From the NCBI RefSeq assembly GCF_003001935.1, contig NZ_PVNG01000013.1, positions 1-64,000 on the forward strand: 64,000 bases of DNA, given 5' to 3'. This document shows positions 1 through 64,000 of this stretch, in pieces (the first letter of the stretch is position 1; each line of letters opens with the position of its first letter). This DNA is from Nonomuraea fuscirosea. GTDB taxonomy: Bacteria > Actinomycetota > Actinomycetes > Streptosporangiales > Streptosporangiaceae. The translations under genes and the position numbers were made by a program. The notes beneath the pieces were generated by a model that saw only the letters and a program-made list of their open reading frames with translations, had not been told where the DNA came from and made no database searches.

Positions 1-32
1 AGGTGCCAGCGGCTCCGCCCATGACAAAAAGC

Positions 33-80
33 CCAGGCAGAGGCACGCTTCGGTAACGCGTGAGGGAAGCCCTCTGCTGG
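33..80. other. nested hairpin element, possible structured RNA or terminator
   Basis: Bases 33-43 pair with 71-80 (one bulge) and, inside them, CACGC at 44-48 pairs with GCGTG at 58-62 around a nine-base loop, with an eight-base asymmetric segment at 63-70. No gene was recognised in 1-166. The element may belong to a transcript from outside the window or act as a bidirectional terminator; no known riboswitch family was recognised. Confidence 0.35.
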
Positions 81-166
81 ACTTCTGCGATCAAGAATGC
101 CCGCGAACGGCAGCCTAAACACCCGATTTGGATAACAAATGGGTTACGACTGCCGACTTGAAGCGT

Positions 167-1639
167 TCAGCCGGCGGCGGCGTGGCGCTCCAGGAAGGTG
201 TAGACGTCGGCCTCGTCCACGCCGGGGAACGACCCCGGCGGCAGTGCGGCGAGCACGTGGGAGTTGGCCCTGGCCGACGGCCAGGCGTAGCCCTCCCAGC
301 GTTCGGCCAGGTCGGCGGGCGGGCGGCGGCAGCACTCGCCGCTCGGGCAGCTCGACTTGGTGCGGTTGGTGGTCTCGCGGCCCCGGAACCAGCGCGACTC
401 CTTGTACGGCACCCCGAGCGTGATCGCGAAGTCCCGCTCGCGCGACGGATCGACGTGGGCCACGCAGAAGTACGTGCCGGTGGGCGAGTCGGAGTACTGG
501 TAGAACACCGAGAAGCGGTCCGGCGAGGCGAAGACCTGCCGCCCCGACCACTGCAGGCACATCCGCTGCCCCTCGATGGCCCCCTGCTCGTCGGCCGGGA
601 AGACGATGCCGTCGTTCTCGTACGCCTTGTAGATCGTGCCCCCCGCGTCGTTGCGGACGAAGTGGCAGACCAGGCCGAGATGGTGGGTGGCGAGGTTGGT
701 GAAGCGGTGGGCGGCCATCTCGTACGACACCGCGAACACGTCCCGCAGATCCTCCACCGACAGCGCCCGGTCGGACTTGGCCTCCTGGAGGTAGAGCGCG
801 GCGGCCTTCTCGGGGACGAGGACGGCGGCGGCGAAGTAGTTGGCCTCGGTGCGCTGGCGCAGGAAGTCGGCGAAGTCGCGGGGTTTGTCGTGGCCGAGCG
901 CGAGGTGCCCGAGCGTCTGGAGCAGGATCGTGCGCGGGGTGTGCATGCCCAGCTGCTCGTGTTTGACGTAGATGCGGCGGTTGCGCATGTCGGTGATGGA
1001 ACGCACCGAACGGGGCAGGTCCTGGGCGGTGTGCACGGTGTAGCCGAAGTGCGTGACCAGGCTCTGGATCATGCTCTGGGACAGCGCGCCCGTACGGTAT
1101 CCGACCGCTTCGAGCGCCTCGGCGGCGGCCTTCTCGATCTCGGGGAAGTAGTTGCCCACCTCCCGCTGCCGGCGCCGCAGCTCGGCGTTGGCGACCCTGG
1201 CCTCCTCCGGCGTGGCGGTGCCGCGGGCCTGGCGGGCGCGCAGCTCGCCGTACAGGCCGAGGAGGTGTTCGAGCACGTCGTTGGGCACGCGCGCGGACAC
1301 CTTCAGCCGGGGCAGGCCGAGCCCGGCGTAGACGGGGTCGCGCTGGGCCTCCTCCAGCGCGATCTCCAGCTGGGCGCGGCGGTTGGGCGGCTGGCGGCGC
1401 AGCAGCTCCTCGACGGGGACGCCGAGCGCGGTGGCCAGCGACTTGAGCAGGGAGAGCTTGGGCTCGCGCTTGCCGTTCTCGAGCAGGGAGAGCTGGCTGG
1501 GGGCTCTGCTGACGCGCGCGCCGAGGTCGGACAGCGTGAGCCCGCGCTGTTTGCGCAGGTGACGCAGGCGCTGGCCAAACGCGATCAGATCGAGCTCCTG
1601 CGTCAAAGACAGCGGTTCTTCGCCCAGCAAGGAGGCCAT
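167..1639 (-). CDS. RamB/ScfR-type XRE regulator of acetate/short-chain acyl metabolism
   Basis: 490 aa. Residues about 20-80 form an XRE-type helix-turn-helix (QRLRHLRKQRGLTLSDLGAR), followed by an ImmA/IrrE-like (DUF955) region and a C-terminal ScfR/RamB-type domain with a CPSGECC cysteine cluster. The peptidase-like motif reads QTLGHLALGH, so the first His and Glu of HExxH are missing and it is probably a ligand-sensing rather than proteolytic fold. RamB homologues control aceA/aceB and acetate genes and are known to sense acyl-CoA-type signals; lying divergent from isocitrate lyase supports that role. The start is ATG at 1639, where similarity begins; there is no Shine-Dalgarno, but a TAAGAT -10-like box lies five bases upstream, so translation may be leaderless. 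Confidence 0.85.
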   Translation of the reverse strand: MASLLGEEPLSLTQELDLIAFGQRLRHLRKQRGLTLSDLGARVSRAPSQLSLLENGKREPKLSLLKSLATALGVPVEELLRRQPPNRRAQLEIALEEAQRDPVYAGLGLPRLKVSARVPNDVLEHLLGLYGELRARQARGTATPEEARVANAELRRRQREVGNYFPEIEKAAAEALEAVGYRTGALSQSMIQSLVTHFGYTVHTAQDLPRSVRSITDMRNRRIYVKHEQLGMHTPRTILLQTLGHLALGHDKPRDFADFLRQRTEANYFAAAVLVPEKAAALYLQEAKSDRALSVEDLRDVFAVSYEMAAHRFTNLATHHLGLVCHFVRNDAGGTIYKAYENDGIVFPADEQGAIEGQRMCLQWSGRQVFASPDRFSVFYQYSDSPTGTYFCVAHVDPSRERDFAITLGVPYKESRWFRGRETTNRTKSSCPSGECCRRPPADLAERWEGYAWPSARANSHVLAALPPGSFPGVDEADVYTFLERHAAAG

Positions 1640-1664
1640 ACCGAATCTTAGACAGAAATTCGGC
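1640..1664 (-). promoter_or_regulatory. leaderless promoter and inverted repeat ahead of the RamB-like gene
   Basis: Read on the minus strand, TAAGAT ends five bases before the ATG. CCGAAT (1641-1646) and ATTCGG (1658-1663) form an inverted repeat with an eleven-base spacer that brackets this box. The layout fits autoregulation of a leaderless transcript; this is inference. Confidence 0.4.
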
Positions 1665-1896
1665 TCATCTTCCAGGCTTTCGGGACTCCGCGGCCGAGGG
1701 ATCCAGGACCCCGCTTCCGCAGAGACGATTGGTCTAGGCCAACGGTAAAACATGCGATTTCTTCACTGCTGAATACCGACAGGTAATGCTCAAAGTGAGA
1801 ATTTCGACGGTTCTTCTCTGCGGTTTGCCCTATTTGTCACGGGCGGCCAGGGCAGAGACTCGGCGTGAGCCCCAGGGGACGACAAAGGAGTGAGCC

Positions 1897-3183
1897 ATGA
1901 TCGATCGCCTCAAGGGAGCTGCCGAGCAGCTGCAGGACGAATGGGACAACGACCCTCGGTGGGAGGGCGTCGAGCGCACCTACAGCGCCGAAGACGTGGT
2001 CAGATTGCGCGGCAGTGTCCAGGAGGAGCACACGCTCGCCCGGCTGGGCGCCGAGCGGCTGTGGAGCCTGCTGCACACCGAGGACTACGTCAACACCCTC
2101 GGCGCGCTCACCGGCAACCAGGCGGTGCAGCAGGTGCGGGCCGGGCTGAAGGCGATCTACCTGTCGGGCTGGCAGGTCGCCGCGGACGCCAACCTGGGCG
2201 GGCACACCTATCCCGACCAGAGCCTCTACCCGGCCAACTCCGTGCCCGCCGTCGTGCGCCGGATCAACAACGCGCTGCTGCGCGCCGACCAGATCACCTG
2301 GTCGGAGGGCGACGGTGACGCCCCCCACTGGCTGGCCCCGATCGTGGCGGACGCGGAGGCCGGCTTCGGCGGCGTGCTCAACGCGTTCGAGCTGATGAAG
2401 GGCATGATCGCGGCCGGCGCCGCGGGCGTGCACTGGGAGGATCAGCTGGCCTCGGAGAAGAAGTGCGGCCACCTCGGCGGCAAGGTGCTGATCCCGACCG
2501 GCCAGCACGTCAAGACCCTGAACGCCGCCCGCCTCGCCGCGGACGTCGCCGGAGTTCCCACGCTGGTGGTCGCGCGGACCGACGCCCAGGCCGCGACGCT
2601 CCTGACCAGCGACGTGGACCCGCGCGACCAGGCATTCACCACCGGCGAGCGCACCGCGGAGGGCTTCTACCGGGTCAGGAACGGCCTGGAGGCGTGCGTG
2701 GCGCGCGGCCTGGCGTACGCGCCGTACTCCGACCTGCTCTGGATGGAGACCGGCACGCCCGACCTCGACGTGGCCCGTGAGTTCGCCGAGGCGATCAAGG
2801 CCGAGTACCCGGACCAGATGCTCGCCTACAACTGCTCGCCGTCCTTCAACTGGAAGAAGCACCTCGACGACTCGACGATCGCGAAGTTCCAGCGCGAGCT
2901 GGGGCACATGGGATACAAGTTCCAGTTCATCACGCTGGCCGGATTCCACTCCCTCAACTACGGCATGTTCGACCTGGCCCAGGGGTACGCGGCCGACGGC
3001 ATGACCGCGTACGTCGAGCTGCAGGAGGCGGAGTTCGCCGCCGAGGCGCGCGGCTACACCGCGACCCGGCACCAGCGCGAGGTCGGCACCGGCTACTTCG
3101 ACCTGGTCTCCACGGCCGTGGCGCCCGGCTCCTCGACCACGGCGCTGCGCGGCTCCACCGAGGAGGAGCAGTTCGGCCACTAG
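1897..3183 (+). CDS. aceA: isocitrate lyase
   Basis: 428 aa, the usual length of the short bacterial enzyme. It cleaves isocitrate to glyoxylate and succinate in the cytosol, the first committed step of the glyoxylate shunt. The signature KKCGHL is at residues 188-193 with the catalytic Cys190. Further family blocks are [33 protein letters not shown] and [14 protein letters not shown] strong ribosome site (AAAGGAG) precedes ATG 1897. No malate synthase lies in the window. The divergent RamB-like gene is the likely regulator. A strong terminator follows at 3237. Confidence 0.97.
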
Positions 3184-3236
3184 CGCCTTCGATCTCGCCG
3201 GTCACCTCCAGGGCATGGGACGGTTCCCCGGCGACC

Positions 3237-3275
3237 GGGCCGCGCCGGCTCCCAGCGCCGGCGCGGCCCGCTTTC
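3237..3275 (+). terminator. Rho-independent-type terminator after aceA
   Basis: A perfect 13-bp GC stem (3237-3249 with 3257-3269) with a seven-base loop, followed by a short T-containing run. It lies between convergent aceA and the kinase gene and may serve both strands. Confidence 0.75.
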
Positions 3276-3369
3276 ACGCGCACCGGCACGGGAACGGCTG
3301 CGGTGGCCGACCTGTCAGGAGAACGCCGCACCATCTGGACGGGGCGGACAGCCGGGCTCGGATGACCTG

Positions 3370-5019
3370 TCAGGGGAGGGTGGTGCCGCTGGTCGGGGTG
3401 GGGGTGGCCGTGACGGTCGGGGTCGGGCCCGGTGACTCGCCCGGCCCGTCCTGCGGGATCGTGGTGATCGTGCCGGAGGGCCGCGGGCAGTCGCGCCTGG
3501 CCGCGGCGTTGCCGCGCCGGCGCGCGGCCGGGTTCGCGCACTCCCCTGGGTCGTTCCCGCCCTGGTCGCCAGGGCCGAACGTGTGCGACGTCGGGACGAC
3601 GGTCCTCCTGCGCCCGCGCTCGCGATCGGGCGTGAGCACGGAGACCGGGCTCGTCGTACGGGTCCGCGTGACGAACACCGTGGGCGTGCCGGACGACGAC
3701 GGCGGCGCGGTCGTCGTCAGCCGTACCGGCGGCGGATTCCTGGTCGTGGCCGCGGGCCGCACAGTAGAGGCGGCGCTGCTCTGCGGCCGTACGGCGGGCG
3801 GGTCGGCGGGCAGCAGCGAGCCTCCTCCCATGCTCAGCCCGTCCCCGCCCGAGGCCGCGATGACGGTGATGGCCGCGATCGAGACCGTGGCCAGGGCGGC
3901 GAAGGTCGCGTGCGAGAGCTGCGCCCTCGCCTTCGCCCTGCTCCCCCGCCCCCGCGCCCCGGACCGCCCCTTGCCCCCGGCGCGGCCCTCGCCCCGGCCC
4001 GTCGAGCACTCGCTGTCGGAACGGTCCACAAGCGGGCCGTCCTCGTCCTCGGGCGGTTCCGCGTCGCCGGGCGGGCGGGCCGGCCGTACCAGCCCGCCCC
4101 CGGCCGGGTACGGCACCGGCGTCCAGATCTCCGCCAGCACTCCCGCCACCGAGTGCCGCAGGTCCCACGGGTCCCCGACCCCGCCGGCGGCCAGCAGCGC
4201 GCGCAGCAGGTCGGCGGCCCTGGGCCGGTCGCCCGGCGCCTTGGCCAGGGCGGCCTCGACGGCGGGTCTGAGCAGGGCCGGCACGTTCTCCAGGCGCGGC
4301 GGGTCGAAGAGGATGCGCCGGGTCAGCACGTCGGTCTCCCCGCCGCCGAACGGATGGTGCCCGCCGGCGGCGTAGGCCACCAGGCAGCCCCAGGCGAACA
4401 CGTCGGAGGCGGGCACGGCGGGCCCGCCCGTCAGCCGTTCGGGCGCGACCCAGCCGGGGCTGCCCATGACCTGCCCGGCCTGCGTGTGCGCGGACAGCGT
4501 GTCCACGTCCCGTGCGATGCCGAAGTCGATCACTCGCGGGCCCCGCGTGGACAGCAGCACGTTGCCCGGTTTGAGGTCCCGGTGCACGAGCCCGGCCTCG
4601 TGCACGGCCACCAGCGCGGCCGCGACGCCGAGCGCCACCCCGTAGGCGAGGTCCGGCGGGAGCGGCCCCCTGGCCTTGACGACCTGGGAGAGCGCGGGGC
4701 CGGGGATGTACTCGGTGACCAGGTAGGGGCGGTCCTTGTCGGTGCCGTCCTCCACGACCGCGGCGGTGCAGAACGGGACCAATCTCCGCGAGAAAGCCAC
4801 TTCCTCGGCGAAGCGGGCCCGTAACGTGGCATCGTTGAGATGCACCGCATGCGGCGTCTTGAGGGCTACCAGGCCCCCTTGAGGGTGTTCGGCCAGATAC
4901 ACCACTCCCATCCCACCGGTTCCCAGGCGGCCGAGGAGTAGATATCGGCCGATGATGACCGGGTCGCCCACCGTCAGCGGTCGCACTCCGGCAGGCATGT
5001 CCCTCGCCCCACGCGCCAT
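3370..5019 (-). CDS. membrane-anchored Ser/Thr protein kinase (PknB-like, no PASTA)
   Basis: 549 aa. The kinase domain spans about residues 25-290: glycine loop GTGGMGVVY, ATP-binding Lys54, catalytic HRDLKPGN with Asp148, DFG Asp165 and an APE motif. A basic Ala/Gly-rich linker leads to one transmembrane helix (about 365-390, ATFAALATVSIAAITVIAAS) and a Ser/Thr/Pro-rich outer tail ending in TPTPTSGTTLP. No PASTA or other sensor domain is seen, so the signal is unknown. ATG 5019 is chosen because an AGGAGAGG site precedes it; the frame stays open further upstream. It is convergent with aceA and not in an evident operon. Confidence 0.9.
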   Translation of the reverse strand: MARGARDMPAGVRPLTVGDPVIIGRYLLLGRLGTGGMGVVYLAEHPQGGLVALKTPHAVHLNDATLRARFAEEVAFSRRLVPFCTAAVVEDGTDKDRPYLVTEYIPGPALSQVVKARGPLPPDLAYGVALGVAAALVAVHEAGLVHRDLKPGNVLLSTRGPRVIDFGIARDVDTLSAHTQAGQVMGSPGWVAPERLTGGPAVPASDVFAWGCLVAYAAGGHHPFGGGETDVLTRRILFDPPRLENVPALLRPAVEAALAKAPGDRPRAADLLRALLAAGGVGDPWDLRHSVAGVLAEIWTPVPYPAGGGLVRPARPPGDAEPPEDEDGPLVDRSDSECSTGRGEGRAGGKGRSGARGRGSRAKARAQLSHATFAALATVSIAAITVIAASGGDGLSMGGGSLLPADPPAVRPQSSAASTVRPAATTRNPPPVRLTTTAPPSSSGTPTVFVTRTRTTSPVSVLTPDRERGRRRTVVPTSHTFGPGDQGGNDPGECANPAARRRGNAAARRDCPRPSGTITTIPQDGPGESPGPTPTVTATPTPTSGTTLP

Positions 5020-5233
5020 CCGGGTTTCGCCTCTCCTGATCAGGGTCACGGCAAAGCACACTGTGGCGGCTCCCGTGGAGGCTGTCCGCATGTCTTACAT
5101 AAGGGGTATTGGAGGTAAGGCGGTCGTTCCCTTTAGGTGAGTAAATGCTGTGACATAGCGGCCTGAAGTGGCTCTTCGCGCCTGGCGTGCCGGGCGGGAA
5201 CGAGAGCGGCCACCCGGCGGGAGACGGCGGGAA

Positions 5234-6070
5234 TCAGGAGGCGATGGCGGCCGACTCCTCGGCCTCGACCTGACGGTTCCACTCGCGCTTGACCTCGCGC
5301 CACGCCTCGTCGTCGACCCCGGTCCGCCAGTACCCGGAGATCGACAGCCGGTCCAGCCCGATCCCCCGCTCGATCCGCAGATGCCGGCGCAGTTCCTTCA
5401 CGAACCCGGCCTCGCCGTGCACGAAGGCGTGCACCTCGCCCTCGGGGAACTCCAGCGCCCGCACCGCCTCCACCAGCCGCGGGCCCACGGGCCCGTCACC
5501 CCGGTAGACCCAGGTCACGTGCGCGTCGGCGGCCGTGCCGAGCTTCAGCTCGTCCTCGGGCGCGTCCACCTCCACCAGCACGTACGCCGTGGCGTCCGCC
5601 GGCAGCGCCTCCAGCGAGGCCGCGATGGCCGGCAGCGCGCTCTCGTCGCCGACGAACAGATGCCAGCCCGCCTCGGGGTCGGGCGCGTAGCCGCCGCCGG
5701 GACCCAGCATGAGCACTTCGTCCCCGGGCGCCGCCCGCTCCGCCCACGGCCCGGCCAGGCCCTCGTCGCCGTGGACGACGAAGTCGAGGGTGAGCTCGCG
5801 GGAGTCGGGATCCCAGGCGCGCACGGTGTAGGTGCGCAGGCGCGGCCACAGCTCGCGCGGCATCGTCTCGCGGCAGGTCTTCACGCTGAACGGCTGGGGG
5901 TAGTCGACCCCCTCGTACGGGAACACCAGCTTGACGTAATGGTCGGTCAGCCCCGTCGTCGCGAACTCCGCCAGCCCGTCGCCGCCGACCACGACGCGTA
6001 CCATGTGGCGGGAGATGCGTTCGGTCCGCTGGACCACACCCCGGTGATGATCCGTGCGCTTGTTCGCCAT
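5234..6070 (-). CDS. siderophore-interacting FAD-binding protein (ViuB/SIP family)
   Basis: 278 aa. Members use NAD(P)H or ferredoxin through FAD to reduce ferric siderophores in the cytosol and release iron. The N-terminal FAD domain carries RTYTVR and DFVVHG, then GPGGGY; the C-terminal SIP domain has FVGDESALPAIAASLEAL, a typical family block. ATG 6070 is preceded by AGGGGG. A palindromic iron box lies 21-36 bases upstream, so expression should rise when iron is short. The neighbouring esterase is separately transcribed; no siderophore synthesis genes are in the window. Confidence 0.93.
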   Translation of the reverse strand: MANKRTDHHRGVVQRTERISRHMVRVVVGGDGLAEFATTGLTDHYVKLVFPYEGVDYPQPFSVKTCRETMPRELWPRLRTYTVRAWDPDSRELTLDFVVHGDEGLAGPWAERAAPGDEVLMLGPGGGYAPDPEAGWHLFVGDESALPAIAASLEALPADATAYVLVEVDAPEDELKLGTAADAHVTWVYRGDGPVGPRLVEAVRALEFPEGEVHAFVHGEAGFVKELRRHLRIERGIGLDRLSISGYWRTGVDDEAWREVKREWNRQVEAEESAAIAS

Positions 6071-6090
6071 CGAACTAGCCCCCTGGTGCA

Positions 6091-6109
6091 GTTAGGTATA
6101 CCTAACCTT
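6091..6109 (-). promoter_or_regulatory. IdeR/DmdR1-type iron box
   Basis: GTTAGGTATACCTAAC (6091-6106) is a perfect 16-bp palindrome. On the minus strand the 19-mer around it matches 15 of 19 positions of the IdeR/DmdR consensus TTAGGTTAGGCTAACCTAA. It sits directly upstream of the siderophore-interacting protein gene, as known for iron-repressed genes in actinobacteria. Confidence 0.85.
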
Positions 6110-6170
6110 ATACTGCCCGCGTTTCCCGGCGTATGCCAATCACCTCATTCCGGACGAGCGAAATCCGGTC

Positions 6171-7172
6171 TCACGCCGCCGCCGAGTCGTCAGCAGGTAT
6201 CGACGCGGGCATCGGCGCGGGCATCGACGACGCCCCCACCGCCGCCAGGAACCGCGACACGTGCTCGAAGGCCAGCCGCGCCTCGGGCAGCACGTCGGCC
6301 AGGATCGGGAAGACGTGCGGCATCCGCGGCCACTCCTCGTAACGCACCGGCACCCCCGCCAGCCGCGCCCGCCGGGCCACCTGCCTGCCCTCGTCCCGCA
6401 GCACCTCGGTCGAGCCGGTCACGATCATGAGCGGCGGCAGGCCGGTGAAGTCCCCGTGCACCGGCGAGACCAGCGGGTCCCACGGGTCCAGCCCCGAGGT
6501 CCACCTGCGCGCCAGCCAGCGCACCCGCCCGGCCGGCAGCATGGGGTCCTGCCAGCGGTTGGCCCGGCGCGGGACGTCGGTCAGGTCGGCCCACGGCGAC
6601 AGGCAGACGGCCGCGCCCGGCAGCGGCGAGCCCTGGTCGCGCAAGGCCAGCAGGGTCGCCAGGGTCAGGTGGCCGCCCGCGGAGTCGCCGGCCAGCACGA
6701 TGTCCTCGGGGTCGAATCCCCGGCTCAGCAGGCAGTCGTAGGCGTCCAGCGCGTCGGACAGCGAGTCCGCCAGCCGGTGCACGGGCCCCTGCCGGTAGTC
6801 CAGCGCCAGCACCGGCCGCCCGGCCGCCACCGACAGCCGCCACGTGATGGACCTGTGCGTACGCGGCGAGCACGAGAAGTAGCCGCCGCCGTGGAAGTAG
6901 AGCACGACCTTGCCCTCGTCCAGGTCCGGCCCGCCGCGCACCCACTCCCCGCCGCACGCGGAGAAGGCCGCCGGCTCGATCGTCACGTGCTCGGGATGGG
7001 GCACCTTGACCATCCGGGTGAGGTCGCCCAGGCGGGCCGCCCCCGTCAGGGCGATGGGGTGGCGCATCAGCAGGCTGGAGGCCGGCTTGAGGGTGCCGCG
7101 CATGAGACCGGTGAGCGCGCGGGCCTGCCAGCTCAAGGGGTAACCGGGTATCACGTCCTTGTCGATGAGCAT
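6171..7172 (-). CDS. alpha/beta hydrolase, hormone-sensitive-lipase (type IV) family
   Basis: 333 aa. The family hydrolyses short- to medium-chain esters. The oxyanion-hole motif HGGGY is at residues 94-98 and the nucleophile motif GDSAGG gives Ser164; the Asp and His of the triad are probably in EVLRDEG and PHVFP near the C terminus. No signal peptide is evident. ATG 7172 is preferred over the longer frame to 7223 because GGAGGG lies six bases ahead of it. A short inverted repeat lies upstream. The natural substrate cannot be read from context. Confidence 0.9.
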   Translation of the reverse strand: MLIDKDVIPGYPLSWQARALTGLMRGTLKPASSLLMRHPIALTGAARLGDLTRMVKVPHPEHVTIEPAAFSACGGEWVRGGPDLDEGKVVLYFHGGGYFSCSPRTHRSITWRLSVAAGRPVLALDYRQGPVHRLADSLSDALDAYDCLLSRGFDPEDIVLAGDSAGGHLTLATLLALRDQGSPLPGAAVCLSPWADLTDVPRRANRWQDPMLPAGRVRWLARRWTSGLDPWDPLVSPVHGDFTGLPPLMIVTGSTEVLRDEGRQVARRARLAGVPVRYEEWPRMPHVFPILADVLPEARLAFEHVSRFLAAVGASSMPAPMPASIPADDSAAA

Positions 7173-7214
7173 GCTCGACCCTCCGAGGATGATTCTTCCC
7201 GCTTTCAAGATCGT

Positions 7215-7230
7215 CCTACCCATCAGTAGG
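7215..7230. promoter_or_regulatory. possible operator upstream of the esterase
   Basis: CCTAC-6-GTAGG inverted repeat about 45 bases upstream of the esterase start, in an A/T-richer pocket. It may be a regulator site; no matching regulator gene is adjacent. Confidence 0.25.
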
Positions 7231-7398
7231 TAACTAATCTCTTACGCCCGCATTTCGGCCCCCGCGGGCGCGGGCGAACCGGACCCGAGCAGGTCCGCGT
7301 CTGATTTGTCCAGGATTATTCGCGTTGCGAGCCGCCACGCACCCCGCAGATAATTCCGTGCTTCCTGCCCGACAGACCCGTGCCCGGGTCCAGGCACG

Positions 7399-8223
7399 GT
7401 GCGCAACCGTGCCATCACCCCCCGGAGGTGCCCAACCATCCCGCTCTATGCCCGGCTCGTCCGGTACGGCTTCCGCAAGCACGCCACCTACGTCTGGGCG
7501 GCGCTCGCCGGCGCGTTCACCAACAGCGTGTTCGGCATCCTGCGCGCCTACATCCTCATCGCGCTGTGGCAGGCCCGCCCCGGGCTGGCCGGCTACGACA
7601 TGACCGACGCCATCACCTACTGCTTCGTCACGCAGGCGTTCATCGGCCCGATGCAGCTGTTCGGCGGCGGCCTCGGCCTGCCCGAGCGCATCCGCAGCGG
7701 CGACATCGCGCTCGACCTCGTCCGCCCCGCGCCCCTCCAGGCTTGGACGCTCGCCGAGGACGCGGGCCGGGCCGCGTACCTGTTCCTGGTCCGCGGCATC
7801 CCGCCCATGCTGGTCGGCGCGCTCGTGTTCGGCATCCACTTCCCGGCCGGCCCCGGCCGCTGGCTGGCCTTCCTGACCGGTTTCGCGCTCGGCGTCGTCG
7901 TCAGCTTCGGCTGGCGCTACCTGATCGCGCTGTCGGTCTGCTGGCTGCTCGACGACCGGGGCGTGGCCGTCGTGTCGCTGGTCCTGACCACGTTCTTCAG
8001 CGGCATGATGATCCCGCTGCACCTGTTCCCCGGCTGGCTCGGCGACCTGGCCGCGGTGCTGCCCTGGGCCGCGATGGTGCAACTGCCCACCGACCTCTAC
8101 CTGGGCAAGGCGGCGGTGGCGCAGACGCTCGCCCTCCAGGCGCTCTGGGCCGTGATCCTGATCGGGCTCGGCACGGCCGGCACCAGGGCGATCCGCCACA
8201 AGGTGGTGATCCAGGGTGGTTAG
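7399..8223 (+). CDS. ABC-2 family exporter permease (first subunit)
   Basis: Up to 274 aa, with about six hydrophobic segments (for example YVWAALAGAFTNSVFGILRAY, split by the loop IRSGDIALDLVRPAPLQAW). That loop is typical of permeases paired with an ATPase carrying the GVVFGQRTTLWWDLP block, as here. The start is unclear: GTG 7399 has no ribosome site, while an ideal GGAGGT (7424-7429) lies nine bases ahead of an in-frame ATC at 7438, which would be a rare initiator. It overlaps the next permease by eight bases, so the three genes to 9771 form one operon. The substrate is unknown. Confidence 0.85.
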   Translation: MRNRAITPRRCPTIPLYARLVRYGFRKHATYVWAALAGAFTNSVFGILRAYILIALWQARPGLAGYDMTDAITYCFVTQAFIGPMQLFGGGLGLPERIRSGDIALDLVRPAPLQAWTLAEDAGRAAYLFLVRGIPPMLVGALVFGIHFPAGPGRWLAFLTGFALGVVVSFGWRYLIALSVCWLLDDRGVAVVSLVLTTFFSGMMIPLHLFPGWLGDLAAVLPWAAMVQLPTDLYLGKAAVAQTLALQALWAVILIGLGTAGTRAIRHKVVIQGG

Positions 8224-9004
8224 GACGTACTTCCTGCTGCTGTGGACGTGGACCAGGGCCGCCGCCGCCTACCCCGCCTCGTTCGCGCTGATGAACCTGC
8301 TCGGCTTCGTCACCGCCGCGATCGACGTCGCCGTGATCCTGGTCATCTTCGCCAACACGACCACGCTCGCGGGCTTCTCCCGCGACGAGGTCCTCTTCCT
8401 GTACGGCGCCGCCGCCCTGGCGTTCACCATCTGCGACACGTTCGTCAGCAACATCGACCGGGTCAGCTCGCACATCAGGACCGGCACCCTGGACACGTTC
8501 CTGATCAGGCCGGTCAGCGCCTGGATCCAGCTGACCGCCGACCGGTTCCAGATCACCCGGCTCGGCCGCATCCTCCAGGCCGCCCTCGTGCTCGGGTACG
8601 CGATCACGGCGCTCGGCCTCGACTGGCGGCGCGGCTGGATGATCCCGGTCATGGTGCTCACCGGGATCGTCATCTTCGGGGCGCTGTGGACGCTCGCCGG
8701 CGCGGCGCAGTTCGTGCTGACCGACGCGCCCGAGGTGGTCAACGCCTTCACCTACGGCAGCTATCAGCTCAGCCAGTATCCGCTCGGCATCTACGCCCGC
8801 GACGTGGTCAGGGGCGTGACGTACGTGCTCCCGCTGGCCTTCGTCAACTGGCAGCCGGGCCTGTACGTGCTGGGCCGGGACGATCCCTTCGGGACGCCCG
8901 AGTACACGCGTTTCGCCGGACCCGCCGCCGCGCTGGTCCTCGCCCTGGTGGCCGCGCTGGCCTGGCGGCAGGGCGTCCGGCACTACCGATCCACGGGGAG
9001 TTGA
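8216..9004 (+). CDS. ABC-2 family exporter permease (second subunit)
   Basis: 262 aa integral membrane protein with about six predicted helices. It starts GTG at 8216 inside the end of the preceding permease, indicating translational coupling. The segment SSHIRTGTLDTFLIRPVSA is the counterpart of the cytoplasmic loop in the first subunit, so the two permeases are paralogues that probably form a heterodimer with two copies of the following ATPase. The transported molecule is not evident. Confidence 0.88.
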   Translation: MVRTYFLLLWTWTRAAAAYPASFALMNLLGFVTAAIDVAVILVIFANTTTLAGFSRDEVLFLYGAAALAFTICDTFVSNIDRVSSHIRTGTLDTFLIRPVSAWIQLTADRFQITRLGRILQAALVLGYAITALGLDWRRGWMIPVMVLTGIVIFGALWTLAGAAQFVLTDAPEVVNAFTYGSYQLSQYPLGIYARDVVRGVTYVLPLAFVNWQPGLYVLGRDDPFGTPEYTRFAGPAAALVLALVAALAWRQGVRHYRSTGS

Positions 9005-9009
9005 CGTAC

Positions 9010-9771
9010 ATGATCGAGCTTGACCAGGTCGGACGGTCGTTCAAGGTGAAGCGGAACGTCGTGCACGCCGTGCGCGACCTGTCCTTCACCGTGTCGGCGG
9101 GCGAGTTCGTCGGCTACCTGGGGCCCAACGGCGCGGGCAAGTCCACCACGATCAAGATGTTGTGCGGCATCCTGACCCCCACCACGGGCCGGGTCCGGGT
9201 GGCCGGGCTGGAGCCGGCGCGCCGGCGAACCACGCTGGCCCGGCGCATCGGCGTGGTCTTCGGCCAGCGGACGACGCTGTGGTGGGACCTGCCGCTGAAG
9301 GACAGCTTCGAGCTGATCAGGCACCTGTACCGGGTGGAGCGCGGCGCCTTCGCCGCGCGCCTGGCCGAGCTGACCGAGACGCTCGACCTGGGCGGCTTCC
9401 TGCGCACGCCGGTGCGCCAGCTGAGCCTGGGCCAGCGCATGCGCGGCGATCTGGCGGCGGCGCTGCTGCACGCGCCGGACGTGCTGGTGCTGGACGAGCC
9501 GACGATCGGGCTCGACGTGGTCAGCAAGAACGGCATCAGGGACTTCCTCAAGCGGCTCAACGCCGAGCGGGGCACGACCGTGCTGCTGACCACGCACGAC
9601 CTCGGCGACATCGAGCGCCTGTGCCGCCGGGTGATGCTGATCGACCACGGGCGGCTGGCGTTCGACGGCACGCTCGGCGACCTGATGGCCACGGCCCCCG
9701 AGGAGTCGTCGATCGAGGAGGTGGTGACCCGCCTCTACACCGGCGGCGCGTCCAGGAGCGGGACCGGCTAG
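9010..9771 (+). CDS. ABC transporter ATPase for the ABC-2 exporter
   Basis: 253 aa. Walker A GPNGAGKST lies at residues 38-46, the Q-loop block is VVFGQRTTLWWDLP, the signature is LSLGQRMRGDLAAALL, and Walker B is VLVLDEPTIGLD with the switch His in LLTTHDLGDIE. ATG 9010 is five bases after the permease stop and nine bases after GGGGAG; an in-frame TTG at 9001 is less likely. It powers the two upstream permeases. Its stop codon overlaps the stop of the converging membrane protein gene. Confidence 0.93.
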   Translation: MIELDQVGRSFKVKRNVVHAVRDLSFTVSAGEFVGYLGPNGAGKSTTIKMLCGILTPTTGRVRVAGLEPARRRTTLARRIGVVFGQRTTLWWDLPLKDSFELIRHLYRVERGAFAARLAELTETLDLGGFLRTPVRQLSLGQRMRGDLAAALLHAPDVLVLDEPTIGLDVVSKNGIRDFLKRLNAERGTTVLLTTHDLGDIERLCRRVMLIDHGRLAFDGTLGDLMATAPEESSIEEVVTRLYTGGASRSGTG

Positions 9772-10250
9772 TAGTAGCTGCCCTCCGGCGTGGTCTCGTA
9801 GTCCTCGTCGAGCTCGTCCTGCCGGCGCGACCAGCGCGACGGCATCAGGACGGGGATGAACAGGGCCACGCCGATCAGGGCCAGGACGCCGGTCGTGAGC
9901 ATGGTCCTGGCGCCGAAGCCGGCGTCGCGGATGATCTGGTTGACCGAGGGCTCGGAGGGGATCAGGGAGAGCGCCCGGTTCATGTCGAGCGCGTAGACGA
10001 CCGTCCAGGCCAGCAGGACCAGGGACGGGACGAACGTGGCCAGCGGCGAGATCCGGCCCGCCGTCACGAGGCCGAAGACGAGCCCGACGGCGGCCATCGC
10101 GCCCAGCGCGATCCATATCCTCTGCATGTCGGGAGGGTTCGCCGCCGCGTTCCCCACGGCCTGCTGCACCGCCCAGCCCCCGCCTCCCAGCACGGCGACC
10201 GTCACCACAAGCCCGATGAGCAAACCACCTAAGTGCCGCAACGTTCTCAC
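9768..10250 (-). CDS. small four-helix membrane protein of unknown function
   Basis: 160 aa with about four transmembrane helices (LLIGLVVTVAVLGGGGW, IWIALGAMAAVGLVFGL, FVPSLVLLAWTVVYAL, LTTGVLALIGVALFIPVL) and a short acidic cytoplasmic tail ending DEDYETTPEGSYY. No known family was recognised. GTG 10250 is chosen because hydrophobic coding character begins there; the frame is open upstream but reads antisense to the next gene. The last codons converge on the ABC ATPase with a four-base stop-stop overlap. Confidence 0.7.
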   Translation of the reverse strand: MRTLRHLGGLLIGLVVTVAVLGGGGWAVQQAVGNAAANPPDMQRIWIALGAMAAVGLVFGLVTAGRISPLATFVPSLVLLAWTVVYALDMNRALSLIPSEPSVNQIIRDAGFGARTMLTTGVLALIGVALFIPVLMPSRWSRRQDELDEDYETTPEGSYY

Positions 10251-10371
10251 CTCTATGTCAACGTGGATCGGCACGACCCTAGCGACAAATGCCAATTTCG
10301 GACATGGCATTGAGCAGTCTGGAACTCGAGGTCTCAAGCAACCCTGCCCCGTGAGAGCATGGGGCACACCC

Positions 10372-10908
10372 ATGCGTGCGCAACTCCCCCTGAGGCTTGC
10401 GCGGACGGCCGCCTTCGCCGCCGTCTGCGGGGCTCTGGCCGCGCTCGCCCACGTCCTCGGCGGCGGATCGGCGCCCGCGCCGGCGACCGCCGCGCTCGGG
10501 TTCTGCGGCGTGGCCGCGCTGGGGCTGGCGCTGGGCGGCAGGGAGCGCTCGGCGGGCACGATCAACCTGATGCTGGTCGGGGCGCAGCTGGGGCTGCACG
10601 AGCTGTTCGCGGGCGAGGGCGCCGCCTATGTCTCGCTGCACGGGCACGCCCAGGGCGGCCTGGGCGTCAACGCCGGCATGCTGCTCACGCACCTGACGGC
10701 GACGGTGCTCACGGGGCTGTGGCTGTCGCGCGGCGAGGCCGCGCTGTGGTCGCTGCTGCGCCGCCTCGGCCGGCGGCTGACGCCGCTCGCGGCCGTGCGC
10801 GTTCTCGTGCCGCGGCCGTGCGCGGCGATCGTGCACACCAGGGTGGTTCCGCTGCAGCCGGGTTTCCGGCACAGCGTGGCCAGGCGGGGTCCTCCACTTC
10901 CCGCCTGA
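10372..10908 (+). CDS. membrane protein preceding a YcnI-like copper gene
   Basis: 178 aa with three to four hydrophobic helices and a His-containing loop (LHELFAGEGAAYVSLHGHAQGG, given here only as the region near residues 65-88). It lies 48 bases ahead of the YcnI-like gene in the same direction, and small membrane proteins of this kind often accompany DUF1775 genes, so a role in copper handling is likely but unproven. ATG 10372 is used; an in-frame GTG at 10351 is an alternative. Confidence 0.7.
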   Translation: MRAQLPLRLARTAAFAAVCGALAALAHVLGGGSAPAPATAALGFCGVAALGLALGGRERSAGTINLMLVGAQLGLHELFAGEGAAYVSLHGHAQGGLGVNAGMLLTHLTATVLTGLWLSRGEAALWSLLRRLGRRLTPLAAVRVLVPRPCAAIVHTRVVPLQPGFRHSVARRGPPLPA

Positions 10909-10956
10909 GCCTCTGACACCCGGTCCGTCCCCCCGAACACCAAGTGGAGATTCCCC

Positions 10957-11679
10957 ATGTCCTTCGTACGCCGTGCGGCGACCGTGCTCGCCGCCACCAC
11001 CGCCCTCACCGCCGGCCTGGCCCTGCCCGCGCTGGCCCACGTCACCATCCAGCCGGGCACCGCCGAGGCGGGCGGGTTCACCAAGGTCGCCTTCCGGGTG
11101 CCCAACGAGCGTGACGACGCCTCGACCACCAAGATCGAGGTCAGCTTCCCCGCCGACCACCCGCTGGCCTTCGTCTCCGTCAAGCCCGTGCCGGGATGGA
11201 AGGTCAAGGTGACCGAGGGCAAGCTGCCCGCGCCGGTCAAGACCGAGTACGGGGATCTGGAGGAGGCCGTCACCAAGGTCGTCTGGTCGGGCGGCAAGAT
11301 CGCCCCTGGGGAGTTCCAGGAGTTCGAGGTGTCCATGGGGCAGCTGCCCAAGGACGTCGACTCGCTGGTGTTCCCGACGAAGCAGACGTACTCGGGCGGC
11401 GAGGTCGTGGACTGGTCGGATGCCCCCAAGACGGACGGCACGGAGGCCGAGCACCCGGCGCCGCTGCTCAAGCTGGTGCCCGCCGCCGCCGAGGGCGCCG
11501 CCGCCGCGACCACCGCTCCCGCCGTCGCGCCGTCGGTGAGCCCGGTCGCGGCCGGTACCGCGTCGTCCTCTGACTCCTCGGACGGCACGGCCCGGCTGCT
11601 CGGCGGAGCCGGGCTGGTCGTGGGGATCGTCGGCGTGGTGGTCGGCTTCCTCGGGCTGCGCCGCCGCCCGTCCGCCTGA
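10957..11679 (+). CDS. YcnI-like (DUF1775) exported copper-binding protein
   Basis: 240 aa. The signal peptide is cleaved after residue 27 (ALA), leaving His28 as the new N terminus (HVTIQP). YcnI proteins bind Cu(II) through that N-terminal histidine. The DUF1775 domain covers residues 28-165 (FRVPNERDD, PGWKVKV, VVWSGGKIAPGEFQEFEVS), then comes an Ala/Thr/Ser-rich linker and a C-terminal helix (LLGGAGLVVGIVGVVVGFLG) with an RRR stop-transfer end. It is therefore anchored outside the membrane. It is probably co-transcribed with the preceding membrane protein. Confidence 0.92.
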   Translation: MSFVRRAATVLAATTALTAGLALPALAHVTIQPGTAEAGGFTKVAFRVPNERDDASTTKIEVSFPADHPLAFVSVKPVPGWKVKVTEGKLPAPVKTEYGDLEEAVTKVVWSGGKIAPGEFQEFEVSMGQLPKDVDSLVFPTKQTYSGGEVVDWSDAPKTDGTEAEHPAPLLKLVPAAAEGAAAATTAPAVAPSVSPVAAGTASSSDSSDGTARLLGGAGLVVGIVGVVVGFLGLRRRPSA

Positions 11680-11733
11680 CCCGCCCGTCCACTGACCCGC
11701 CGTCCGCCTGACCCGCCGTCCGCCTGACCCGGT
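11667..11733. repeat. 16-bp tandem repeat array at the end of the YcnI-like gene
   Basis: About four copies of a unit close to CCGTCCGCCTGACCCG, starting in the last codons of the YcnI-like gene and running into the intergenic region. Each copy repeats the gene's TGA stop context. Confidence 0.75.
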
Positions 11734-11783
11734 CGTCCGGGCACGCCCCTCCGGAGCCCGGCCTGCCACAGGCCACCGTCGCT

Positions 11784-11808
11784 GTCCCCGCGCCGAGCGC
11801 GCGGGGAC
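11784..11808. terminator. terminator hairpin between convergent genes
   Basis: GTCCCCGCGC and GCGCGGGGAC form a perfect 10-bp stem with loop CGAGC. It lies between the YcnI-like gene and the converging ABC permease gene, so it can serve both. Confidence 0.65.
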
Positions 11809-11839
11809 GGCCCGGTATCAGGCCGCAGTCAGGCGGCGG

Positions 11840-12829
11840 TCAGGACGTGATGTCCTTGCCGGAGAAGCGCGCCCAGGCGATCGTGCCGAACAGCAGGATG
11901 TAGGCCCCGAACGTGAGCAGCCCGTCCGCCAGCGCCCCCGTGTCGATCGGGCTGCGCAGCACAGCGTCGAAGTTCGTGAACTTGGTCGGCAGCAGGTACG
12001 GCGTGATCGAGCCGAGCTCGGGGATGGCCCGCAGCACCTGGCAGACGATGACCAGCACCATGGTGCCCGCGATGGCCCCGATGGAGACCTCGGTGAAGGT
12101 CGACAGCGCCAGCGCGATCGCGGCCAGCGCCGCCATGCCGGCGCCGACGTACCCGACGGTGATGGCGATGCGCACCAGGCCGTCCAGCACCGGGATCGTG
12201 GTCCCCGACAGCAGCGTCACCGGCCCGGCGGGGAACAGCACCAGCCCCGTCAGCAGCGCCGACAGCGCCACGACCGCCGTCACCGCGTACGCGTAGACGA
12301 CCGCGTTGAGGTATTTGACGGCCAGCAGCCGGGTGCGCCCGGCCGGCGCGGCCAGCAGGTAACGCAGCGTCCCGCCGCCCGCCTCCCCCGCGATCGAGTC
12401 GCCCGCCACCACGCTGATCGCCACCGGCATCAGCAGCAGCACCAGGAACGAGAACGACACGAACGTCAGCATCAGGCTGTTGCCCGCGACGGCCTGGATG
12501 ATCCCGCCCATCCCGTCGTCGGAGCCGCCGACCAGACGCAGCGTCACACCGATGACGACCGGGACGGCGGCGAGCACGGCCAGCATCACCAGGTTGCGCG
12601 GGCGGCGGAAGGTCAGGCCCAGCTCGGAGCCGAGCAGCCGCCAGAACGCCCACGTCGCCCGCGCCGCGGAACGGCGGCCGGACGGCGCGGAGGGCCCGGA
12701 AGGCCCGGCGGCGGGGTGATCGGTCGCGGGTTCTTCCGTGCGCTCGGTCGTCCGCATGGTCTCCGTCACCGGCACCAGGCCGGGCGTCCGCCGTGTGGCC
12801 GTCGAGGTCGCGCTTTCAGCCGTCGACAT
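11840..12829 (-). CDS. ABC-2 type permease with long N-terminal cytoplasmic tail
   Basis: 329 aa. A Thr/Pro/Ser-rich tail of about 55 residues is followed by about six helices (FRRPRNLVMLAVLAAVPVVIG and others). The segment GEAGGGTLRYLLAAPAGRTRLL is typical of ABC-2 membrane subunits of the antibiotic-transport type. The gene overlaps the 3' end of the ATPase gene by 14 bases. With the ATPase and the LolA-like gene it forms a three-gene operon divergent from the two-component system. Confidence 0.88.
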   Translation of the reverse strand: MSTAESATSTATRRTPGLVPVTETMRTTERTEEPATDHPAAGPSGPSAPSGRRSAARATWAFWRLLGSELGLTFRRPRNLVMLAVLAAVPVVIGVTLRLVGGSDDGMGGIIQAVAGNSLMLTFVSFSFLVLLLMPVAISVVAGDSIAGEAGGGTLRYLLAAPAGRTRLLAVKYLNAVVYAYAVTAVVALSALLTGLVLFPAGPVTLLSGTTIPVLDGLVRIAITVGYVGAGMAALAAIALALSTFTEVSIGAIAGTMVLVIVCQVLRAIPELGSITPYLLPTKFTNFDAVLRSPIDTGALADGLLTFGAYILLFGTIAWARFSGKDITS

Positions 12830-13787
12830 CGAAGCCCTCCCCTGTCAGTCCCACGAACACGTCCTCCAGGCTCGGCCGCACGACGGCCAGCCCCCGTACG
12901 GCCACGCCCTCCCCCACCAGAGCGGCGTTGATCTGCTCCGGCGCGTGCCCGCCCAGCTCCGCCAGGACCTGCCCGCCCTCGATCCGCACCTCGGCCAGGC
13001 CGAGCGAGCCCAGCACGCGCGCCGCTCCCGGCTCGTCGGGCGTCTCCACCCGGATGCGGGTGACCAGGCCGCCGTTGAGCGAAGCGATCGTGCCCTGCGC
13101 GACGAGCCTGCCGGCGCGCATGATCGCGGCGTGCGTGCACATCTGCTCGACCTCGGCCAGCAGGTGCGAGGAGACGAAGACCGTGGTGCCGTCCGCGGCG
13201 ATCTCCTTGACCAGCGCGCGCACCTCGCGGGTGCCCTGCGGGTCGAGCCCGTTGGTCGGCTCGTCCAGGATGAGCAGTTCGCGCGGGCCGAGCAGGGCGG
13301 CGGCGATGGCCAGGCGCTGGCGCATGCCGAGCGAGTAGTTGCGGTAACGCTTGCCGGCCGCGGCCGACAGGCCGACCCGCTCCAGCGCCTCCTCGACCCG
13401 GCGCCTGACGGTGCCGCGGACCGCGTACGGGTCGGCGGCGTCGAAGCGCATGAGGTTGGCCGTGCCCGACAGGTACGGGTAGAAGGCCGGGCCCTCGACC
13501 AGCGCCCCCACCTTGGGCAGCGCCTCCGCCTGCGGCAGCCCGAGCACCGCGTACTCGCCGGCCGTGGGCGCCACCAGGCCGAGCAGCATGCGGATCGTCG
13601 TGGTCTTGCCCGAGCCGTTGGGCCCCAGGAAGCCGAAGACGGAGCCGCGCGGCACCGCCAGGTCGAGGGCGTCCACCGCGACCTGGCCGCCGCGGAAGCG
13701 CTTGGTCAGCCCCTCGGTGACGATCGCGTCCCCGGAGGGCGGGGCCGCCCCGAAGGGCGCCCCCGCTTCCTGCATGACGGCGGTCAC
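12816..13787 (-). CDS. ABC transporter ATPase (exporter type)
   Basis: 323 aa. Walker A GPNGSGKT is at residues 55-62, the signature is YSLGMRQRLAIAAALL, Walker B is LLILDEPTNGLD and the switch His is in VSSHLLAEVE. GTG 13787 shares GTGA with the TGA stop of the upstream LolA-like gene, which decides the start. The C-terminal extension ending PSLEDVFVGLTGEG is usual for exporter ATPases. It pairs with the downstream permease. Confidence 0.92.
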   Translation of the reverse strand: MTAVMQEAGAPFGAAPPSGDAIVTEGLTKRFRGGQVAVDALDLAVPRGSVFGFLGPNGSGKTTTIRMLLGLVAPTAGEYAVLGLPQAEALPKVGALVEGPAFYPYLSGTANLMRFDAADPYAVRGTVRRRVEEALERVGLSAAAGKRYRNYSLGMRQRLAIAAALLGPRELLILDEPTNGLDPQGTREVRALVKEIAADGTTVFVSSHLLAEVEQMCTHAAIMRAGRLVAQGTIASLNGGLVTRIRVETPDEPGAARVLGSLGLAEVRIEGGQVLAELGGHAPEQINAALVGEGVAVRGLAVVRPSLEDVFVGLTGEGFDVDG

Positions 13788-14965
13788 TTGGTGCCCGCCG
13801 CCTTGGTGATCTCCTCCGGGGTGACCGCGCCGACCAGGAGGCGGCCGTCGTCGGTCAGCAGGGCGGTGACGAGCTTGGTCTTGATCAGCTTGCCCGAGCC
13901 CCACGTGCCGCTCACCGGGGTGGCGGACTTGAGCACGCTGTCCAGCAGCGCCTGCGGGTCTGCCCCTTCGCCGAAGTGCTCGCCGGGGCCGCCGGGCGTC
14001 GCGGACGCGTCCGGCGTCCCGGTGGCCGCGGCGGTCAGGTCCGACAGGGAGAACGGGATCACGGCCACGCTCGCCCAGCCGTCGCCGACGACCTTGGCCT
14101 CGCTCGCGACGCGCTCGGCGTGCTCGGCGTGCTGCTCGGCCTGCTTGCCGCGCATGTCCTCCAGGCCGATCGTCTTCTCCTCCACCTTGGCGCCCGGGGG
14201 CGGGGTGAAGGTGAAGTTCTCGGCCGCCGGCGGCGTGAACGTCACCTGGGTGAAGCCGAGCTGGAAGGCCGGCTCGGCCGAGCCCTTGGCGTACACCTGG
14301 ACCTGGAGGGGGACGTACGTCTCGCCGTCGAGCGCGATCCGCACCTCCTGCACCAGCGAACCCTCCTCCTTGGGCGACAGCACGAGCTGGTAGACCGGGC
14401 GGCCCGCCACCTCCGCGTTGTTGATCACCCGGACCGCGGTGTGCTCGTCGGCGTGGGCCAGCACCCGCTCGGCCACCTGCTGCGGGGTCAGGTCACTGGG
14501 CTGCGGCACCGGCGTGGCCGGCGTGTGCGTGTCGCCCTTCTTGATGGTCAGCTTGGTCGCGGTGTTGGTGGCGCTGTCCCAGTACCAGCCCTCGCCGCCG
14601 TTCAGGATCAGGTTGGTCTCGTTCAGCTGGGTCGGCATGGCCACCCTCAGCTTGTCGGCGGCGCCGAACCAGACCTTCACCTCGTGCGAGCCCGACAGCA
14701 GGCTCAGCGGCGAGGCCGAGCCCGACGACGGCAGCGCCGGCAGGCCGAGCGAGGACGTCTGCTGCACCGTGCCGGACATCGGCGCGGCGCCGCCCTCCTT
14801 GTTGGTCGCCGCCACCGCGTCGGCCAGTAGTTGTGCCGCCGAACGTTCCGGCAGCGCGGGCTCACCGCTCACGGCGGCGATGACGGGGCCGGCGCCGATC
14901 GCGGCTCCGATCACGGCCGCGGCCGCGATCGGGACTCCCCACCTCACGAACGTGCCTCTGCGCAT
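13784..14965 (-). CDS. LolA-like/DUF2092-type secreted protein
   Basis: 393 aa. It has an N-terminal hydrophobic export segment (VPIAAAAVIGAAIGAGPVIAA, about residues 10-30, no lipobox). The half-barrel LolA-like region starts near residue 60; blocks such as GEGWYWDSATNTATKL and FTFTPPPGAKVEE are typical. These domains bind lipidic ligands and the actinobacterial members act outside the membrane. AAGGAG precedes ATG 14965. It is the first gene of the operon with the ABC exporter and faces the two-component system across a phased operator, suggesting that system controls it. The ligand is unknown. Confidence 0.8.
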   Translation of the reverse strand: MRRGTFVRWGVPIAAAAVIGAAIGAGPVIAAVSGEPALPERSAAQLLADAVAATNKEGGAAPMSGTVQQTSSLGLPALPSSGSASPLSLLSGSHEVKVWFGAADKLRVAMPTQLNETNLILNGGEGWYWDSATNTATKLTIKKGDTHTPATPVPQPSDLTPQQVAERVLAHADEHTAVRVINNAEVAGRPVYQLVLSPKEEGSLVQEVRIALDGETYVPLQVQVYAKGSAEPAFQLGFTQVTFTPPAAENFTFTPPPGAKVEEKTIGLEDMRGKQAEQHAEHAERVASEAKVVGDGWASVAVIPFSLSDLTAAATGTPDASATPGGPGEHFGEGADPQALLDSVLKSATPVSGTWGSGKLIKTKLVTALLTDDGRLLVGAVTPEEITKAAGTK

Positions 14966-15023
14966 TTCACTCCTTAACGGTATGTCGATGCTCAGAGCCT
15001 GCGTCATGGATCCTGTGGCGGAC

Positions 15024-15069
15024 CTGAGACAGTCTGAGATGGCTCTCAGCCTTCTCAGCGTTGTCTCAG
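15024..15069. promoter_or_regulatory. helically phased array of five CTGAGA/TCTCAG half-sites
   Basis: CTGAGA starts at 15024 and 15034; its complement TCTCAG starts at 15044, 15053 and 15064. The spacing of 9-11 bases puts all five on one face of the helix. The array lies between the divergent LolA-like gene and the response regulator gene, 55 bp and 24 bp from their starts. OmpR/PhoB-type regulators bind direct repeats with this spacing, so it is the probable operator of the adjacent regulator. Confidence 0.75.
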
Positions 15070-15092
15070 GGCCGGAACAGGAGAATCGCCAC

Positions 15093-15767
15093 ATGAGGGT
15101 ACTTGTCGTCGAGGACGAGCGGCGGATGGCCGCCGCGCTCCAGCGGGGGCTCCAAGCCGAGGGGTTCGCCGTGGACCTCGCGCACGACGGCGAGGAGGGC
15201 CTGTACGCGGCCAGGCAGGGTGACTACGACGTCGTGGTGCTGGACATCATGCTGCCCCGGCTGTCGGGCTACAACGTGTGCAAGCAGTTGCGCGCCGAGG
15301 AGAACTGGGTGCCGATCCTGATGTTGTCCGCCAAGGACGGCGAGTACGACATGGCCGACGGCCTCGACCTGGGCGCCGACGACTACCTGACCAAGCCGTT
15401 CTCGTACGTGGTGCTGGTGGCCCGGCTGCGGGCGCTGATGCGGCGCGACGCCGGGCGGCGGCCGTCGGTGCTGAGCGCCGGGGACCTGTCGCTGGACCCG
15501 GCCAGGCGCAAGGTGGAGCGGGGGCAGAACGCGATCGAGCTGACGCCCAGGGAGTTCGCGCTGCTGGAGTACCTGCTGCGGCGGCGCGACGAGGTGGTGT
15601 CGAAGTCGGAGATCCTGGAGCACGTGTGGGACACCTTCGACACCGACCCCAACGTGGTCGAGGTCTACGTCGGCTACCTGCGCCGCAAGATCGACGCCCC
15701 GTACGGGAGGAACGCGCTGCAGACCGTGCGCGGCGCGGGCTACCGGCTGGCGGGCGACGGTGGCTGA
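15093..15767 (+). CDS. OmpR/PhoB-family response regulator
   Basis: 224 aa. The receiver domain has Asp8, phosphoacceptor Asp51 (VVLDIMLP) and Lys101 (LTKPF). The winged-helix DNA-binding domain covers about 125-220, ending with VEVYVGYLRRKID and VRGAGYRL. AGGAGA lies ahead of ATG 15093. The gene overlaps the kinase gene by eight bases. The phased half-site array immediately upstream is the likely site of autoregulation and of control of the divergent exporter operon. Confidence 0.95.
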   Translation: MRVLVVEDERRMAAALQRGLQAEGFAVDLAHDGEEGLYAARQGDYDVVVLDIMLPRLSGYNVCKQLRAEENWVPILMLSAKDGEYDMADGLDLGADDYLTKPFSYVVLVARLRALMRRDAGRRPSVLSAGDLSLDPARRKVERGQNAIELTPREFALLEYLLRRRDEVVSKSEILEHVWDTFDTDPNVVEVYVGYLRRKIDAPYGRNALQTVRGAGYRLAGDGG

Positions 15768-17109
15768 CTCTCCGCTGGCCTGGTGGCGGCGGCAGGGGCT
15801 GCGGTTCAGGCTCACGGTGGCCGCCGCGGCCGTGCTCGCGCTGGCGCTCGCCCTGTCGGCCTCGGTGCTGGTCAGCGTGCTGGAACGAGCCCTGATGGAC
15901 ACCGTGGACGAGTCCACCAGGCAGCAGGCGCAGGCGGTGCGGGTGGCGGCCGACGGGGGCACGCTGACCAGCCCGATCACCACGCACGACGGCACGCTCG
16001 TGCAGGTCATCGACGACCGGGGGCGGATCACGCACGTCACGTACGGCACCGACCGGCTGGTGCCGCTGCTGGACGCGCGGGCCAGGGCGAAGGTGCTGGC
16101 GGAGGGGAAGGCGACGCTGCTGGACGGGCGGCCGTACGCCATCCCGGGGTTTCTGCGGGTCATCGTGCTGCGCGCGGACCGGGGGCAGACGGTGGTGGCG
16201 GCCAGGCCCATCTCCGAGATCCAGACCAGCCTCGTCACCGCCGGGAAGGTGCTGCTGATCGGCACGCCGGCACTGGTGGTGCTGCTGGCGGTGGCGAGCT
16301 GGCTGATGATCGGCCGGACGCTGCGCCCGATCGCGGCGCTGCGCAAGGGCGCGGCGGACATCACGCACACGGCCAGGTCGCGCCGGCTGCCGGTGCCCGA
16401 GTCGCGCGACGAGGTGCACTCGCTGGCCACCACGCTGAACGGCATGCTGTCCCGGCTGGAGGAGGCCGAGCAGCGCCAGCGGGGGCTGGTCTCCGACGCC
16501 GCCCACGAGCTGCGCAGCCCTTTGGCCAGCATCCGGCTGCAGCTGGAGGTGGCGCTCGGGCATCCGGAGGGGCAGGACTGGCGGGAGACGGCCGAGGGCG
16601 TGCTGGAGGACACCCTGCGGCTGTCCCGGCTGGCCGAGGACCTGCTCGCGCTGGCCAGGCTGGACGAGCGCGGCGGCGTGCCCGCGCGGCGCGAGCCGGT
16701 AGACCTCGACGAGGTGGTGCGGCAGAGCGCCGACCGCTACGCCGAGGCCCGGCTGACGGTCTGCGACCCGGTCGTGGTCCGCGGCGACGCGCTCGACCTC
16801 AGCCGGGTGCTGACGAACCTCATGGACAACGCCGTACGCCACACCGCCTCCAAGGTCGAGGTGGCGCTGACCGCCGACGGCGTCCTGACGGTCACCGACG
16901 ACGGTCCCGGCATTCCCGCGCAGGACCGTGAACGGGTCTTCAACCGCTTCACCCGGCTCGACACCGGGCGCAGCCGCGACGAGGGCGGGGCCGGGCTGGG
17001 CCTGGCCATCGTCAGGGAGACCGTGCGGGCGCACGGCGGGACGGTGTCGCTCGAAGACGCCGAGCCGGGACTGCGGGTCGTGATCACCCTGCCCGTCGCC
17101 CGCGGCTGA
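15760..17109 (+). CDS. sensor histidine kinase
   Basis: 449 aa. Two transmembrane helices (about 17-40 and 162-184) enclose an extracytoplasmic sensor of about 120 residues. HAMP follows (TLRPIAALRKGA), then the H-box SDAAHELRSPLAS with His249, the N-box NLMDNAVRHT, and glycine motifs DDGPGIP and GGAGLGLAIV. It phosphorylates the response regulator encoded just upstream; GTG 15760 overlaps that gene. The divergent LolA-like/ABC genes suggest it monitors the cell envelope; the signal is not known. Confidence 0.95.
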   Translation: MADSPLAWWRRQGLRFRLTVAAAAVLALALALSASVLVSVLERALMDTVDESTRQQAQAVRVAADGGTLTSPITTHDGTLVQVIDDRGRITHVTYGTDRLVPLLDARARAKVLAEGKATLLDGRPYAIPGFLRVIVLRADRGQTVVAARPISEIQTSLVTAGKVLLIGTPALVVLLAVASWLMIGRTLRPIAALRKGAADITHTARSRRLPVPESRDEVHSLATTLNGMLSRLEEAEQRQRGLVSDAAHELRSPLASIRLQLEVALGHPEGQDWRETAEGVLEDTLRLSRLAEDLLALARLDERGGVPARREPVDLDEVVRQSADRYAEARLTVCDPVVVRGDALDLSRVLTNLMDNAVRHTASKVEVALTADGVLTVTDDGPGIPAQDRERVFNRFTRLDTGRSRDEGGAGLGLAIVRETVRAHGGTVSLEDAEPGLRVVITLPVARG

Positions 17110-17383
17110 CCCCTGCGGATGCGCGCGGGCCAGACCGGTTGTGTCCTGTCGGGGCACGGGACCCTGGTCAGCCGGCGGGCCGCGTGCTAGGCACGAGGCA
17201 TGCGCGTATCACGGGTGCGGGTTCGCGGGGAGGTGCTGCGGATCAGGAGCTGACAGCGGATTCCGGTGACCCTCAGGGGCACGGCGTCGTCGCCGGGCCC
17301 CCTGGGCTCGGTGTCTTCCAAGCCCTGTCAGTTGATCGTGGTGCGGCTCGTCGGGGGATGGAGATGGAGCGTTCCGAAAGTGG

Positions 17384-18253
17384 TCAGGCGGCTGTCCCCT
17401 TTTCTGCGGTGGCCAGGAAGTCCTGGGCGATGAGCGGCAGGCGGCGGCGGGCGTGCACGACCGCGATGACGCGGCGCACAGCGGGTTCGAGCGAACGCAC
17501 CACCAGGCCCGCGCGTCCGGCCTGCTCGGCCATCCCGCGGTACCACAGCAGCGAGGCCTGCCCGGCGCGTACGGCGTTGAGCCAGCCGTTGCGTTCGTCG
17601 GTCTCGAGGACGACGACCGGGGTGACGGCGTACTTGCCGAACATGGCGTCGAGGTCCCTGCGCCGCATGCTGCCGCGGGCGGGCAGCGCCAGGCGCATGC
17701 CGTGCAGTTTGCCCATCGGCACCGGGTTGGGCAGTTCGAGCCCCGGCGGCGAGATCAGCACGATCTCCTGGCGTTCGAGCGGATGGGTGATGAGGTCGGT
17801 GGGCACGGGAAGGTCGGTGAGACCCAGGTCGGCCCGCTGATCCCGGATGGCGCTGACGACGCCGTCACGGCCGTCGCAGCGGACGATGTGCACGCGCACT
17901 CCCGGATGCTCGGCCGCGTAGGCGGGGAGCAGCCGTCCGGCGAGGCCGGGTTCGAGGCTCGGGGTGGCGGCGATGCGGAGTTCCGCCTCGGTGGCCGTGC
18001 TCTGGTTGGCCAGGCCCTCGATCTCGTGGACCGCGTCGAGTGCCTCCCTCGCCAGCTTGACCACCCGGCGTCCCTGCGCGGTGACGACCACCCCGCGTCC
18101 GGAACGGGCGAAGAGCGTCATGCCGAGCTCACGCTCGAGATCGCGGATCGCGCGAGACAGCGCAGGCTGCGCGATGTAGAGCGATCTGGCCGCGTCGGTC
18201 ATGGTGCGGTGCTCCGCTGTCGCGACCACATAGCGGAGCTGCTGGAGATTCAT
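17384..18253 (-). CDS. LysR-family transcriptional regulator
   Basis: 289 aa. The N-terminal winged helix (residues 1-60, MNLQQLRYVVATAEHRTMTD) includes the typical AARSLYIAQPALSRAIRDLE recognition segment. The effector-binding domain follows (about 90-285). The converging kinase gene and the divergent metallopeptidase gene give no clear target; LysR proteins often control a divergent neighbour, so the peptidase gene is the first candidate. No effector can be named. Confidence 0.92.
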   Translation of the reverse strand: MNLQQLRYVVATAEHRTMTDAARSLYIAQPALSRAIRDLERELGMTLFARSGRGVVVTAQGRRVVKLAREALDAVHEIEGLANQSTATEAELRIAATPSLEPGLAGRLLPAYAAEHPGVRVHIVRCDGRDGVVSAIRDQRADLGLTDLPVPTDLITHPLERQEIVLISPPGLELPNPVPMGKLHGMRLALPARGSMRRRDLDAMFGKYAVTPVVVLETDERNGWLNAVRAGQASLLWYRGMAEQAGRAGLVVRSLEPAVRRVIAVVHARRRLPLIAQDFLATAEKGTAA

Positions 18254-18454
18254 GCCAAAGAAGCTAGGACACCGCCCGCCGCCGGGACCGGGAGATAGCG
18301 GAGATCACCTCGAATGATTTCGGACTGTAACCGAGCACCGCTACATCCGTGACGGGTGTTAAATCAGTATGCTTTTGCCCCAAATTTGCCAAGGGTCCGA
18401 CAAGTCGAGTCGCAAAGCAGGCATCGCACTCATCGGGGTAAACGGGGAGACAAG

Positions 18455-19915
18455 GTGACAGGGAACGGGCAGTATCCACCCCCGCCACATGGGCCAGGAC
18501 AGCCACAGCGACCACCCTCGTTGCCCTGGCCGCCACCCGGTTACCGGCAGCCGGGCCACGGCGGTCAGGGCGCTCCCCCGCCACCACCGCCGCCGCCCCC
18601 GCCGCCGCCTCAGGGGCGCCCGTACCATCCCGCGCCGACGCGTCCGCAGGAGCAGCCGTACCCGCAGCACGCCCGGCCGGCCTACGGGCCGCCCCCGGGA
18701 CCGCCCCCGGGTCCGCCCCCGGGTCCGCCGCAGGGGCCGCCCCAGGGACCGCCGTACGGACGCCCGCAGTACGGGCCTGGGCCGGGGTACCCGCAACAGC
18801 CGCCGCCTCCGCCGCCGCCCCCCATGCCGCCACCCCAGCAGTGGCAGCGGCCGCCGCAGAAGAAGTCGGGGATGGGCGTCGCGGGGGTGCTCGGCGCCGT
18901 CTTCGGGTCGCTGGCGGCGCTCTTCGTGCTGCTCGTCATCGGGATCGCGGTGATCGGCAACGCGTCGAGCTCGGAGACCTCGACGCCGGTCGCGATCCCG
19001 ACGTACGACCCCGACGAGTACGAGCACACCCCGGATCCGAGCGACCGGCCCACCGAGCGTTCCAGCGACCGGCCCACCGAGCAGCCGACCGAGCGGCCCA
19101 CGGAACGCCCGACGGAACGCCCGACCCAGCGGCCGACCCAGCGGCCGACGACGCGGCCGACGACGCCCGCCCGGGTTTCGGTGAACACGAGCCTGCGCAA
19201 CAACACGATGTACCGGGCCGGCTCGCTGCCCCGGCTCAACTGCCGCGGCGGCAACGTCAACCAGTTCAACCACGGCCAGCTCAAGGCGCTGATCCTGAAG
19301 ACCGGCAGGTGCATGGACAAGGCGTGGCAGCCGATCCTGGAGAAGCAGGGCATCCGGTTCCGCCCGCCCAACTACGCCATCGCCTCCAGGAAGGGCAGGG
19401 GCGCCTGCGGCGACTATCCGTCGCCGGGGAGCATGGTGCCGTACTACTGCCCGCGCAACAGCACCATCTACGCCTCCACCTCCGCGCTGGCGTCGGGTGT
19501 CGGCAACGCCCCCGGGTACGGCGAGATCATCAGCTGGCACGGCGGCACCATCAGCATGATGGCCCACGAGTACGGCCACCACGTCCAGAACATCACCGGC
19601 CTGATGAACTCCTGGTGGTCCTCGACCCTGGAGTCCAGCAGCCAGAGCGGCAAGCTGGCACTGAGCCGCCGGCTGGAGCTCCAGGCAACCTGCTTCGCCG
19701 GCATGTGGATGCGGTCGGTCGCGTCGTCGTACCCGGTGAACACCGCCCAGCGCAGCCGGCTGTTCTGGTTCTACGGTCAGGTCGGCGACTGGCCGGGCCG
19801 GCCGCGCGACCACGGCAAGCCGGCGAACAACAATCTCTGGTTCCGCCAGGGGTGGGAGAAGAGCAAGACATACCAGTGCAATACGTGGCTGGCGAGCTCG
19901 TCGACGGTCTCCTGA
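18455..19915 (+). CDS. membrane-anchored neutral zinc metallopeptidase with Pro-rich tail
   Basis: 486 aa. Residues 1-145 are extremely Pro/Gly/Gln-rich (poly-Pro runs, PPGPPPGPP repeats) and cytoplasmic. A transmembrane helix follows (about 150-175, VLLVIGIAVIG), then a Thr/Pro/Arg linker with repeated RPTE and RPTQ units. The extracytoplasmic catalytic domain carries HEYGHH, the zinc-binding HExxH, as in YpfJ-type putative neutral zinc metallopeptidases; LELQATCFAGMWM is the second conserved block. GTG 18455 follows GGGGAGA. The substrate is unknown; cell-wall proteins are plausible. Confidence 0.85.
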   Translation: MTGNGQYPPPPHGPGQPQRPPSLPWPPPGYRQPGHGGQGAPPPPPPPPPPPPQGRPYHPAPTRPQEQPYPQHARPAYGPPPGPPPGPPPGPPQGPPQGPPYGRPQYGPGPGYPQQPPPPPPPPMPPPQQWQRPPQKKSGMGVAGVLGAVFGSLAALFVLLVIGIAVIGNASSSETSTPVAIPTYDPDEYEHTPDPSDRPTERSSDRPTEQPTERPTERPTERPTQRPTQRPTTRPTTPARVSVNTSLRNNTMYRAGSLPRLNCRGGNVNQFNHGQLKALILKTGRCMDKAWQPILEKQGIRFRPPNYAIASRKGRGACGDYPSPGSMVPYYCPRNSTIYASTSALASGVGNAPGYGEIISWHGGTISMMAHEYGHHVQNITGLMNSWWSSTLESSSQSGKLALSRRLELQATCFAGMWMRSVASSYPVNTAQRSRLFWFYGQVGDWPGRPRDHGKPANNNLWFRQGWEKSKTYQCNTWLASSSTVS

Positions 19916-19957
19916 CAGCCGCGTGGCGTTCATCTCATGTTGAGCACATGTCTCTGT

Positions 19958-19978
19958 TGTCCATATATGGGGACTAGA
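19958..19978 (+). promoter_or_regulatory. promoter/operator candidate ahead of the LCP gene
   Basis: An AT-rich perfect palindrome CCATATATGG sits within GTCC-N8-GGAC and is followed by a TAGAAT -10-like box, about 70 bases upstream of the LCP start. This is one of few A/T pockets here, so it is a plausible promoter with an overlapping operator. Confidence 0.35.
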
Positions 19979-20048
19979 ATCCTGGCAATCTTGTGCCCAT
20001 CGGGGGGCAAACGTCAGTTTTGCCTGGTAGACGCGTAAGGAGCCGGGT

Positions 20049-21629
20049 GTGAGCAATCGCGATGGGGTAGACACCGTGCCAGAAGGCAAGAAACGGCGCC
20101 CCATCCGACGAACGCGGCCGAGCGCCCAGCGGGGCGCCGGCCGTGCCAAAGGCGCTCCCGCCGCCCCGCGCTTCGCCAAGCCGCTGACGCCGGGCGCCGT
20201 CCTCGGCTGGACCGCGCTGTCGGCCATCGTGCCCGGTGCCGCTCACCTGCGGGCCGGGCACCGCCGTACCGGTTTGGTCCTGGTCAGCGTGTACGCGGTG
20301 CTGCTGCTGGGGGCCCTGGCCTACGGCCTGAGCGTGGCCGGCGACCTGTCGAACGTGGCGGGCCTGGCCGGCGACGGGGCGATGCTCGCGGTGGTCATCG
20401 GCGCCTCGGTGCTGGCCCTGGCCTGGTTCGCGCTGCTGGTGACCTCCTACGTGGCGCTGGGGCCGAACAAGCTGCCCCAGCAGGGCCAGATCCTGACCGG
20501 CATCGTGGTGGGCCTGCTCTGCGTGACCGTCATGTCGCCGTTCGCGCTGGCCGCCAACAGCGTGCTGACCGTGCGCGACGCGGTCGGCGCGATCTTCCCC
20601 TCGGAGCCCGACTCCGACAATCCCGCCGTCGCCCAGAACCCGGAGGACCCCTGGGACGGCAAGGAGCGGGTCAACTTCCTGCTCATAGGCGGCGACGCGG
20701 CCGGTAACAGGACCGGCGTGCGCACCGACAGCATGAACGTGGCCAGCGTGGACCTCAAGACCGGCACGACCGTGCTGTTCAGCCTCCCGCGCAACCTCCA
20801 GCACGTCCGCTTCCCCCCGTCCTCGCCGCTGCACAAGCAGTTCCCGAACGGCTTCATGGCCGAACTGCCCAACGGCGGCCTGCTCAACGAGGTCTGGCAG
20901 TACGCCACCGACAACCCGCAGCTCATGGGCGGCCGGAACAAGGGCCCGCGGGCGCTGATGGACGCCATCGGCTACACGCTGAACCTCAAGATCGACTACT
21001 ACATGCTGATGAACATGTACGGCTTCGCCGACCTGGTGGACGCCATCGGCGGCCTGCGGATCAGGGTGGAGCAGGACGTCAAGTGGGGCGGCCTGTACGG
21101 CACCGCCGGCGTGATCAAGGCCGGCGAGCGCAAGCTGACCGGCGAGCAGGCCCTCTGGTACGGCCGCTCCCGCGTCGGCAGCGACGACTTCTCCCGGATG
21201 AGCCGCCAGCGCTGCGTCATCGGCGCCTTCGCCCAGCAGGCCACGCCCACGGTGATCCTGACCAGGTTCAACAAGATCGCCGGCGCGGCCAAGCGGCTGG
21301 CCCAGACGAACATCCCCCGGCACCTGGTGCAGCCGCTCGTCGAGCTGGCCGTCAAGGTCAAGGGGGCCAAGATCACCAGCCTGCAGTTCGTGCCGCCGGA
21401 GTTCTACTCGGGCCGGCCGGACTGGGCGAAGATCCGTACCGCCACGAAGAAGGCGATCAACGACTCGCTGCGCCCGGCCCGGCAGGCGCAGACGGCCGGC
21501 GTCAGCGCCTCCCCGAGCGTGACGGCGTCCAGGACCCGCACGGTCACGCCGCAGCGTCCCACGCAGACGCCCACCCGCAACTCGCAGCGGGCCGGCGCCA
21601 AGGGCCTCGACGAGCTCTGCGGCCTCTGA
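20049..21629 (+). CDS. LytR-CpsA-Psr (LCP) family glycopolymer transferase
   Basis: 526 aa. LCP enzymes attach teichoic-acid-like or arabinogalactan-like polymers to peptidoglycan outside the membrane. A basic N terminus and four hydrophobic helices (about 50-190) precede the LCP domain (residues about 215-470) with LLIGGD, RTDSMNVASVD and LPRNLQ; the Arg and Asp residues that bind the lipid pyrophosphate are present. The tail is Thr/Pro-rich. GTG 20049 is used; GGAG lies just upstream. Four N-terminal helices are more than the single one of classical LCP proteins. Confidence 0.9.
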   Translation: MSNRDGVDTVPEGKKRRPIRRTRPSAQRGAGRAKGAPAAPRFAKPLTPGAVLGWTALSAIVPGAAHLRAGHRRTGLVLVSVYAVLLLGALAYGLSVAGDLSNVAGLAGDGAMLAVVIGASVLALAWFALLVTSYVALGPNKLPQQGQILTGIVVGLLCVTVMSPFALAANSVLTVRDAVGAIFPSEPDSDNPAVAQNPEDPWDGKERVNFLLIGGDAAGNRTGVRTDSMNVASVDLKTGTTVLFSLPRNLQHVRFPPSSPLHKQFPNGFMAELPNGGLLNEVWQYATDNPQLMGGRNKGPRALMDAIGYTLNLKIDYYMLMNMYGFADLVDAIGGLRIRVEQDVKWGGLYGTAGVIKAGERKLTGEQALWYGRSRVGSDDFSRMSRQRCVIGAFAQQATPTVILTRFNKIAGAAKRLAQTNIPRHLVQPLVELAVKVKGAKITSLQFVPPEFYSGRPDWAKIRTATKKAINDSLRPARQAQTAGVSASPSVTASRTRTVTPQRPTQTPTRNSQRAGAKGLDELCGL

Positions 21630-21725
21630 GCCCACGCCTCTTGGGAGCCGTGTCACGGCGAAGGCCCTTGTAAGGCGCCAGGAGCACGATCCCGGGGCCG
21701 CGGGCGGCCGGGGTGAGCCCCGGGG

Positions 21726-22922
21726 TCAGCCGAAGGTCACCGGCAGGCTCACGGGCCCGCGCACGGTCAGGCTGGCCCGCCAGCGCAGGCGTTCCCGCGG
21801 CACCGCGAGGGCGAGCCCCGGCAGGCGGACGACCTGGCTCAGGGCGGCGCGGCCGGTGACGCGGGCCAGCAGGGCGCCCAGGCAGTAGTGCGGCCCGTGG
21901 CCGAAGCTGAGGTGGGCGTTGTCGGTCCGGGTGAGGTCGGGCAGGTCGGGGTCGGCGAAGCGGCGCGGGTCGCGGTTGGCGGCGGCCAGCGCCACCAGGA
22001 CCGGCTGACCGGCGGGCAGGAGCACGCCGCCCAGCTCCACCGGCTCCAGCGGGAAACGCCAGGTGGCCAGCTCGACCGGGCTGTCGTGGCGCAACAGCTC
22101 CTCCACGGCCGATTCGATCAGCTCGGGCCTGGCCCGCAGCAACTCCAGTTGCCGGGGGTGGCGCAGCAGCGTGTACGTGCCCAGCGCGATCAGCCCGACG
22201 GTCGTCTCGTGCCCGGCGACGAGCAGCAGGAAGATCATCGACAGCAGCTCGTCCTCGCTGAGCCGGTCGCCGTCGAGCGCGGCGGCGGTGATCGTGCTGA
22301 TGAGGTCGTCGCCGGGCGCGTGCCGCCTGCCCTCGACCAGCCCGCGCACGTAGCCGGCCAGCGCCCGCAGCGCCTCGGGCCGGCTCTCCCCCGGCACCGC
22401 CTCGGAGGACACCACCGCCGTGGTCCACCGCTGGAAGTCCGTCCGGTCGGCCATCGGCACCCCCAGCACATCGCACAGCACGCCCGACTGCAGCGGCGAG
22501 GCGAAGCCGGCCACCAGGTCGTCGCCCGGAGTCAGCCCGGCGGCGAGCGCGCGGGCCGCCTCCTCGATCCCCGGCCGCAGCTCCGCCAGCCGGCGCGGGG
22601 TGAAGAAGACGGAGACCAGGCGGCGCAGCCTGGTGTGCTCGGGCGGGTCGGTGGTGAGCAGGTGCGTGCCGAGCCCGGCGCGGTCCTCCAGCGGCCGGCC
22701 GCGCCCCGCCTCCCGCCAGTCGGCGGGGGCGTGCCGCGGGTCCTTGCTCAGCCTCGGGTCGGCGAGCGCGGCCCTGGCGTCGTCGTAGCGGGTCACGAGC
22801 CAGCCGTACAGTCCGCCGCGCAGTTTCACGAAGTGGGGCGCGCCCGTTTCGCGCAGCCCGGCGTAGGCGGGATAGGGGTCGGCGAGCAGCCCTTCGTGGC
22901 CGGGCAGCATCTCCTCCAGCAT
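21726..22922 (-). CDS. cytochrome P450
   Basis: 398 aa. The I-helix oxygen-activation motif is AGHETT, the K-helix ExxR is in EELLR, and the heme loop is FGHGPHYCLGALLAR with the Cys thiolate ligand. It is a soluble class I bacterial P450 needing ferredoxin and a reductase, neither of which is adjacent. GGAGAGG precedes ATG 22922. Downstream on the same strand of the spermidine-synthase-like and DrrAB genes, but separated by 390 bases, so probably its own transcript. No biosynthetic cluster is visible that would name a substrate. Confidence 0.93.
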   Translation of the reverse strand: MLEEMLPGHEGLLADPYPAYAGLRETGAPHFVKLRGGLYGWLVTRYDDARAALADPRLSKDPRHAPADWREAGRGRPLEDRAGLGTHLLTTDPPEHTRLRRLVSVFFTPRRLAELRPGIEEAARALAAGLTPGDDLVAGFASPLQSGVLCDVLGVPMADRTDFQRWTTAVVSSEAVPGESRPEALRALAGYVRGLVEGRRHAPGDDLISTITAAALDGDRLSEDELLSMIFLLLVAGHETTVGLIALGTYTLLRHPRQLELLRARPELIESAVEELLRHDSPVELATWRFPLEPVELGGVLLPAGQPVLVALAAANRDPRRFADPDLPDLTRTDNAHLSFGHGPHYCLGALLARVTGRAALSQVVRLPGLALAVPRERLRWRASLTVRGPVSLPVTFG

Positions 22923-23312
22923 GCGTCCTCTCCGGGTGGGCCGATCCGGCGTCGGAACGGGGTCGCGCGAAATCCGGTCATGTCATGAAAGCGGCCCGCG
23001 GGGCGACGCGGCAACCCGCGGGCCGATTCCCCGGCTGTTCGCCGAGCTGTCCGGAAATCCCGCCGGCGCGTGCGGCGCTCACCCGGCCGTGGCGGGAGTT
23101 CCGGGAACCGCACTGGTGCCGCCCGGGTCGGCCGCACCCGGGCGACGGGCAAGCTGAATTTCCCTTTTCATGGCGCCGATCACCGTTATCCGGAAAGCCT
23201 GATGCCTCTACCTCACCTCGCGATCGGCGACAAATCAACCGTCGCCGAAAACAAATCCCCTGACCCGTGGTCAAGCGATCGCCGAAATCAATTCCGTATT
23301 CGCGGCGGCCGG
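22923..23312. other. 390-base gene-free interval
   Basis: No convincing gene on either strand. The half nearer 23312 is A/T-richer than its surroundings and could hold the P450 promoter; no clear operator or terminator was found. Confidence 0.6.
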
Positions 23313-25352
23313 TCACACCAGGGCGGAGTTCTTCTTCGGCAGCAGGACGAGCGCGCCGACGTAGAGCAGGGCCGCCACGATGAGCAGGCCCTTGTAGCCG
23401 ATCACCAGCGCCACGTACTCCAGGCAGCCGCCGACCATCGCGCCCAGCAGGTTCGCGCCGAAGGAGGTGGTGGCGTCGGCCGTCTCGGCGAAGCGCTTGG
23501 CGAAGATCACGTTGGCGGCGAAGATGGGCAGGAACGCCACCGTCACGGCGGCCACCGCGCGCACCGGGAGCGGCAGGCCGAGCAGCCACTCGTTCGGCAC
23601 GAGCCAGGCCAGCAGCAGGCCGGCGAAGAGCACGCTGTACATGACCGGCAGGGGCGGGACGCGGAAGCGGCGGGTCACCTCGACGGCGGCGAGCACCGCG
23701 ACGAGCACGCCGGCGAAGACGATCGCGTTGACCACCCAGGTGGTGCCGAACAGCAGCGCGAACCCGGTCACGCTCTTGGTCTCCAGCAGCATGAAGCCGA
23801 CGCCCAGCAGGAACAGGTCCGCGTACGGGCGCATCCGCCGGTACGGGCCGGCCACCACGCGCACGGCGAGCAGGCTGACGATGAGGATCAGGCCGAGCGT
23901 GATGACGTAGATCGGCGGGATCGTGGCGTCCTTGAGGTAGAGGAAGGGCCGGTCGTCGCCGGCCGGCTCGGGGGTGCCCGCGGCCGCGCCCGGCCATTCG
24001 GTGGCGCAGCGCTGGTCGGCGGCGCCCAGGCCGGCGGTGATCACGGCCTGCTGCCCGGCGGTGCTGACCACGTCCACGCACGGCTTGTGGCCGAACGCGC
24101 GCTGCATGGTCGAGGCGAGCCGGTCGACCAGCCAGCTCTCCCGGTAGTAGTTGTACATCGAGAACGTGCCGCCCGGCCGCAGGTGGGCGCGGGCCGCCCG
24201 CATGGCCTCCTCGGTGAACAGGTAGCTCTCCAGGCGCAGCGAGCTGGCGCCGGAGACGAGGGTGAGCGAGTCGGGCAGGGCGAACAGGATCAGGTCGTAC
24301 TTCTCGCCGGTGCGCTCCAGGAAGGCGCGGCCGTCGGTGACGTGGGTGGTGACGCGGGGGTCGTCGTAGGGCCGGTCGGGGTGGACGGAGCCGCCGAGCT
24401 CGCGCAGCTTGGGGTCGATCTCCACGGCGTCGACGCGGGCGGCGCCCTTGGACAGGGCGATCGCCACGTCGGTGCCGCTGCCCGCACCGACGATGAGCAC
24501 GTCCTTCGGCGGCTTGGTGGTGCGCTCGTACGGCAGGCCGTACTGGGCCTCCCACTGCAGGCGGGCGGCGGCGGGCACGGCCTGCTGGTGCGGGATGCCG
24601 TTGACCGCGATGTCGGTGACGGGGATGCCGAGCTGCTGCAGCTGCCTGGTGGTGACCTTGTAGTACGGCGACCAGAGCGCCCCGGCGGTGAGCGTCTCGG
24701 CCAGCAGCAGCCCGACCACGGCCACGGCGGGCACGACCACCATGAGCACCCACGGCACGGGCGGCCGGGGCACCAGGAGCAGGCCGTAGCAGACGGCCGC
24801 GATCAGTCCCCAGAACACCGGCGGCGCGCTCAGGAACGACAGCGCGGTGAACGCCGCGATGCCGGTGAGGCTGCCGATGAGGTCGTAGCGGTAGGCCTCC
24901 AGGCGGGGCAGCTCGGGAAAGCACCGGCCGACCAGCTCGGCCGGCCCCATGAGCACCACGGCCGCGGCGCAGAAGATCACCGGCAGGATCGCCCAGGCGG
25001 GCGGCCCGCTGGTGGCCAGGCTCGTCCAGTACAGGACGCCTTCGGTGTTGCGGTCGACGGTGACGGGGAAGGTCAGCACCACGATGACGAGCAGGGCGAG
25101 CACGACGGGCGAGTAGTAGGGCTGCCGCCGCGAGCGCCCCACGCGCAGGAAGCCGAGCCCGATGCCGAGAAACGACCCGAGCAGCACGAAATTGGTGAAA
25201 TAGCTGAGATGGACGATGTTGGACCCGGTCCACCGGATCAGCGCCAGCTCTAGGAAGAGCATGAAGGCACTGGCGAGGACGAGCCTCGGCCGCACCGCCA
25301 GCCAGTGTGCTTTTTCCCCGTCGTCGACCGGCTTCTGCGCCTGGAGCGTCAT
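23313..25352 (-). CDS. polytopic membrane protein with internal spermidine-synthase-like domain
   Basis: 679 aa. About seven N-terminal helices (residues 20-225) and five or six C-terminal helices (about 470-675) flank a cytosolic Rossmann methyltransferase/aminopropyltransferase-like domain (about 285-420) with VLIVGAGSGTD and VDAVEIDPKLRELG. In aminopropyltransferases the catalytic Asp sits in a VDSTDP block; here the corresponding stretch is LFALPDS, so the first Asp is absent and polyamine synthesis is doubtful. The nucleotide-like ligand site may still bind SAM. It lies 97 bases downstream of the DrrAB-type exporter. The function is unknown. Confidence 0.85.
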   Translation of the reverse strand: MTLQAQKPVDDGEKAHWLAVRPRLVLASAFMLFLELALIRWTGSNIVHLSYFTNFVLLGSFLGIGLGFLRVGRSRRQPYYSPVVLALLVIVVLTFPVTVDRNTEGVLYWTSLATSGPPAWAILPVIFCAAAVVLMGPAELVGRCFPELPRLEAYRYDLIGSLTGIAAFTALSFLSAPPVFWGLIAAVCYGLLLVPRPPVPWVLMVVVPAVAVVGLLLAETLTAGALWSPYYKVTTRQLQQLGIPVTDIAVNGIPHQQAVPAAARLQWEAQYGLPYERTTKPPKDVLIVGAGSGTDVAIALSKGAARVDAVEIDPKLRELGGSVHPDRPYDDPRVTTHVTDGRAFLERTGEKYDLILFALPDSLTLVSGASSLRLESYLFTEEAMRAARAHLRPGGTFSMYNYYRESWLVDRLASTMQRAFGHKPCVDVVSTAGQQAVITAGLGAADQRCATEWPGAAAGTPEPAGDDRPFLYLKDATIPPIYVITLGLILIVSLLAVRVVAGPYRRMRPYADLFLLGVGFMLLETKSVTGFALLFGTTWVVNAIVFAGVLVAVLAAVEVTRRFRVPPLPVMYSVLFAGLLLAWLVPNEWLLGLPLPVRAVAAVTVAFLPIFAANVIFAKRFAETADATTSFGANLLGAMVGGCLEYVALVIGYKGLLIVAALLYVGALVLLPKKNSALV

Positions 25353-25449
25353 GATGTCTCACCGTAGTGAACGGACGGAAAACAAGGAAGTCCGACGCCC
25401 CGGGAGAAACGCCGGCCGCTTCACGGCGAAAGGGGCGTTCGGCCCTTCC

Positions 25450-26175
25450 TCACTCCTGTTCGCGGTTGAACACCCGGGTGCCGATCGTCAGGCTGATCGC
25501 GGTGAAGACGACGGTGACCGCCACGCCCACGGCCACGGTGCCGGTCGCGTACCGGCCGGCGAACAGGTCGCGCAGCGCCTCCAGCACGTAGCGGAACGGG
25601 CTCAGGTAGGACAGTCCGTCGAGCCAGCCCGGCGCCATCGACATCGGCAGCAGCGCGCCCGACAGCAGGATCAGCGGCATCACGGCGGTGCTCATCACCG
25701 GCGCGAAGAGGTTCTCGTCGATCGTCAGCGCGATCGCGTACGACAGCGCGGCCAGGCTCGCCCCCAGCACGACGACCAGCACGAAGCCGGCCGCGAGCCC
25801 GGCCGCCGGCGCCCGCAGCCCGAAGGCGAAGGCCACCGCGAGCAGCAGCGCCGTCTGCAGGACCAGCGTGACGACGTTGTTGAGCACCCGCCCGAGCAAC
25901 AGCGCCAGCCGGCCGGCGGGGGTGACGCGCAGCCGTTCCAGCACGCCCATGCGCTTGTCGAAGACCACCCCGAACCCGGCCATGCCCGTGCTGAGCAGCC
26001 CGAGCTGGAGGATCAGGCCGGGCACCAGCGTCTCCCACGTGCCGAACGTGGCGAAGATGGGCCCGAACAGCACCAGGAACAGCAGCGGCTGGATCGCGCC
26101 GAAGGCGATGCCGACCTTCTGCCGCAGGGTGACGCTCAGCCCGTGGCGGAACAGCACCCACGTCTCGCGTGGCAT
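25450..26175 (-). CDS. DrrB-type ABC-2 exporter permease
   Basis: 241 aa with six helices and the conserved ABC-2 stretch LFAPVMSTAVMPLILLSG followed by LSYLSPFRYVLEALRDL, typical of daunorubicin-resistance-type and other drug exporters. Its ATG at 26175 shares one base with the TGA of the ATPase gene, so the pair is translationally coupled. The substrate is probably a lipophilic compound, but no biosynthetic genes are near. Confidence 0.92.
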   Translation of the reverse strand: MPRETWVLFRHGLSVTLRQKVGIAFGAIQPLLFLVLFGPIFATFGTWETLVPGLILQLGLLSTGMAGFGVVFDKRMGVLERLRVTPAGRLALLLGRVLNNVVTLVLQTALLLAVAFAFGLRAPAAGLAAGFVLVVVLGASLAALSYAIALTIDENLFAPVMSTAVMPLILLSGALLPMSMAPGWLDGLSYLSPFRYVLEALRDLFAGRYATGTVAVGVAVTVVFTAISLTIGTRVFNREQE

Positions 26176-26933
26176 CAGGCCTCCTTGCCGGTCGGCACGT
26201 CACTCTGCTCGCGCGGCGACCTGCCGGTGATGTCGAGGAACACGTCGTCGAGCGTGCGCCCGCCGGTCTTGAGCGCGGCCGGGGCGCCCTCGGCCACGAT
26301 GCGGCCGTGGTCGATGATCAGCACCCGGTCGCAGAGCGCGTCGGCCTCGTCCAGGTAGTGGGTGCTGAGGAACACCGTCATGCCCTGATCGGCGCGCAGC
26401 GAGCGGATGAGGTCCCACAGATTGGCCCGGCTCCCCGGGTCCAGGCCGGTGGTCGGCTCGTCGAGGAAGAGCAGCGCCGGATCGTGCAGCAGGGCGAACG
26501 CGATGTCGAAGCGGCGGCGCTGGCCGCCTGACAGCGCGGCGGGGAACGCGGTCTCCAGGCCGGTGAGCTCCATCCTGGCCAGGACCTCCTCCGCCCTGGC
26601 GGCGACCTCGCGCCGGCTCAGGCCGTACAGCATGCCCTGCAGCTCCAGCTCGCCCTTCACCGGCGAGACGGGGGGCATGGCGCCGCTCTGGGCGACGTAT
26701 CCGATGCGGCGGCGCACCTCCTTCGGCGCGCCGATCAGGTCGTGGCCGGCCACCGTCGCGGTGCCCGCGGTGGGGCGCAGCAAGGTGGTCAGCAGGCGCA
26801 TCGTCGTGGTCTTGCCGGCGCCGTTCTGGCCGAGGAAGCCGACGATCTCCCCCTGCTCCACGCAGATGTCGACGCCTCTGACGGCTTCGGCGCCGCCCTT
26901 GAAGGTCTTGCTCAGACCCATGGTGTTGATCAT
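26175..26933 (-). CDS. DrrA-type ABC exporter ATPase
   Basis: 252 aa. Walker A is GQNGAGKT (residues 35-42), with Gln in place of the usual Pro. The signature is LSGGQRRRFDIAFALL, Walker B LLFLDEPTTGLD and the switch STHYLDEAD. GGAGGCGATACA precedes ATG 26933 and that ribosome site is part of one arm of the operator at 26942. It works with the following permease and is probably repressed by the divergent TetR protein. Confidence 0.94.
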   Translation of the reverse strand: MINTMGLSKTFKGGAEAVRGVDICVEQGEIVGFLGQNGAGKTTTMRLLTTLLRPTAGTATVAGHDLIGAPKEVRRRIGYVAQSGAMPPVSPVKGELELQGMLYGLSRREVAARAEEVLARMELTGLETAFPAALSGGQRRRFDIAFALLHDPALLFLDEPTTGLDPGSRANLWDLIRSLRADQGMTVFLSTHYLDEADALCDRVLIIDHGRIVAEGAPAALKTGGRTLDDVFLDITGRSPREQSDVPTGKEA

Positions 26934-26941
26934 TGTATCGC

Positions 26942-26972
26942 CTCCAAAATTTAAGTAACCACAATTTTGGAG
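26942..26972. promoter_or_regulatory. TetR-type operator between exporter and regulator genes
   Basis: CTCCAAAATT (26942-26951) and AATTTTGGAG (26963-26972) are perfect 10-bp inverted arms with an 11-base spacer. The left arm includes the Shine-Dalgarno of the exporter ATPase, so the site sits in the 5' leader on one side and in the regulator promoter on the other. Confidence 0.8.
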
Positions 26973-26999
26973 TGACTGCAAGTTGGATAGGATGGGGGC

Positions 27000-27623
27000 A
27001 TGGCTGAAGGGCTGCGGGAGCGGAAGAAGCGCGAGACGCGGGAGCGCATCTCCGACATCGCGACGGGCCTGTTCCTGGCCCGGGGGTTCGACAACGTGAC
27101 GGTGGCCGAGGTGGCGCGGGCCGCCGACGTGTCGGTCAACACGGTCTTCAACTACTTCAGCACGAAGGAGGACCTGTTCGCCGACCGCTACGACCTCGTG
27201 GTCGACCTGCCGCAGCAGGTGCTGCGCGAGCGGGGGCCGGGAGAGGGCGTGGTGCGCGCGTTCCGGCGCGACTACCTCGGCGCGATCGAGACGCGCGACT
27301 GGCGCTACGGGCTCAACGCGGGCAACGACGCCTTCTCACGGGTGATCAACGACAGTCCCGCGCTGACGGCCCGGCTGCGTGACGTCCATCTCCAGCGGGA
27401 GCAGGGCCTGGCGCGGGCGCTGGCCGGCGAGCTCGGCGCCGATCCTGGCGACCTCGTCCCGCGGGTCGCGGCGGCGCAGATCCTGGCCGTCACCCGGATC
27501 CTGAGCGAGCGCGCCCAGGCCATGACGCTGGCCGGCGAGCCGTGGGAGCGGATCGGGCCGCTGCTGACGGCGCAGGCCCACCAGGCGTTCGACCTGCTGG
27601 AGAACGGGCTGGGCGACCTTTAG
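27000..27623 (+). CDS. TetR-family repressor of the DrrAB-type exporter
   Basis: 207 aa. The N-terminal HTH is clear (ISDIATGLFLARGFDNVTVAEVARAADVS is its region, residues 16-45, then VNTVFNYFSTKEDLF). The C-terminal domain is ligand-binding and unassigned. ATG 27000 lies 66 bases from the divergent ATPase start, with a perfect inverted repeat between them. The arrangement predicts repression released by the exported compound. Confidence 0.93.
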   Translation: MAEGLRERKKRETRERISDIATGLFLARGFDNVTVAEVARAADVSVNTVFNYFSTKEDLFADRYDLVVDLPQQVLRERGPGEGVVRAFRRDYLGAIETRDWRYGLNAGNDAFSRVINDSPALTARLRDVHLQREQGLARALAGELGADPGDLVPRVAAAQILAVTRILSERAQAMTLAGEPWERIGPLLTAQAHQAFDLLENGLGDL

Positions 27624-27635
27624 CGCGAAGGGGTC

Positions 27636-27944
27636 TCAGATGTCCGACAGGGCGCCGAGGAGGCCGAACAGCAGGCCGATGGCCACTAGGCCCAGGGTGA
27701 GGATCAGCATCGCGCTGCTGATGATGCCGCAGATGCGGCCGGCCTGGACGTGGCCGCGGTTCTCGTAGAAGTAGCCGCTGCCGTCGATCTCACGCAGCGC
27801 CTTGTTGCCCATCGACCAGGCGAAGGGGCCGATGAACGTGCACACCACCAGGCTCAGGATCCCCAGCACGAGGATGGTGGTGCCGTTGGGGTGGCTCTGC
27901 GGCACGGGACCGTAGGGGCCTTGGCCGTAGTCGGGATAGGACAT
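27636..27944 (-). CDS. DUF4190-like small membrane protein
   Basis: 102 aa. A Tyr/Gly/Pro-rich N terminus (SYPDYGQGPYGP) precedes two hydrophobic hairpin helices (TTILVLGILSLVVCTFIGPF and GIISSAMLILTLGLVAIGLL regions) joined by WSMGNKALREID, a hallmark of the DUF4190 family. ATG 27944 is preferred since GGGGGA lies ten bases upstream; an in-frame ATG at 27962 is possible. The role is unknown. It converges on the TetR gene with only 12 bases between. Confidence 0.85.
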   Translation of the reverse strand: MSYPDYGQGPYGPVPQSHPNGTTILVLGILSLVVCTFIGPFAWSMGNKALREIDGSGYFYENRGHVQAGRICGIISSAMLILTLGLVAIGLLFGLLGALSDI

Positions 27945-28059
27945 GGTCGTATGGTCCCCCACATCGACAAGTCAGGGGGGTTTTATACCACAGTCCTCGG
28001 GTTGATCATATTGCGTCATCATGGTGCCGACCTGATCCACCCCTGAGGAGCCTGCACCC

Positions 28060-28941
28060 GTGCGCGAACGCACTCGAGCCCTGCTCGCCCACCGGCATTT
28101 CCAGCGGTTCATCATCGGCCTGATCGTGCTGAACGCGGCCACCCTCGGCATGGAGACCTTCCCTCCCCTGGTCGAGCGGTACGGCAGCCTGCTCACCGTG
28201 ATCGATCATCTCGCGCTCTACATCTTCGCCGCCGAGCTGATCGCCAAGATCTACGTCGAACGCGCCGCCTTCCCGCGCGACCCGTGGAACATCTTCGACA
28301 CGATCATCGTCGGCATCGCCTTCGCCTCCACGACCGGCGGCCTGTCGGTGCTGCGGGCGCTACGCATCCTGCGGGTGCTGCGGCTGCTGTCGGTCGTGCC
28401 CAGCCTGCGCCGCGTAGTCTCGGCGCTGCTGCGGGCGATGCCGGGGATGAGCTCGATCGTGGTGCTGCTGTCGCTGGTGCTGTACGTCGCCGCGGTCATG
28501 GCCACGAAGCTGTACGGCCAGACCGCGCCCGATCGCTTCGGCGACCTGCCGACCTCGCTGTTCACCCTCTACCAGACGATGACGGGCGACGACTGGGGCA
28601 ACATCGCCAGGGAGGTGATGAGCCGGCATCCGACGGCGTGGATCTTCTTCACCATCTTCATCCTCGTGTGCACGTTCGTCGTGCTGAACCTCTTCCTGGC
28701 GGTCGTGGTGAGCGCCATGGACGAGGAGAGCGAGGAGGAGCGGGCCGAGGAGCGGGCGGAGCGGGCCGAGGAACTGGCGGCGATCGAGGACACGACGGCG
28801 CACACTCAGCGGATCCTGGACGAGCTGGCCGCGCTGCGCGCGGAGGTCGCCCACCTGCGCGAGACGTTGCCTGACGGCGTGCGGGAGCGGTCCGAGCCGC
28901 AGCCCAGGCGCTCACGCCGGGCCAAGGCCGGCCGCAACTGA
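28060..28941 (+). CDS. NaChBac-type voltage-gated cation channel, predicted Ca-permeable
   Basis: 293 aa, the single-domain six-helix length. S4 carries four arginines at every third position (Arg99, 102, 105, 108 in LRALRILRVLRLL). The pore helix and filter read TMTGDDWGN with T175-G176-D177-D178-W179-G180-N181. In NavAb the same stretch is TLESWSM, and the engineered Ca-selective form carries Asp at 177 and 178, so this natural filter predicts Ca2+ preference. S6 (VLNLFLAVVVSAMD) is followed by an acidic neck and a heptad coiled coil (about 225-270) that should make the tetramer. GTG 28060 is preceded by GAGGAG. Confidence 0.93.
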   Translation: MRERTRALLAHRHFQRFIIGLIVLNAATLGMETFPPLVERYGSLLTVIDHLALYIFAAELIAKIYVERAAFPRDPWNIFDTIIVGIAFASTTGGLSVLRALRILRVLRLLSVVPSLRRVVSALLRAMPGMSSIVVLLSLVLYVAAVMATKLYGQTAPDRFGDLPTSLFTLYQTMTGDDWGNIAREVMSRHPTAWIFFTIFILVCTFVVLNLFLAVVVSAMDEESEEERAEERAERAEELAAIEDTTAHTQRILDELAALRAEVAHLRETLPDGVRERSEPQPRRSRRAKAGRN

Positions 28942-28958
28942 CCACCCGGCCGCGATCA

Positions 28959-29020
28959 GGCGCGGCCGTTCCCGGAGGCGCGGCGGTTCCCGGAGGCGCG
29001 GCCGTTCCCGGAGGCGCGGC
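28959..29020. repeat. 18-bp tandem repeat, 3.4 copies
   Basis: Unit GGCGCGGCCGTTCCCGGA at 28959, 28977 (one mismatch) and 28995, then a partial copy. It fills the space between the convergent channel and LtrA genes. Confidence 0.85.
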
Positions 29021-29038
29021 CCGCGCCGGCGGCCGGGA

Positions 29039-30253
29039 CTACGCGGCGGCGGCGTCGGGGGCGGTGCCGGGGGCCTCGCCGCCGCGGTGGCGGTAGGCGA
29101 CCCGCCACAGGGCCACGAGCAGCAGCAGCACGACCACGAGCCAGCCGGGCAGCAGCCCGGACACCGCGGCCACGATCGGCGGCACGAGGACGGAGGGCAC
29201 GGCCCAGCCCCAGATCCAGCGCCGCTCGGCCCGCAGGGCCAGGCCCAGCGCCGCGGAGGCGGCGAAGTACACCGCCAGCCCGCCGCCCAGCACCCAGCCG
29301 GCCCCGCCGTGCAGGTGCGCGCCCGGCTCGGCGGCGACCACGCCCAGCCCGGCCGCCGTCGCGGTGAGGCCGGCCGTCATGGCGAAGTGCGCGGGCAGGG
29401 CCACGTACGCCTTCAGCCCCCGCTCCGCTGCGCCGGGGACGGCGCTGAGGCCGTACTGGAGGGTGATCCACCACAGTGAGACGATCAGCCCGAACCCCGC
29501 CAGGGCGGCCAGCGCCAGCTCCGGCCCCCAGGACTGCCCGGAGGCGGCCAGCACGACCTGCATGACGGCCTCACCGAGCACGATGATCACGAACAGTCCC
29601 AGCCGCTCCCCCAGATGGACCGGCTCCAGCACGGCGGGGGCGTACTGGCCGGGCGCGGGGCGGGACCTGATGAGGTGCCTGTCGCGCTTCATCCGCCGCC
29701 GGATCTGCTCGTTCAGCTCCTCGATCATGCGCTCGGGCCGGCGGCCGCGGGCCACGGAGAAGCCGAGGTCGAGCAGCACGCCGATGCCCCACATGACGTA
29801 GCGCCAGGGGCCCTCGACCCAGATGGACGCGATCCACGGCGTCAGCCCCGCGCCCAGCTGGGCCGCGGGCCACGCGGTCATGATCGCGCCGGCCCGCTGG
29901 AGGCTTCTGGAGGCGCTCGACCTGGAGACGATGTACGCGGCGATGAACCAGCCGTCGTGCGTGCCGCCCGCGTCCATCTCGCGGGCGACGTCCGGCGCGG
30001 CGGCGGCCATCACGGCGATGCCGAACATGCCGATCAGCATGCTGAGCATGCGGGTGCGCTCGGCCCGCACGTTCGAGTACAGGGTCAGGGCGGTCCACAC
30101 GCTCCAGACCGCGTAGTACAGGACGACGAAGAGCGCCACGTCCGGCCAGGTCGGGTGGGCCAGCCGGTGGGCCAGCTGGATCACCGCCACCACGACCACC
30201 AGGTCGAAGAACAGCTCTAACCAGCTCGCGTGACGCTCTTCCGCTGCACTCAC
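29039..30253 (-). CDS. low temperature requirement protein A (LtrA) family
   Basis: 404 aa polytopic protein of about 12 helices. Family marks are the N-terminal WLELFFDLVVVVAV and the central EPVHLGERLGLFVIIVLGEA. The biochemical role of LtrA proteins is not known; the name comes from cold sensitivity in Listeria. GTG 30253 lies two bases after the S4 gene stop, so the two are co-transcribed and probably translationally coupled. Confidence 0.93.
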   Translation of the reverse strand: MSAAEERHASWLELFFDLVVVVAVIQLAHRLAHPTWPDVALFVVLYYAVWSVWTALTLYSNVRAERTRMLSMLIGMFGIAVMAAAAPDVAREMDAGGTHDGWFIAAYIVSRSSASRSLQRAGAIMTAWPAAQLGAGLTPWIASIWVEGPWRYVMWGIGVLLDLGFSVARGRRPERMIEELNEQIRRRMKRDRHLIRSRPAPGQYAPAVLEPVHLGERLGLFVIIVLGEAVMQVVLAASGQSWGPELALAALAGFGLIVSLWWITLQYGLSAVPGAAERGLKAYVALPAHFAMTAGLTATAAGLGVVAAEPGAHLHGGAGWVLGGGLAVYFAASAALGLALRAERRWIWGWAVPSVLVPPIVAAVSGLLPGWLVVVLLLLVALWRVAYRHRGGEAPGTAPDAAAA

Positions 30254-30255
30254 GG

Positions 30256-30876
30256 CTAACGAGAATAGAACTCCACCACGAGCTGCTCGTCCACGGGGAC
30301 CACGATCTGCTCGCGCTCGGGCCGGCTCACCAGCGTGAAGCGCAGGTCCTTCAGCTCCACCGACAGGTACGCGGCCGTGCGCTCGTCGGCGTGCACGCCC
30401 TCGGCCGCCGCGACGAAGGGCTGCATCTGGCGCGAGCGCGTCCGTACGGAGACGACCTGTCCGGGCTTGACCAGATAGCTGGGGATGTCGACCTTGCGGC
30501 CGTCCACGGCGATGTGGCCGTGGGCGATGTACTGGCGGGCGGCGTAGATCGACGGAGCCAGTCCCGAGCGCAGCACGAGGGAGGCCAGGCGGGTCTCCAG
30601 CAGGGTGACGAGCTCGGCGCCCGAGGCGCCCGGCTTGCGTACGGCGAGGTCCCAGTAGCGGCGCAGCTGGCGCTCCGACACGTCGTAGTACCAGCGCAGC
30701 TTCTGCTTCTCCAGCAGCCGCAGGCCGTAGTCGCCGGTGTTGCGGCGGTTGGTCTTGCGCCCGTGCTCGCCCGGCGGGTACGGGCGCGTCTCGAAGTAGC
30801 GGACGGCTTTCCTGGTCAGCGGGACGCCCGCGCGACGCGACAGTCGCACCTTCGGGCCGGTGTAGCGCACGTTCAC
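30256..30876 (-). CDS. rpsD: 30S ribosomal protein S4, cysteine-free form
   Basis: 206 aa, full length. The S4 RNA-binding domain is clear ([18 protein letters not shown] region, residues 88-105; [21 protein letters not shown]). The N terminus ([19 protein letters not shown] then RPYPPGEHG) lacks the four cysteines that hold zinc in many S4 proteins, so it is a C-minus form. It lies outside the usual alpha-operon setting, next to an iron box and directly upstream of ltrA. It could be the only S4 or a second copy; that cannot be decided from this window. Confidence 0.93.
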
Positions 30877-30886
30877 CTCGATGTGA

Positions 30887-30920
30887 TTAGGTAATCCTTA
30901 CTTAGGCAAGCCTAACCTAC
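30887..30920. promoter_or_regulatory. double IdeR/DmdR-type iron box between S4 and DUF2470 genes
   Basis: TTAGGCAAGCCTAACCTAC (30902-30920), read on the other strand, matches 16 of 19 positions of the IdeR consensus. An overlapping weaker box, TTAGGTAATCCTTACTTAG (30887-30905), matches 13 of 19 and is shifted by 15 bases. It lies 11-44 bases upstream of the S4 start and 25 bases upstream of the DUF2470 start. Confidence 0.8.
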
Positions 30921-30944
30921 ACCATTGGTCTCCAAGGAGGCGTC

Positions 30945-31646
30945 ATGCTGCCGATCCCCGAGCGGGTCCGCACCCTCGCCGCGACCGCCGACGTCGCCAA
31001 GCTCACCGTTGACGGCGCCCCCTCCCCCGCCCGCGGCGGGGTGGACGAGCGCGGCCGTCCCGTGCTGCTGGTCCGGCCCGGCGAGGCGCTGCACGGCCTG
31101 CGCGCGGACGCCGTCGTGGCCGTCAACCTGACCTCGATGCGGCAGCTCGGCCCGGTGACGCATCCGCGCGGGCTGCTGGAGGTGCAGGGCTGGGCGGAGG
31201 CCGTGCCGGAGGCCGAGGCCCGTGCCGCGGCGGTGGCGGTGGCCGCGCACAGCGCCGACGAGAGCCTGTTCGAGGCGCTGGAGCGGTTCGGGCGGCCGGA
31301 CGCGCCGCGGTTGCTGCGGCTGGACGTGGGGCAGGTCGTGTACCTGACCGGGCAGGAGTCCGGGCTGCTGGACGCCGACGACTACCTCGGGGCGGCGCCC
31401 GACCCGCTGTCGGAGACGGCCGAGCGGGTGCTCGCGCACGTCAACTCCGCCCACCGGACGCAGCTCACCGCCGGGGTGACCAGGCAGCTGGGGGAGCCGG
31501 CGGCGGAGGTGTGGCTGTGGGAGCTGGACCGGTTCGGGGCGACGGTACGGGTGGACGAGACGCTCGTCCGCTTCCCCTGGCCGGTGCCGGCCCGCTCCGA
31601 CCTGTGCCTGGAGACGGCGCTACGCGGCCTGCTCTGCACCTGCTGA
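30945..31646 (+). CDS. DUF2470 (HugZ-like) protein, probable heme/iron utilisation
   Basis: 233 aa. The C-terminal DUF2470 domain (about 150-225) has ETAERVLAHVNSAHRTQL and is found in heme-degrading HugZ-like and related split-barrel proteins. The N-terminal part (about 10-140) resembles a pyridoxamine-oxidase-like split barrel. The protein ends LLCTC. AAGGAGG precedes ATG 30945. The double iron box upstream predicts induction under iron limitation, consistent with heme iron recovery; catalysis has not been shown. Confidence 0.8.
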   Translation: MLPIPERVRTLAATADVAKLTVDGAPSPARGGVDERGRPVLLVRPGEALHGLRADAVVAVNLTSMRQLGPVTHPRGLLEVQGWAEAVPEAEARAAAVAVAAHSADESLFEALERFGRPDAPRLLRLDVGQVVYLTGQESGLLDADDYLGAAPDPLSETAERVLAHVNSAHRTQLTAGVTRQLGEPAAEVWLWELDRFGATVRVDETLVRFPWPVPARSDLCLETALRGLLCTC

Positions 31647-31720
31647 CCCGCGCGCGCACTCACCTGTGCGGGTGCTGACCCGCGCGTTCTGGCCCGTGCG
31701 CGTTCCGGCCCGTGCGCGGC

Positions 31721-31790
31721 CTGGACGGGGCCTGGACGCGGGCTGGACGCGGGCCGGACACGGTCTGGACGCGGGCCGGACGCGGGCCGG
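31721..31790. repeat. 12-bp degenerate tandem repeat between convergent genes
   Basis: About six copies of CTGGACGCGGGC and close variants (CCGGACGCGGGC, CTGGACGGGGCC) between the DUF2470 and ROK genes. Confidence 0.7.
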
Positions 31791-31792
31791 GG

Positions 31793-33019
31793 TCAGGACT
31801 GGCCGGCCTCGACCGGGGTGGGCAGCGCCGGGGTGCGGCGCAGGGTCGTGAGGGTCATGGTCTCGTCCACGGCCTCCGGTGACAGCACATGGTCCAGCAC
31901 CATGACCGCGCAGCCGCTGATGCCCGCCCCCGCCCCGAGCCGGCTCGGCTCGATCCGCAGCCGGCGGGTGGCCAGCGCGGTGGAGCGGCGGTAGACGACC
32001 TCGCGGATGCTCGACACCAGCGGCCCGAACGCCTCCGCGACGTCGCCGCCCAGCACCACCACCGACGGGTTGAGGATGTTGACCGCCCCGGCCAGCACCT
32101 CCCCGATGCGCCGCCCGGCCTCGCGGACCGTGGCCATCGTCTCGGCGTCGCCCGCGCGCACCAGAGTCGTCACGTCGGCGATGGTCCGCACGTCCTTGCC
32201 CCGGCCGCGCAGTTCGCGCAGCAGCGCGGTGCCGCTGGCGACGGAGTCGACGCAGTCCATGTTGCCGCAGCGGCACAGCACCCCGCCGCCGTCGATCACC
32301 GGGATGTGCCCGATCTCGCCGGCCGCGCCCATCGCGCCGCGCAGGATGCCGCCTCCGGCGATCACGCCCGCGCCGATGCGGGTCGAGATCTTCACGAACA
32401 TCAGGTCGTCGAGCTCGGGGTAGGTGCCCCGGTGCTCGCCGATGGCCAGCACGTTGACGTCGTTGTCCACCAGGACGGGCACGGGGAAGCGCTCGCGGAT
32501 GATCGGCGGGATGACCACGCCGGTCCACGAGGCCATGACGCGGGCGCTCTCCGTACGGCCCTGGGCGAACTCGACCGTGGCCGGCACGCCCATCCCGACG
32601 CCTCTGATCATCGCGCGTGGCCGGTCGCCGAGCAGGTCGTCCCAGGTGTCCATGAGCAGCGGCAGCACGGTGTCCGGCCCCTGCTCGACGTCCATCGCGA
32701 ACTCGCGCCCGGCCAGCTCACGGCCGGCCAGGTCGCACACGGCCACTCTGGTGCGGCTGGCGCCGAGCGCCGCCACGAGCACCACGCCGCCCGAGGCGTT
32801 GAACTCCAGCCGGACCGGCGGGCGCCCGCCCGTGGAGGGGGCGTCGGTCCGCTCCACGACGAGCCCGCGTTCGAGCAGCTCACCGACGCGCAACTGCACC
32901 GCGGGACGCGACAGGCCGGTGACCCGGCCCAGGTCGGCGCGCGTCACGGCCTCACCGGCGCGGATGAGGCGGAGCACCTCGCCACTCGTGGCGAGCGCGG
33001 CTGCGGTACGTCGAGGCAT
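31793..33019 (-). CDS. ROK-family transcriptional regulator, likely of glucose catabolism
   Basis: 408 aa. The N-terminal winged helix (residues about 10-65, VTRADLGRVTGLSRPAVQLR) precedes a ROK sugar-kinase fold with GAAGEIGHIPV and the zinc-binding CRCGNMDC. ROK regulators bind sugars or sugar phosphates and control sugar genes. It is divergent from zwf-edd-glk-eda, with a palindrome in the shared 143-base promoter, so it is the obvious regulator of the Entner-Doudoroff operon. Confidence 0.93.
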   Translation of the reverse strand: MPRRTAAALATSGEVLRLIRAGEAVTRADLGRVTGLSRPAVQLRVGELLERGLVVERTDAPSTGGRPPVRLEFNASGGVVLVAALGASRTRVAVCDLAGRELAGREFAMDVEQGPDTVLPLLMDTWDDLLGDRPRAMIRGVGMGVPATVEFAQGRTESARVMASWTGVVIPPIIRERFPVPVLVDNDVNVLAIGEHRGTYPELDDLMFVKISTRIGAGVIAGGGILRGAMGAAGEIGHIPVIDGGGVLCRCGNMDCVDSVASGTALLRELRGRGKDVRTIADVTTLVRAGDAETMATVREAGRRIGEVLAGAVNILNPSVVVLGGDVAEAFGPLVSSIREVVYRRSTALATRRLRIEPSRLGAGAGISGCAVMVLDHVLSPEAVDETMTLTTLRRTPALPTPVEAGQS

Positions 33020-33051
33020 CGGCTAAGTGAACCACACGGGGTTGTGTAATG

Positions 33052-33067
33052 AAAAGTGACGACTTTT
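33052..33067. promoter_or_regulatory. putative ROK operator upstream of zwf
   Basis: AAAAGT-GACG-ACTTTT inverted repeat in an A/T-rich pocket, midway between the divergent ROK and zwf genes. It fits the A/T-rich palindromes known for NagC/Mlc-type regulators. Confidence 0.5.
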
Positions 33068-33162
33068 TCATCTCAGATACCAAAACTCCGCTTGTGCACG
33101 ACCCAAACTCTCGTTAGTGTCCGTTCTGTCCCTGCTTGGTAGATCCCCCGGAGCCCGGAACC

Positions 33163-34674
<1,512 letters not shown>

Positions 34675-34709
34675 ACGAGCGAACCAACCGATCCGGCGGA
34701 GGAAACCCC

Positions 34710-36653
34710 GTGAACACCCTCATCCAGGAGATCACCGACCGCATCGCCGAGCGCAGCGCCGTCAGCCGGGCCGCCTACCTCGACCGGATCCGCCGGGACG
34801 GCGAGCAGGCCAGGGCGAACGGCCCGGCGCGGGCGCACCTCGGCTGCGCGAACCTGGCGCACGGCTTCGCGGGCGCCACGGGCGAGGACAAGCCGGCCCT
34901 GCGCGCCGCGGCCAAGCCGGGCGTGGCCATCGTGACCAGCTACAACGACATGCTGTCCGCGCACCAGCCGTACGAGACGTACCCGCCGGAGCTGAAGGCG
35001 GCCGTGCGCAAGGCCGGCGGCGTGGCCCAGGTGGCGGGCGGCGTGCCGGCGATGTGCGACGGCATCACCCAGGGCCGGGCGGGCATGGAGCTGTCGCTCT
35101 ACAGCCGCGACGTGATCGCCATGGCCACCGCGATCGCGCTGTCGCACGACATGTTCGACTCCACGCTGCTGCTGGGCGTGTGCGACAAGATCGTGCCGGG
35201 CCTGTTCATCGGGGCGCTGCACTTCGGGCACCTGCCCGCGATCTTCGTGCCCGCCGGGCCGATGACGTCGGGCCTGCCGAACAAGGTCAAGGCGCGCACC
35301 CGCCAGCTCTTCGCCGAGGGCAAGGTCGGCAGGGTCGAGCTGCTGGACGCCGAGGCGAAGTCGTACCACTCCCCCGGCACCTGCACCTTCTACGGCACCG
35401 CGAACTCCAACCAGGCGCTGATGGAGGTCATGGGCCTGCACCTGCCCGGCTCGACGTTCGTCAACCCGCACACCGAGCTGCGCCACGCCCTCACCGAGGC
35501 CGCCGGGCGCAGGGCGGTGGAGATCACCGCGCACGGCGCCGACTACACGCCGATCGGCGAGCTGGTGGACGAGAAGTCCATCGTGAACGCCTGCGTCGCG
35601 CTGCTGGCCACCGGCGGCTCCACGAACCACACGCTGCACCTGGTGGCCATGGCCGCCGCCGCGGGCATCGTGCTGACCTGGGACGACCTGGCCCAGCTGT
35701 CGCGAGTGGTGCCGTCCCTCACCAAGATCTACCCCAACGGCCAGGCGGACGTGAACCACTTCCGCGACGCCGGCGGCATGCAGGTGCTCATCGGCGACCT
35801 GCTCGACGAGGGCCTGCTGCACGCCGACGTGCTGACGGTCGCCGGCCCCGGCCTCGACCGCTACCGCGAGGCGCCGGAGCTGGTGGACGGCGAGCTGGTC
35901 TGGTCGCCGGTCACCGGCGGCAGCTCCGACCTGGACGTGCTGCGGCCGGTCGCCAAGCCGTTCTCGGCCGACGGCGGCATCCACATGGTCGAGGGCAACC
36001 TGGGCCGCGCGGTCAGCAAGGTGTCGGCGGTCAAGCCGGAGCACCTGGTCATCGAGGCGCCGGCCAAGGTCTTCCACGACCAGCTCGACCTGCTGAAGGC
36101 GTTCGAGGCGGGCGAGCTGGACGGGCAGGACTTCGTGGCCGTCATCCGCTACCAGGGCCCGAGCGCGAACGGCATGCCCGAGCTGCACAAGCTCACCTCG
36201 CCGCTGGCCGTGCTGCTCGACAGGGGGCAGCGGGTGGCGATCGTCACCGACGGCCGCATGTCGGGCGCGTCCGGCAAGGTGCCGGCGGCCATCCACCTGT
36301 CGCCCGAGGCCGCCGACGGCGGGCCGATCGCGCTGGTGCGCGAGGGCGACGTGATCAGGCTCGACTCCGCGGCGGGGACGCTGGAGCTGCTGGTGCCGGC
36401 CGAGGAACTGGCCCGGCGCGCGCCCGAGGGCCGGCCGCTGAGCGACGCGCAGTGGGTCGGCACCGGGCGCGAGCTGTTCGCCGCCTTCCGCCGGATGGCG
36501 GGGCACGCCGAGCAGGGCGCGGGCATCTTCGGCGTGAGCGGCGCCGAGTCGCCGCACCACGGGCCCGGCCTGGGCTTCCCGGCCGAGGCCGGCTCCTCGC
36601 ACCTGGAGACGGGCGCGCCGCTCGGCGCCCGGCCGGCCGGACTGTCCCGGTGA
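34710..36653 (+). CDS. edd: 6-phosphogluconate dehydratase
   Basis: 647 aa. It converts 6-phosphogluconate to KDPG and carries a labile Fe-S cluster; cysteine blocks are [19 protein letters not shown] and [13 protein letters not shown]. It belongs to the IlvD/Edd family. GTG 34710 aligns with the start of E. coli Edd ([16 protein letters not shown]) and has GGAGGA upstream. A second GTG at 34671, overlapping the zwf stop by GTGA and also with GGAGGA, would add 13 residues. The C terminus is somewhat longer than in E. coli. Confidence 0.95.
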
Positions 36654-36694
36654 CCGGTCCCACGTCTGTCCGGCGGGTCGCGCCGGTCCGGCGG

Positions 36695-36749
36695 GCTGTG
36701 TCCGCTCGGGGGCTTGTGTCCGTTCGGGGAGCTGTGTCCGTTCGGGGGG
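36695..36749. repeat. 18-bp tandem repeat between edd and glk
   Basis: Three copies of GCTGTGTCCGTTCGGGG and variants. It lies just after edd, inside the operon. Confidence 0.65.
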
Positions 36750-36869
36750 TTACCGACCTGACAGAGCCCGTACGTACTCGCCGTCCCCTCTGGGGTGGCG
36801 CGGGCGGTCGTGGGATCCTTCGGAGTACGGCGAGCGATCTTGACGCCGCCCCGGACGCCGGAGGTATGC

Positions 36870-37835
36870 GTGAGTGCCTTTGACCTTCCCTGGCTGGTGG
36901 CCGACATCGGAGGGACCAACGCCCGGTTCGGCCTGGTCACCTCGCTCGGAGCGCCCCCGTCGAACGTCGCGGTGCTGCCGGGGGCCGACCATCCGACCCT
37001 CCCGGACGCCGTCACCGCCTACCTCGCGACGCACGCGGGCGGGGTGCGACCAGGGGCGGCCTGCCTGGCCCTGGCCGGGCCGATCGACGGCGACGACTAC
37101 CGGCTCACGAACTCCTCCTGGGCCGGCTCCGTACGCGATCTCGGCATCCCCTACGCCCGGCTGCTGAACGACTTCGAGGCCCTGGCCGTCTCGCTCCCCC
37201 ACCTGGAGGGCGCCGACCTGGTCTCCCTGGGCGGGCCCGCGCCCGGCCACGGCGTCAAGGCGGTGCTCGGACCGGGGACCGGGCTCGGCGTCGGCGGCCT
37301 GGTGCCGGTCGACGACGGCTGGGCCCCGATCCCCGGCGAGGGCGGGCACGTCACGGTGCCGGTGGTGGAGCCGAAGGAGTTCGAGGTGGTGCGGGCGCTG
37401 CGCGCGCAGGGCCTGCCGCACGTGGTGGCCGAGCACCTGCTGTCCGGCCCGGGGCTCGTCCGGCTGCACCGGGCGCTGGCGTCGGTGAACGGCGTCGCCG
37501 CTCCCGATCTGACCGCCTCCGACATCGTGGCCAGGGTGGACGACTCGTTGTGCGCGGAGACCGTCGAGGTGTTCTGCGGGCTGCTGGGCGGCTTCGCCGG
37601 CAACGTGGCGCTGACCCTCGGGGCCAGGGGCGGGGTCTATCTGGGCGGCGGGGTGCTGCCCCGTATCGTGGAACGCGTGCGGGCCAGCGGTTTCCGTGCC
37701 CGGTTCGAGGCCAACCCCGACATGGCCGCCTACCTGGCGGGCATCGGCACCGCGTTGATCGTCGCGCCGCAACCGGCGCTGACGGGCGCGGCGGCCTGGC
37801 TGAGCCGGCGGGCCCGCAAGGAGCTCGTGAGCTGA
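36870..37835 (+). CDS. glk: glucokinase (E. coli Glk type, non-ROK)
   Basis: 321 aa, exactly the length of E. coli Glk. It phosphorylates glucose with ATP. The phosphate loop ADIGGTNARFG is at residues 11-21, the catalytic base Asp101 is in LNDFEA, and GEGGHV follows. GTG 36870 follows GGAGGT. Actinobacteria usually use ROK-type glucokinases, so this proteobacterial-type enzyme inside an Entner-Doudoroff operon is notable. It is in the same direction as zwf and edd, 216 bases after edd. Confidence 0.94.
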   Translation: MSAFDLPWLVADIGGTNARFGLVTSLGAPPSNVAVLPGADHPTLPDAVTAYLATHAGGVRPGAACLALAGPIDGDDYRLTNSSWAGSVRDLGIPYARLLNDFEALAVSLPHLEGADLVSLGGPAPGHGVKAVLGPGTGLGVGGLVPVDDGWAPIPGEGGHVTVPVVEPKEFEVVRALRAQGLPHVVAEHLLSGPGLVRLHRALASVNGVAAPDLTASDIVARVDDSLCAETVEVFCGLLGGFAGNVALTLGARGGVYLGGGVLPRIVERVRASGFRARFEANPDMAAYLAGIGTALIVAPQPALTGAAAWLSRRARKELVS

Positions 37836-37864
37836 CCGGGCCACCTGCTCGCACCGAACGACCT

Positions 37865-37902
37865 GTGCGGGACGGCCGGACCTTGGCCGTCCCGGACCGC
37901 AC
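37865..37902 (+). terminator. intercistronic hairpin between glk and eda
   Basis: A perfect 9-bp stem (GGGACGGCC/GGCCGTCCC, seven-base loop) is extended by an outer GTGCG/CGCAC pairing. There is no T-run, so it may be an attenuator or RNA-processing site that sets eda levels rather than a full stop. Confidence 0.5.
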
Positions 37903-37956
37903 GACTTGAACTAGCAGCGGCCCCCGTGGTGGTGGCCGATGAGGAGAGAAGCATCC

Positions 37957-38568
37957 ATGAGCCTGCTCGATCTCGCCCCGGTGATCCCCGTCGTGGTGAT
38001 CGATGACGTGGAGACCGCGGTGCCGCTGGCCCGGGCGCTGGTGGCCGGTGGGCTGCCGGCCATCGAGGTGACCCTGCGCACGCCGGCCGCGCGCGAGGCC
38101 ATCGCCAGGATCGCCGCCGAGGTCCCCGAGGCGACCGTGGGCGCCGGGACGGTCAGGACCGCCGACGACATCTCCGCGTCCGTGGCGGCCGGGGCCAGGT
38201 TCCTCGTGTCTCCGGGGACGACCCCGTCGCTCGTCGAGGCGCTGGAGGCCAGCGGTGTGCCGTTCCTGCCGGGGGCGGTCACCGTGTCCGAGGCGATGGC
38301 GCTGGCCGAGCGCGGGATCAAGGAGCTGAAGTTCTTCCCGGCCGAGGCCGCGGGCGGCGTCACGTACCTGAAGTCGCTCGGCGGGCCGCTGCCCGACGTG
38401 CGCTTCTGCCCGACCGGCGGCATCCGCGTGGAGACCGCCCCCGACTACCTGGCGCTGCCGAACGTGGGCTGCGTCGGCGGGACGTGGCTGACCCCGGCGG
38501 ACGCGCTCGCCTCGGGAGACTGGGCGCGGGTGGAGAAGCTGGCCGCGGAGGCCGCCGCACTCCGCTGA
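37957..38568 (+). CDS. eda: KDPG aldolase (2-dehydro-3-deoxyphosphogluconate aldolase)
   Basis: 203 aa. It cleaves KDPG to pyruvate and glyceraldehyde-3-phosphate. The Schiff-base Lys125 lies in LKFFPAE and the catalytic Glu37 in [11 protein letters not shown] 37957 is preferred to ATG 37939 because GGAGAGA lies between them. It is the last gene of the zwf-edd-glk-eda operon, after an intercistronic hairpin. Confidence 0.95.
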
Positions 38569-38634
38569 CGCGCGCGTACGGCTCCTGCCCCGGGCGTGCG
38601 ACGGGGCCGGTGCCAGAGGGGCCTGCGCCGGGCG

Positions 38635-39543
38635 TCAGCTCCAGATCGACACGTGCACCGTGGGCCGGAAGCGGCTGCGGGGGACGCCGTCGTCCGGGGT
38701 GCGCATGACCTGGGTGGCCGCGGGCGTCGTGAGGAAGTCCATGAACGTGCCCGCCGCCGCCGAGCGCGCCGCCGGTTCGAGGGTGGTGGCGTACCAGTAG
38801 GCGGCCAGCGGGGTCGCCGCGGTCTCGATGGGGACGAGTTCGCCCCTGCGCAGCTGGGAGGCCACCAGGTGGGCGGTGGCGGGCGCGACGCCGGCGCCCT
38901 CGGCCGCCGCCTTCCAGGCCGCCGTCTGGTTGGCGAAGACCCGTACCTGCGCCTCCTTGACCCGTAACAGGCGCAGCAGGCGGCTGGTGTCGCTGGCCGG
39001 GTCGGTGCCTGAGGGGCCGACCAGCCAGTGGTCCCTGCGCCCGTGCGGCGAGCCGACCGCGATGAGGCGGCAGCGCAGAACCGGCCGGCTCACCAGGCCG
39101 TCCCCGGCGAGCTGGGCCCCGAGCGCGACGTCGGCCAGGCGGCTGGACAGCAGCAGCGGGATCTCGGCGGTGGCGGCCACGCCGGTGGTGGCGTCCACCT
39201 GCTTGCGCTGGGTGAACAGGCAGAGCAGCGGGCCCGCCACGTACTCGGCCATTGCCGCGTCCATCACCACGTGCAGGCGGGCGGGACGGCCCGGCTGGAC
39301 GGCGGCGACCGCCTCGGCTCCGAGCGCGACGATCTGCGCGGCGATGCCGAGCAGCCGGCTGCCGCCCTCGGTGAGCACCATCCGGTCGCCCGAGCGGGTC
39401 ACCAGCGGGTCCCCGAGGTGCCTGCGGAGCTGGGCCAGCGACTGGGAGACGGCGGGCTCGCTGACGCCGAGCGCCCGTGCCGCGGCCTTGACGGATCCGA
39501 GTCGGGCGACGAAGACGAACGCGCCGAGCTGGCTGAGGGTCAC
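38635..39543 (-). CDS. LysR-family regulator divergent from coxMSL
   Basis: 302 aa. The winged helix covers residues 1-60 (TLSQLGAFVFVARLGSVKAA, then EPAVSQSLAQLRRHLG); the effector domain follows. It starts GTG 39543, 85 bases from the divergent coxM start, the classic layout for control of that operon. LysR-type regulators near cox genes are known in several aerobic CO oxidisers. The signal is not evident. Confidence 0.92.
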   Translation of the reverse strand: MTLSQLGAFVFVARLGSVKAAARALGVSEPAVSQSLAQLRRHLGDPLVTRSGDRMVLTEGGSRLLGIAAQIVALGAEAVAAVQPGRPARLHVVMDAAMAEYVAGPLLCLFTQRKQVDATTGVAATAEIPLLLSSRLADVALGAQLAGDGLVSRPVLRCRLIAVGSPHGRRDHWLVGPSGTDPASDTSRLLRLLRVKEAQVRVFANQTAAWKAAAEGAGVAPATAHLVASQLRRGELVPIETAATPLAAYWYATTLEPAARSAAAGTFMDFLTTPAATQVMRTPDDGVPRSRFRPTVHVSIWS

Positions 39544-39628
39544 CCACCCTTCATAGTTCGCCGCACCTCATTAAGGAAAGCCTTATTTACCGATTGTCGG
39601 GATAAATCGGTAACAGCAATGTGCAGTC
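39544..39628. promoter_or_regulatory. divergent LysR/cox promoter region
   Basis: 85 bases, A/T-richer than the flanks. GATTGTCGGGATAAATCGG contains an imperfect ATCGG/CCGAT-like dyad (around 39592-39610) that could serve as a LysR site; this is tentative. Confidence 0.3.
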
Positions 39629-40492
39629 ATGCAGGTTCCCGCGACGTTCGAATACGAGAGGGCCGACAGCGTCACGCACGCCCTCGAACTCCTGGAACGC
39701 TACGGCCCCGAGGCGAGGGTCGTGGCGGGCGGGCACAGTCTCATCCCGATGATGAAGCTCCGCCTGGCCCAGCCGGAAGCGCTGATCGACATCAACGGCC
39801 TGGCCGCTGAGCTGGGGCGGATCGCCGTCGAGGGCGGTGAGCTGGCGATCGGGGCGCTGGTGCGGCACGCGGAGTTGCTGGAGAGCGCCACCGCCACCGA
39901 CCTTTTCCCGATATTTCGTGATGCGGAGCGTGTTATTGCCGACCCGATTGTGCGAAATCGGGGGACCGTTGGCGGCTCCCTGTGCCAAGGAGATCCTTCG
40001 GAGGATTTGTCGGCGGTGTTCGCGGCATTACGGGCGACCGCCGTCATTCAAGGACCGGGCGGAACGCGTACGGTGCCGGTCAGGCTGTTCCACGAAGGTC
40101 CTTACGAGACCGCGGTCGGGCCGGGCGAGCTGCTGATCCAGCTGCGCGTGCCGGTCGCGCCGGGGACGGGCAGCGCGTACGAGAAGGTCGAGCGGCGCGT
40201 CGGCGACTGGCCGGTCGCGGCGGCGGGCGCGGTGCTCAGGGTCGAGGACGGCGTGATCGCGCAGGCCGGCATCGGGCTGACGGCGGTCGGCGCCGCGCAC
40301 TTCTGCGCCCCCGAGGCCGAGGAGCACCTCACCGGGCGGCCCCCGGGCGCGGAGGCGTTCGCCGAGGCAGGGCGGATCGCCGCCGAGCACTGCGCGCCCA
40401 GCGCCGACCAGCGCGGGCCCGCCGACTACAAGCGTCATCTGGCCGCCGAGCTGACCCGGCGCGCGCTGGCCACCGCAGCGGGGAGGATCTGA
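39629..40492 (+). CDS. coxM: aerobic CO dehydrogenase medium (FAD) subunit
   Basis: 287 aa. The FAD-binding blocks are AGGHSLIPMMKLR (residues 33-45) and the second site TVGGSLCQGDP (near 112-122), as in CoxM/xanthine dehydrogenase FAD subunits. It passes electrons from the Fe-S subunit to the respiratory chain. Residues about 90-150 are encoded with many A/T-ending codons, including a TTA leucine codon at 40028, unlike the rest of the gene. The small-subunit gene follows one base later. It is part of coxM-coxS-coxL. Confidence 0.94.
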   Translation: MQVPATFEYERADSVTHALELLERYGPEARVVAGGHSLIPMMKLRLAQPEALIDINGLAAELGRIAVEGGELAIGALVRHAELLESATATDLFPIFRDAERVIADPIVRNRGTVGGSLCQGDPSEDLSAVFAALRATAVIQGPGGTRTVPVRLFHEGPYETAVGPGELLIQLRVPVAPGTGSAYEKVERRVGDWPVAAAGAVLRVEDGVIAQAGIGLTAVGAAHFCAPEAEEHLTGRPPGAEAFAEAGRIAAEHCAPSADQRGPADYKRHLAAELTRRALATAAGRI

Positions 40493-40493
40493 C

Positions 40494-40955
40494 ATGCGGA
40501 TCACGGTCACGGTGAACGGGCAGCCGTACACCAGGGACGTCGAGCCGAGGCTGCTGCTCGTGCACTTCCTGCGCGACGAGCTGGACCTGACCGGCACCCA
40601 CTGGGGCTGCGACACCTCCAACTGCGGCGTCTGCACCGTCCAGCTCGACGGCGTGCCGGTCAAGTCGTGCACGGTGCTGGCCGTCATGGCCGACGGGCAC
40701 GAGGTGACCACGGTCGAGGGCCTGGAGCGGGACGGCGAGCTGGACGCGGTGCAGAAGGGGTTCGTGGAGTGCCACGGGCTGCAATGCGGGTTCTGCACGC
40801 CGGGCATGCTGCTGACCGCGCGCTGGCTGCTGGACCGGAACCCGGACCCGGACGAGGGGCAGATCCGCGAGGCGATCTCGGGTCAGCTGTGCCGGTGCAC
40901 GGGCTACGAGAACATCGTGCGGTCGATCCGATGGGCGGCGGAGGCGGGCAGATGA
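40494..40955 (+). CDS. coxS: aerobic CO dehydrogenase small (2Fe-2S) subunit
   Basis: 153 aa. The plant-type [2Fe-2S] cluster is held by Cys39, 44, 47 and 59 and the second cluster by Cys98, 101, 133 and 135 (CGFCTPGM, CRCTGYENI). It moves electrons from the Mo-Cu site to FAD. ATG 40494 follows GGAGGA; its stop overlaps the coxL start by ATGA. Confidence 0.96.
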   Translation: MRITVTVNGQPYTRDVEPRLLLVHFLRDELDLTGTHWGCDTSNCGVCTVQLDGVPVKSCTVLAVMADGHEVTTVEGLERDGELDAVQKGFVECHGLQCGFCTPGMLLTARWLLDRNPDPDEGQIREAISGQLCRCTGYENIVRSIRWAAEAGR

Positions 40956-43300
40956 GCTACGGACCCATGCACCGCAAGGAGGACGCGCGCTTCATCAGGG
41001 GGCGCGGCAACTACACCGACGACGTGCGGCTGCCCGGCATGCTGTACGGCGCCATCCTGCGCAGCCCGCACGCCCACGCCCGCATCGTCTCGGTCGACAC
41101 GAGCGCGGCCGAGGCGCATCCGAAGGTCAGGGCCGTCATCACCGGCCAGACCCTGGCGGGGCTCAACCTGGCCTGGATGCCCACGCTGTCGCAGGACACG
41201 CAGGCCGTGCTGGCCACGGACAAGGTGCGCTTCCAGGGGCAGGAGGTCGCGTTCGTGGTGGCGGAGGACGCCTACTCGGCCCGCGACGCGCTGGAGCTGA
41301 TCGACGTCGAGTACGAGCCCCTCGACGCGGTCATCGACGCCAGGAACGCCCTCGACCCCGGCGCCCCGGTGATCAGGGACGATCTCGAAGGGCGTACCGG
41401 CAACCACATCTTCGACTGGGAGGCCGGCGACCGGGCGCGGACCGACGCGCTCTTCGAGCAGGCGGAGGTGACGGTCGCGCAGGACATGATCTACCCGCGC
41501 GTGCATCCGGCGCCGCTGGAGACGTGCGGCGCGCTGGCCGACTTCGACAAGGTCACCGGCAAGCTCACGGTCTGGTGCCCGACGCAGGCGCCGCACGCGC
41601 ACCGCACGCTGTACGCGATGGTGGCCGGGCTGCCCGAGCACAAGATCCGGGTGATCTCGCCGGACATCGGCGGCGGCTTCGGCGGAAAGGTCGGGATCTA
41701 TCCAGGATATGTCTGCGCGATCGTCGGCTCGATCGTCACCGGCAAGCCGGTCAAGTGGATGGAGGACCGCTCGGAGAACCTCATGAGCACCGCCTTCGCC
41801 CGCGACTACCACATGCGCGGCGAGGTCGCCGCGACGCGCGACGGCCGCATCCAGGCGATCAGGGTGAAGGTGCTGGCCGACCACGGCGCGTTCAACGGCA
41901 CCGCGCAGCCGACCAAGTTCCCGGCCGGCTTCTTCCACGTCTTCTCCGGCTCGTACGACATCGAGGCCGCCCACTGCGAGGTCACCGGCGTCTACACCAA
42001 CAAGGCCCCCGGCGGCGTCGCCTACGCCTGCTCCTTCCGCGTCACCGAGGCCGTCTACCTGGTCGAGCGCATGGTGGACGTGCTGGCGGCCGAGCTCGGC
42101 CTGGACCCGGCCGAGCTGCGCATGCGCAACCTGCTCAAGCCGGAGCAGTTCCCCTACACCTCGCCCACCGGCTGGGAGTACGACTCCGGCGACTACCCCA
42201 AGGCGCTGCGCCTGGCCATGGACATGGCGGGCTACGACAAGCTCCGCGCCGAGCAGGCCGACAAGCGGGCCAGGGGCGAGCTGATGGGCATCGGCGTCAG
42301 CTTCTTCACCGAGGCCGTCGGGGCGGGCCCGCGCAAGCACATGGACATCCTCGGCCTCGGCATGGCCGACGGCGCCGAGCTGCGCGTGCACCCGACGGGC
42401 AAGGCGGTGCTGCGGGTGTCGTGCCAGTCGCAGGGCCAGGGGCACGAGACCACGTTCGCCCAGATCGTCGGACAGGAGCTGGGCATCCCGGCCGACGACG
42501 TGGAGGTCGTGCACGGCGACACCGACCAGACGCCGTTCGGCCTCGGCACCTACGGCTCGCGCTCCACCCCCGTCTCCGGCGCCGCCGCGGCCCTGGTGTC
42601 GCGGAAGGTGCGCGACCGCGCCAAGATCGTCGCGGCGGCCATGCTGGAGGCCTCACCCGACGACCTGGAGTGGGCCGACGGGAAGTGGTCGGTGGTGGGC
42701 GACCCGTCCGCCGGCCGGTCGATGGCCGAGATCGCGCTGGCCGCGCACTCCAACCTGGAGCTTCCCGACGGCGTCGAGGGCCACCTGGACGCCGTCACCG
42801 TCTACAACCCGCCCAACCTGACCTATCCGTTCGGGGCCTACATCTGCGTCGTGGACGTCGACCCCGGCACCGGGCAGGTGAAGGTGCGCAGGTTCGTCGC
42901 GGTGGACGACTGCGGGGTGCGGATCAACCCGATGATCGTCGAGGGGCAGATCCACGGCGGGCTGGCCGACGGCGTGGGCATGGCGCTCATGCAGGTGATG
43001 GCGTTCGACGAGGACGGCAACCACCTGGGCGCCTCGTTCATGGACTACCTGCTGCCGACCGCGATGGAGTGCCCGTCGTGGGAGCTGGGCGCGACCGTGA
43101 CGCCCTCGCCGACGCATCCGATCGGGGCCAAGGGCGTCGGGGAGTCGGCCACGGTGGGGTCGCCGGCGGCCGTGGTCAACGCCGTGGTGGACGCGCTGGG
43201 GCCGTACGGGGTGCGGCACGCGGACATGCCGCTCACTCCGGCGAACGTGTGGCGGGTCGTCAACGGCGATCCCTTCCGTACGGACCTGGCGATCCCGTGA
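40952..43300 (+). CDS. coxL: aerobic CO dehydrogenase large (Mo-Cu) subunit, form I
   Basis: 782 aa. It oxidises CO to CO2 at a Mo-Cu site with molybdopterin cytosine dinucleotide. The active-site loop AYACSFR (residues 357-363, copper ligand Cys360) is the diagnostic AYXCSFR of form I, the true CO dehydrogenases; form II enzymes carry AYRGAGR. Other family blocks are GGGFGGK near 240-246 and the C-terminal IGAKGVGESATVG with the catalytic Glu. No coxD/coxE/coxG accessory genes were found in the window. Confidence 0.96.
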   Translation: MSYGPMHRKEDARFIRGRGNYTDDVRLPGMLYGAILRSPHAHARIVSVDTSAAEAHPKVRAVITGQTLAGLNLAWMPTLSQDTQAVLATDKVRFQGQEVAFVVAEDAYSARDALELIDVEYEPLDAVIDARNALDPGAPVIRDDLEGRTGNHIFDWEAGDRARTDALFEQAEVTVAQDMIYPRVHPAPLETCGALADFDKVTGKLTVWCPTQAPHAHRTLYAMVAGLPEHKIRVISPDIGGGFGGKVGIYPGYVCAIVGSIVTGKPVKWMEDRSENLMSTAFARDYHMRGEVAATRDGRIQAIRVKVLADHGAFNGTAQPTKFPAGFFHVFSGSYDIEAAHCEVTGVYTNKAPGGVAYACSFRVTEAVYLVERMVDVLAAELGLDPAELRMRNLLKPEQFPYTSPTGWEYDSGDYPKALRLAMDMAGYDKLRAEQADKRARGELMGIGVSFFTEAVGAGPRKHMDILGLGMADGAELRVHPTGKAVLRVSCQSQGQGHETTFAQIVGQELGIPADDVEVVHGDTDQTPFGLGTYGSRSTPVSGAAAALVSRKVRDRAKIVAAAMLEASPDDLEWADGKWSVVGDPSAGRSMAEIALAAHSNLELPDGVEGHLDAVTVYNPPNLTYPFGAYICVVDVDPGTGQVKVRRFVAVDDCGVRINPMIVEGQIHGGLADGVGMALMQVMAFDEDGNHLGASFMDYLLPTAMECPSWELGATVTPSPTHPIGAKGVGESATVGSPAAVVNAVVDALGPYGVRHADMPLTPANVWRVVNGDPFRTDLAIP

Positions 43301-43343
43301 GCGGGCGGGGCCGCGCACGCGGCGGCGCGGCGGAGGAGAGGTC

Positions 43344-44273
43344 GTGACCGAGTTCCTGGGCATGCCGGCGCCCCGCCCATCCGGGCGGGCGCCGGGCCCG
43401 CACGCCGCTCATCCCCCGGGTCTGGACGCCGCACATCCTCCGGGCCCGGATTCCGCTCATCCCCCGGGCCCGGATTCCGCTCGCTTCCCTGGTCCCGAGG
43501 CCGTCCGGTCCCGGGATCTGGAGGCCAGGGTGGCCTCGTTGCGGTCGTCGCGGGTGCCGTACGTGCTGGCCACGGTCGTGCGCGCGCGGCGGCCCACCAG
43601 CGCGAAGGCGGGAGACCGCGCGCTGGTGCTGTCCGACGGGACCATCGAGGGGTTCGTCGGCGGGATCTGCGCCACCGACACCGTCCGCGCCCAGGGCCTG
43701 CGGCTGCTGCGCACCGGCGACTCCACGCTGCTGCGCATCACGCCGGAGGCCGAGGCGCCGCATGAGGAGGAGGGCCTGGTCGCGGTGGGCCAGCCGTGCC
43801 TGTCCGGCGGCACGCTGGAGATCTTCCTGGAGGCCGTGCTGCCGCCCGTACTGGTGCGGGTGCACGGCGACGGGCCCATCGCGCGGGCTCTCGTCACGGT
43901 CGGCGCGGCGCTCGGCTACACCGTCGAGTCCGCCGCGGGCCCGACCGCCACCGGCACCGCCGCCCCGCCTGTCGCCGCGGACACCGCCGTCATGCCCATC
44001 GCCGCGGACACCGCCGCCCTGCCCATCGCCGCGGACACCGCTGCCGTGCTGGTCGCCTCGCACGGCGTGGGCGAGGAGCCGGTGCTGCGCGAGGCGCTGG
44101 AGCGGGGCGTGCCGTACGTCGGGCTGATCGCCAGCCGCAAGCGCGGCGCGGCGGTGCTGGCGCGGGTGGAGGGAGGAGAGCGGGTGCACGTTCCGGCGGG
44201 TCTGGACATCGGGGCCAGAACACCCGGCGAGGTGGCGGTCTCCGTGTACGCGGAGGTCATCGCACTTCGCTGA
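43344..44273 (+). CDS. XdhC/CoxI-like molybdenum cofactor maturation protein with repeat insertions
   Basis: 309 aa. XdhC-type proteins bind and sulfurylate or insert Mo cofactor for xanthine/CO dehydrogenases. The family core is seen in VPYVLATVVRARRPTSAKAGDRALV, shown here as the region at residues 70-95, with GQPCLSGG and the Rossmann end VGLIASRKR. Two repeat expansions interrupt it: a four-copy 8-residue AHPPGPDS-type repeat near the N terminus and a three-copy 9-residue PIAADTAAL repeat near residues 209-235. GTG 43344 follows AGGAGAGG, 43 bases after coxL. Confidence 0.88.
   Translation: MTEFLGMPAPRPSGRAPGPHAAHPPGLDAAHPPGPDSAHPPGPDSARFPGPEAVRSRDLEARVASLRSSRVPYVLATVVRARRPTSAKAGDRALVLSDGTIEGFVGGICATDTVRAQGLRLLRTGDSTLLRITPEAEAPHEEEGLVAVGQPCLSGGTLEIFLEAVLPPVLVRVHGDGPIARALVTVGAALGYTVESAAGPTATGTAAPPVAADTAVMPIAADTAALPIAADTAAVLVASHGVGEEPVLREALERGVPYVGLIASRKRGAAVLARVEGGERVHVPAGLDIGARTPGEVAVSVYAEVIALR
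43404..43499 (+). repeat. 24-bp in-frame minisatellite, four copies
   Basis: Units at 43404, 43428, 43452 and 43476 encode AAHPPGLD, AAHPPGPD, SAHPPGPD and SARFPGPE near the start of the XdhC-like gene. Confidence 0.9.
43968..44048 (+). repeat. 27-bp in-frame minisatellite, three copies
   Basis: Units at 43968, 43995 and 44022 encode PVAADTAVM, PIAADTAAL and PIAADTAAV inside the XdhC-like gene. Confidence 0.9.
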
Positions 44274-44372
44274 GCGGTGGTATCAGCGCGTGACGGTCCG
44301 GGTACGTCATGCAAGGTGCAACGCAGCCCCGGGAAGCTCCCTGCCGCTCCTCGGCGAGCGAAAGGGATGTCC

Positions 44373-45173
44373 ATGCCGACGGAATCGGCCGGTCAAGCAC
44401 TGACGGACGAGCGCCCCGCCCCGGACCAGGGCCGGTCCCAGCCGGGCAGCCTGGAGCGGGGCATCGACCTCCTCATCGCGCTCAGCGCGGCCTCGCGCCC
44501 TGTCACGCTGTCGCAGCTGTGCCGGAGCACCGGCCTGCCCAAGTCGACGGCGCACCGCATCCTGGGCGTGCTGTGCTCGCGGGAGCTGGCGCGGCGGGTG
44601 GGCAGCGCGTACCTGCCGGGCGACCTGCTGGAGTCGATGACCGGCATCACGCGCGCCCGCGTCCCCGGCACCCGCACGATCGTGCTCCCCTACCTGCTCC
44701 ACCTGTACGAGACCACCAGGCAGACGGTCAACCTGGCCGTCCCCTGGGGTCTGGAGGCCCGCTACGTCGAGCGGCTCTACGGTCACGACCGGGTGCGCTC
44801 GCGCTCCGACGACTCCGACCGGGCGCCGCTGCACTGCACCGCGACCGGCAAGGCGCTGCTGGCCTACGACCCGCGGCTGCGCAGGGAGGTGCTGGCGCGC
44901 GGCTCGTTCGAACGGATGACCCGCCGCACGATCACCACCCTGGCCGGCCTCGAACGCGAGCTGGCCCAGGTCCGCAGGCACGGCGTCGCCTACAGCCAGG
45001 AGGAGTTCACCGAGGGCGTGGCCTGCGTGGCCGCGCCGGTCTTCGGTCCCTGCGGGCGGATCCGGATGGCGGTGGGGGTGGCGGCGCCGGCCCACGCGGC
45101 GCCGCTGGCCAAGCTGAGCATCTCCGTCCGCGGCGCGGCCCAGGCCATCTCCGCCGCCTTCCTCGGCGGCTGA
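44373..45173 (+). CDS. IclR-family transcriptional regulator
   Basis: 266 aa. The N-terminal winged helix (about 25-90, LSQLCRSTGLPKSTAHRILG) precedes the IclR effector domain with HCTATGKALLAY and GVACVAAPVFGP. ATG 44373 is chosen because AAAGGG lies six bases upstream; ATG 44367 is also in frame. It is downstream of the cox/XdhC genes in the same direction, with 99 bases between, and may respond to a metabolite of that pathway; this is not shown. Confidence 0.92.
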   Translation: MPTESAGQALTDERPAPDQGRSQPGSLERGIDLLIALSAASRPVTLSQLCRSTGLPKSTAHRILGVLCSRELARRVGSAYLPGDLLESMTGITRARVPGTRTIVLPYLLHLYETTRQTVNLAVPWGLEARYVERLYGHDRVRSRSDDSDRAPLHCTATGKALLAYDPRLRREVLARGSFERMTRRTITTLAGLERELAQVRRHGVAYSQEEFTEGVACVAAPVFGPCGRIRMAVGVAAPAHAAPLAKLSISVRGAAQAISAAFLGG

Positions 45174-45506
45174 CCTCGTCCCGAAGAGCCGGCTTCGGGG
45201 GTGGCCCCGTTCCGATCAGCCGGCTCCCCCTGCCCTTCTCGGCGGCTGACCCCGTTCCGACGAGCTGTCTGCGCCGCCGTCCTCGGCGGGAGAAGCCGTT
45301 CCGGTGACCGGAACGGCGGCAGATCTTGAGGCCGGAAGTGTTCCACTGGCCGAAACCCTCGATTGCGGACGCGGGCCCGGGACGATCACATCTGCATATG
45401 AACGTCCCCGCCGTTCCGGCCACCGAGGAGGCGTCCGCGACCCGCCGGGTCAGGACCCGGAGAGCCCCGGGCTCGCGGGCGCCGGCCGGATCGCGGGAGG
45501 TCACCC
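45174..45506. other. 333-base interval with repeats and an inverted repeat
   Basis: No confident gene. The first part holds degenerate copies of a segment like TCGGCGGCTGACC..CGTTCCGA taken from the end of the IclR gene. A perfect 10-bp inverted repeat sits at 45295. A short possible reading frame starts at 45398. Confidence 0.5.
45295..45317. terminator. inverted repeat, possible IclR terminator or operator
   Basis: GCCGTTCCGG-TGA-CCGGAACGGC, a perfect 10-bp dyad with a three-base centre; no T-run follows, so an operator is also possible. Confidence 0.4.
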
Positions 45507-45514
45507 GTGCCTAG
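45398..45514 (+). CDS. possible 38-aa peptide upstream of the P450-like gene
   Basis: A 38-codon frame starting MNVPAVPATEEASATRR and ending with a stop that overlaps the P450-like GTG start by eight bases. It is basic and Ala-rich, has no clear ribosome site and no recognised family. It could be a leader peptide coupled to the P450-like gene or a chance frame. Confidence 0.25.
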   Translation: MNVPAVPATEEASATRRVRTRRAPGSRAPAGSREVTRA

Positions 45515-46649
45515 AGGGCTGCCCAGGGCCACGGTGCTGGAGAGCCTGCGCCTGGCCGCGACGCTCGTGCCGCCAGGATCGGCGCAGATGACCCACGGCC
45601 GCGACCCCCTGCGCTGCCGGGCGCTGCTGGCCGCGCTGGAGTCCCGCTACGGCGGCCGGCCCGTGCTGGTGCGCGGGCTGCGCGGGCGGGTCCTGCTCAT
45701 CATGTCCAAGCGGGACGTGCTGCGGGTGCTGTCGCGCGCGGACCCCGCCTACACCCCCGTGCTGGAGCAGCACGCCTTCGAGCTGCCCACCGACGTGCTG
45801 CGCCCGCGCTTCATCGAGATCGCCGCGCAGGAGGCGGCCGAGCTGAGCGGCGGCGTGGTGGACCACGCCCGCCTCGACGCCTGCTGGCGCCGGGTGGCCA
45901 GGCGCTGCGTCTACGGCGACGGCGCGGCCAGGGACGAGGAGCTGACCCGGCTGCTGGAGGACCTCACCCGGGCCGGCCGGTGGCGGGCCAGGCGGCGTCA
46001 GGAGATTCTGTCCGGCCGCTACGACACCCGCGTCATCGACCACCTGCGCCGCGCCGAGCCCGGCAGCCTGGCCGGGCTGATCGCCGAGACGCCGGAGAAC
46101 GAGTCACGCGCGCTCATGCAGGCCGCGTACTGGCTGATGGGGCTGGGCTCGACCGCGGCCGGCCTGACGCAGACCCTGGCGCTGCTCGCCGCCCACCCGG
46201 CCCATCGCAAGGCCGCCCGCGCCGACCACGACCACCTGCGCGCCTGCCTGCGCGAGGGGCTGCGCCTGTGGCCGCCCGCGCCGGTGCTGTCGCGGGTCAC
46301 CACGACCGAGACCGACTGGTACGGCACCGCCCTGCCGACGGGCACCACCGTGCTCGTCCCGGTCGCGGCCCACCAGCGCAGCCCGCGCCTGCCGTACGCG
46401 AACACGTTCGCGCCCGAGATCTGGCTCGACGGCACCGCCGCCGACGAGTGGTGGGCCATGTCCGGCTGCGACGGGCTGCGCCTGGCGCTCGCCGTCGGCA
46501 CGGCGTTCCTGGGCGGGATCCTGCGCACCTCCCGCCCCAAGCCGATCGGGCGGCTGCTGTCGCCGCATCGCCCGCTCCCGCATGCGATCGACCTCACCCG
46601 GCTGCGCGTCTCGATGCGCCCGCTGCGACGCGACCCTGCTCAGGGCTAG
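45507..46649 (+). CDS. aberrant cytochrome P450-like protein
   Basis: 380 aa. A P450 fold is suggested by an I-helix-like LGSTAAGLTQTLALLAAHP, a K-helix CLREGLRLWPPAP with ExxR, and a meander-like LPYANTFAPEIW. The heme loop is degenerate: the usual FGxGxRxC is replaced by WWAMSGC, but the following CxGxxLA pattern (CDGLRLA) is kept. GTG 45507 follows GGGAGG. It may bind heme in an unusual way or be drifting. It precedes a Ser/Thr kinase gene in the same direction. Confidence 0.7.
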   Translation: MPRGLPRATVLESLRLAATLVPPGSAQMTHGRDPLRCRALLAALESRYGGRPVLVRGLRGRVLLIMSKRDVLRVLSRADPAYTPVLEQHAFELPTDVLRPRFIEIAAQEAAELSGGVVDHARLDACWRRVARRCVYGDGAARDEELTRLLEDLTRAGRWRARRRQEILSGRYDTRVIDHLRRAEPGSLAGLIAETPENESRALMQAAYWLMGLGSTAAGLTQTLALLAAHPAHRKAARADHDHLRACLREGLRLWPPAPVLSRVTTTETDWYGTALPTGTTVLVPVAAHQRSPRLPYANTFAPEIWLDGTAADEWWAMSGCDGLRLALAVGTAFLGGILRTSRPKPIGRLLSPHRPLPHAIDLTRLRVSMRPLRRDPAQG

Positions 46650-46698
46650 TGGCCAACGGGCGGCCCCTTCCTCCGTTAGAGTCTGGGGTACAAACGGG

Positions 46699-48909
46699 AT
46701 GCCGGGCGGCGGAACGGTTCGGGTTGTCACAGGGACGAACCGGCGGGAGGAACGGTTCGGTTTGCGACGGGATGACGACGGCGAGAGGACGGCGACGTTG
46801 GGGCGCTCGGGAGGCACTCCTCTGCAGCCGGAAGATCCGCCGGCGATCGGCCCCTATGAGCTGATCAGCCGCCTCGGCTCCGGCGGCATGGGCGTGGTCT
46901 ACCTCGCCAGGGCGGCCGACGGTCCCCGGGTGGCGCTCAAGGCCATCCGGCGCGACTACACCGCCGACCCCGTCTACCGGGCGCGGTTCCACGAAGAGGT
47001 GTCCAACGCGCGCAAGGTGGCCTCGTTCTGCACCGCCCGCGTGCTCGACCACGGCGAGGACCGCAGCGTCCTCTACCTCGTCACCGAGTACATCGACGGC
47101 ATCTCGCTCGAGGATCACCTCATCGAGCACGGCGCGCTGTCGCCGTCCGTGCTGCACGCCGCCGCCGTGGGCGTGGCCGCCGCGCTGACCGCGATCCACG
47201 CGGCCGGGCTCGTGCACCGCGACCTCAAGCCGGCCAACGTGATGCTGACGCTGGCCGGGCCCCGGGTGATCGACTTCGGGCTGGCCCGCTCGACCCACGT
47301 CAACTCCCGCCACACCAACGCCGGCATGGTCATGGGCACGCCCGGCTGGATCGCTCCCGAGCAGGTCTTCGAGGGGCGCACCAGCCCCGCGGGCGACGTG
47401 TTCGCGTGGGGGTCGCTGATCGCGTACGCGGGGCTGGGCGGGCATCCGTTCGGCGAGGGCGACGCGTACGTGATGGCGGCCAGGGCCCGCCAGGCGCCGC
47501 CGGACCTGCGAGGACTGCCCGCGCCGCTGGACCGGCTGGTCGCCGCGGCCATCCACCCCGACCCGGCGCGCCGGCCCGATGCCAAGCAGCTGCTGCTCGA
47601 ACTGGTGGGCGCCGCCGACGAGCCGGCCGCCCAGCTCGCCGCGACCAAGCATCTGACCAGCGCGTGGAACCCGTCGGAGTTCGGCCCCCTGGCCCCTCCC
47701 GACCGCACCGGCCAACTCCCCGGCCCCAACGCCGGCCCTCCACTAGGCCACGCCCCCGGCCCCGCTCCAAGCCACAGCCCCGCCCCGGGCCCCGCCGCCC
47801 CCGGTCAGGCTGCCCCCGGTCAAGCCGTCCCCGGTCAAGCCGTCCCCGGCCACGCGGCCCCTGGCCAGGCCCCTCACGGCCACGCGGCGTCAGGCCATGC
47901 CGGCCCGAGCCACGGCCCCGGGCCCGGCTCCGGCCAGCCACCGCTGGCCCCCGAGTCACGCCTGCAACAGCCCCCACCGGCCGAACGCACCGGACCGACC
48001 TCCGGCCAACCGCCGCTGGCTCCTGAGGTGCGCCTGCAGCAACCTCCACCGGCCGAACGCACCGGACCGACACCGGGCTCCGCACACGGCCCCCACCAAC
48101 CGCCCCCCGCCGAACGCACCGGACCGACATCCGGATCGCCGCGCATGCCGCACCAGCCACCGCCGGCCGAGCGCAGCGGGCCCACGCCCAGGCCATCGCG
48201 GATGCCGCACCAGCCGCCGCTCGCCGAGCGTACGGGGCCGACGCCTAGGATGCCGCGCGGGCCGCAGCAGCCGCCGCCCGCTGAGCGCACCGGGCCCACG
48301 GGCGGGGCGTCGCGCGGGCATGTGCCGCTGCACCAGACCGGGCAGGGGCCGCTCCCCCATCAGACGGGGCAGGTACCGCTGCCGCACCACTCGACCACCG
48401 GTTCGGGAAGGTTGCCCGGCTATCGGCCCGCCAAGCCGAGGCGGGGGCTGTTCGCGGGCTGTCTGACCGCTCTGGTGATCGCGGTCGTGCTGGTGGTGGT
48501 GGTGCTGGCCGTACTGGCGTGGGTGTTCCGTTCCTCTGCCGCCGGTGACGACGGGCCCGTGCAGGACGGCAAGCTGCGCTTCACCGTGACGGGCACCACC
48601 TGCCCCAAGCCGGCCAAGGCGGCGGCCAAGCGCACGTGCCGGGTCGGCGTACAGGTCAGGAACGTCGGCCAGGAGGCCACGGTGCTCAACCCCGGCCAGC
48701 AGAAACTGATCGACGAGGACGACGCGCAACACGGCGGCACCAAGCTGCTCGACAAGGACGGCAAGGAGATCACGCCGATCCGCATCGAAGCGGGCCAGTC
48801 GTTCGCCGGCACCCTGGTCTTCGAACTGCCGAAGGACCTGGCGGCGACGACCCTCGAAGTGCACGACTCGGGCCAGAGCGCCGGGGCCAAGGTCAGCCTG
48901 GGCTCGTAA
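46699..48909 (+). CDS. Ser/Thr protein kinase with repeat linker and extracytoplasmic domain
   Basis: About 736 aa. The kinase domain covers residues 50-310 with GSGGMGVVY, Lys81, HRD Asp155 and DFG Asp172. A 240-residue linker carries pentapeptide PGQAV/PGHAA repeats and six PPPAERTGPT-type units. One transmembrane helix follows (LTALVIAVVLVVVVLAVLAW), then a 110-residue outer domain resembling DUF4352 with two cysteines (TTCPK, RTCRV) likely forming a disulfide. The ATG 46699 start is uncertain; TTG 46759 with GGGAGGA upstream is an alternative. The sensed signal is unknown. Confidence 0.88.
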   Translation: MPGGGTVRVVTGTNRREERFGLRRDDDGERTATLGRSGGTPLQPEDPPAIGPYELISRLGSGGMGVVYLARAADGPRVALKAIRRDYTADPVYRARFHEEVSNARKVASFCTARVLDHGEDRSVLYLVTEYIDGISLEDHLIEHGALSPSVLHAAAVGVAAALTAIHAAGLVHRDLKPANVMLTLAGPRVIDFGLARSTHVNSRHTNAGMVMGTPGWIAPEQVFEGRTSPAGDVFAWGSLIAYAGLGGHPFGEGDAYVMAARARQAPPDLRGLPAPLDRLVAAAIHPDPARRPDAKQLLLELVGAADEPAAQLAATKHLTSAWNPSEFGPLAPPDRTGQLPGPNAGPPLGHAPGPAPSHSPAPGPAAPGQAAPGQAVPGQAVPGHAAPGQAPHGHAASGHAGPSHGPGPGSGQPPLAPESRLQQPPPAERTGPTSGQPPLAPEVRLQQPPPAERTGPTPGSAHGPHQPPPAERTGPTSGSPRMPHQPPPAERSGPTPRPSRMPHQPPLAERTGPTPRMPRGPQQPPPAERTGPTGGASRGHVPLHQTGQGPLPHQTGQVPLPHHSTTGSGRLPGYRPAKPRRGLFAGCLTALVIAVVLVVVVLAVLAWVFRSSAAGDDGPVQDGKLRFTVTGTTCPKPAKAAAKRTCRVGVQVRNVGQEATVLNPGQQKLIDEDDAQHGGTKLLDKDGKEITPIRIEAGQSFAGTLVFELPKDLAATTLEVHDSGQSAGAKVSLGS
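47780..48310 (+). repeat. in-frame Pro-rich repeats in the kinase linker
   Basis: First a degenerate 15-bp unit encoding PGQAV/PGHAA, then six units of about 57-69 bp each containing PPPAERTGPT or a variant. All keep the frame. Confidence 0.8.
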
Positions 48910-48936
48910 CCACCCGGTCCGGAGACGGGGGCCGGG

Positions 48937-49842
48937 TTAGAAGCCCTGCTTCGGGGAGACCACTCCCTCGAGCGGCGCGCCCGTGCCGAAGCGGCGGACG
49001 TTGGCGGTGACGCGTTCGGCCAGGCCGCGCCAGTAGGCGGCGCGCGGGTTCGCGCTGTGCGGGGTGATGAGCACGTTGTCCAGTTCCCACAGCGGATGCC
49101 CGTCCGGCAGCGGCTCCGGGTCAGTGACGTCCAGCGCCGCCCCGCCGATCTGGCCCGCGCGCAGCGCCCGTACCAGGTCGTCGGTGACGACGAGGCTGCC
49201 TCTGGCGACGTTCACCAGCCACGCGTCCCCGCGCATGAGCTCGAACTCGCCCGCCCCGAACATGCCGGCCGTCTGCGGAGTGGCGGGAGCGGCGACGACG
49301 ACGTAGTCGGCCTCGGGCAGCACCTCGCGGTAACGGGCGCGCGGCACGACCTTGGCCGCGCCGGGCACCTCGCCGCGGTCGCTGACCGCCACCACCGTGC
49401 AGCCGAACGGCTCCAGCAGCCGGATCAGCGACTGGCCGATGCCGCCGCTGCCGATGATCGCGACCGTCGAACGGGCGAGCTCCCTGGAGTCGTTGGGCCC
49501 CCAGCTCTTCACCCTGGCCGCCCGGTACAGCCCCTTGGCCGCGGCCAGCATCATGGCCAGCGCGTGCTCGGCGACCTGCGGGCCGTACGAGCCGGTGGCG
49601 GCGGTGAAGACGGGGTCGTCGGTGATGACGCCGGCGGTGGTCCAGCGTTCGACGCCCGCGTGCGGCAGCTGCACCCAGGAGATGCCCTCGTGGATCATCG
49701 AACGCAGCTCGGCCGGGTCGTCGCTGCCGTAGTAGACGATCGCCTCGGCCTCCTCCAGGGGCACGACGCGCCCGCCTGCGCGGCGTACGGCGTCGATGAG
49801 CGCGGGCACGGGCTCGGGCCCGACGTGAACGGCGACGGTCAT
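48937..49842 (-). CDS. D-isomer-specific 2-hydroxyacid dehydrogenase family protein
   Basis: 301 aa. The NAD-binding motif is IIGSGGIGQSLIRLL. The catalytic Arg lies in VNVARGSLV, the Glu in DVTDPEPLPDGHPL and the His in ITPHSAN. GGAAGG precedes ATG 49842. It may reduce a 2-keto acid; the neighbouring KDPG/KDG genes make a sugar-acid substrate plausible but unproven. Confidence 0.92.
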   Translation of the reverse strand: MTVAVHVGPEPVPALIDAVRRAGGRVVPLEEAEAIVYYGSDDPAELRSMIHEGISWVQLPHAGVERWTTAGVITDDPVFTAATGSYGPQVAEHALAMMLAAAKGLYRAARVKSWGPNDSRELARSTVAIIGSGGIGQSLIRLLEPFGCTVVAVSDRGEVPGAAKVVPRARYREVLPEADYVVVAAPATPQTAGMFGAGEFELMRGDAWLVNVARGSLVVTDDLVRALRAGQIGGAALDVTDPEPLPDGHPLWELDNVLITPHSANPRAAYWRGLAERVTANVRRFGTGAPLEGVVSPKQGF

Positions 49843-50037
49843 CGAGGGCGGCCTTCCGGTCGTAACTCATTGATCACGGGTGAGCATATATCGCACCCGA
49901 TGCCGGGACTTCGCCGCCATGACCGTACGTGATGCGGACGGGTCCGGCCCAGGTGCCCAGGTCCGCCGATCATCAGCACGGCTCCCGGCCCAGGTACTCA
50001 GGCGGCCGAGCGCCCGCACGGCCCCCGGCGCGGGTGC

Positions 50038-50658
50038 TCAGCGGGCCTCGGCGAGGCGGGTGAGGAGGGCGGTGACGCGCTCGCCCGCCGCCTGGGCGCC
50101 GCCCGAGGTCAGGGCCGAGCCCATGCCGCAGGCGACGGCGCCGGCCGCGATCCAGTCGGGCGCGTTGTCGATCGTCACGCCGCCGGTGGGGATCGCGGGC
50201 GTCTGGGGCAGCGCGGCGCGTACGTCACGCAGCCAGGACGGCGACACGGCGGAGGCGGGGAAGATCTTGACCGCGTCCGCCCCCTCCTCCAGGGCCCGGA
50301 CGATCTCGCTCGGCGTGGCCACGCCGGGGAACACGGGCACGCCGTAACGGTGGCCCGCGCGGATCACCTCGGGGTGGAGGTTGGGCGAGACCAGGAAGCG
50401 CGCCCCCACCTCGACGGCGGCGCGGGCGGCGGCCGCGTCGAGCACGGTGCCGGCCCCGATCAGCGCATCGGGCCGCTGCTCGGTGAGCCGCGCGACGGCG
50501 GTGAGCGCGCGGGGCGTGGTGAGCGCCACCTCCACCGCGCGCAGCCCGGCGTCGAGCACCGCCTCGGCGGCGGCGACCGCCTCCTGCGGCCCCGCGCTCC
50601 TGACGATCCCGAACACCCGCTGCGCGGTGACGGCCTCGACGATCTCCCAGCGGTACAT
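50038..50658 (-). CDS. KDPG/KHG-type aldolase, second copy
   Basis: 206 aa. Schiff-base Lys131 lies in AVKIFPAS and the catalytic Glu43 in VEVALTTP. It is distinct from the eda of the Entner-Doudoroff operon (different length and motifs around the lysine). AAGGGAAG precedes ATG 50658. The KDG-kinase-like gene lies 140 bases upstream on the same strand, suggesting a route from 2-keto-3-deoxygluconate (from uronic or sugar acids) to pyruvate and glyceraldehyde-3-phosphate. Confidence 0.92.
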   Translation of the reverse strand: MYRWEIVEAVTAQRVFGIVRSAGPQEAVAAAEAVLDAGLRAVEVALTTPRALTAVARLTEQRPDALIGAGTVLDAAAARAAVEVGARFLVSPNLHPEVIRAGHRYGVPVFPGVATPSEIVRALEEGADAVKIFPASAVSPSWLRDVRAALPQTPAIPTGGVTIDNAPDWIAAGAVACGMGSALTSGGAQAAGERVTALLTRLAEAR

Positions 50659-50798
50659 GACTTCCCTTCGATCGCGCCCCCGTGAAGGCGGCGGCTTGCG
50701 GTAACAGTCTCCCCGACCCCGCCGGAGCCGGCGGTCAGCGGGACACCGTCTCGATGCCGGTGGCGGCCGGCGGTACAGGGTCTCGGTGCAGGTGATGG

Positions 50799-51713
50799 CT
50801 AGCGGTACACGGTCTCCCCCGCTTCGGTGAACCCGGCCAGCGCGCGGTCCAGGGCGGCCCGGTCGGGGAGCCCCTCGGTGTCGGTGGCGCACTGCACCAC
50901 GAGTGCCGCCACGGCCGCCGCCTCGCGCAGGCACACCTCGTACGGCATCCCGCGCAGCAACCCGGACAGGAACCCGGCGGCGAAGGCGTCCCCCGCGCCG
51001 ACCGGATCGGTGACGGGCACCGGAAACGCCTCCTGCCGCAGCGCGCCGCACGTGGCCAACTTGTCGCGGTGCTTGACCACGACGAGCCCGTCCAGGCCCG
51101 CCGGATCCACCTGGAGCAGCTCCAGCTCGTCCTCCCCCGCCAGCACCACGTCGGCCCGGCCGAGCAGCGGTGCGACCCGTTCGCGCCACAGCGCGGGCGG
51201 GCCCAGCTTGAGCCGGATGTTCGGGTCGAAGGAGACCAGCGCGCCCGCCTGCCGGGCCAGGTCGAGCAGCCGCAGCGTGGCCTGGTGCGCCGAGCCGGAC
51301 AGCATGGGCGTGATCCCGGTGACGTGGACGATCCGTGCCTCCCGCACCATGTCGAACGTCAGCTCCTCCGGCTCCAGCCGGGAGGCGGCCGAGCCAGCGC
51401 GGTAGTACTGCACGTCGATGGCCCTGGCCGGATGGCTGTCACGCAGCAGCAGCCCGGTCGGCGCGGACGGGTCCGTGACGGCGTGGCGGGTGTCGATGCC
51501 CTCGGCGCGCAGCATGGCCAGCACGGACGCGCCGGCCGGATCGGCGCCGACCCGGCCGAGCCAGCGCACCTCGTGGCCGAGCCGGGCCAGGCCGGCGGCC
51601 ACGTTGGTCTCCGCTCCCGCGACGGAGCGCCGGAACGTGGTGGCGCGTTCCAGCGGGATGCCCGGCTCGGCCAGCATCAGCAGCATCGCCTCACCGCACA
51701 CCACGACACTCAC
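50799..51713 (-). CDS. PfkB-family sugar kinase, probable 2-keto-3-deoxygluconate kinase
   Basis: 304 aa. PfkB signature 2 DPVGAGDAFAAGFLSG holds the catalytic Asp; the N-terminal GEAMLLM and GAETNVAAGLARLG fit the KDG-kinase group. It would phosphorylate KDG to KDPG for the adjacent aldolase. GTG 51713 is the start in the window (cac on the plus strand). The substrate assignment rests on motifs and context and is moderately sure. Confidence 0.88.
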   Translation of the reverse strand: MSVVVCGEAMLLMLAEPGIPLERATTFRRSVAGAETNVAAGLARLGHEVRWLGRVGADPAGASVLAMLRAEGIDTRHAVTDPSAPTGLLLRDSHPARAIDVQYYRAGSAASRLEPEELTFDMVREARIVHVTGITPMLSGSAHQATLRLLDLARQAGALVSFDPNIRLKLGPPALWRERVAPLLGRADVVLAGEDELELLQVDPAGLDGLVVVKHRDKLATCGALRQEAFPVPVTDPVGAGDAFAAGFLSGLLRGMPYEVCLREAAAVAALVVQCATDTEGLPDRAALDRALAGFTEAGETVYR

Positions 51714-51838
51714 GCTTCGAGCTCCTCGATCGTCTCTGCTCCACCGGGGGCGGCGAGCCGTACTATCAAATCACCTTTATTGCGACTTATCGGTCACCAG
51801 CCCCGCAGGCGGTTCCCTTGACCACGAGCCGCCCCTGA

Positions 51839-53089
51839 GTGACGCTGAACCAGGAGAACAGTGCGGGGGCATCACTCGTGAGGCGTCCATTCATCACCTT
51901 GCTGGCCGCCAACGCCCTGTCCACCACCGGCAACATGCTCTCCATCCTCGCCGTCCCGTGGTTCGTCCTGGACACGACCGGCAGCGCCGCCCTGACCGGG
52001 CTGGCCGCGTTCGCGATGACCTTTCCCATCGTCATCTCCGCCGCCTTCGGCGGCACGCTGGTGGACTGGCTCGGGTTCCGGGTCACGAGCGTGCTGTCCG
52101 ACCTGGTCAGCGGCCTGCTCGTGCTGGCGCTGCCGGTGCTGTTCCTGACCGGCGGCCTGAGTTATCCGCTGCTCCTGGTGCTGCTGTTCCTGCGCTGGAC
52201 GGCCTCCACTCCCGGGGAGACCGCGCGCAAGGCCATGCTGCCCGACCTCGCGGCGCTGGCCGGTGTGCCGATCGAGCGGGCGACCGCCGCCTACGACGGG
52301 GTGTACCGGGGGTCGGCGATGGTGGGCGCGCCGCTGGCGGGGGTGCTGATCCTCTGGCTCGGGCCGAGCCTGCCGCTGTTCGTGGACGGGGTCACGTTCC
52401 TGCTGTCCGCGCTGCTGGTGGCGGGCGGGGTGCCGCGGGTGGTCCAGCGCGAACGGGAGCGCGGCGGCTATCTGGACGGCCTGCGGGCGGGGCTGGCGTT
52501 CCTGTGGCGGGACCGGCTGCAGCTGAGCGCCACCGCGATGATCGTGGTGGTCAACCTGCTCGACACCGGTGTGACGCAGGTGCTGCTGGCCCTGTACGCG
52601 CGCGACGTGGTCGGCGATCCGCGGGCGTTCGGCCTGCTCACGGGGGCGCTGGGTGCCGGCGCGGTGGCGGGGACGGTGGTGTACGGGGCGGTAGGCAGCC
52701 GATTACCGATGCGGCTGACGTACGGGCTGTGCTTCCTGGTCGCCGGGGTGCCGCGCGTGCTCGTGCTGGCCCTGGACGCGCCGTTCTTCGTCGCGATGGC
52801 GGTCACCGCCCTGTCCGGGTTCGCGGCGGGCGCGATCAACCCCATTCTGGGCATCCTGCAGTACGCCCGGATCCCCGTACGGATGCGGGCACGGGTGATC
52901 GGGGCGATGACGGCGGCGGCGTACGCGGGCATGCCGGTGGGCGGCCTGCTGGCCGGGGCGCTGTCCACGCTGACCAGCCTCGGGACCACCCTGCTCGCCT
53001 TCACCGTGGTCTACGTGCTGATCTCGGTGCCGCCGTTCGTCCTGCGCACCTGGCGAGAACTGGACAGAGGCCGCCCGGCCGACGCCTGA
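51839..53089 (+). CDS. MFS transporter
   Basis: 416 aa with 12 predicted helices and the MFS-type loop FGGTLVDWLGFRV between TM2 and TM3. It resembles drug/metabolite exporters of the MFS_3 type. GTG 51839 is used although no good ribosome site is seen; GTG 51878 is an alternative. A TTA leucine codon occurs at 52703, rare in such high-GC genomes. It is divergent from the KDG-kinase-like gene; its substrate is unknown. Confidence 0.9.
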   Translation: MTLNQENSAGASLVRRPFITLLAANALSTTGNMLSILAVPWFVLDTTGSAALTGLAAFAMTFPIVISAAFGGTLVDWLGFRVTSVLSDLVSGLLVLALPVLFLTGGLSYPLLLVLLFLRWTASTPGETARKAMLPDLAALAGVPIERATAAYDGVYRGSAMVGAPLAGVLILWLGPSLPLFVDGVTFLLSALLVAGGVPRVVQRERERGGYLDGLRAGLAFLWRDRLQLSATAMIVVVNLLDTGVTQVLLALYARDVVGDPRAFGLLTGALGAGAVAGTVVYGAVGSRLPMRLTYGLCFLVAGVPRVLVLALDAPFFVAMAVTALSGFAAGAINPILGILQYARIPVRMRARVIGAMTAAAYAGMPVGGLLAGALSTLTSLGTTLLAFTVVYVLISVPPFVLRTWRELDRGRPADA

Positions 53090-53117
53090 ACGGGCATCCG
53101 GCCGGCGCCTGAGGGGT

Positions 53118-54059
53118 TCAGCCGGCGGCTCTGGCGAGCAGCAGCGGCTCGGTGATCGGGGACTCGTGGGTTCCGGTGACCGTGCAGGCGTGGGCGCCCG
53201 CGACCGCGCCGAGGCGGACGCACCGCTCCAGCGGCTCGCCGCGCAGGCTCCCGTACAGGAACCCGGAGACGAACGCGTCGCCGGCGCCGTTGCTGTCGGC
53301 CACCGGACCGGGCAGCGGCGCGGCCGGGAAGGCCCGCACCTCGCCCTCGCGGAAGAGCACCTCACCCTCGGGGACGCGCGCCTCGCCCGCGCCGCCGCCG
53401 ACGAGCACCTCGTCGCGGGTCAGGACGAGGCAGCCGTCGGCTCCGCGCGTGCACACGACCGTGCGGGCGCGCCCGCGCGCGATCAGGTCGCGCATGACGG
53501 CGGGCGGGTCGGGCAGGGCCGCGGCCGACAGGAAGACCAGGTCGCAGCCGTAGGCGAAGTCCTTCTGGTAGCCGGCGGCGCCGTCCCAGTCGTGCAGGTC
53601 GGTGGAGAGCGGCACGCCGTCGAACTCGGGGATGAGGTGACGGCAGAAGTCCATGATCGACAGGTGCACGTGGCGGGGGCGCACGTCCGCGTACAACTGC
53701 CTGGGCATGAGCTCGCCGGGCGTCGCCTTCGCGTCGTAGAACGACGTGCGCCGGCCGTCGGGACCCACGAGCAGGACGCTGCGCCGGGTGCCCGCCTCAG
53801 CAGGACCCCAGCGGCAGTCGAGGTCGCGCAGCGCGTGGCGGATCAGCGCGCCCTGCGGGTCGTCGCCGATGAGGTCGGCGAAGGCGACGCCGAGCCCGAG
53901 CGCGTGACAGCCGAGCGCGACGCCCGCGCCGGTGTTGCCGATCCGGTCCGTGACCGGCGGCACCTGATAGGTGTCGCGGTACGGGAGCGGCAGCTCGGGC
54001 ACGTAGACCGTCGTGTCGACCCCGGCCCCGCCGAGGACGAGGACGTCGTGCCCGCTCAC
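53118..54059 (-). CDS. PfkB-family carbohydrate kinase
   Basis: 313 aa. The N terminus VLVLGGAGVDTTVY and IGNTGAGVALGCHALG, and the C-terminal DSNGAGDAFVSGFLYG with the catalytic Asp, define a ribokinase-family enzyme. GTG 54059 overlaps the TGA of the LacI gene by GTGA, so the regulator and kinase are translationally coupled. The sugar is unknown; the neighbouring sugar-importer ATPase supports a sugar role. Confidence 0.92.
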   Translation of the reverse strand: MSGHDVLVLGGAGVDTTVYVPELPLPYRDTYQVPPVTDRIGNTGAGVALGCHALGLGVAFADLIGDDPQGALIRHALRDLDCRWGPAEAGTRRSVLLVGPDGRRTSFYDAKATPGELMPRQLYADVRPRHVHLSIMDFCRHLIPEFDGVPLSTDLHDWDGAAGYQKDFAYGCDLVFLSAAALPDPPAVMRDLIARGRARTVVCTRGADGCLVLTRDEVLVGGGAGEARVPEGEVLFREGEVRAFPAAPLPGPVADSNGAGDAFVSGFLYGSLRGEPLERCVRLGAVAGAHACTVTGTHESPITEPLLLARAAG

Positions 54060-55081
54060 CGGTTGACCAGCGGCCCTGAGCCGGTGGAGCCGCGGACGAC
54101 CAGCTCGGGCTGGAAGATCAGCTCGACGTGTTTGGCGGGGGCGCCGTTGACCTCTTCGAGCAGGGTCTGCACGGCCGCCGACGCCATCGCCCCGATCGGC
54201 TTGCGCACGGTCGTCAGCGGCGGATCGGTGAACGCGATCAGCGGCGAGTCGTCGAACCCGACCACGGACACCTCGCCCGGCACCGACAGCCCCTTCTGCC
54301 GGCACGCCCGGATCGCGCCCAGCGCCATCAGGTCGCTCGCGCACACGATGCCGGTGCAGCCGCGGTCGAGCAGCTGCGCGGCGGCGGCCTGCCCGCCCTC
54401 GACGGAGAACAGCGAGTGGGCGATCAGGTCGTCCGCGTCGCCCGCGCCGAGCAGCTGTGTCATGGCCTGCCGGTAGCCCTCGATCTTCCTGATCACCGGC
54501 ACGAACCTGGGCGGCCCGAGCGCGATGCCGATCCGCTCGTGGCCGAGGTCGACCAGGTGCTGCACGGCCAGCCGCGCGGACAGGCGGTCGTCGGGCGAGA
54601 TGAAGGGGGCGTCGATGTGCTCGCTGTAGCCGTCGACCAGCACGATCGGCAGGCCGCGGTCGGTGAGGCGGGTGTAGCGGTCCATCCGCGCGGTGGTGTC
54701 GGCGTGCAGCCCGGAGACGAACACGATGCCGCTGACGCCGCGATCGACGAGCAGCTCGGTGAACTCGTCCTCCGGCGCGCCGCCGGGCAGCTGGGTGCAG
54801 AGCACCGGCGTGTAGCCGTGCTGGGTCAGCGCCTTCTCGATGGCCTGCGCGAACGCGGGGAAGATCGGGTTGTCCAGCTCGGGCGTGACCAGGCCGACCA
54901 GCCCGTTGCTGCGCTGGCGCAGCCGGGGCGGGCGCTCGTAGCCCATCAGATCGAGGGCGGTCATCACCGATTGGCGGGTGGCGGCCGAGACCCCGGGTTT
55001 GCCGTTGAGCACCCGGCTGACGGTGGCCTCGCTCACCCCGGCCTGGGCGGCGATGTCGGCGAGACGAGCGTGACCGTTCAT
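54056..55081 (-). CDS. LacI-family transcriptional regulator
   Basis: 341 aa. The N-terminal HTH is RLADIAAQAGVSEATVSRVL followed by NGKPGVS; the periplasmic-binding-like effector domain covers 60-335 with VVGFDDSPLI near the C terminus. ATG 55081 is at the edge of a 384-base upstream gap shared with the divergent sugar ABC ATPase gene. It probably regulates the coupled kinase and perhaps the ATPase. Confidence 0.95.
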   Translation of the reverse strand: MNGHARLADIAAQAGVSEATVSRVLNGKPGVSAATRQSVMTALDLMGYERPPRLRQRSNGLVGLVTPELDNPIFPAFAQAIEKALTQHGYTPVLCTQLPGGAPEDEFTELLVDRGVSGIVFVSGLHADTTARMDRYTRLTDRGLPIVLVDGYSEHIDAPFISPDDRLSARLAVQHLVDLGHERIGIALGPPRFVPVIRKIEGYRQAMTQLLGAGDADDLIAHSLFSVEGGQAAAAQLLDRGCTGIVCASDLMALGAIRACRQKGLSVPGEVSVVGFDDSPLIAFTDPPLTTVRKPIGAMASAAVQTLLEEVNGAPAKHVELIFQPELVVRGSTGSGPLVNR

Positions 55082-55465
55082 GCCCTTACTTTACTTTCCG
55101 CCGGGCGGCCGAATCCGCTGCTACAGGGACATCGGAGGCGATCGTGAGCTCTCCTGAGACGTCGTGGCGCGCGCGGGTCCCGGCCTGGTGGATCACCGCA
55201 TCCGGCTGCCGAGCGACCATCGTCTCCCCTGCGCGCAACGCGTGCCTCCCCCGGACGGTTCCCCATATGAAATCTCTTTCCGCAAATTTACGCAAGCCCT
55301 TTCTAACCCGAAATACGGAAATAACGGCGTACGGATGCCCAAAACCCCTGACCGAAACGCCGCCGAATGAGATTCTTTATCTCCAGGGTGGACATGTAGC
55401 GTTAAACCGCGATGTACTACCTCTTCAATCAGCCTCGTCCCAGGTGACACGCAAGGTGTGGGCCC
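55082..55465. other. 384-base divergent intergenic region
   Basis: The stretch 55260-55420 is A/T-rich for this genome and likely holds promoters for both flanking genes. A weak hairpin (ACAT 55392-55395 with ATGT 55412-55415, inner GCG/CGC) lies about 50 bases upstream of the ATPase start. No gene was recognised. Confidence 0.55.
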
Positions 55466-56749
55466 ATGAGCTCGGTCGTTCTCGACAAAGTGACCAAGGT
55501 GTATCCGGGCGGCTACCTGGCAGTCGACCGGCTGAGCCTTCAGGCCGATGACGGCGAGTTCCTCGTCCTCCTCGGCCCCTCAGGATGCGGCAAGTCCACG
55601 CTGCTCCGCATGATCGCCGGGCTGGAGGAGATCACCGAAGGCGACCTGTGGCTGGACGGCGAGATGGCCAACCACCTGGCCCCGCGCGACCGTGACGTGG
55701 CGATGGTGTTCCAGAACGGCGCGCTCTACCCGCACAGGACCGTACGCGGGAACATCGCCTTTCCCCTGGAGATCGCCAAGTCGGACCCGTCGATGGTGCG
55801 CGAGCGCGTCACCGAGCTGTCCAAGGCGCTGCACATCGACGAGACCCTCGACCGCCGTCCCGGCACGCTCTCCGGCGGCCAGCGCCAGCGGGTGGCGATG
55901 GGCCGGGCGATCGTGCGCCAGCCGAAGCTCTTCCTCATGGACGAGCCGCTGTCGAACCTGGACGCCGGCATGCGCACCGAGCTGCGGATGGAGATCTCCT
56001 CGCTGGTCAGGTCGCTCGGCGTGACCACGATCTACGTCACGCACGACCAGGTGGAGGCGTTGACGCTGGCGGACCGGATCGCGATCCTGAACCGCGGCGT
56101 CCTGCAGGACGTCGGCACTCCGGCCCAGATTTACAACGATCCAGCGACGGCCTTCGTGGCGGCCTTCCTCAACTCCCAGCAGTTGAACCTTCTGGCGGCC
56201 GGGGTCAGGACACCGCAGAACCAGTACGTCATGCTGGATTTCGGCCCGCACCGGCTCACGTTGCCGTGGAGCGATCCCAGGGCGTACGCGATCTCGCAGC
56301 ACACCGGCGGGCAGGTCCTGGTCGGGCTCCGGCCGGACGGGCTGGCTCCGGTGCCGGAGTCGTACGAGGGGCCGTCCTTCTACGGGCGGGTGCGGGCGCT
56401 GGAGTACCACGGGCACGAGTGGCTGGCGTACCTGGAGTGCGGGATGCCCGCCGTGCCGGTGCCTGAGCCGCCGGACCAGCGCCGGCGCGTCAACGGGGCC
56501 AGGAACGGGACGGGCAAGGTGTCGGGCATGATGCGCCGGCTCTTCTCGCCGCGGGTGCCGGAGCCGCAGGACCAGGAGCAGGTGGGCCAGAACACCAACA
56601 GCGGCATCCACCGCCGCTCCGACCTGATCGTCCGCCTCGGCAACCGGCCCGTCTGGCGCACCGGCGACGCCGCCAAGGTGGCGGTCGACCTCTCCCGCAT
56701 CATGATCTTCACCTCGGACGGCACCCGCATCGACCCCCCACGCCGCTAG
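55466..56749 (+). CDS. sugar-importer ABC ATPase (MalK/MsiK-like) with insertion
   Basis: 427 aa. Walker A is GPSGCGKST, the signature LSGGQRQRVAMGRAIV, Walker B LFLMDEPLSNLD, and the switch VTHDQVEA. The C-terminal MOBE region (after about 240) is interrupted by an insertion of about 65 residues rich in Arg, Pro and Gln (near 335-400). Such ATPases energise several sugar importers encoded elsewhere, like MsiK. The adjacent LacI regulator and sugar kinase fit that role. ATG 55466 is used. Confidence 0.92.
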   Translation: MSSVVLDKVTKVYPGGYLAVDRLSLQADDGEFLVLLGPSGCGKSTLLRMIAGLEEITEGDLWLDGEMANHLAPRDRDVAMVFQNGALYPHRTVRGNIAFPLEIAKSDPSMVRERVTELSKALHIDETLDRRPGTLSGGQRQRVAMGRAIVRQPKLFLMDEPLSNLDAGMRTELRMEISSLVRSLGVTTIYVTHDQVEALTLADRIAILNRGVLQDVGTPAQIYNDPATAFVAAFLNSQQLNLLAAGVRTPQNQYVMLDFGPHRLTLPWSDPRAYAISQHTGGQVLVGLRPDGLAPVPESYEGPSFYGRVRALEYHGHEWLAYLECGMPAVPVPEPPDQRRRVNGARNGTGKVSGMMRRLFSPRVPEPQDQEQVGQNTNSGIHRRSDLIVRLGNRPVWRTGDAAKVAVDLSRIMIFTSDGTRIDPPRR

Positions 56750-56789
56750 CCGGGACCGCTTCGCGCCAGGCGTTCCCGACCGACGGACG

Positions 56790-57050
56790 CTACTTCTCGT
56801 AGTGATAGCGGCAGGCGGCGATCATGACGAGATCGTCGGTGACGTGGTAGACGAGCCGGTGCTCTGAGGTGATACGCCGGGACCAGTAGCCAGACCATTC
56901 ATACTTCAGCGGTTCCGGCTTGCCAATGCCTTCGTTTTCGTTCCGGGTTATGTCGGCGATCAACTGGTTGATCCTCTTGAGGATGCGCCGATCTTCTCGC
57001 TGCCAGTAGCAGTAGTCCGCCCAGGCTAGCTCGGCGAAGAGAATCTTCAC
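56790..57050 (-). CDS. yoeB: YoeB-type toxin (RelE-family mRNA interferase)
   Basis: 86 aa, close to the 84 of E. coli YoeB. The catalytic residues known there are present at the same positions: Glu46, Arg65 and His83 (C-terminal RYHYEK). YoeB cleaves mRNA on the ribosome at the A site. Its ATG overlaps the antitoxin stop by four bases (ATGA). It is neutralised by the YefM-type protein encoded just upstream. Confidence 0.95.
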   Translation of the reverse strand: MKILFAELAWADYCYWQREDRRILKRINQLIADITRNENEGIGKPEPLKYEWSGYWSRRITSEHRLVYHVTDDLVMIAACRYHYEK

Positions 57051-57298
57051 GGAGTGAGGTCCCCATCGACTAGTTCACGGACAGTGCCGCCGCCGGCCTC
57101 CAGACTGGCGATCGCCTCCGACAGTCGTCTGCGGTTCTCGGGGGAGGCCATCAGGTAGAGCGTCTCGCGCATCGACTCATACTCGCGCTGAGACACCATG
57201 ACCACGCCTTCCCCGCCTGGGCGCGTGATGAGGACCTCTTCCTGGTCGTCGATGACGGCATCGAGAGTAGCCGCATAGTTAGCTCGCGATTCGGACAT
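57047..57298 (-). CDS. yefM: YefM-type antitoxin
   Basis: 83 aa, as in E. coli YefM. The N-terminal DNA-binding part (SESRANYAATLDAVIDDQEEVL region, residues 2-23, then ITRPGGEGVVMVSQREYESM) and the toxin-binding C terminus (LMASPENRRRLSEAI) are clear. ATG 57298 has AAGG eight bases upstream and gives the usual length; in-frame ATGs at 57304, 57313 and 57328 exist, the last inside the operator. The YefM-YoeB complex normally represses its own operon. Confidence 0.94.
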   Translation of the reverse strand: MSESRANYAATLDAVIDDQEEVLITRPGGEGVVMVSQREYESMRETLYLMASPENRRRLSEAIASLEAGGGTVRELVDGDLTP

Positions 57299-57320
57299 GG
57301 TCATCACCTTCATATCGACA

Positions 57321-57340
57321 GTGTACATGATGATGTACAC
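57321..57340. promoter_or_regulatory. YefM-YoeB operator
   Basis: GTGTACAT-GATG-ATGTACAC, perfect 8-bp arms. It contains two TGTACA hexamers, the core motif known to be bound by YefM in E. coli, 23 bases upstream of the antitoxin start. Confidence 0.88.
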
Positions 57341-57459
57341 CCCTTCCTGAAGAGAGGGCCGCCAAAGACGCTCAATAGTGACCACTCGACTACGTGGAGT
57401 GATGAGACGACTTTACCCTGTCTTTGCCGAGGCCGCCGCCGTCCATGGAAGGTCGGCCG

Positions 57460-58644
57460 TCATGCGGTCGTCCAGCGGGAGCCGTCGGGGGTGTCCTCGA
57501 TCGTGACGCCGCCGCGGGTCAACGCCGCGCGCAGGGCGTCGGCGACGTCGTAGCAGCCCTGGCCGCGCAGCTCGGCCCGGAGCGCGAGCAGCGGCTCGAC
57601 CAGGGACGGGAGGGCCTGGGAGCGCTGGGCGGCGGTCGCGGCGAGCTCGCCGAGGCGGGCGATCAGCAGCCGCATCAGCTCTCTGGCCTGCTCGACCCCG
57701 CCGGAGTCCTCCTCCGTGTCGGCGGCCCACTTGACCATCTCCGCCTCCAGGTCGAGCACGGCCTGCGCCGCCGCCACCAGGTCGGGGCGGTCGGCGGCGG
57801 CCTTGAACAGCTCTTCGCAGGACTGGATCGACTCCTCCAGCGTCACCTCGGCGGGCAGACTCTCCGGCTCGGGCAGGGCCGGGACGGGGCCGCCCGCGCC
57901 GCCCTCGGCCAGGCGGCGCAGCTCGGCCAGGTCGAGGCGGGTGCCGCTGGGCAGGACCGTCTGCGCGCCGGGGCGGCGCACGGTCAGGCCGCCCCGGCCC
58001 GCGATGCGTACGGACTCGCTCTCCAGATCGATGACCAGCGCCGTGTGCTCGTCGAGACCGAGCACGGCGGTGCCGGGCGGCAGCTCGCGCTCCATGCGTG
58101 AGAGCCGGCGCTCGCCCAGGTAGCAGTAGCGGGTGTCGTGGGTGCCGCCCTCGGCGTTGTCGTAGTGGGGGATGAGCACGGCCTGCAGCCCCAGCGGCTC
58201 CAGCAGGTCGACGCCCTCGCGCCAGTGGGGCTCGGCGCCCACCTTGTAGATCTCGTAGACCGGCACCGTGGCCAGGCCCGCCGTGCAGGCCGCCGCCGAG
58301 GCCAGCACGGTCACCCCCTCGCGGGCCCTGACCCTGGCCCGCAGGTCGCCGGCCACGCCGGAGCCGGCCCACCGGTCGAGGGCGTAGGTGGGGCTGCCGG
58401 GGCCGGAGAACACCCAGTCGGCGCCGGTGATCGCGGGCGCCACCTCGACGTCCAGGCCGACGCTGCGGGCGAAATATTGGCAGGCGCGGGCGGAGATGTC
58501 GGCGCGGTTTTCCTGGAAGGCGTAGGGAGTGTCGAGCAGCACGGCCCGCGCCCCCGCGCGCAGGGTCCGCGCCGCGGCGCGGTGGATCTCGACCATGGTC
58601 GGGCTCGTCTCGCCCGACCCCATCAGCACCAGCAAACCGGGCAT
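57460..58644 (-). CDS. S51-peptidase/cyanophycinase-like domain fused to a CysRS-like C-terminal tail
   Basis: 394 aa. Residues 1-230 form a class I glutamine-amidotransferase-like/S51 domain: LVLMGSGETSP, VFSGPGSPTYAL, a nucleophile-like Ser116 in LASAAACTAG, and LDEHTALV. After a linker, residues about 280-394 are helical and end CYDVADALRAALTRGGVTIE followed by DTPDGSRW, which matches the end of cysteinyl-tRNA synthetase (AD.IRD.L...GI.LEDT..G..W). ATG 58644 follows GAGAGG. No anticodon or catalytic tRNA-synthetase part is present. The function is unknown. Confidence 0.78.
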   Translation of the reverse strand: MPGLLVLMGSGETSPTMVEIHRAAARTLRAGARAVLLDTPYAFQENRADISARACQYFARSVGLDVEVAPAITGADWVFSGPGSPTYALDRWAGSGVAGDLRARVRAREGVTVLASAAACTAGLATVPVYEIYKVGAEPHWREGVDLLEPLGLQAVLIPHYDNAEGGTHDTRYCYLGERRLSRMERELPPGTAVLGLDEHTALVIDLESESVRIAGRGGLTVRRPGAQTVLPSGTRLDLAELRRLAEGGAGGPVPALPEPESLPAEVTLEESIQSCEELFKAAADRPDLVAAAQAVLDLEAEMVKWAADTEEDSGGVEQARELMRLLIARLGELAATAAQRSQALPSLVEPLLALRAELRGQGCYDVADALRAALTRGGVTIEDTPDGSRWTTA

Positions 58645-58740
58645 GGCTGTCGGCCTCTCTCTCGCACGCCATCGACTACAACCCGGCTCACCGCGCTGGT
58701 GCAAGAGCGAGGACGATATGCCTATGGAACGCACCTGCAC

Positions 58741-59220
58741 ATGATGGGCAGTAAGTTAGGGGTGGTGACGGGAAGACACGTGATCTCGGTTGAGACGCTC
58801 ATGCTACGGGTGGGCACCGACAGTCGCTGGGCCTATCGGCATGCCCTTACCCGGCCGCTACGTGGGGAGAGCCCCGACGAGACGGCGCGCCGGCTGAGCG
58901 GGGTCGCGCCCGGCGACCCGGACACGGTGTTGCATTCCACCAGCTGGCGCTACGAACCGGACGGGAAGATCGTCCTGACGTACGCGGTCTGCCCCGATCC
59001 GTCGCCCTGGCTGCCCGCGACCGAGGTGCCGGTGCTGGAGATCACCAGGGGGCAGGCGCCGGCGATGCCGTCACCGCAGAGCGTCACCCTGGCCAACGTG
59101 GTCGCGCACGCGGTCAGGCACCTGGCCTTCCTGCTCGCCGAGGACCCCGTCGTCGCCCGCGCCCTGTCCCGCCACCCGCGCGTCGGCGCCGCCCTGGGGC
59201 CGGTCACGGTATCGGCGTGA
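58741..59220 (+). CDS. hypothetical protein overlapping the acyltransferase gene antisense
   Basis: Up to 159 aa, not recognised. Blocks such as VETLMLRVGTDSRWAYRHAL and VLHSTSWRYEPDGKIVLTYA suggest a compact soluble domain. High-GC codon bias supports coding to its stop at 59220, although its last 150 bases lie antisense to the tail of the acyltransferase. The start is uncertain: ATG 58741 or GTG 58765/58780; the longest form includes a TTA codon. Confidence 0.65.
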   Translation: MMGSKLGVVTGRHVISVETLMLRVGTDSRWAYRHALTRPLRGESPDETARRLSGVAPGDPDTVLHSTSWRYEPDGKIVLTYAVCPDPSPWLPATEVPVLEITRGQAPAMPSPQSVTLANVVAHAVRHLAFLLAEDPVVARALSRHPRVGAALGPVTVSA

Positions 59221-60585
59221 GATCCGCCGGCCGAGGTCCTGCATCGGCCGCTCGACGTACCGGTAGGTCAGCGCGCTGACGCCGACGAGCAGCGCCAGGG
59301 CCAGGGCGGTCATGGCCACCTGGTACGGCGCCTCCGCCCGCCGCAGATCGCCGCTGACCTGCACGAAGTACTTCAGCACCGGATGGTGCACCAGGTAGAG
59401 CGAGTAGCTGATCAGCCCGAACCAGACCAGCACCCGGGGCAGCCGCCTGCCGCGCAGCGCCATCCCGCCCGCGAACGTGGCCCCGGCCAGCGCGATCGTG
59501 GTGAACCACACGTCGGCCTGCACCCACCACCAGCCGCTCTCGATGGCCCACAGCGGCGCGATGCCGACCAGGACCGCGGTGACCGCCACCGGCCACAGCC
59601 GGCCGGTGCCGCGCTCCCACCGGTGCACGGCCGTACCCGCGAACATCACCGCCAGCACCGCCGCGCCCAGCCACGGCACCCGGCTGCTCATCAGCAGCAG
59701 CACCACCGCCATGACGCCCAGCACGCAGGCCGAGGCGGTACGGAGCCGGCCCGCCACCACGCCCGTCAGCCCGACGACGAACACCGCGCACGACACGTAC
59801 GCCGGCCACGCCCCCTTCAGCACCGCCCCCGACACGATCAGCCCGACCACGACCGCGGCCACCGCGAAGAGCATCGACAGCAGCCCGCTGCGATCGTGCC
59901 CGCGGGTCAGGAACAGCGCCGTGACCAGCAGGTAGAACACCATCTCGTACGAGAGCGTCCACATCGTGTCGGCCACCCCGCCCACGCTGACGACGTCGAG
60001 CAGCATGGTCGCGTGCGCCGCCACCGCGCTCCCGTCACGGGGGACGGCCTCCCGCACCGGCACCCACCAGGACAGGGCCAGCACCGCGACGATGACGCCG
60101 AGGTAGAGGGGGTAGAGGCGGAAGAAGCGGCTGATCCAGAAGGCGCGTACGTCGCCGTGGCGTTCCAGGGACGTGGGGATGATGTAGCCGCTGACCAGGA
60201 AGAACACCAGGATGCCGTAGACGCCCAGGTTGAACCAGTAGGGCCGCAGGCCGGGCAGGAACCAGGGCAGGAGGTGCTCGGCCACCACCGCCAGGGCGCC
60301 GATGCCGCGCAGGGCGTCCAGCCAGGCGAGCCTCGGGCCGGCGGCCGGGGCTTTAGCGGCGGCCGCAGCCTGTTCAGCAACCGAGGTCTGTTCAGCGACC
60401 GGAGCCTGTCCGGTGACCGGGGCCTGCCCGGTTACCGGGGCCTGTCCGGTTACCGGGGTCTGGGCGGCGGCCGGGGTCTGGGCGGCGGCTGACGCGGAGG
60501 CCGGGGCAGGGGCGGACGCCGGTGCCGAAGCTGCGGCGGGAGCGCGGGAAGGGGTGGCGTCGGGGTGCGGGGCGGCTGCGGACAC
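59071..60585 (-). CDS. acyltransferase 3 family membrane protein
   Basis: 504 aa. An Ala/Pro/Thr-rich N terminus of about 85 residues with PVTGQA repeats precedes ten or more helices. Acyltransferase-3 marks are LAWLDALRGIGALAVVAEH, the FFLVSGYI block and FWISRFFRLYPLYL. These enzymes O-acylate sugars or lipids at the membrane. GTG 60585 has GGTAGG nine bases upstream; TTG 60594 is less likely. The last 50 residues (after RRYRDRPQ) read antisense to the hypothetical gene and are probably a run-on tail. Confidence 0.9.
   Translation of the reverse strand: MSAAAPHPDATPSRAPAAASAPASAPAPASASAAAQTPAAAQTPVTGQAPVTGQAPVTGQAPVAEQTSVAEQAAAAAKAPAAGPRLAWLDALRGIGALAVVAEHLLPWFLPGLRPYWFNLGVYGILVFFLVSGYIIPTSLERHGDVRAFWISRFFRLYPLYLGVIVAVLALSWWVPVREAVPRDGSAVAAHATMLLDVVSVGGVADTMWTLSYEMVFYLLVTALFLTRGHDRSGLLSMLFAVAAVVVGLIVSGAVLKGAWPAYVSCAVFVVGLTGVVAGRLRTASACVLGVMAVVLLLMSSRVPWLGAAVLAVMFAGTAVHRWERGTGRLWPVAVTAVLVGIAPLWAIESGWWWVQADVWFTTIALAGATFAGGMALRGRRLPRVLVWFGLISYSLYLVHHPVLKYFVQVSGDLRRAEAPYQVAMTALALALLVGVSALTYRYVERPMQDLGRRISRRYRDRPQGGADARVAGQGAGDDGVLGEQEGQVPDRVRDHVGQGDALR
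60370..60476 (-). repeat. 18-bp in-frame repeat in the acyltransferase N terminus
   Basis: Three exact or near copies of an 18-bp unit encode PVTGQA, flanked by degenerate copies (PVAEQT, SVAEQA, QTPAAA). All stay in frame. Confidence 0.8.
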
Positions 60586-60666
60586 CCGGCCCAACCTACC
60601 CGTTACGGGGTGAGTGATGCTGGGGTCTTTCCGTGGCCGGCGCCGCCGGATCCGGCCAGCGACCGG

Positions 60667-61854
60667 CTACGGGGTGTGGTGGTCGGCCAGGGGGGCGTGG
60701 TGGTCGGCGCCGTCAGGACCGTCCGGGTCGGTGTGCACCGTGGCGGCCCGCAGGCGCGGCAGGTCGTGGATGAGCCGGTGCTCGGCCCGTACCGCCACCT
60801 CGTGCGCGCGTACGACCGACATGTCGTGATCGACGAGGATCTCCACCTCGGCGTGCAGCGCGTGCCCGATCCACCGCAGCCGCACCGACTCCACCCGCCG
60901 CACGCCCTCCACTCCGGCCAGGACGTCTTCCGCCGCGTCCACCAGGGCGGGGTCGACGGCGTCCATGAGCCGGTGGTAGATCTCGCGCGCCGCGTCGCGC
61001 AGGACGTAGCAGATGGCGATCGTGATGAGCAGCCCCACGACGGGGTCGGCGAGCGGGAAGCCGAGCGCGGCGCCGCCCGCGCCCAGCAGGACGGCCAGCG
61101 AGGTGAAGCCGTCGGTCCTGGCGTGCAGGCCGTCGGCGACCAGCGCGGCCGAGCCGATCTCCCGGCCCACCTTGATGCGGTAGCGGGCCACCCACTCGTT
61201 CCCGGCGAACCCGATCACCGCCGCCGCGGCCACCCACCCCACGGCCCTGATCTCCTGGGGGTCCAGCAGCCGCAGGACGGCCTCGTACCCGGCCAGGGCC
61301 GCGGAGGCGGTGATGAGCAGCACGATGATGATGCCCGCCAGGTCCTCCGCCCGGCCGTAGCCGTAGGTGTAGCGGCGGGTGGCGGCGCGGCGGCCGAGCG
61401 AGAACGCGATGGCCAGCGGCACGGCGGTGAGCGCGTCGGCCAGGTTGTGCAGGGTGTCGCCGAGCAGCGCGACCGAGCCGGAGGCGACGACGATGACCGC
61501 CTGGACGGCGGCGGTGACCATGAGGACGGCGAACGAGATGGCCAGCACCCGCATGCCGCGGCTGCTGGACTCCAGTGCGGTGTCCGTCTTGCCGGCGGAG
61601 TCGTGGCTGTGCGGGGTCACGGCGTGCGCGACCCACCCCAGCACCGCCTTGATCCCCCGCCTCCGCTGATGACCGTGACCGTGGCCGTGCTCGGGGTCGT
61701 GGTCATGGTCATGGTCGTGGTCGGGAACGGGGTCGTGGTCATGGTCATGGTCGTGGTCGGGAACGGGGTCGTGGTCATGGTCATGGTCGTGGTCGGGAAC
61801 GGGGTCGTGGTCTTGGTGGTGCGCCGACGGGCCGGTGTTCGGCTGGTCACCCAT
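60667..61854 (-). CDS. cation diffusion facilitator metal exporter with His/Asp repeat N terminus
   Basis: 395 aa. Six transmembrane helices carry the metal site pairs in DTLHNLADAL (TM2) and DGLHARTDGF (TM5), typical of CzcD/ZitB-type Zn/Co/Cd exporters. The N terminus is a metal-binding tail of three DHDHDHDHDPVP repeats plus HGHGHGH. The C-terminal cytoplasmic domain (about 300-380) has HALHAEVEI and more His near the end. GGGGGAT precedes ATG 61854. It exports a divalent metal in exchange for protons; which metal is not evident. Confidence 0.93.
   Translation of the reverse strand: MGDQPNTGPSAHHQDHDPVPDHDHDHDHDPVPDHDHDHDHDPVPDHDHDHDHDPEHGHGHGHQRRRGIKAVLGWVAHAVTPHSHDSAGKTDTALESSSRGMRVLAISFAVLMVTAAVQAVIVVASGSVALLGDTLHNLADALTAVPLAIAFSLGRRAATRRYTYGYGRAEDLAGIIIVLLITASAALAGYEAVLRLLDPQEIRAVGWVAAAAVIGFAGNEWVARYRIKVGREIGSAALVADGLHARTDGFTSLAVLLGAGGAALGFPLADPVVGLLITIAICYVLRDAAREIYHRLMDAVDPALVDAAEDVLAGVEGVRRVESVRLRWIGHALHAEVEILVDHDMSVVRAHEVAVRAEHRLIHDLPRLRAATVHTDPDGPDGADHHAPLADHHTP
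61693..61816 (-). repeat. 36-bp in-frame minisatellite encoding the metal-binding tail
   Basis: Three perfect 36-bp copies (starting 61693, 61729 and 61765) plus a partial one encode the DHDHDHDHDPVP repeats. Perfect identity suggests recent expansion or frequent copy-number change. Confidence 0.95.
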
Positions 61855-61904
61855 GGCATCCCCCGATCACGCACGTCATCCCTTCGAGCAGGATAAGGCC
61901 CCCC

Positions 61905-63068
61905 CTACCAGCCCACCTTCCCCTTGCCGGAGATCAGCGCGCGGGCGATGACCAGGCGCTGGACGTCGTTGGTGCCCTCGCCGATCGCCATCAGCGGCGC
62001 GTCCCGGTAGAGCCGTTCGACGACGAACTCCTGCGAGTACCCGTACCCGCCGTGGATCCGCATCGCCTCCAGCGACGCCTTGAGCGCCACCTCGGAGGCG
62101 AAGTACTTGGCCATGCCCGCCTCCATGTCCACCCGCTTGCCGCCGTCGGCCTGGGAGGCGGCCCAGTACGTGAGCAGCCGGGCGGCCTGGATCTCGGTGG
62201 CCAGGTCGGCGAGCTTGAGCTGGACGGCCTGGAAGTCGGAGATCGGCTGCCCGAAGGCGGTGCGCTCGCGCGAGTAGGCCAGCGCGGCGTCGTACGCGGC
62301 CTGGGCCACGCCGACGGCGCGGGCGGCGATGTTGATCCGCCCGATCTCCAGCCCGCCGAGCACCTGCTGCATGCCCCGCCCCTCGACGCCGCCGAGCAGG
62401 CACGAGACCGGCACGCGTACCTCGTCGAGCACCACCTCGCACGTCTCGGTGCCCTTGTAGCCGAGCTTGGGCAGGTCGCGGCTGACGCCGAAGCCGGCGG
62501 ACGAGGGGTCGACGAGCAGCACCGACATGCCCTTGTGCGCGGGTTCGGTGATGGAGGTCTTGACCAGCACGGGCAGCGGGTCGGCGTGGCGGGCGTTGGT
62601 GATCCACGTCTTGGTGCCGGTGACGACGTAGTGGTCGCCGTCGCGTACCGCTCTGGTCTGGATCCCCTGCAGGTCGGTGCCCGCGCCGGGCTCGGTCAGC
62701 GCGATCCCGGTACGGCGGGCGCCGCTCGCCAGGTCGGCGAGGTGCAGCCGCTTCTGCTCCTCGGTGCCGTGGCGGGCGATCATCCAGCAGGCCAGCGAGT
62801 GGGAGCCGATGGTGCCGGCCACGCCCATCCAGCCGCGCGCGATCTCCTCGAAGACCAGCGCGAACGAGACCATGTCGGCCGCCATGCCGCCGTACTCCTC
62901 CGGCACGGACAGCCCGAACAGTCCCATCCGCTTCATCTTGTCGACGATCTCGGTGGGATAGCGGCCGGAATGCTCCCACTCGGTGGCCACCGGCAGGATC
63001 TCCTTGTCCACGAACGTGCGCAGGGTCTCGCGGAACGCCTTCTGCTCGTCGGTCAGCTCGAAGTCCAT
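61905..63068 (-). CDS. acyl-CoA dehydrogenase
   Basis: 387 aa. It introduces the 2,3 double bond into an acyl-CoA, with FAD and electron-transfer flavoprotein. Family motifs: LTEPGAGTDLQ, WITNARHADP, and the C-terminal block with the catalytic Glu (MAIGEGTNDVQRLVIAR). It starts ATG 63068, 10 bases after the MaoC stop; the two form an operon, suggesting a fatty-acid or branched-acid degradation step. Confidence 0.95.
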   Translation of the reverse strand: MDFELTDEQKAFRETLRTFVDKEILPVATEWEHSGRYPTEIVDKMKRMGLFGLSVPEEYGGMAADMVSFALVFEEIARGWMGVAGTIGSHSLACWMIARHGTEEQKRLHLADLASGARRTGIALTEPGAGTDLQGIQTRAVRDGDHYVVTGTKTWITNARHADPLPVLVKTSITEPAHKGMSVLLVDPSSAGFGVSRDLPKLGYKGTETCEVVLDEVRVPVSCLLGGVEGRGMQQVLGGLEIGRINIAARAVGVAQAAYDAALAYSRERTAFGQPISDFQAVQLKLADLATEIQAARLLTYWAASQADGGKRVDMEAGMAKYFASEVALKASLEAMRIHGGYGYSQEFVVERLYRDAPLMAIGEGTNDVQRLVIARALISGKGKVGW

Positions 63069-63078
63069 GTGCCTCTTC

Positions 63079-63591
63079 TCAGAGCGGGCCGGTCTTGGCC
63101 TGGGGGAAGTAGCCCTTGTCGTGCGGGGCGTCGCGTTTGTAGACCATGACGGTCCGCGTCCACGACATGACCTCGTCGCCGTCCTGGTTGAGCCCGCGCG
63201 TGTAGCAGGTGACGATCCCGGCGTACGGGCGCGACTTCGACTCCCGCTTGCCGGTCACCTTGGACTCGGCGTAGAGGGTGTCGCCCACGAAGACGGGGTG
63301 GGTGAGCTTGATGCCGTCCCAGCCCAGGTTCATGATCGCGGTCTGGCTGACGTCGATGACCGACAGGCCGAGCACGATGGCCACGCTCAGCCCGGAGTTC
63401 ACGATGATCTTTCCGGTGGGGGCCTTGGCGGCGAAGTGGGCGTTGAAGTGGTTCTGGTTGGTGTTCATGGTCAGCAGCGTGAACCAGGTGTTGTCCGACT
63501 CGCCGATCGTCCGCCCCATGGGGTGCTGGTAGACGTCACCTATGGTGAAGTCCTCGTAGTAGCGGCCGATGCTGGGCTCGTGGACGGTCAC
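63079..63591 (-). CDS. MaoC-family acyl-CoA hydratase-like protein
   Basis: 170 aa hot-dog-fold protein. The region TWFTLLTMNTNQNHFNAHFA is the hydratase-2 segment, but the usual Asp of the catalytic Asp-His pair appears as Asn (NQNHFN), so activity may differ from standard enoyl-CoA hydratases. GTG 63591 has AGGAG six bases upstream; a GTG at 63627 lacks a site. It is probably the first gene of an operon with the acyl-CoA dehydrogenase. Confidence 0.88.
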   Translation of the reverse strand: MTVHEPSIGRYYEDFTIGDVYQHPMGRTIGESDNTWFTLLTMNTNQNHFNAHFAAKAPTGKIIVNSGLSVAIVLGLSVIDVSQTAIMNLGWDGIKLTHPVFVGDTLYAESKVTGKRESKSRPYAGIVTCYTRGLNQDGDEVMSWTRTVMVYKRDAPHDKGYFPQAKTGPL

Positions 63592-63632
63592 GTGCGGCTC
63601 CTGTTCACCGACGATCAGACCGTTCACGTTAG

Positions 63633-63654
63633 TGACCAGATGATTGTTCGGTCA
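63633..63654. promoter_or_regulatory. putative TetR-type operator upstream of the MaoC/acyl-CoA dehydrogenase operon
   Basis: TGACC-N12-GGTCA inverted repeat around an A/T-rich centre, about 42 bases upstream of the MaoC start. TetR regulators of acyl-CoA genes bind sites of this general kind; no regulator gene is adjacent. Confidence 0.45.
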
Positions 63655-63695
63655 ATCACCCGCGCGGGCCCCGAGCACCCGCGCGCCGTGAGCGC

Positions 63696-64000
63696 CTACG
63701 CGCGGCCCGCGAGCTTGGCCACCACGTCCACGATGCGGGCGGCGCGCTCCACCTCGGCGCGGTGGAACACCGGCCCGTCGGCGCGGGCGACCACCACGTG
63801 CAGCCCGGCCGTGACGACGGGCAGCAGCAGCAACTGCATCTCCTTGGCGTCCACGGTGATGGCCCGCGGCGGCTGCTGGGGCAGCTCGAACTCGGCGGGC
63901 GCGGCCATGGAGGCATGCTGGACGGCGCCGTCGGCCACCGCCAGCGACCATTCGGCGCCGCAGAGGCCCGGCAGCGCGTCCACCAGGGTGGCGTAACCCC
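63696..64000 (-). CDS. partial gene of unknown function (5' end outside window)
   Basis: The frame is open to the window edge and stops at 63696; about 100 C-terminal residues are visible (LVDALPGLCGAEWSLAVADG, then ITVDAKEMQLLLLPVVTAGLHVVV near the middle). It reads like the end of a small regulatory or GAF-like alpha/beta domain, but no family was recognised. It lies 104 bases upstream of the MaoC start in the same direction. Confidence 0.6.
   Translation of the reverse strand, partial: GYATLVDALPGLCGAEWSLAVADGAVQHASMAAPAEFELPQQPPRAITVDAKEMQLLLLPVVTAGLHVVVARADGPVFHRAEVERAARIVDVVAKLAGRA

Follow-up and report, generated by a model that had tools for sequence, protein, structure and literature searches.

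A natural bacterial one-domain channel with a predicted Ca2+-preferring, Cav-like filter, and the Gly2 clade around it

In the accessible parts of the literature on prokaryotic voltage-gated channels, the first Ca2+ channel described as native to a bacterium is CavMr of Meiothermus ruber (filter TLEGWVD), which the accessible part of a 2026 paper still calls the only identified prokaryotic Cav. The sources on BacNav and Cav selectivity drawn on in this study, each in its accessible parts, comprise PMC7041947, PMC10120453, PMC7764494, PMC12919392, PMC10349818, PMC4225499, PMC4436565, PMC5824947 and PMC6259924, and further PMC7041941, while Tang 2014 and Yue 2002 are known through later citing papers. 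As far as these sources go, the TLDDWSD and TLDDWAD mutants of bacterial Na+ channels, that is the engineered CavAb and CaChBac, are reported to be Ca2+-selective, as the initial annotation of the present locus had stated for acidic filter mutants of NavAb, and Ca2+ selectivity is associated with filter charges of -8e or -12e, Na+ selectivity with one of -4e. How four identical acidic rings choose between Na+ and Ca2+ is still argued, with conflicting rules based on charge (CavAb), on a flexible Gly (CavMr) and on block by trapped Ca2+ (NavPp and the L176G mutant of NavAb).

In this study, a channel gene in a window of 64,000 nucleotides from the soil actinobacterium Nonomuraea fuscirosea (contig NZ_PVNG01000013.1, forward strand) was investigated together with its relatives, most of which carry Gly at the second position of the selectivity filter (the Gly2 clade). 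Filter strings of the clade such as TGDDWGN and TGDGWSD gave one unrelated match in the open-licence papers searched, where no description of the clade was found. The strings 'Actinobact', 'nocardi' and 'TGE' are absent from the body text of the paper on CavMr, whose supplementary sequence tables may list members of the clade.

The channel gene and its protein

The gene lies at 28060..28941 on the forward strand, starts with GTG and encodes 293 amino acids, with a probable ribosome-binding site, GAGGAG (28045..28050, same strand), 9 nt upstream of the start codon. A single-domain voltage-gated channel had been proposed here, and the open reading frame and a Pfam Ion_trans match (E=1.6e-48) agree with this; the best bacterial relative in the PDB by sequence is NavMs (5hvx, phmmer E=1.2e-63), and no NCBIfam family was matched by the protein. 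Having a single Ion_trans domain, six transmembrane helices and the S4 arginines that mark the BacNav superfamily, and grouping with known BacNavs by sequence (phmmer, trees), the channel belongs to the BacNav kind, as a variant rather than as a separate kind. The gene is a single copy in the 12.18 Mb host genome (E<=0.001). Its best relatives among named genomes came from Nonomuraea, with best-segment identities mostly of 65-85%, and a search of 98 genomes included 53 from the host's own genus. Compared with four orthologues of identical filter the gene has dN/dS values of 0.19-0.34, and compared with two of differing filter 0.45-0.50, which indicates purifying selection. A promoter and terminator scan of 27600-29100 found none, as chance would give. 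In many Nonomuraea genomes a second paralogue occurs as well, at about 52-60% identity and mostly with TGDDWG (L099-L110, L116 and others), and the window's genome holds only the first paralogue.

Across 39 orthologue rows, of which 38 are titled Nonomuraea and one '[Actinomadura] parvosata', the filter was TGDDWGN in 37 and TGEAWPD in two, among the latter N. soli (L036). A small DUF4190-like protein gene (27636..27962, reverse strand; Pfam 32.4 bits, below the cut-off of 35) adjoins the channel gene in 38/39 rows, and the gene for ribosomal protein S4, rpsD (30256..30876, reverse strand; Pfam), lies near it in 37/39. A TetR gene is near the channel in 32/39 rows and LtrA in only 7/39, and not one of the 39 rows was without all three of rpsD, the DUF4190-like gene and TetR; some loci end before the neighbour gene, and absences there are not losses. 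The locus of Streptosporangium amethystogenes (L037, TGDAWSD) has TetR, ABC genes and rpsD in common with that of Nonomuraea. Since neighbour genes are common to them, the channels with TGDDWGN, TGEAWPD and TGDAWSD are positional orthologues with different second rings. As a clue to function the neighbours were set aside: the ABC-TetR-DUF4190-channel-rpsD block is kept, but the genes around the channel are unrelated housekeeping or regulatory ones, and the Nocardioides rows L041-L044 have none of them.

The protein was modelled with AlphaFold2 as a monomer from a 32-row alignment (mean pLDDT 88.2, pTM 0.58), giving six helices and a poorly predicted end of about 24 residues. All of the following features are on the forward strand. 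The S4 helix (residues 96-112, 28345..28395; model and NavAb alignment) carries R99, R102, R105 and R108, which align with the four arginines of NavAb and are invariant in the 32-row alignment, so that the earlier count of four stands. The P1 pore helix covers residues 163-175 (28546..28584; model), the selectivity filter TGDDWGN residues 175-181 (28582..28602), exactly where it had been read before and as seen in the sequence and the alignments, and the P2 pore helix residues 179-189 (28594..28626; model and alignments), one residue shorter than that of NavAb. S6 and the cytoplasmic tail form one predicted helix (residues 193-269, 28636..28866; model), with an acidic stretch in the sequence at residues 221-244 (28720-28791), which bears out the long acidic tail described earlier. 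NavAb E59 and D80 are matched, and the N49 position is Asp. The top Foldseek match was a CavAb chain (E 2.6e-15), and among the matches listed, chains of NavAb, NavMs, CavAb and CatSper were tied by fold (Z 18.6-19.7); since BacNav, CavAb and CatSper chains lie within about 1 Z, the fold is uninformative on selectivity. An Ala at the NaChBac-G229 position was considered as a sign of slow inactivation and rejected, as NavAb carries Ala there too.

With canonical BacNavs (NavAb, NavMs, NaChBac), which give its best bacterial PDB matches in sequence and in fold, the channel shares the one-domain, six-helix fold, the S4 arginines, LNL in S6 and the tail helix, but the Na+-selective TLESW signature is absent, its filter having Gly2, Asp3, Asp4 and one residue fewer after the Trp (filter positions 1 to 7 being residues 175 to 181). 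The residue numbering matches that of NavAb up to 180. A one-residue gap follows directly after W179-G180 in both phmmer and MAFFT alignments. From the filter Trp to the column of NavAb W195 there are 14 residues in 171/171 Gly2 filters, compared with 15 in 22/22 TLESW filters; the TFEDW filters have 14 in 18/19 rows, the nineteenth row being a partial sequence. The spacing of the channel thus equals that of the TFEDWTD channels used here as stand-ins for the AnclNav group (Shimomura 2020). N181 lies opposite NavAb M181 or G182 according to where the gap is placed, and is filter position 7 by AnclNav and Cav spacing. Consequently, the alignment to NavAb proposed in the initial annotation is retained up to residue 180 and given up at residue 181, as the shorter loop (14 against 15 residues) makes a one-to-one mapping of NavAb or CavAb 181 onto N181 unsafe. 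The Asp-Asp-Trp-x-Asn/Asp pattern of CavAb-type filters is present, but the NavAb loop length is not matched.

Filters of the Gly2 clade

Homologues were found with a sensitivity tied to the window protein as query. Matches at E<=1e-15 occurred in 204/297 genomes of the host's order (48/62 genera), and matches were seen in 15/396 genomes sampled across the phylum, host included; at E<=1e-30 they occurred in 20/196 genomes of the order of a Nocardioides and in 64/240 genomes of the class of a Fodinicurvata. From several searches, 282 loci were hand-picked as best-scoring rows, a non-random sample, and after removal of 36 duplicates and 2 short rows and addition of the PDB sequences of NavAb and NavMs, 246 rows remained. 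With a Gly2 filter defined as [TS]G[DE]xW, 171/246 rows qualified, displaying 20 different seven-letter filters: TGDDWGN (64), TGDGWSD (23), TGDAWSD (21), TGEAWPD (12), TGDGWSE (12), TGDDWAN (11) and rarer others. Position 3 is acidic in all 171 (Asp 141, Glu 30), whereas position 4 is Asp in 81, Gly in 42, Ala in 41, Ser in 6 and Asn in 1. Gly176, which had been mentioned only in passing, is by these sequences a signature of the whole actinobacterial clade. The proposed check of filters in homologues therefore came out mixed: TGDDWGN holds in Nonomuraea and position 177 is always acidic, but Asp178 is found in fewer than half of the clade filters and is replaced in the two TGEAWPD orthologues.

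The acids at positions 4 and 7 exchange for each other. Exactly two acids are present in 165/171 Gly2 filters, equal to -8e per tetramer, and one acid in 6/171 (TGESWSQ, TGESWSN, three of TGDSWSS, TGDGWST). Where Asp4 is present (n=81), position 7 is Asn in 75, Ser in 3 and Thr in 3, and never acidic; where it is absent (n=90), 84 rows have Asp or Glu at position 7. The association is strong when descent is ignored (Fisher p 4.7e-42), and a dependent model for the two positions beats an independent one (Pagel-type, 2dlnL 20.2, 4 df, p 4.6e-4), a kind of test that overstates few origins, of which there are three gains of Asp4 here. An independent-pairs test yielded 3 pairs, a number unable to reach 0.05, in which on average the paired site (b) differed in the opposite sense in 2.2 and was equal in 0.8. 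The model result is suggestive of linked evolution at the two positions. One exception, in the wider clade and not a Gly2 filter, is L112 (TTEDWPD), which carries both Asp4 and Asp7, and of seven Ala2 filters, five have one acid and two have two. The two exchanging positions correspond to NavAb 178 and 181, which act together experimentally as far as the accessible sources describe: S178G alone leaves NavAb Na+-selective, and M181A raises its Ca2+ permeability.

Several other filters were noticed among the relatives. Actinobacterial one-domain channels without the usual filter Trp (L115, L129-L137: TLENLP, TLENFP, TLDGLG, TLDGLT, SLETLP) form a distinct branch in a quick tree. In the Fodinicurvata class, L205, L210 and L217 display the CavMr-like Gly4 filters TLEGWAD, TLEGWSD and TLEGWVE among TLESWSM relatives; a Beijerinckiaceae MAG (L047) holds another Asp3-Asp4 filter, TFDDWSG, with the longer NavAb-type loop; and Marinomonas pontica (G735) harbors both a TLESWSM and a TFEDWTD channel (L048, L182).

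Descent of the clade and origins of Asp4

Filter columns were excluded from every tree. The Gly2 clade nests among TLESWSM channels, and in a quick tree with the TFEDWTD channels standing in for the AnclNav group it sits with canonical BacNavs and splits from these stand-ins with an SH-aLRT of 93. In a careful tree of 85 clade rows and 8 outgroup rows, Asp4 falls into three groups: 12 Nonomuraea rows including the window channel (support 100/98), nested in a 15-row group with TGEAWPD Nonomuraea (100/98); 13 rows of the second paralogue (100/98), nested together with TGEGWPD, TGEAWPD and TGESWPE rows in a group of 17 (100/100); and 9 TGDDWAN rows of the Nocardioides order (100/99). An alphaproteobacterial-class row, L210, has long branches and falls within the clade, a placement flagged as possibly false. 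This tree requires Asp4 to have changed at least three times, and a single clade of all Asp4 rows (AU p 4e-6) and a joining of the first two groups (AU p 4.1e-6) were both rejected, the groups so tested having been named after the first tree was viewed. Asp4 thus arose at least three times, of which gene conversion could explain one case. The first two groups display the coupled change at positions 4 and 7 most clearly, because the nearest rows of the third partly lack the position-7 acid.

The repeat of TGDDWGN in the two Nonomuraea groups might partly be one event, if, in an ancestral Nonomuraea, a short gene conversion overwrote the filter of the gene at the rpsD locus with that of the second paralogue; the tree would then overstate how often the coupling between positions 4 and 7 arose independently. 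We hold this less probable than separate substitution, yet worth keeping in view: both paralogues are present in many Nonomuraea, and their similarity is highest in a stretch of about 21 nt at the filter, where 15-nt windows reach 0.94-0.96, compared with 0.71-0.87 upstream. However, the residues flanking the filter keep the type of their own gene, GC-rich codons give the same motif nearly the same bases, and the TGDDWAN group, which carries Ala6, belongs to a different order and is separate. As the paralogues share those 21 nt and little beyond, conversion and repeated substitution look alike in the Nonomuraea ancestor. This alternative concerns origin, fits any selectivity and is judged separately from the readings of selectivity below.

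Towards the animal channels, the likeness lies in the filter letters. Human Cav2.1 displays TMEGW, TGEDWN, TGEGWP and TGEAWH in domains I-IV, and the clade filters TG[DE][D/G/A/S/N]W match domains II-IV, with the letters D, G and A all covered at position 4; T-G-E/D-D/G/A-W is likewise shared with domains II-IV of eukaryotic Cav1 and Cav2. Those channels fuse four domains with different filters, whereas the window channel has one domain, presumably in four identical copies. Since the clade nests inside bacterial channels, in a tree of rows other than Cav, the likeness appears to be convergent. CatSper is also built of one-domain channels, and a review, in its accessible part, lists CatSper1 with Asp at this filter position, but it is an animal heterotetramer, and its fold match (Z 18.7) comes with 20% identity.

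Readings of the ion selectivity

We lean somewhat towards a voltage-gated channel with a Ca2+-preferring, Cav-like filter. Under this proposal, BacNav-type one-domain subunits would assemble as a homotetramer with a filter remodelled to a Cav-like form, Gly standing at position 2 and Asp177 providing an acidic ring at position 3. Asp178, at position 4, would supply a further ring in place of the outer one at position 7 that is used by most relatives lacking Asp4, and the approximately eight carboxylates per tetramer would provide uptake of and preference for Ca2+, so that depolarisation, by moving S4, may open a voltage-triggered path of Ca2+ entry. The tetramer, the opening by voltage, the Ca2+ preference and the physiological role are thus predictions.

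The Asp3-Asp4-Trp-x-Asn pattern is common to the channel and the crystallised CavAb chain 4ms2 (phmmer match line), which has Asn at the last position and whose entry is titled 'Structural basis of Ca2+ selectivity'; the window channel differs from CavAb and CaChBac in being natural, in having Gly for Leu176 and in its shorter P2. The outermost CavAb site may be Asp178; one paper, in its accessible part, gives the last filter position for this site. Domain II of animal Cav channels retains an Asp beside the high-field site, which is called a main determinant in the accessible literature. CavMr likewise has two acids per subunit, but with Gly at position 4, which the available sources hold to make it Ca2+-selective, in place of Asp178; the clade relatives with TG[DE]GW carry this Gly4 too. 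Four EF-hand_7 matches over the cut-off in the host genome (L283-L286) fit Ca2+ use weakly, as this profile also rings in 1/14 control genomes, and a search of the host genome for the Na/Ca exchanger PF01699 found none, which counts against the Ca2+ reading, as do NavAb S178G, the small number of independent Asp4 gains and the L112 and Ala2 exceptions. In its favour speak also the intact S4 charges, the two acids of 165/171 Gly2 filters, the 14-residue spacing common to the Gly2 and TFEDW filters and the dependence of positions 4 and 7 favoured by the model.

The channel may instead be permeable to Na+ or to monovalent ions and blocked by outside Ca2+, its acids and Gly176 holding Ca2+ without passing it, which we consider unlikely but well worth weighing. 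In the parts of the literature at hand, NavPp (TLEDWTD), which shares Asp4 with the window channel, has a roughly threefold preference for Na+ and is subject to Ca2+ block; the current of NavAb L176G is about halved at 40 mM Ca2+, with Ca2+ near the inner site in the crystal structure; and a 2023 review associates Asp here either with Ca2+ selectivity or with a Na+ conductance blocked by millimolar Ca2+. Yet NavPp, like CavMr, has Leu in place of Gly2 and a position-7 acid, and it lacks Asp3, while the L176G block is partial and was seen on a TLESW background with one acid. A poorly selective pore passing Na+, K+ and Ca2+ is less probable still: NsvBa (TLDSWGS), with Asp3 and Gly6, is described as non-selective and its filter transfers the trait to NaChBac, and CavMr-G4D loses discrimination against monovalents, its PCa/PNa falling to 7.7 from over 200, but NsvBa has one acid per subunit where the window filter has two. 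LDDWADG placed in NsvBa reportedly passed divalents but monovalents too, which cuts both ways. A selectivity outside these three readings seems very improbable.

The Ca2+ preference put forward in the initial annotation is accordingly kept in part: the filter agrees with CavAb 4ms2 at D, D, W and N, but Asp178 is not conserved outside the Nonomuraea orthologues, and transfer from NavAb is unsafe in view of the shorter loop, the Na+-preferring NavPp with Asp4, CavMr-G4D and the Ca2+ block of L176G.

As judged from the sequences, the Gly2 family would be a large, apparently uncharacterised bacterial family whose filter was rearranged several times with the number of charges usually kept, and this clade with a movable second acidic ring is a wider and more useful result than the single channel. 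It is conceivable, at somewhat less than even chances, that the clade amounts to a natural collection of Ca2+ channels whose filters converged with those of domains II, III and IV of animal Cavs, the second ring having moved several times between positions 4 and 7 at a charge of about -8e; TGDDWGN would then be the native counterpart of CavAb and would add to CavMr another, independent kind of native Ca2+ channel in bacteria. According to the accessible literature, no currents were obtained when the whole filter was exchanged between CavMr and NavAb, and the TGDDWGN, TGEAWPD and TGDAWSD orthologues, together with their TGDGWSD relatives, allow the conflicting rules of selectivity to be tested without such disruptive swaps. 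The clade would also show whether the filter letters of animal Cav channels arose a second time in bacteria.
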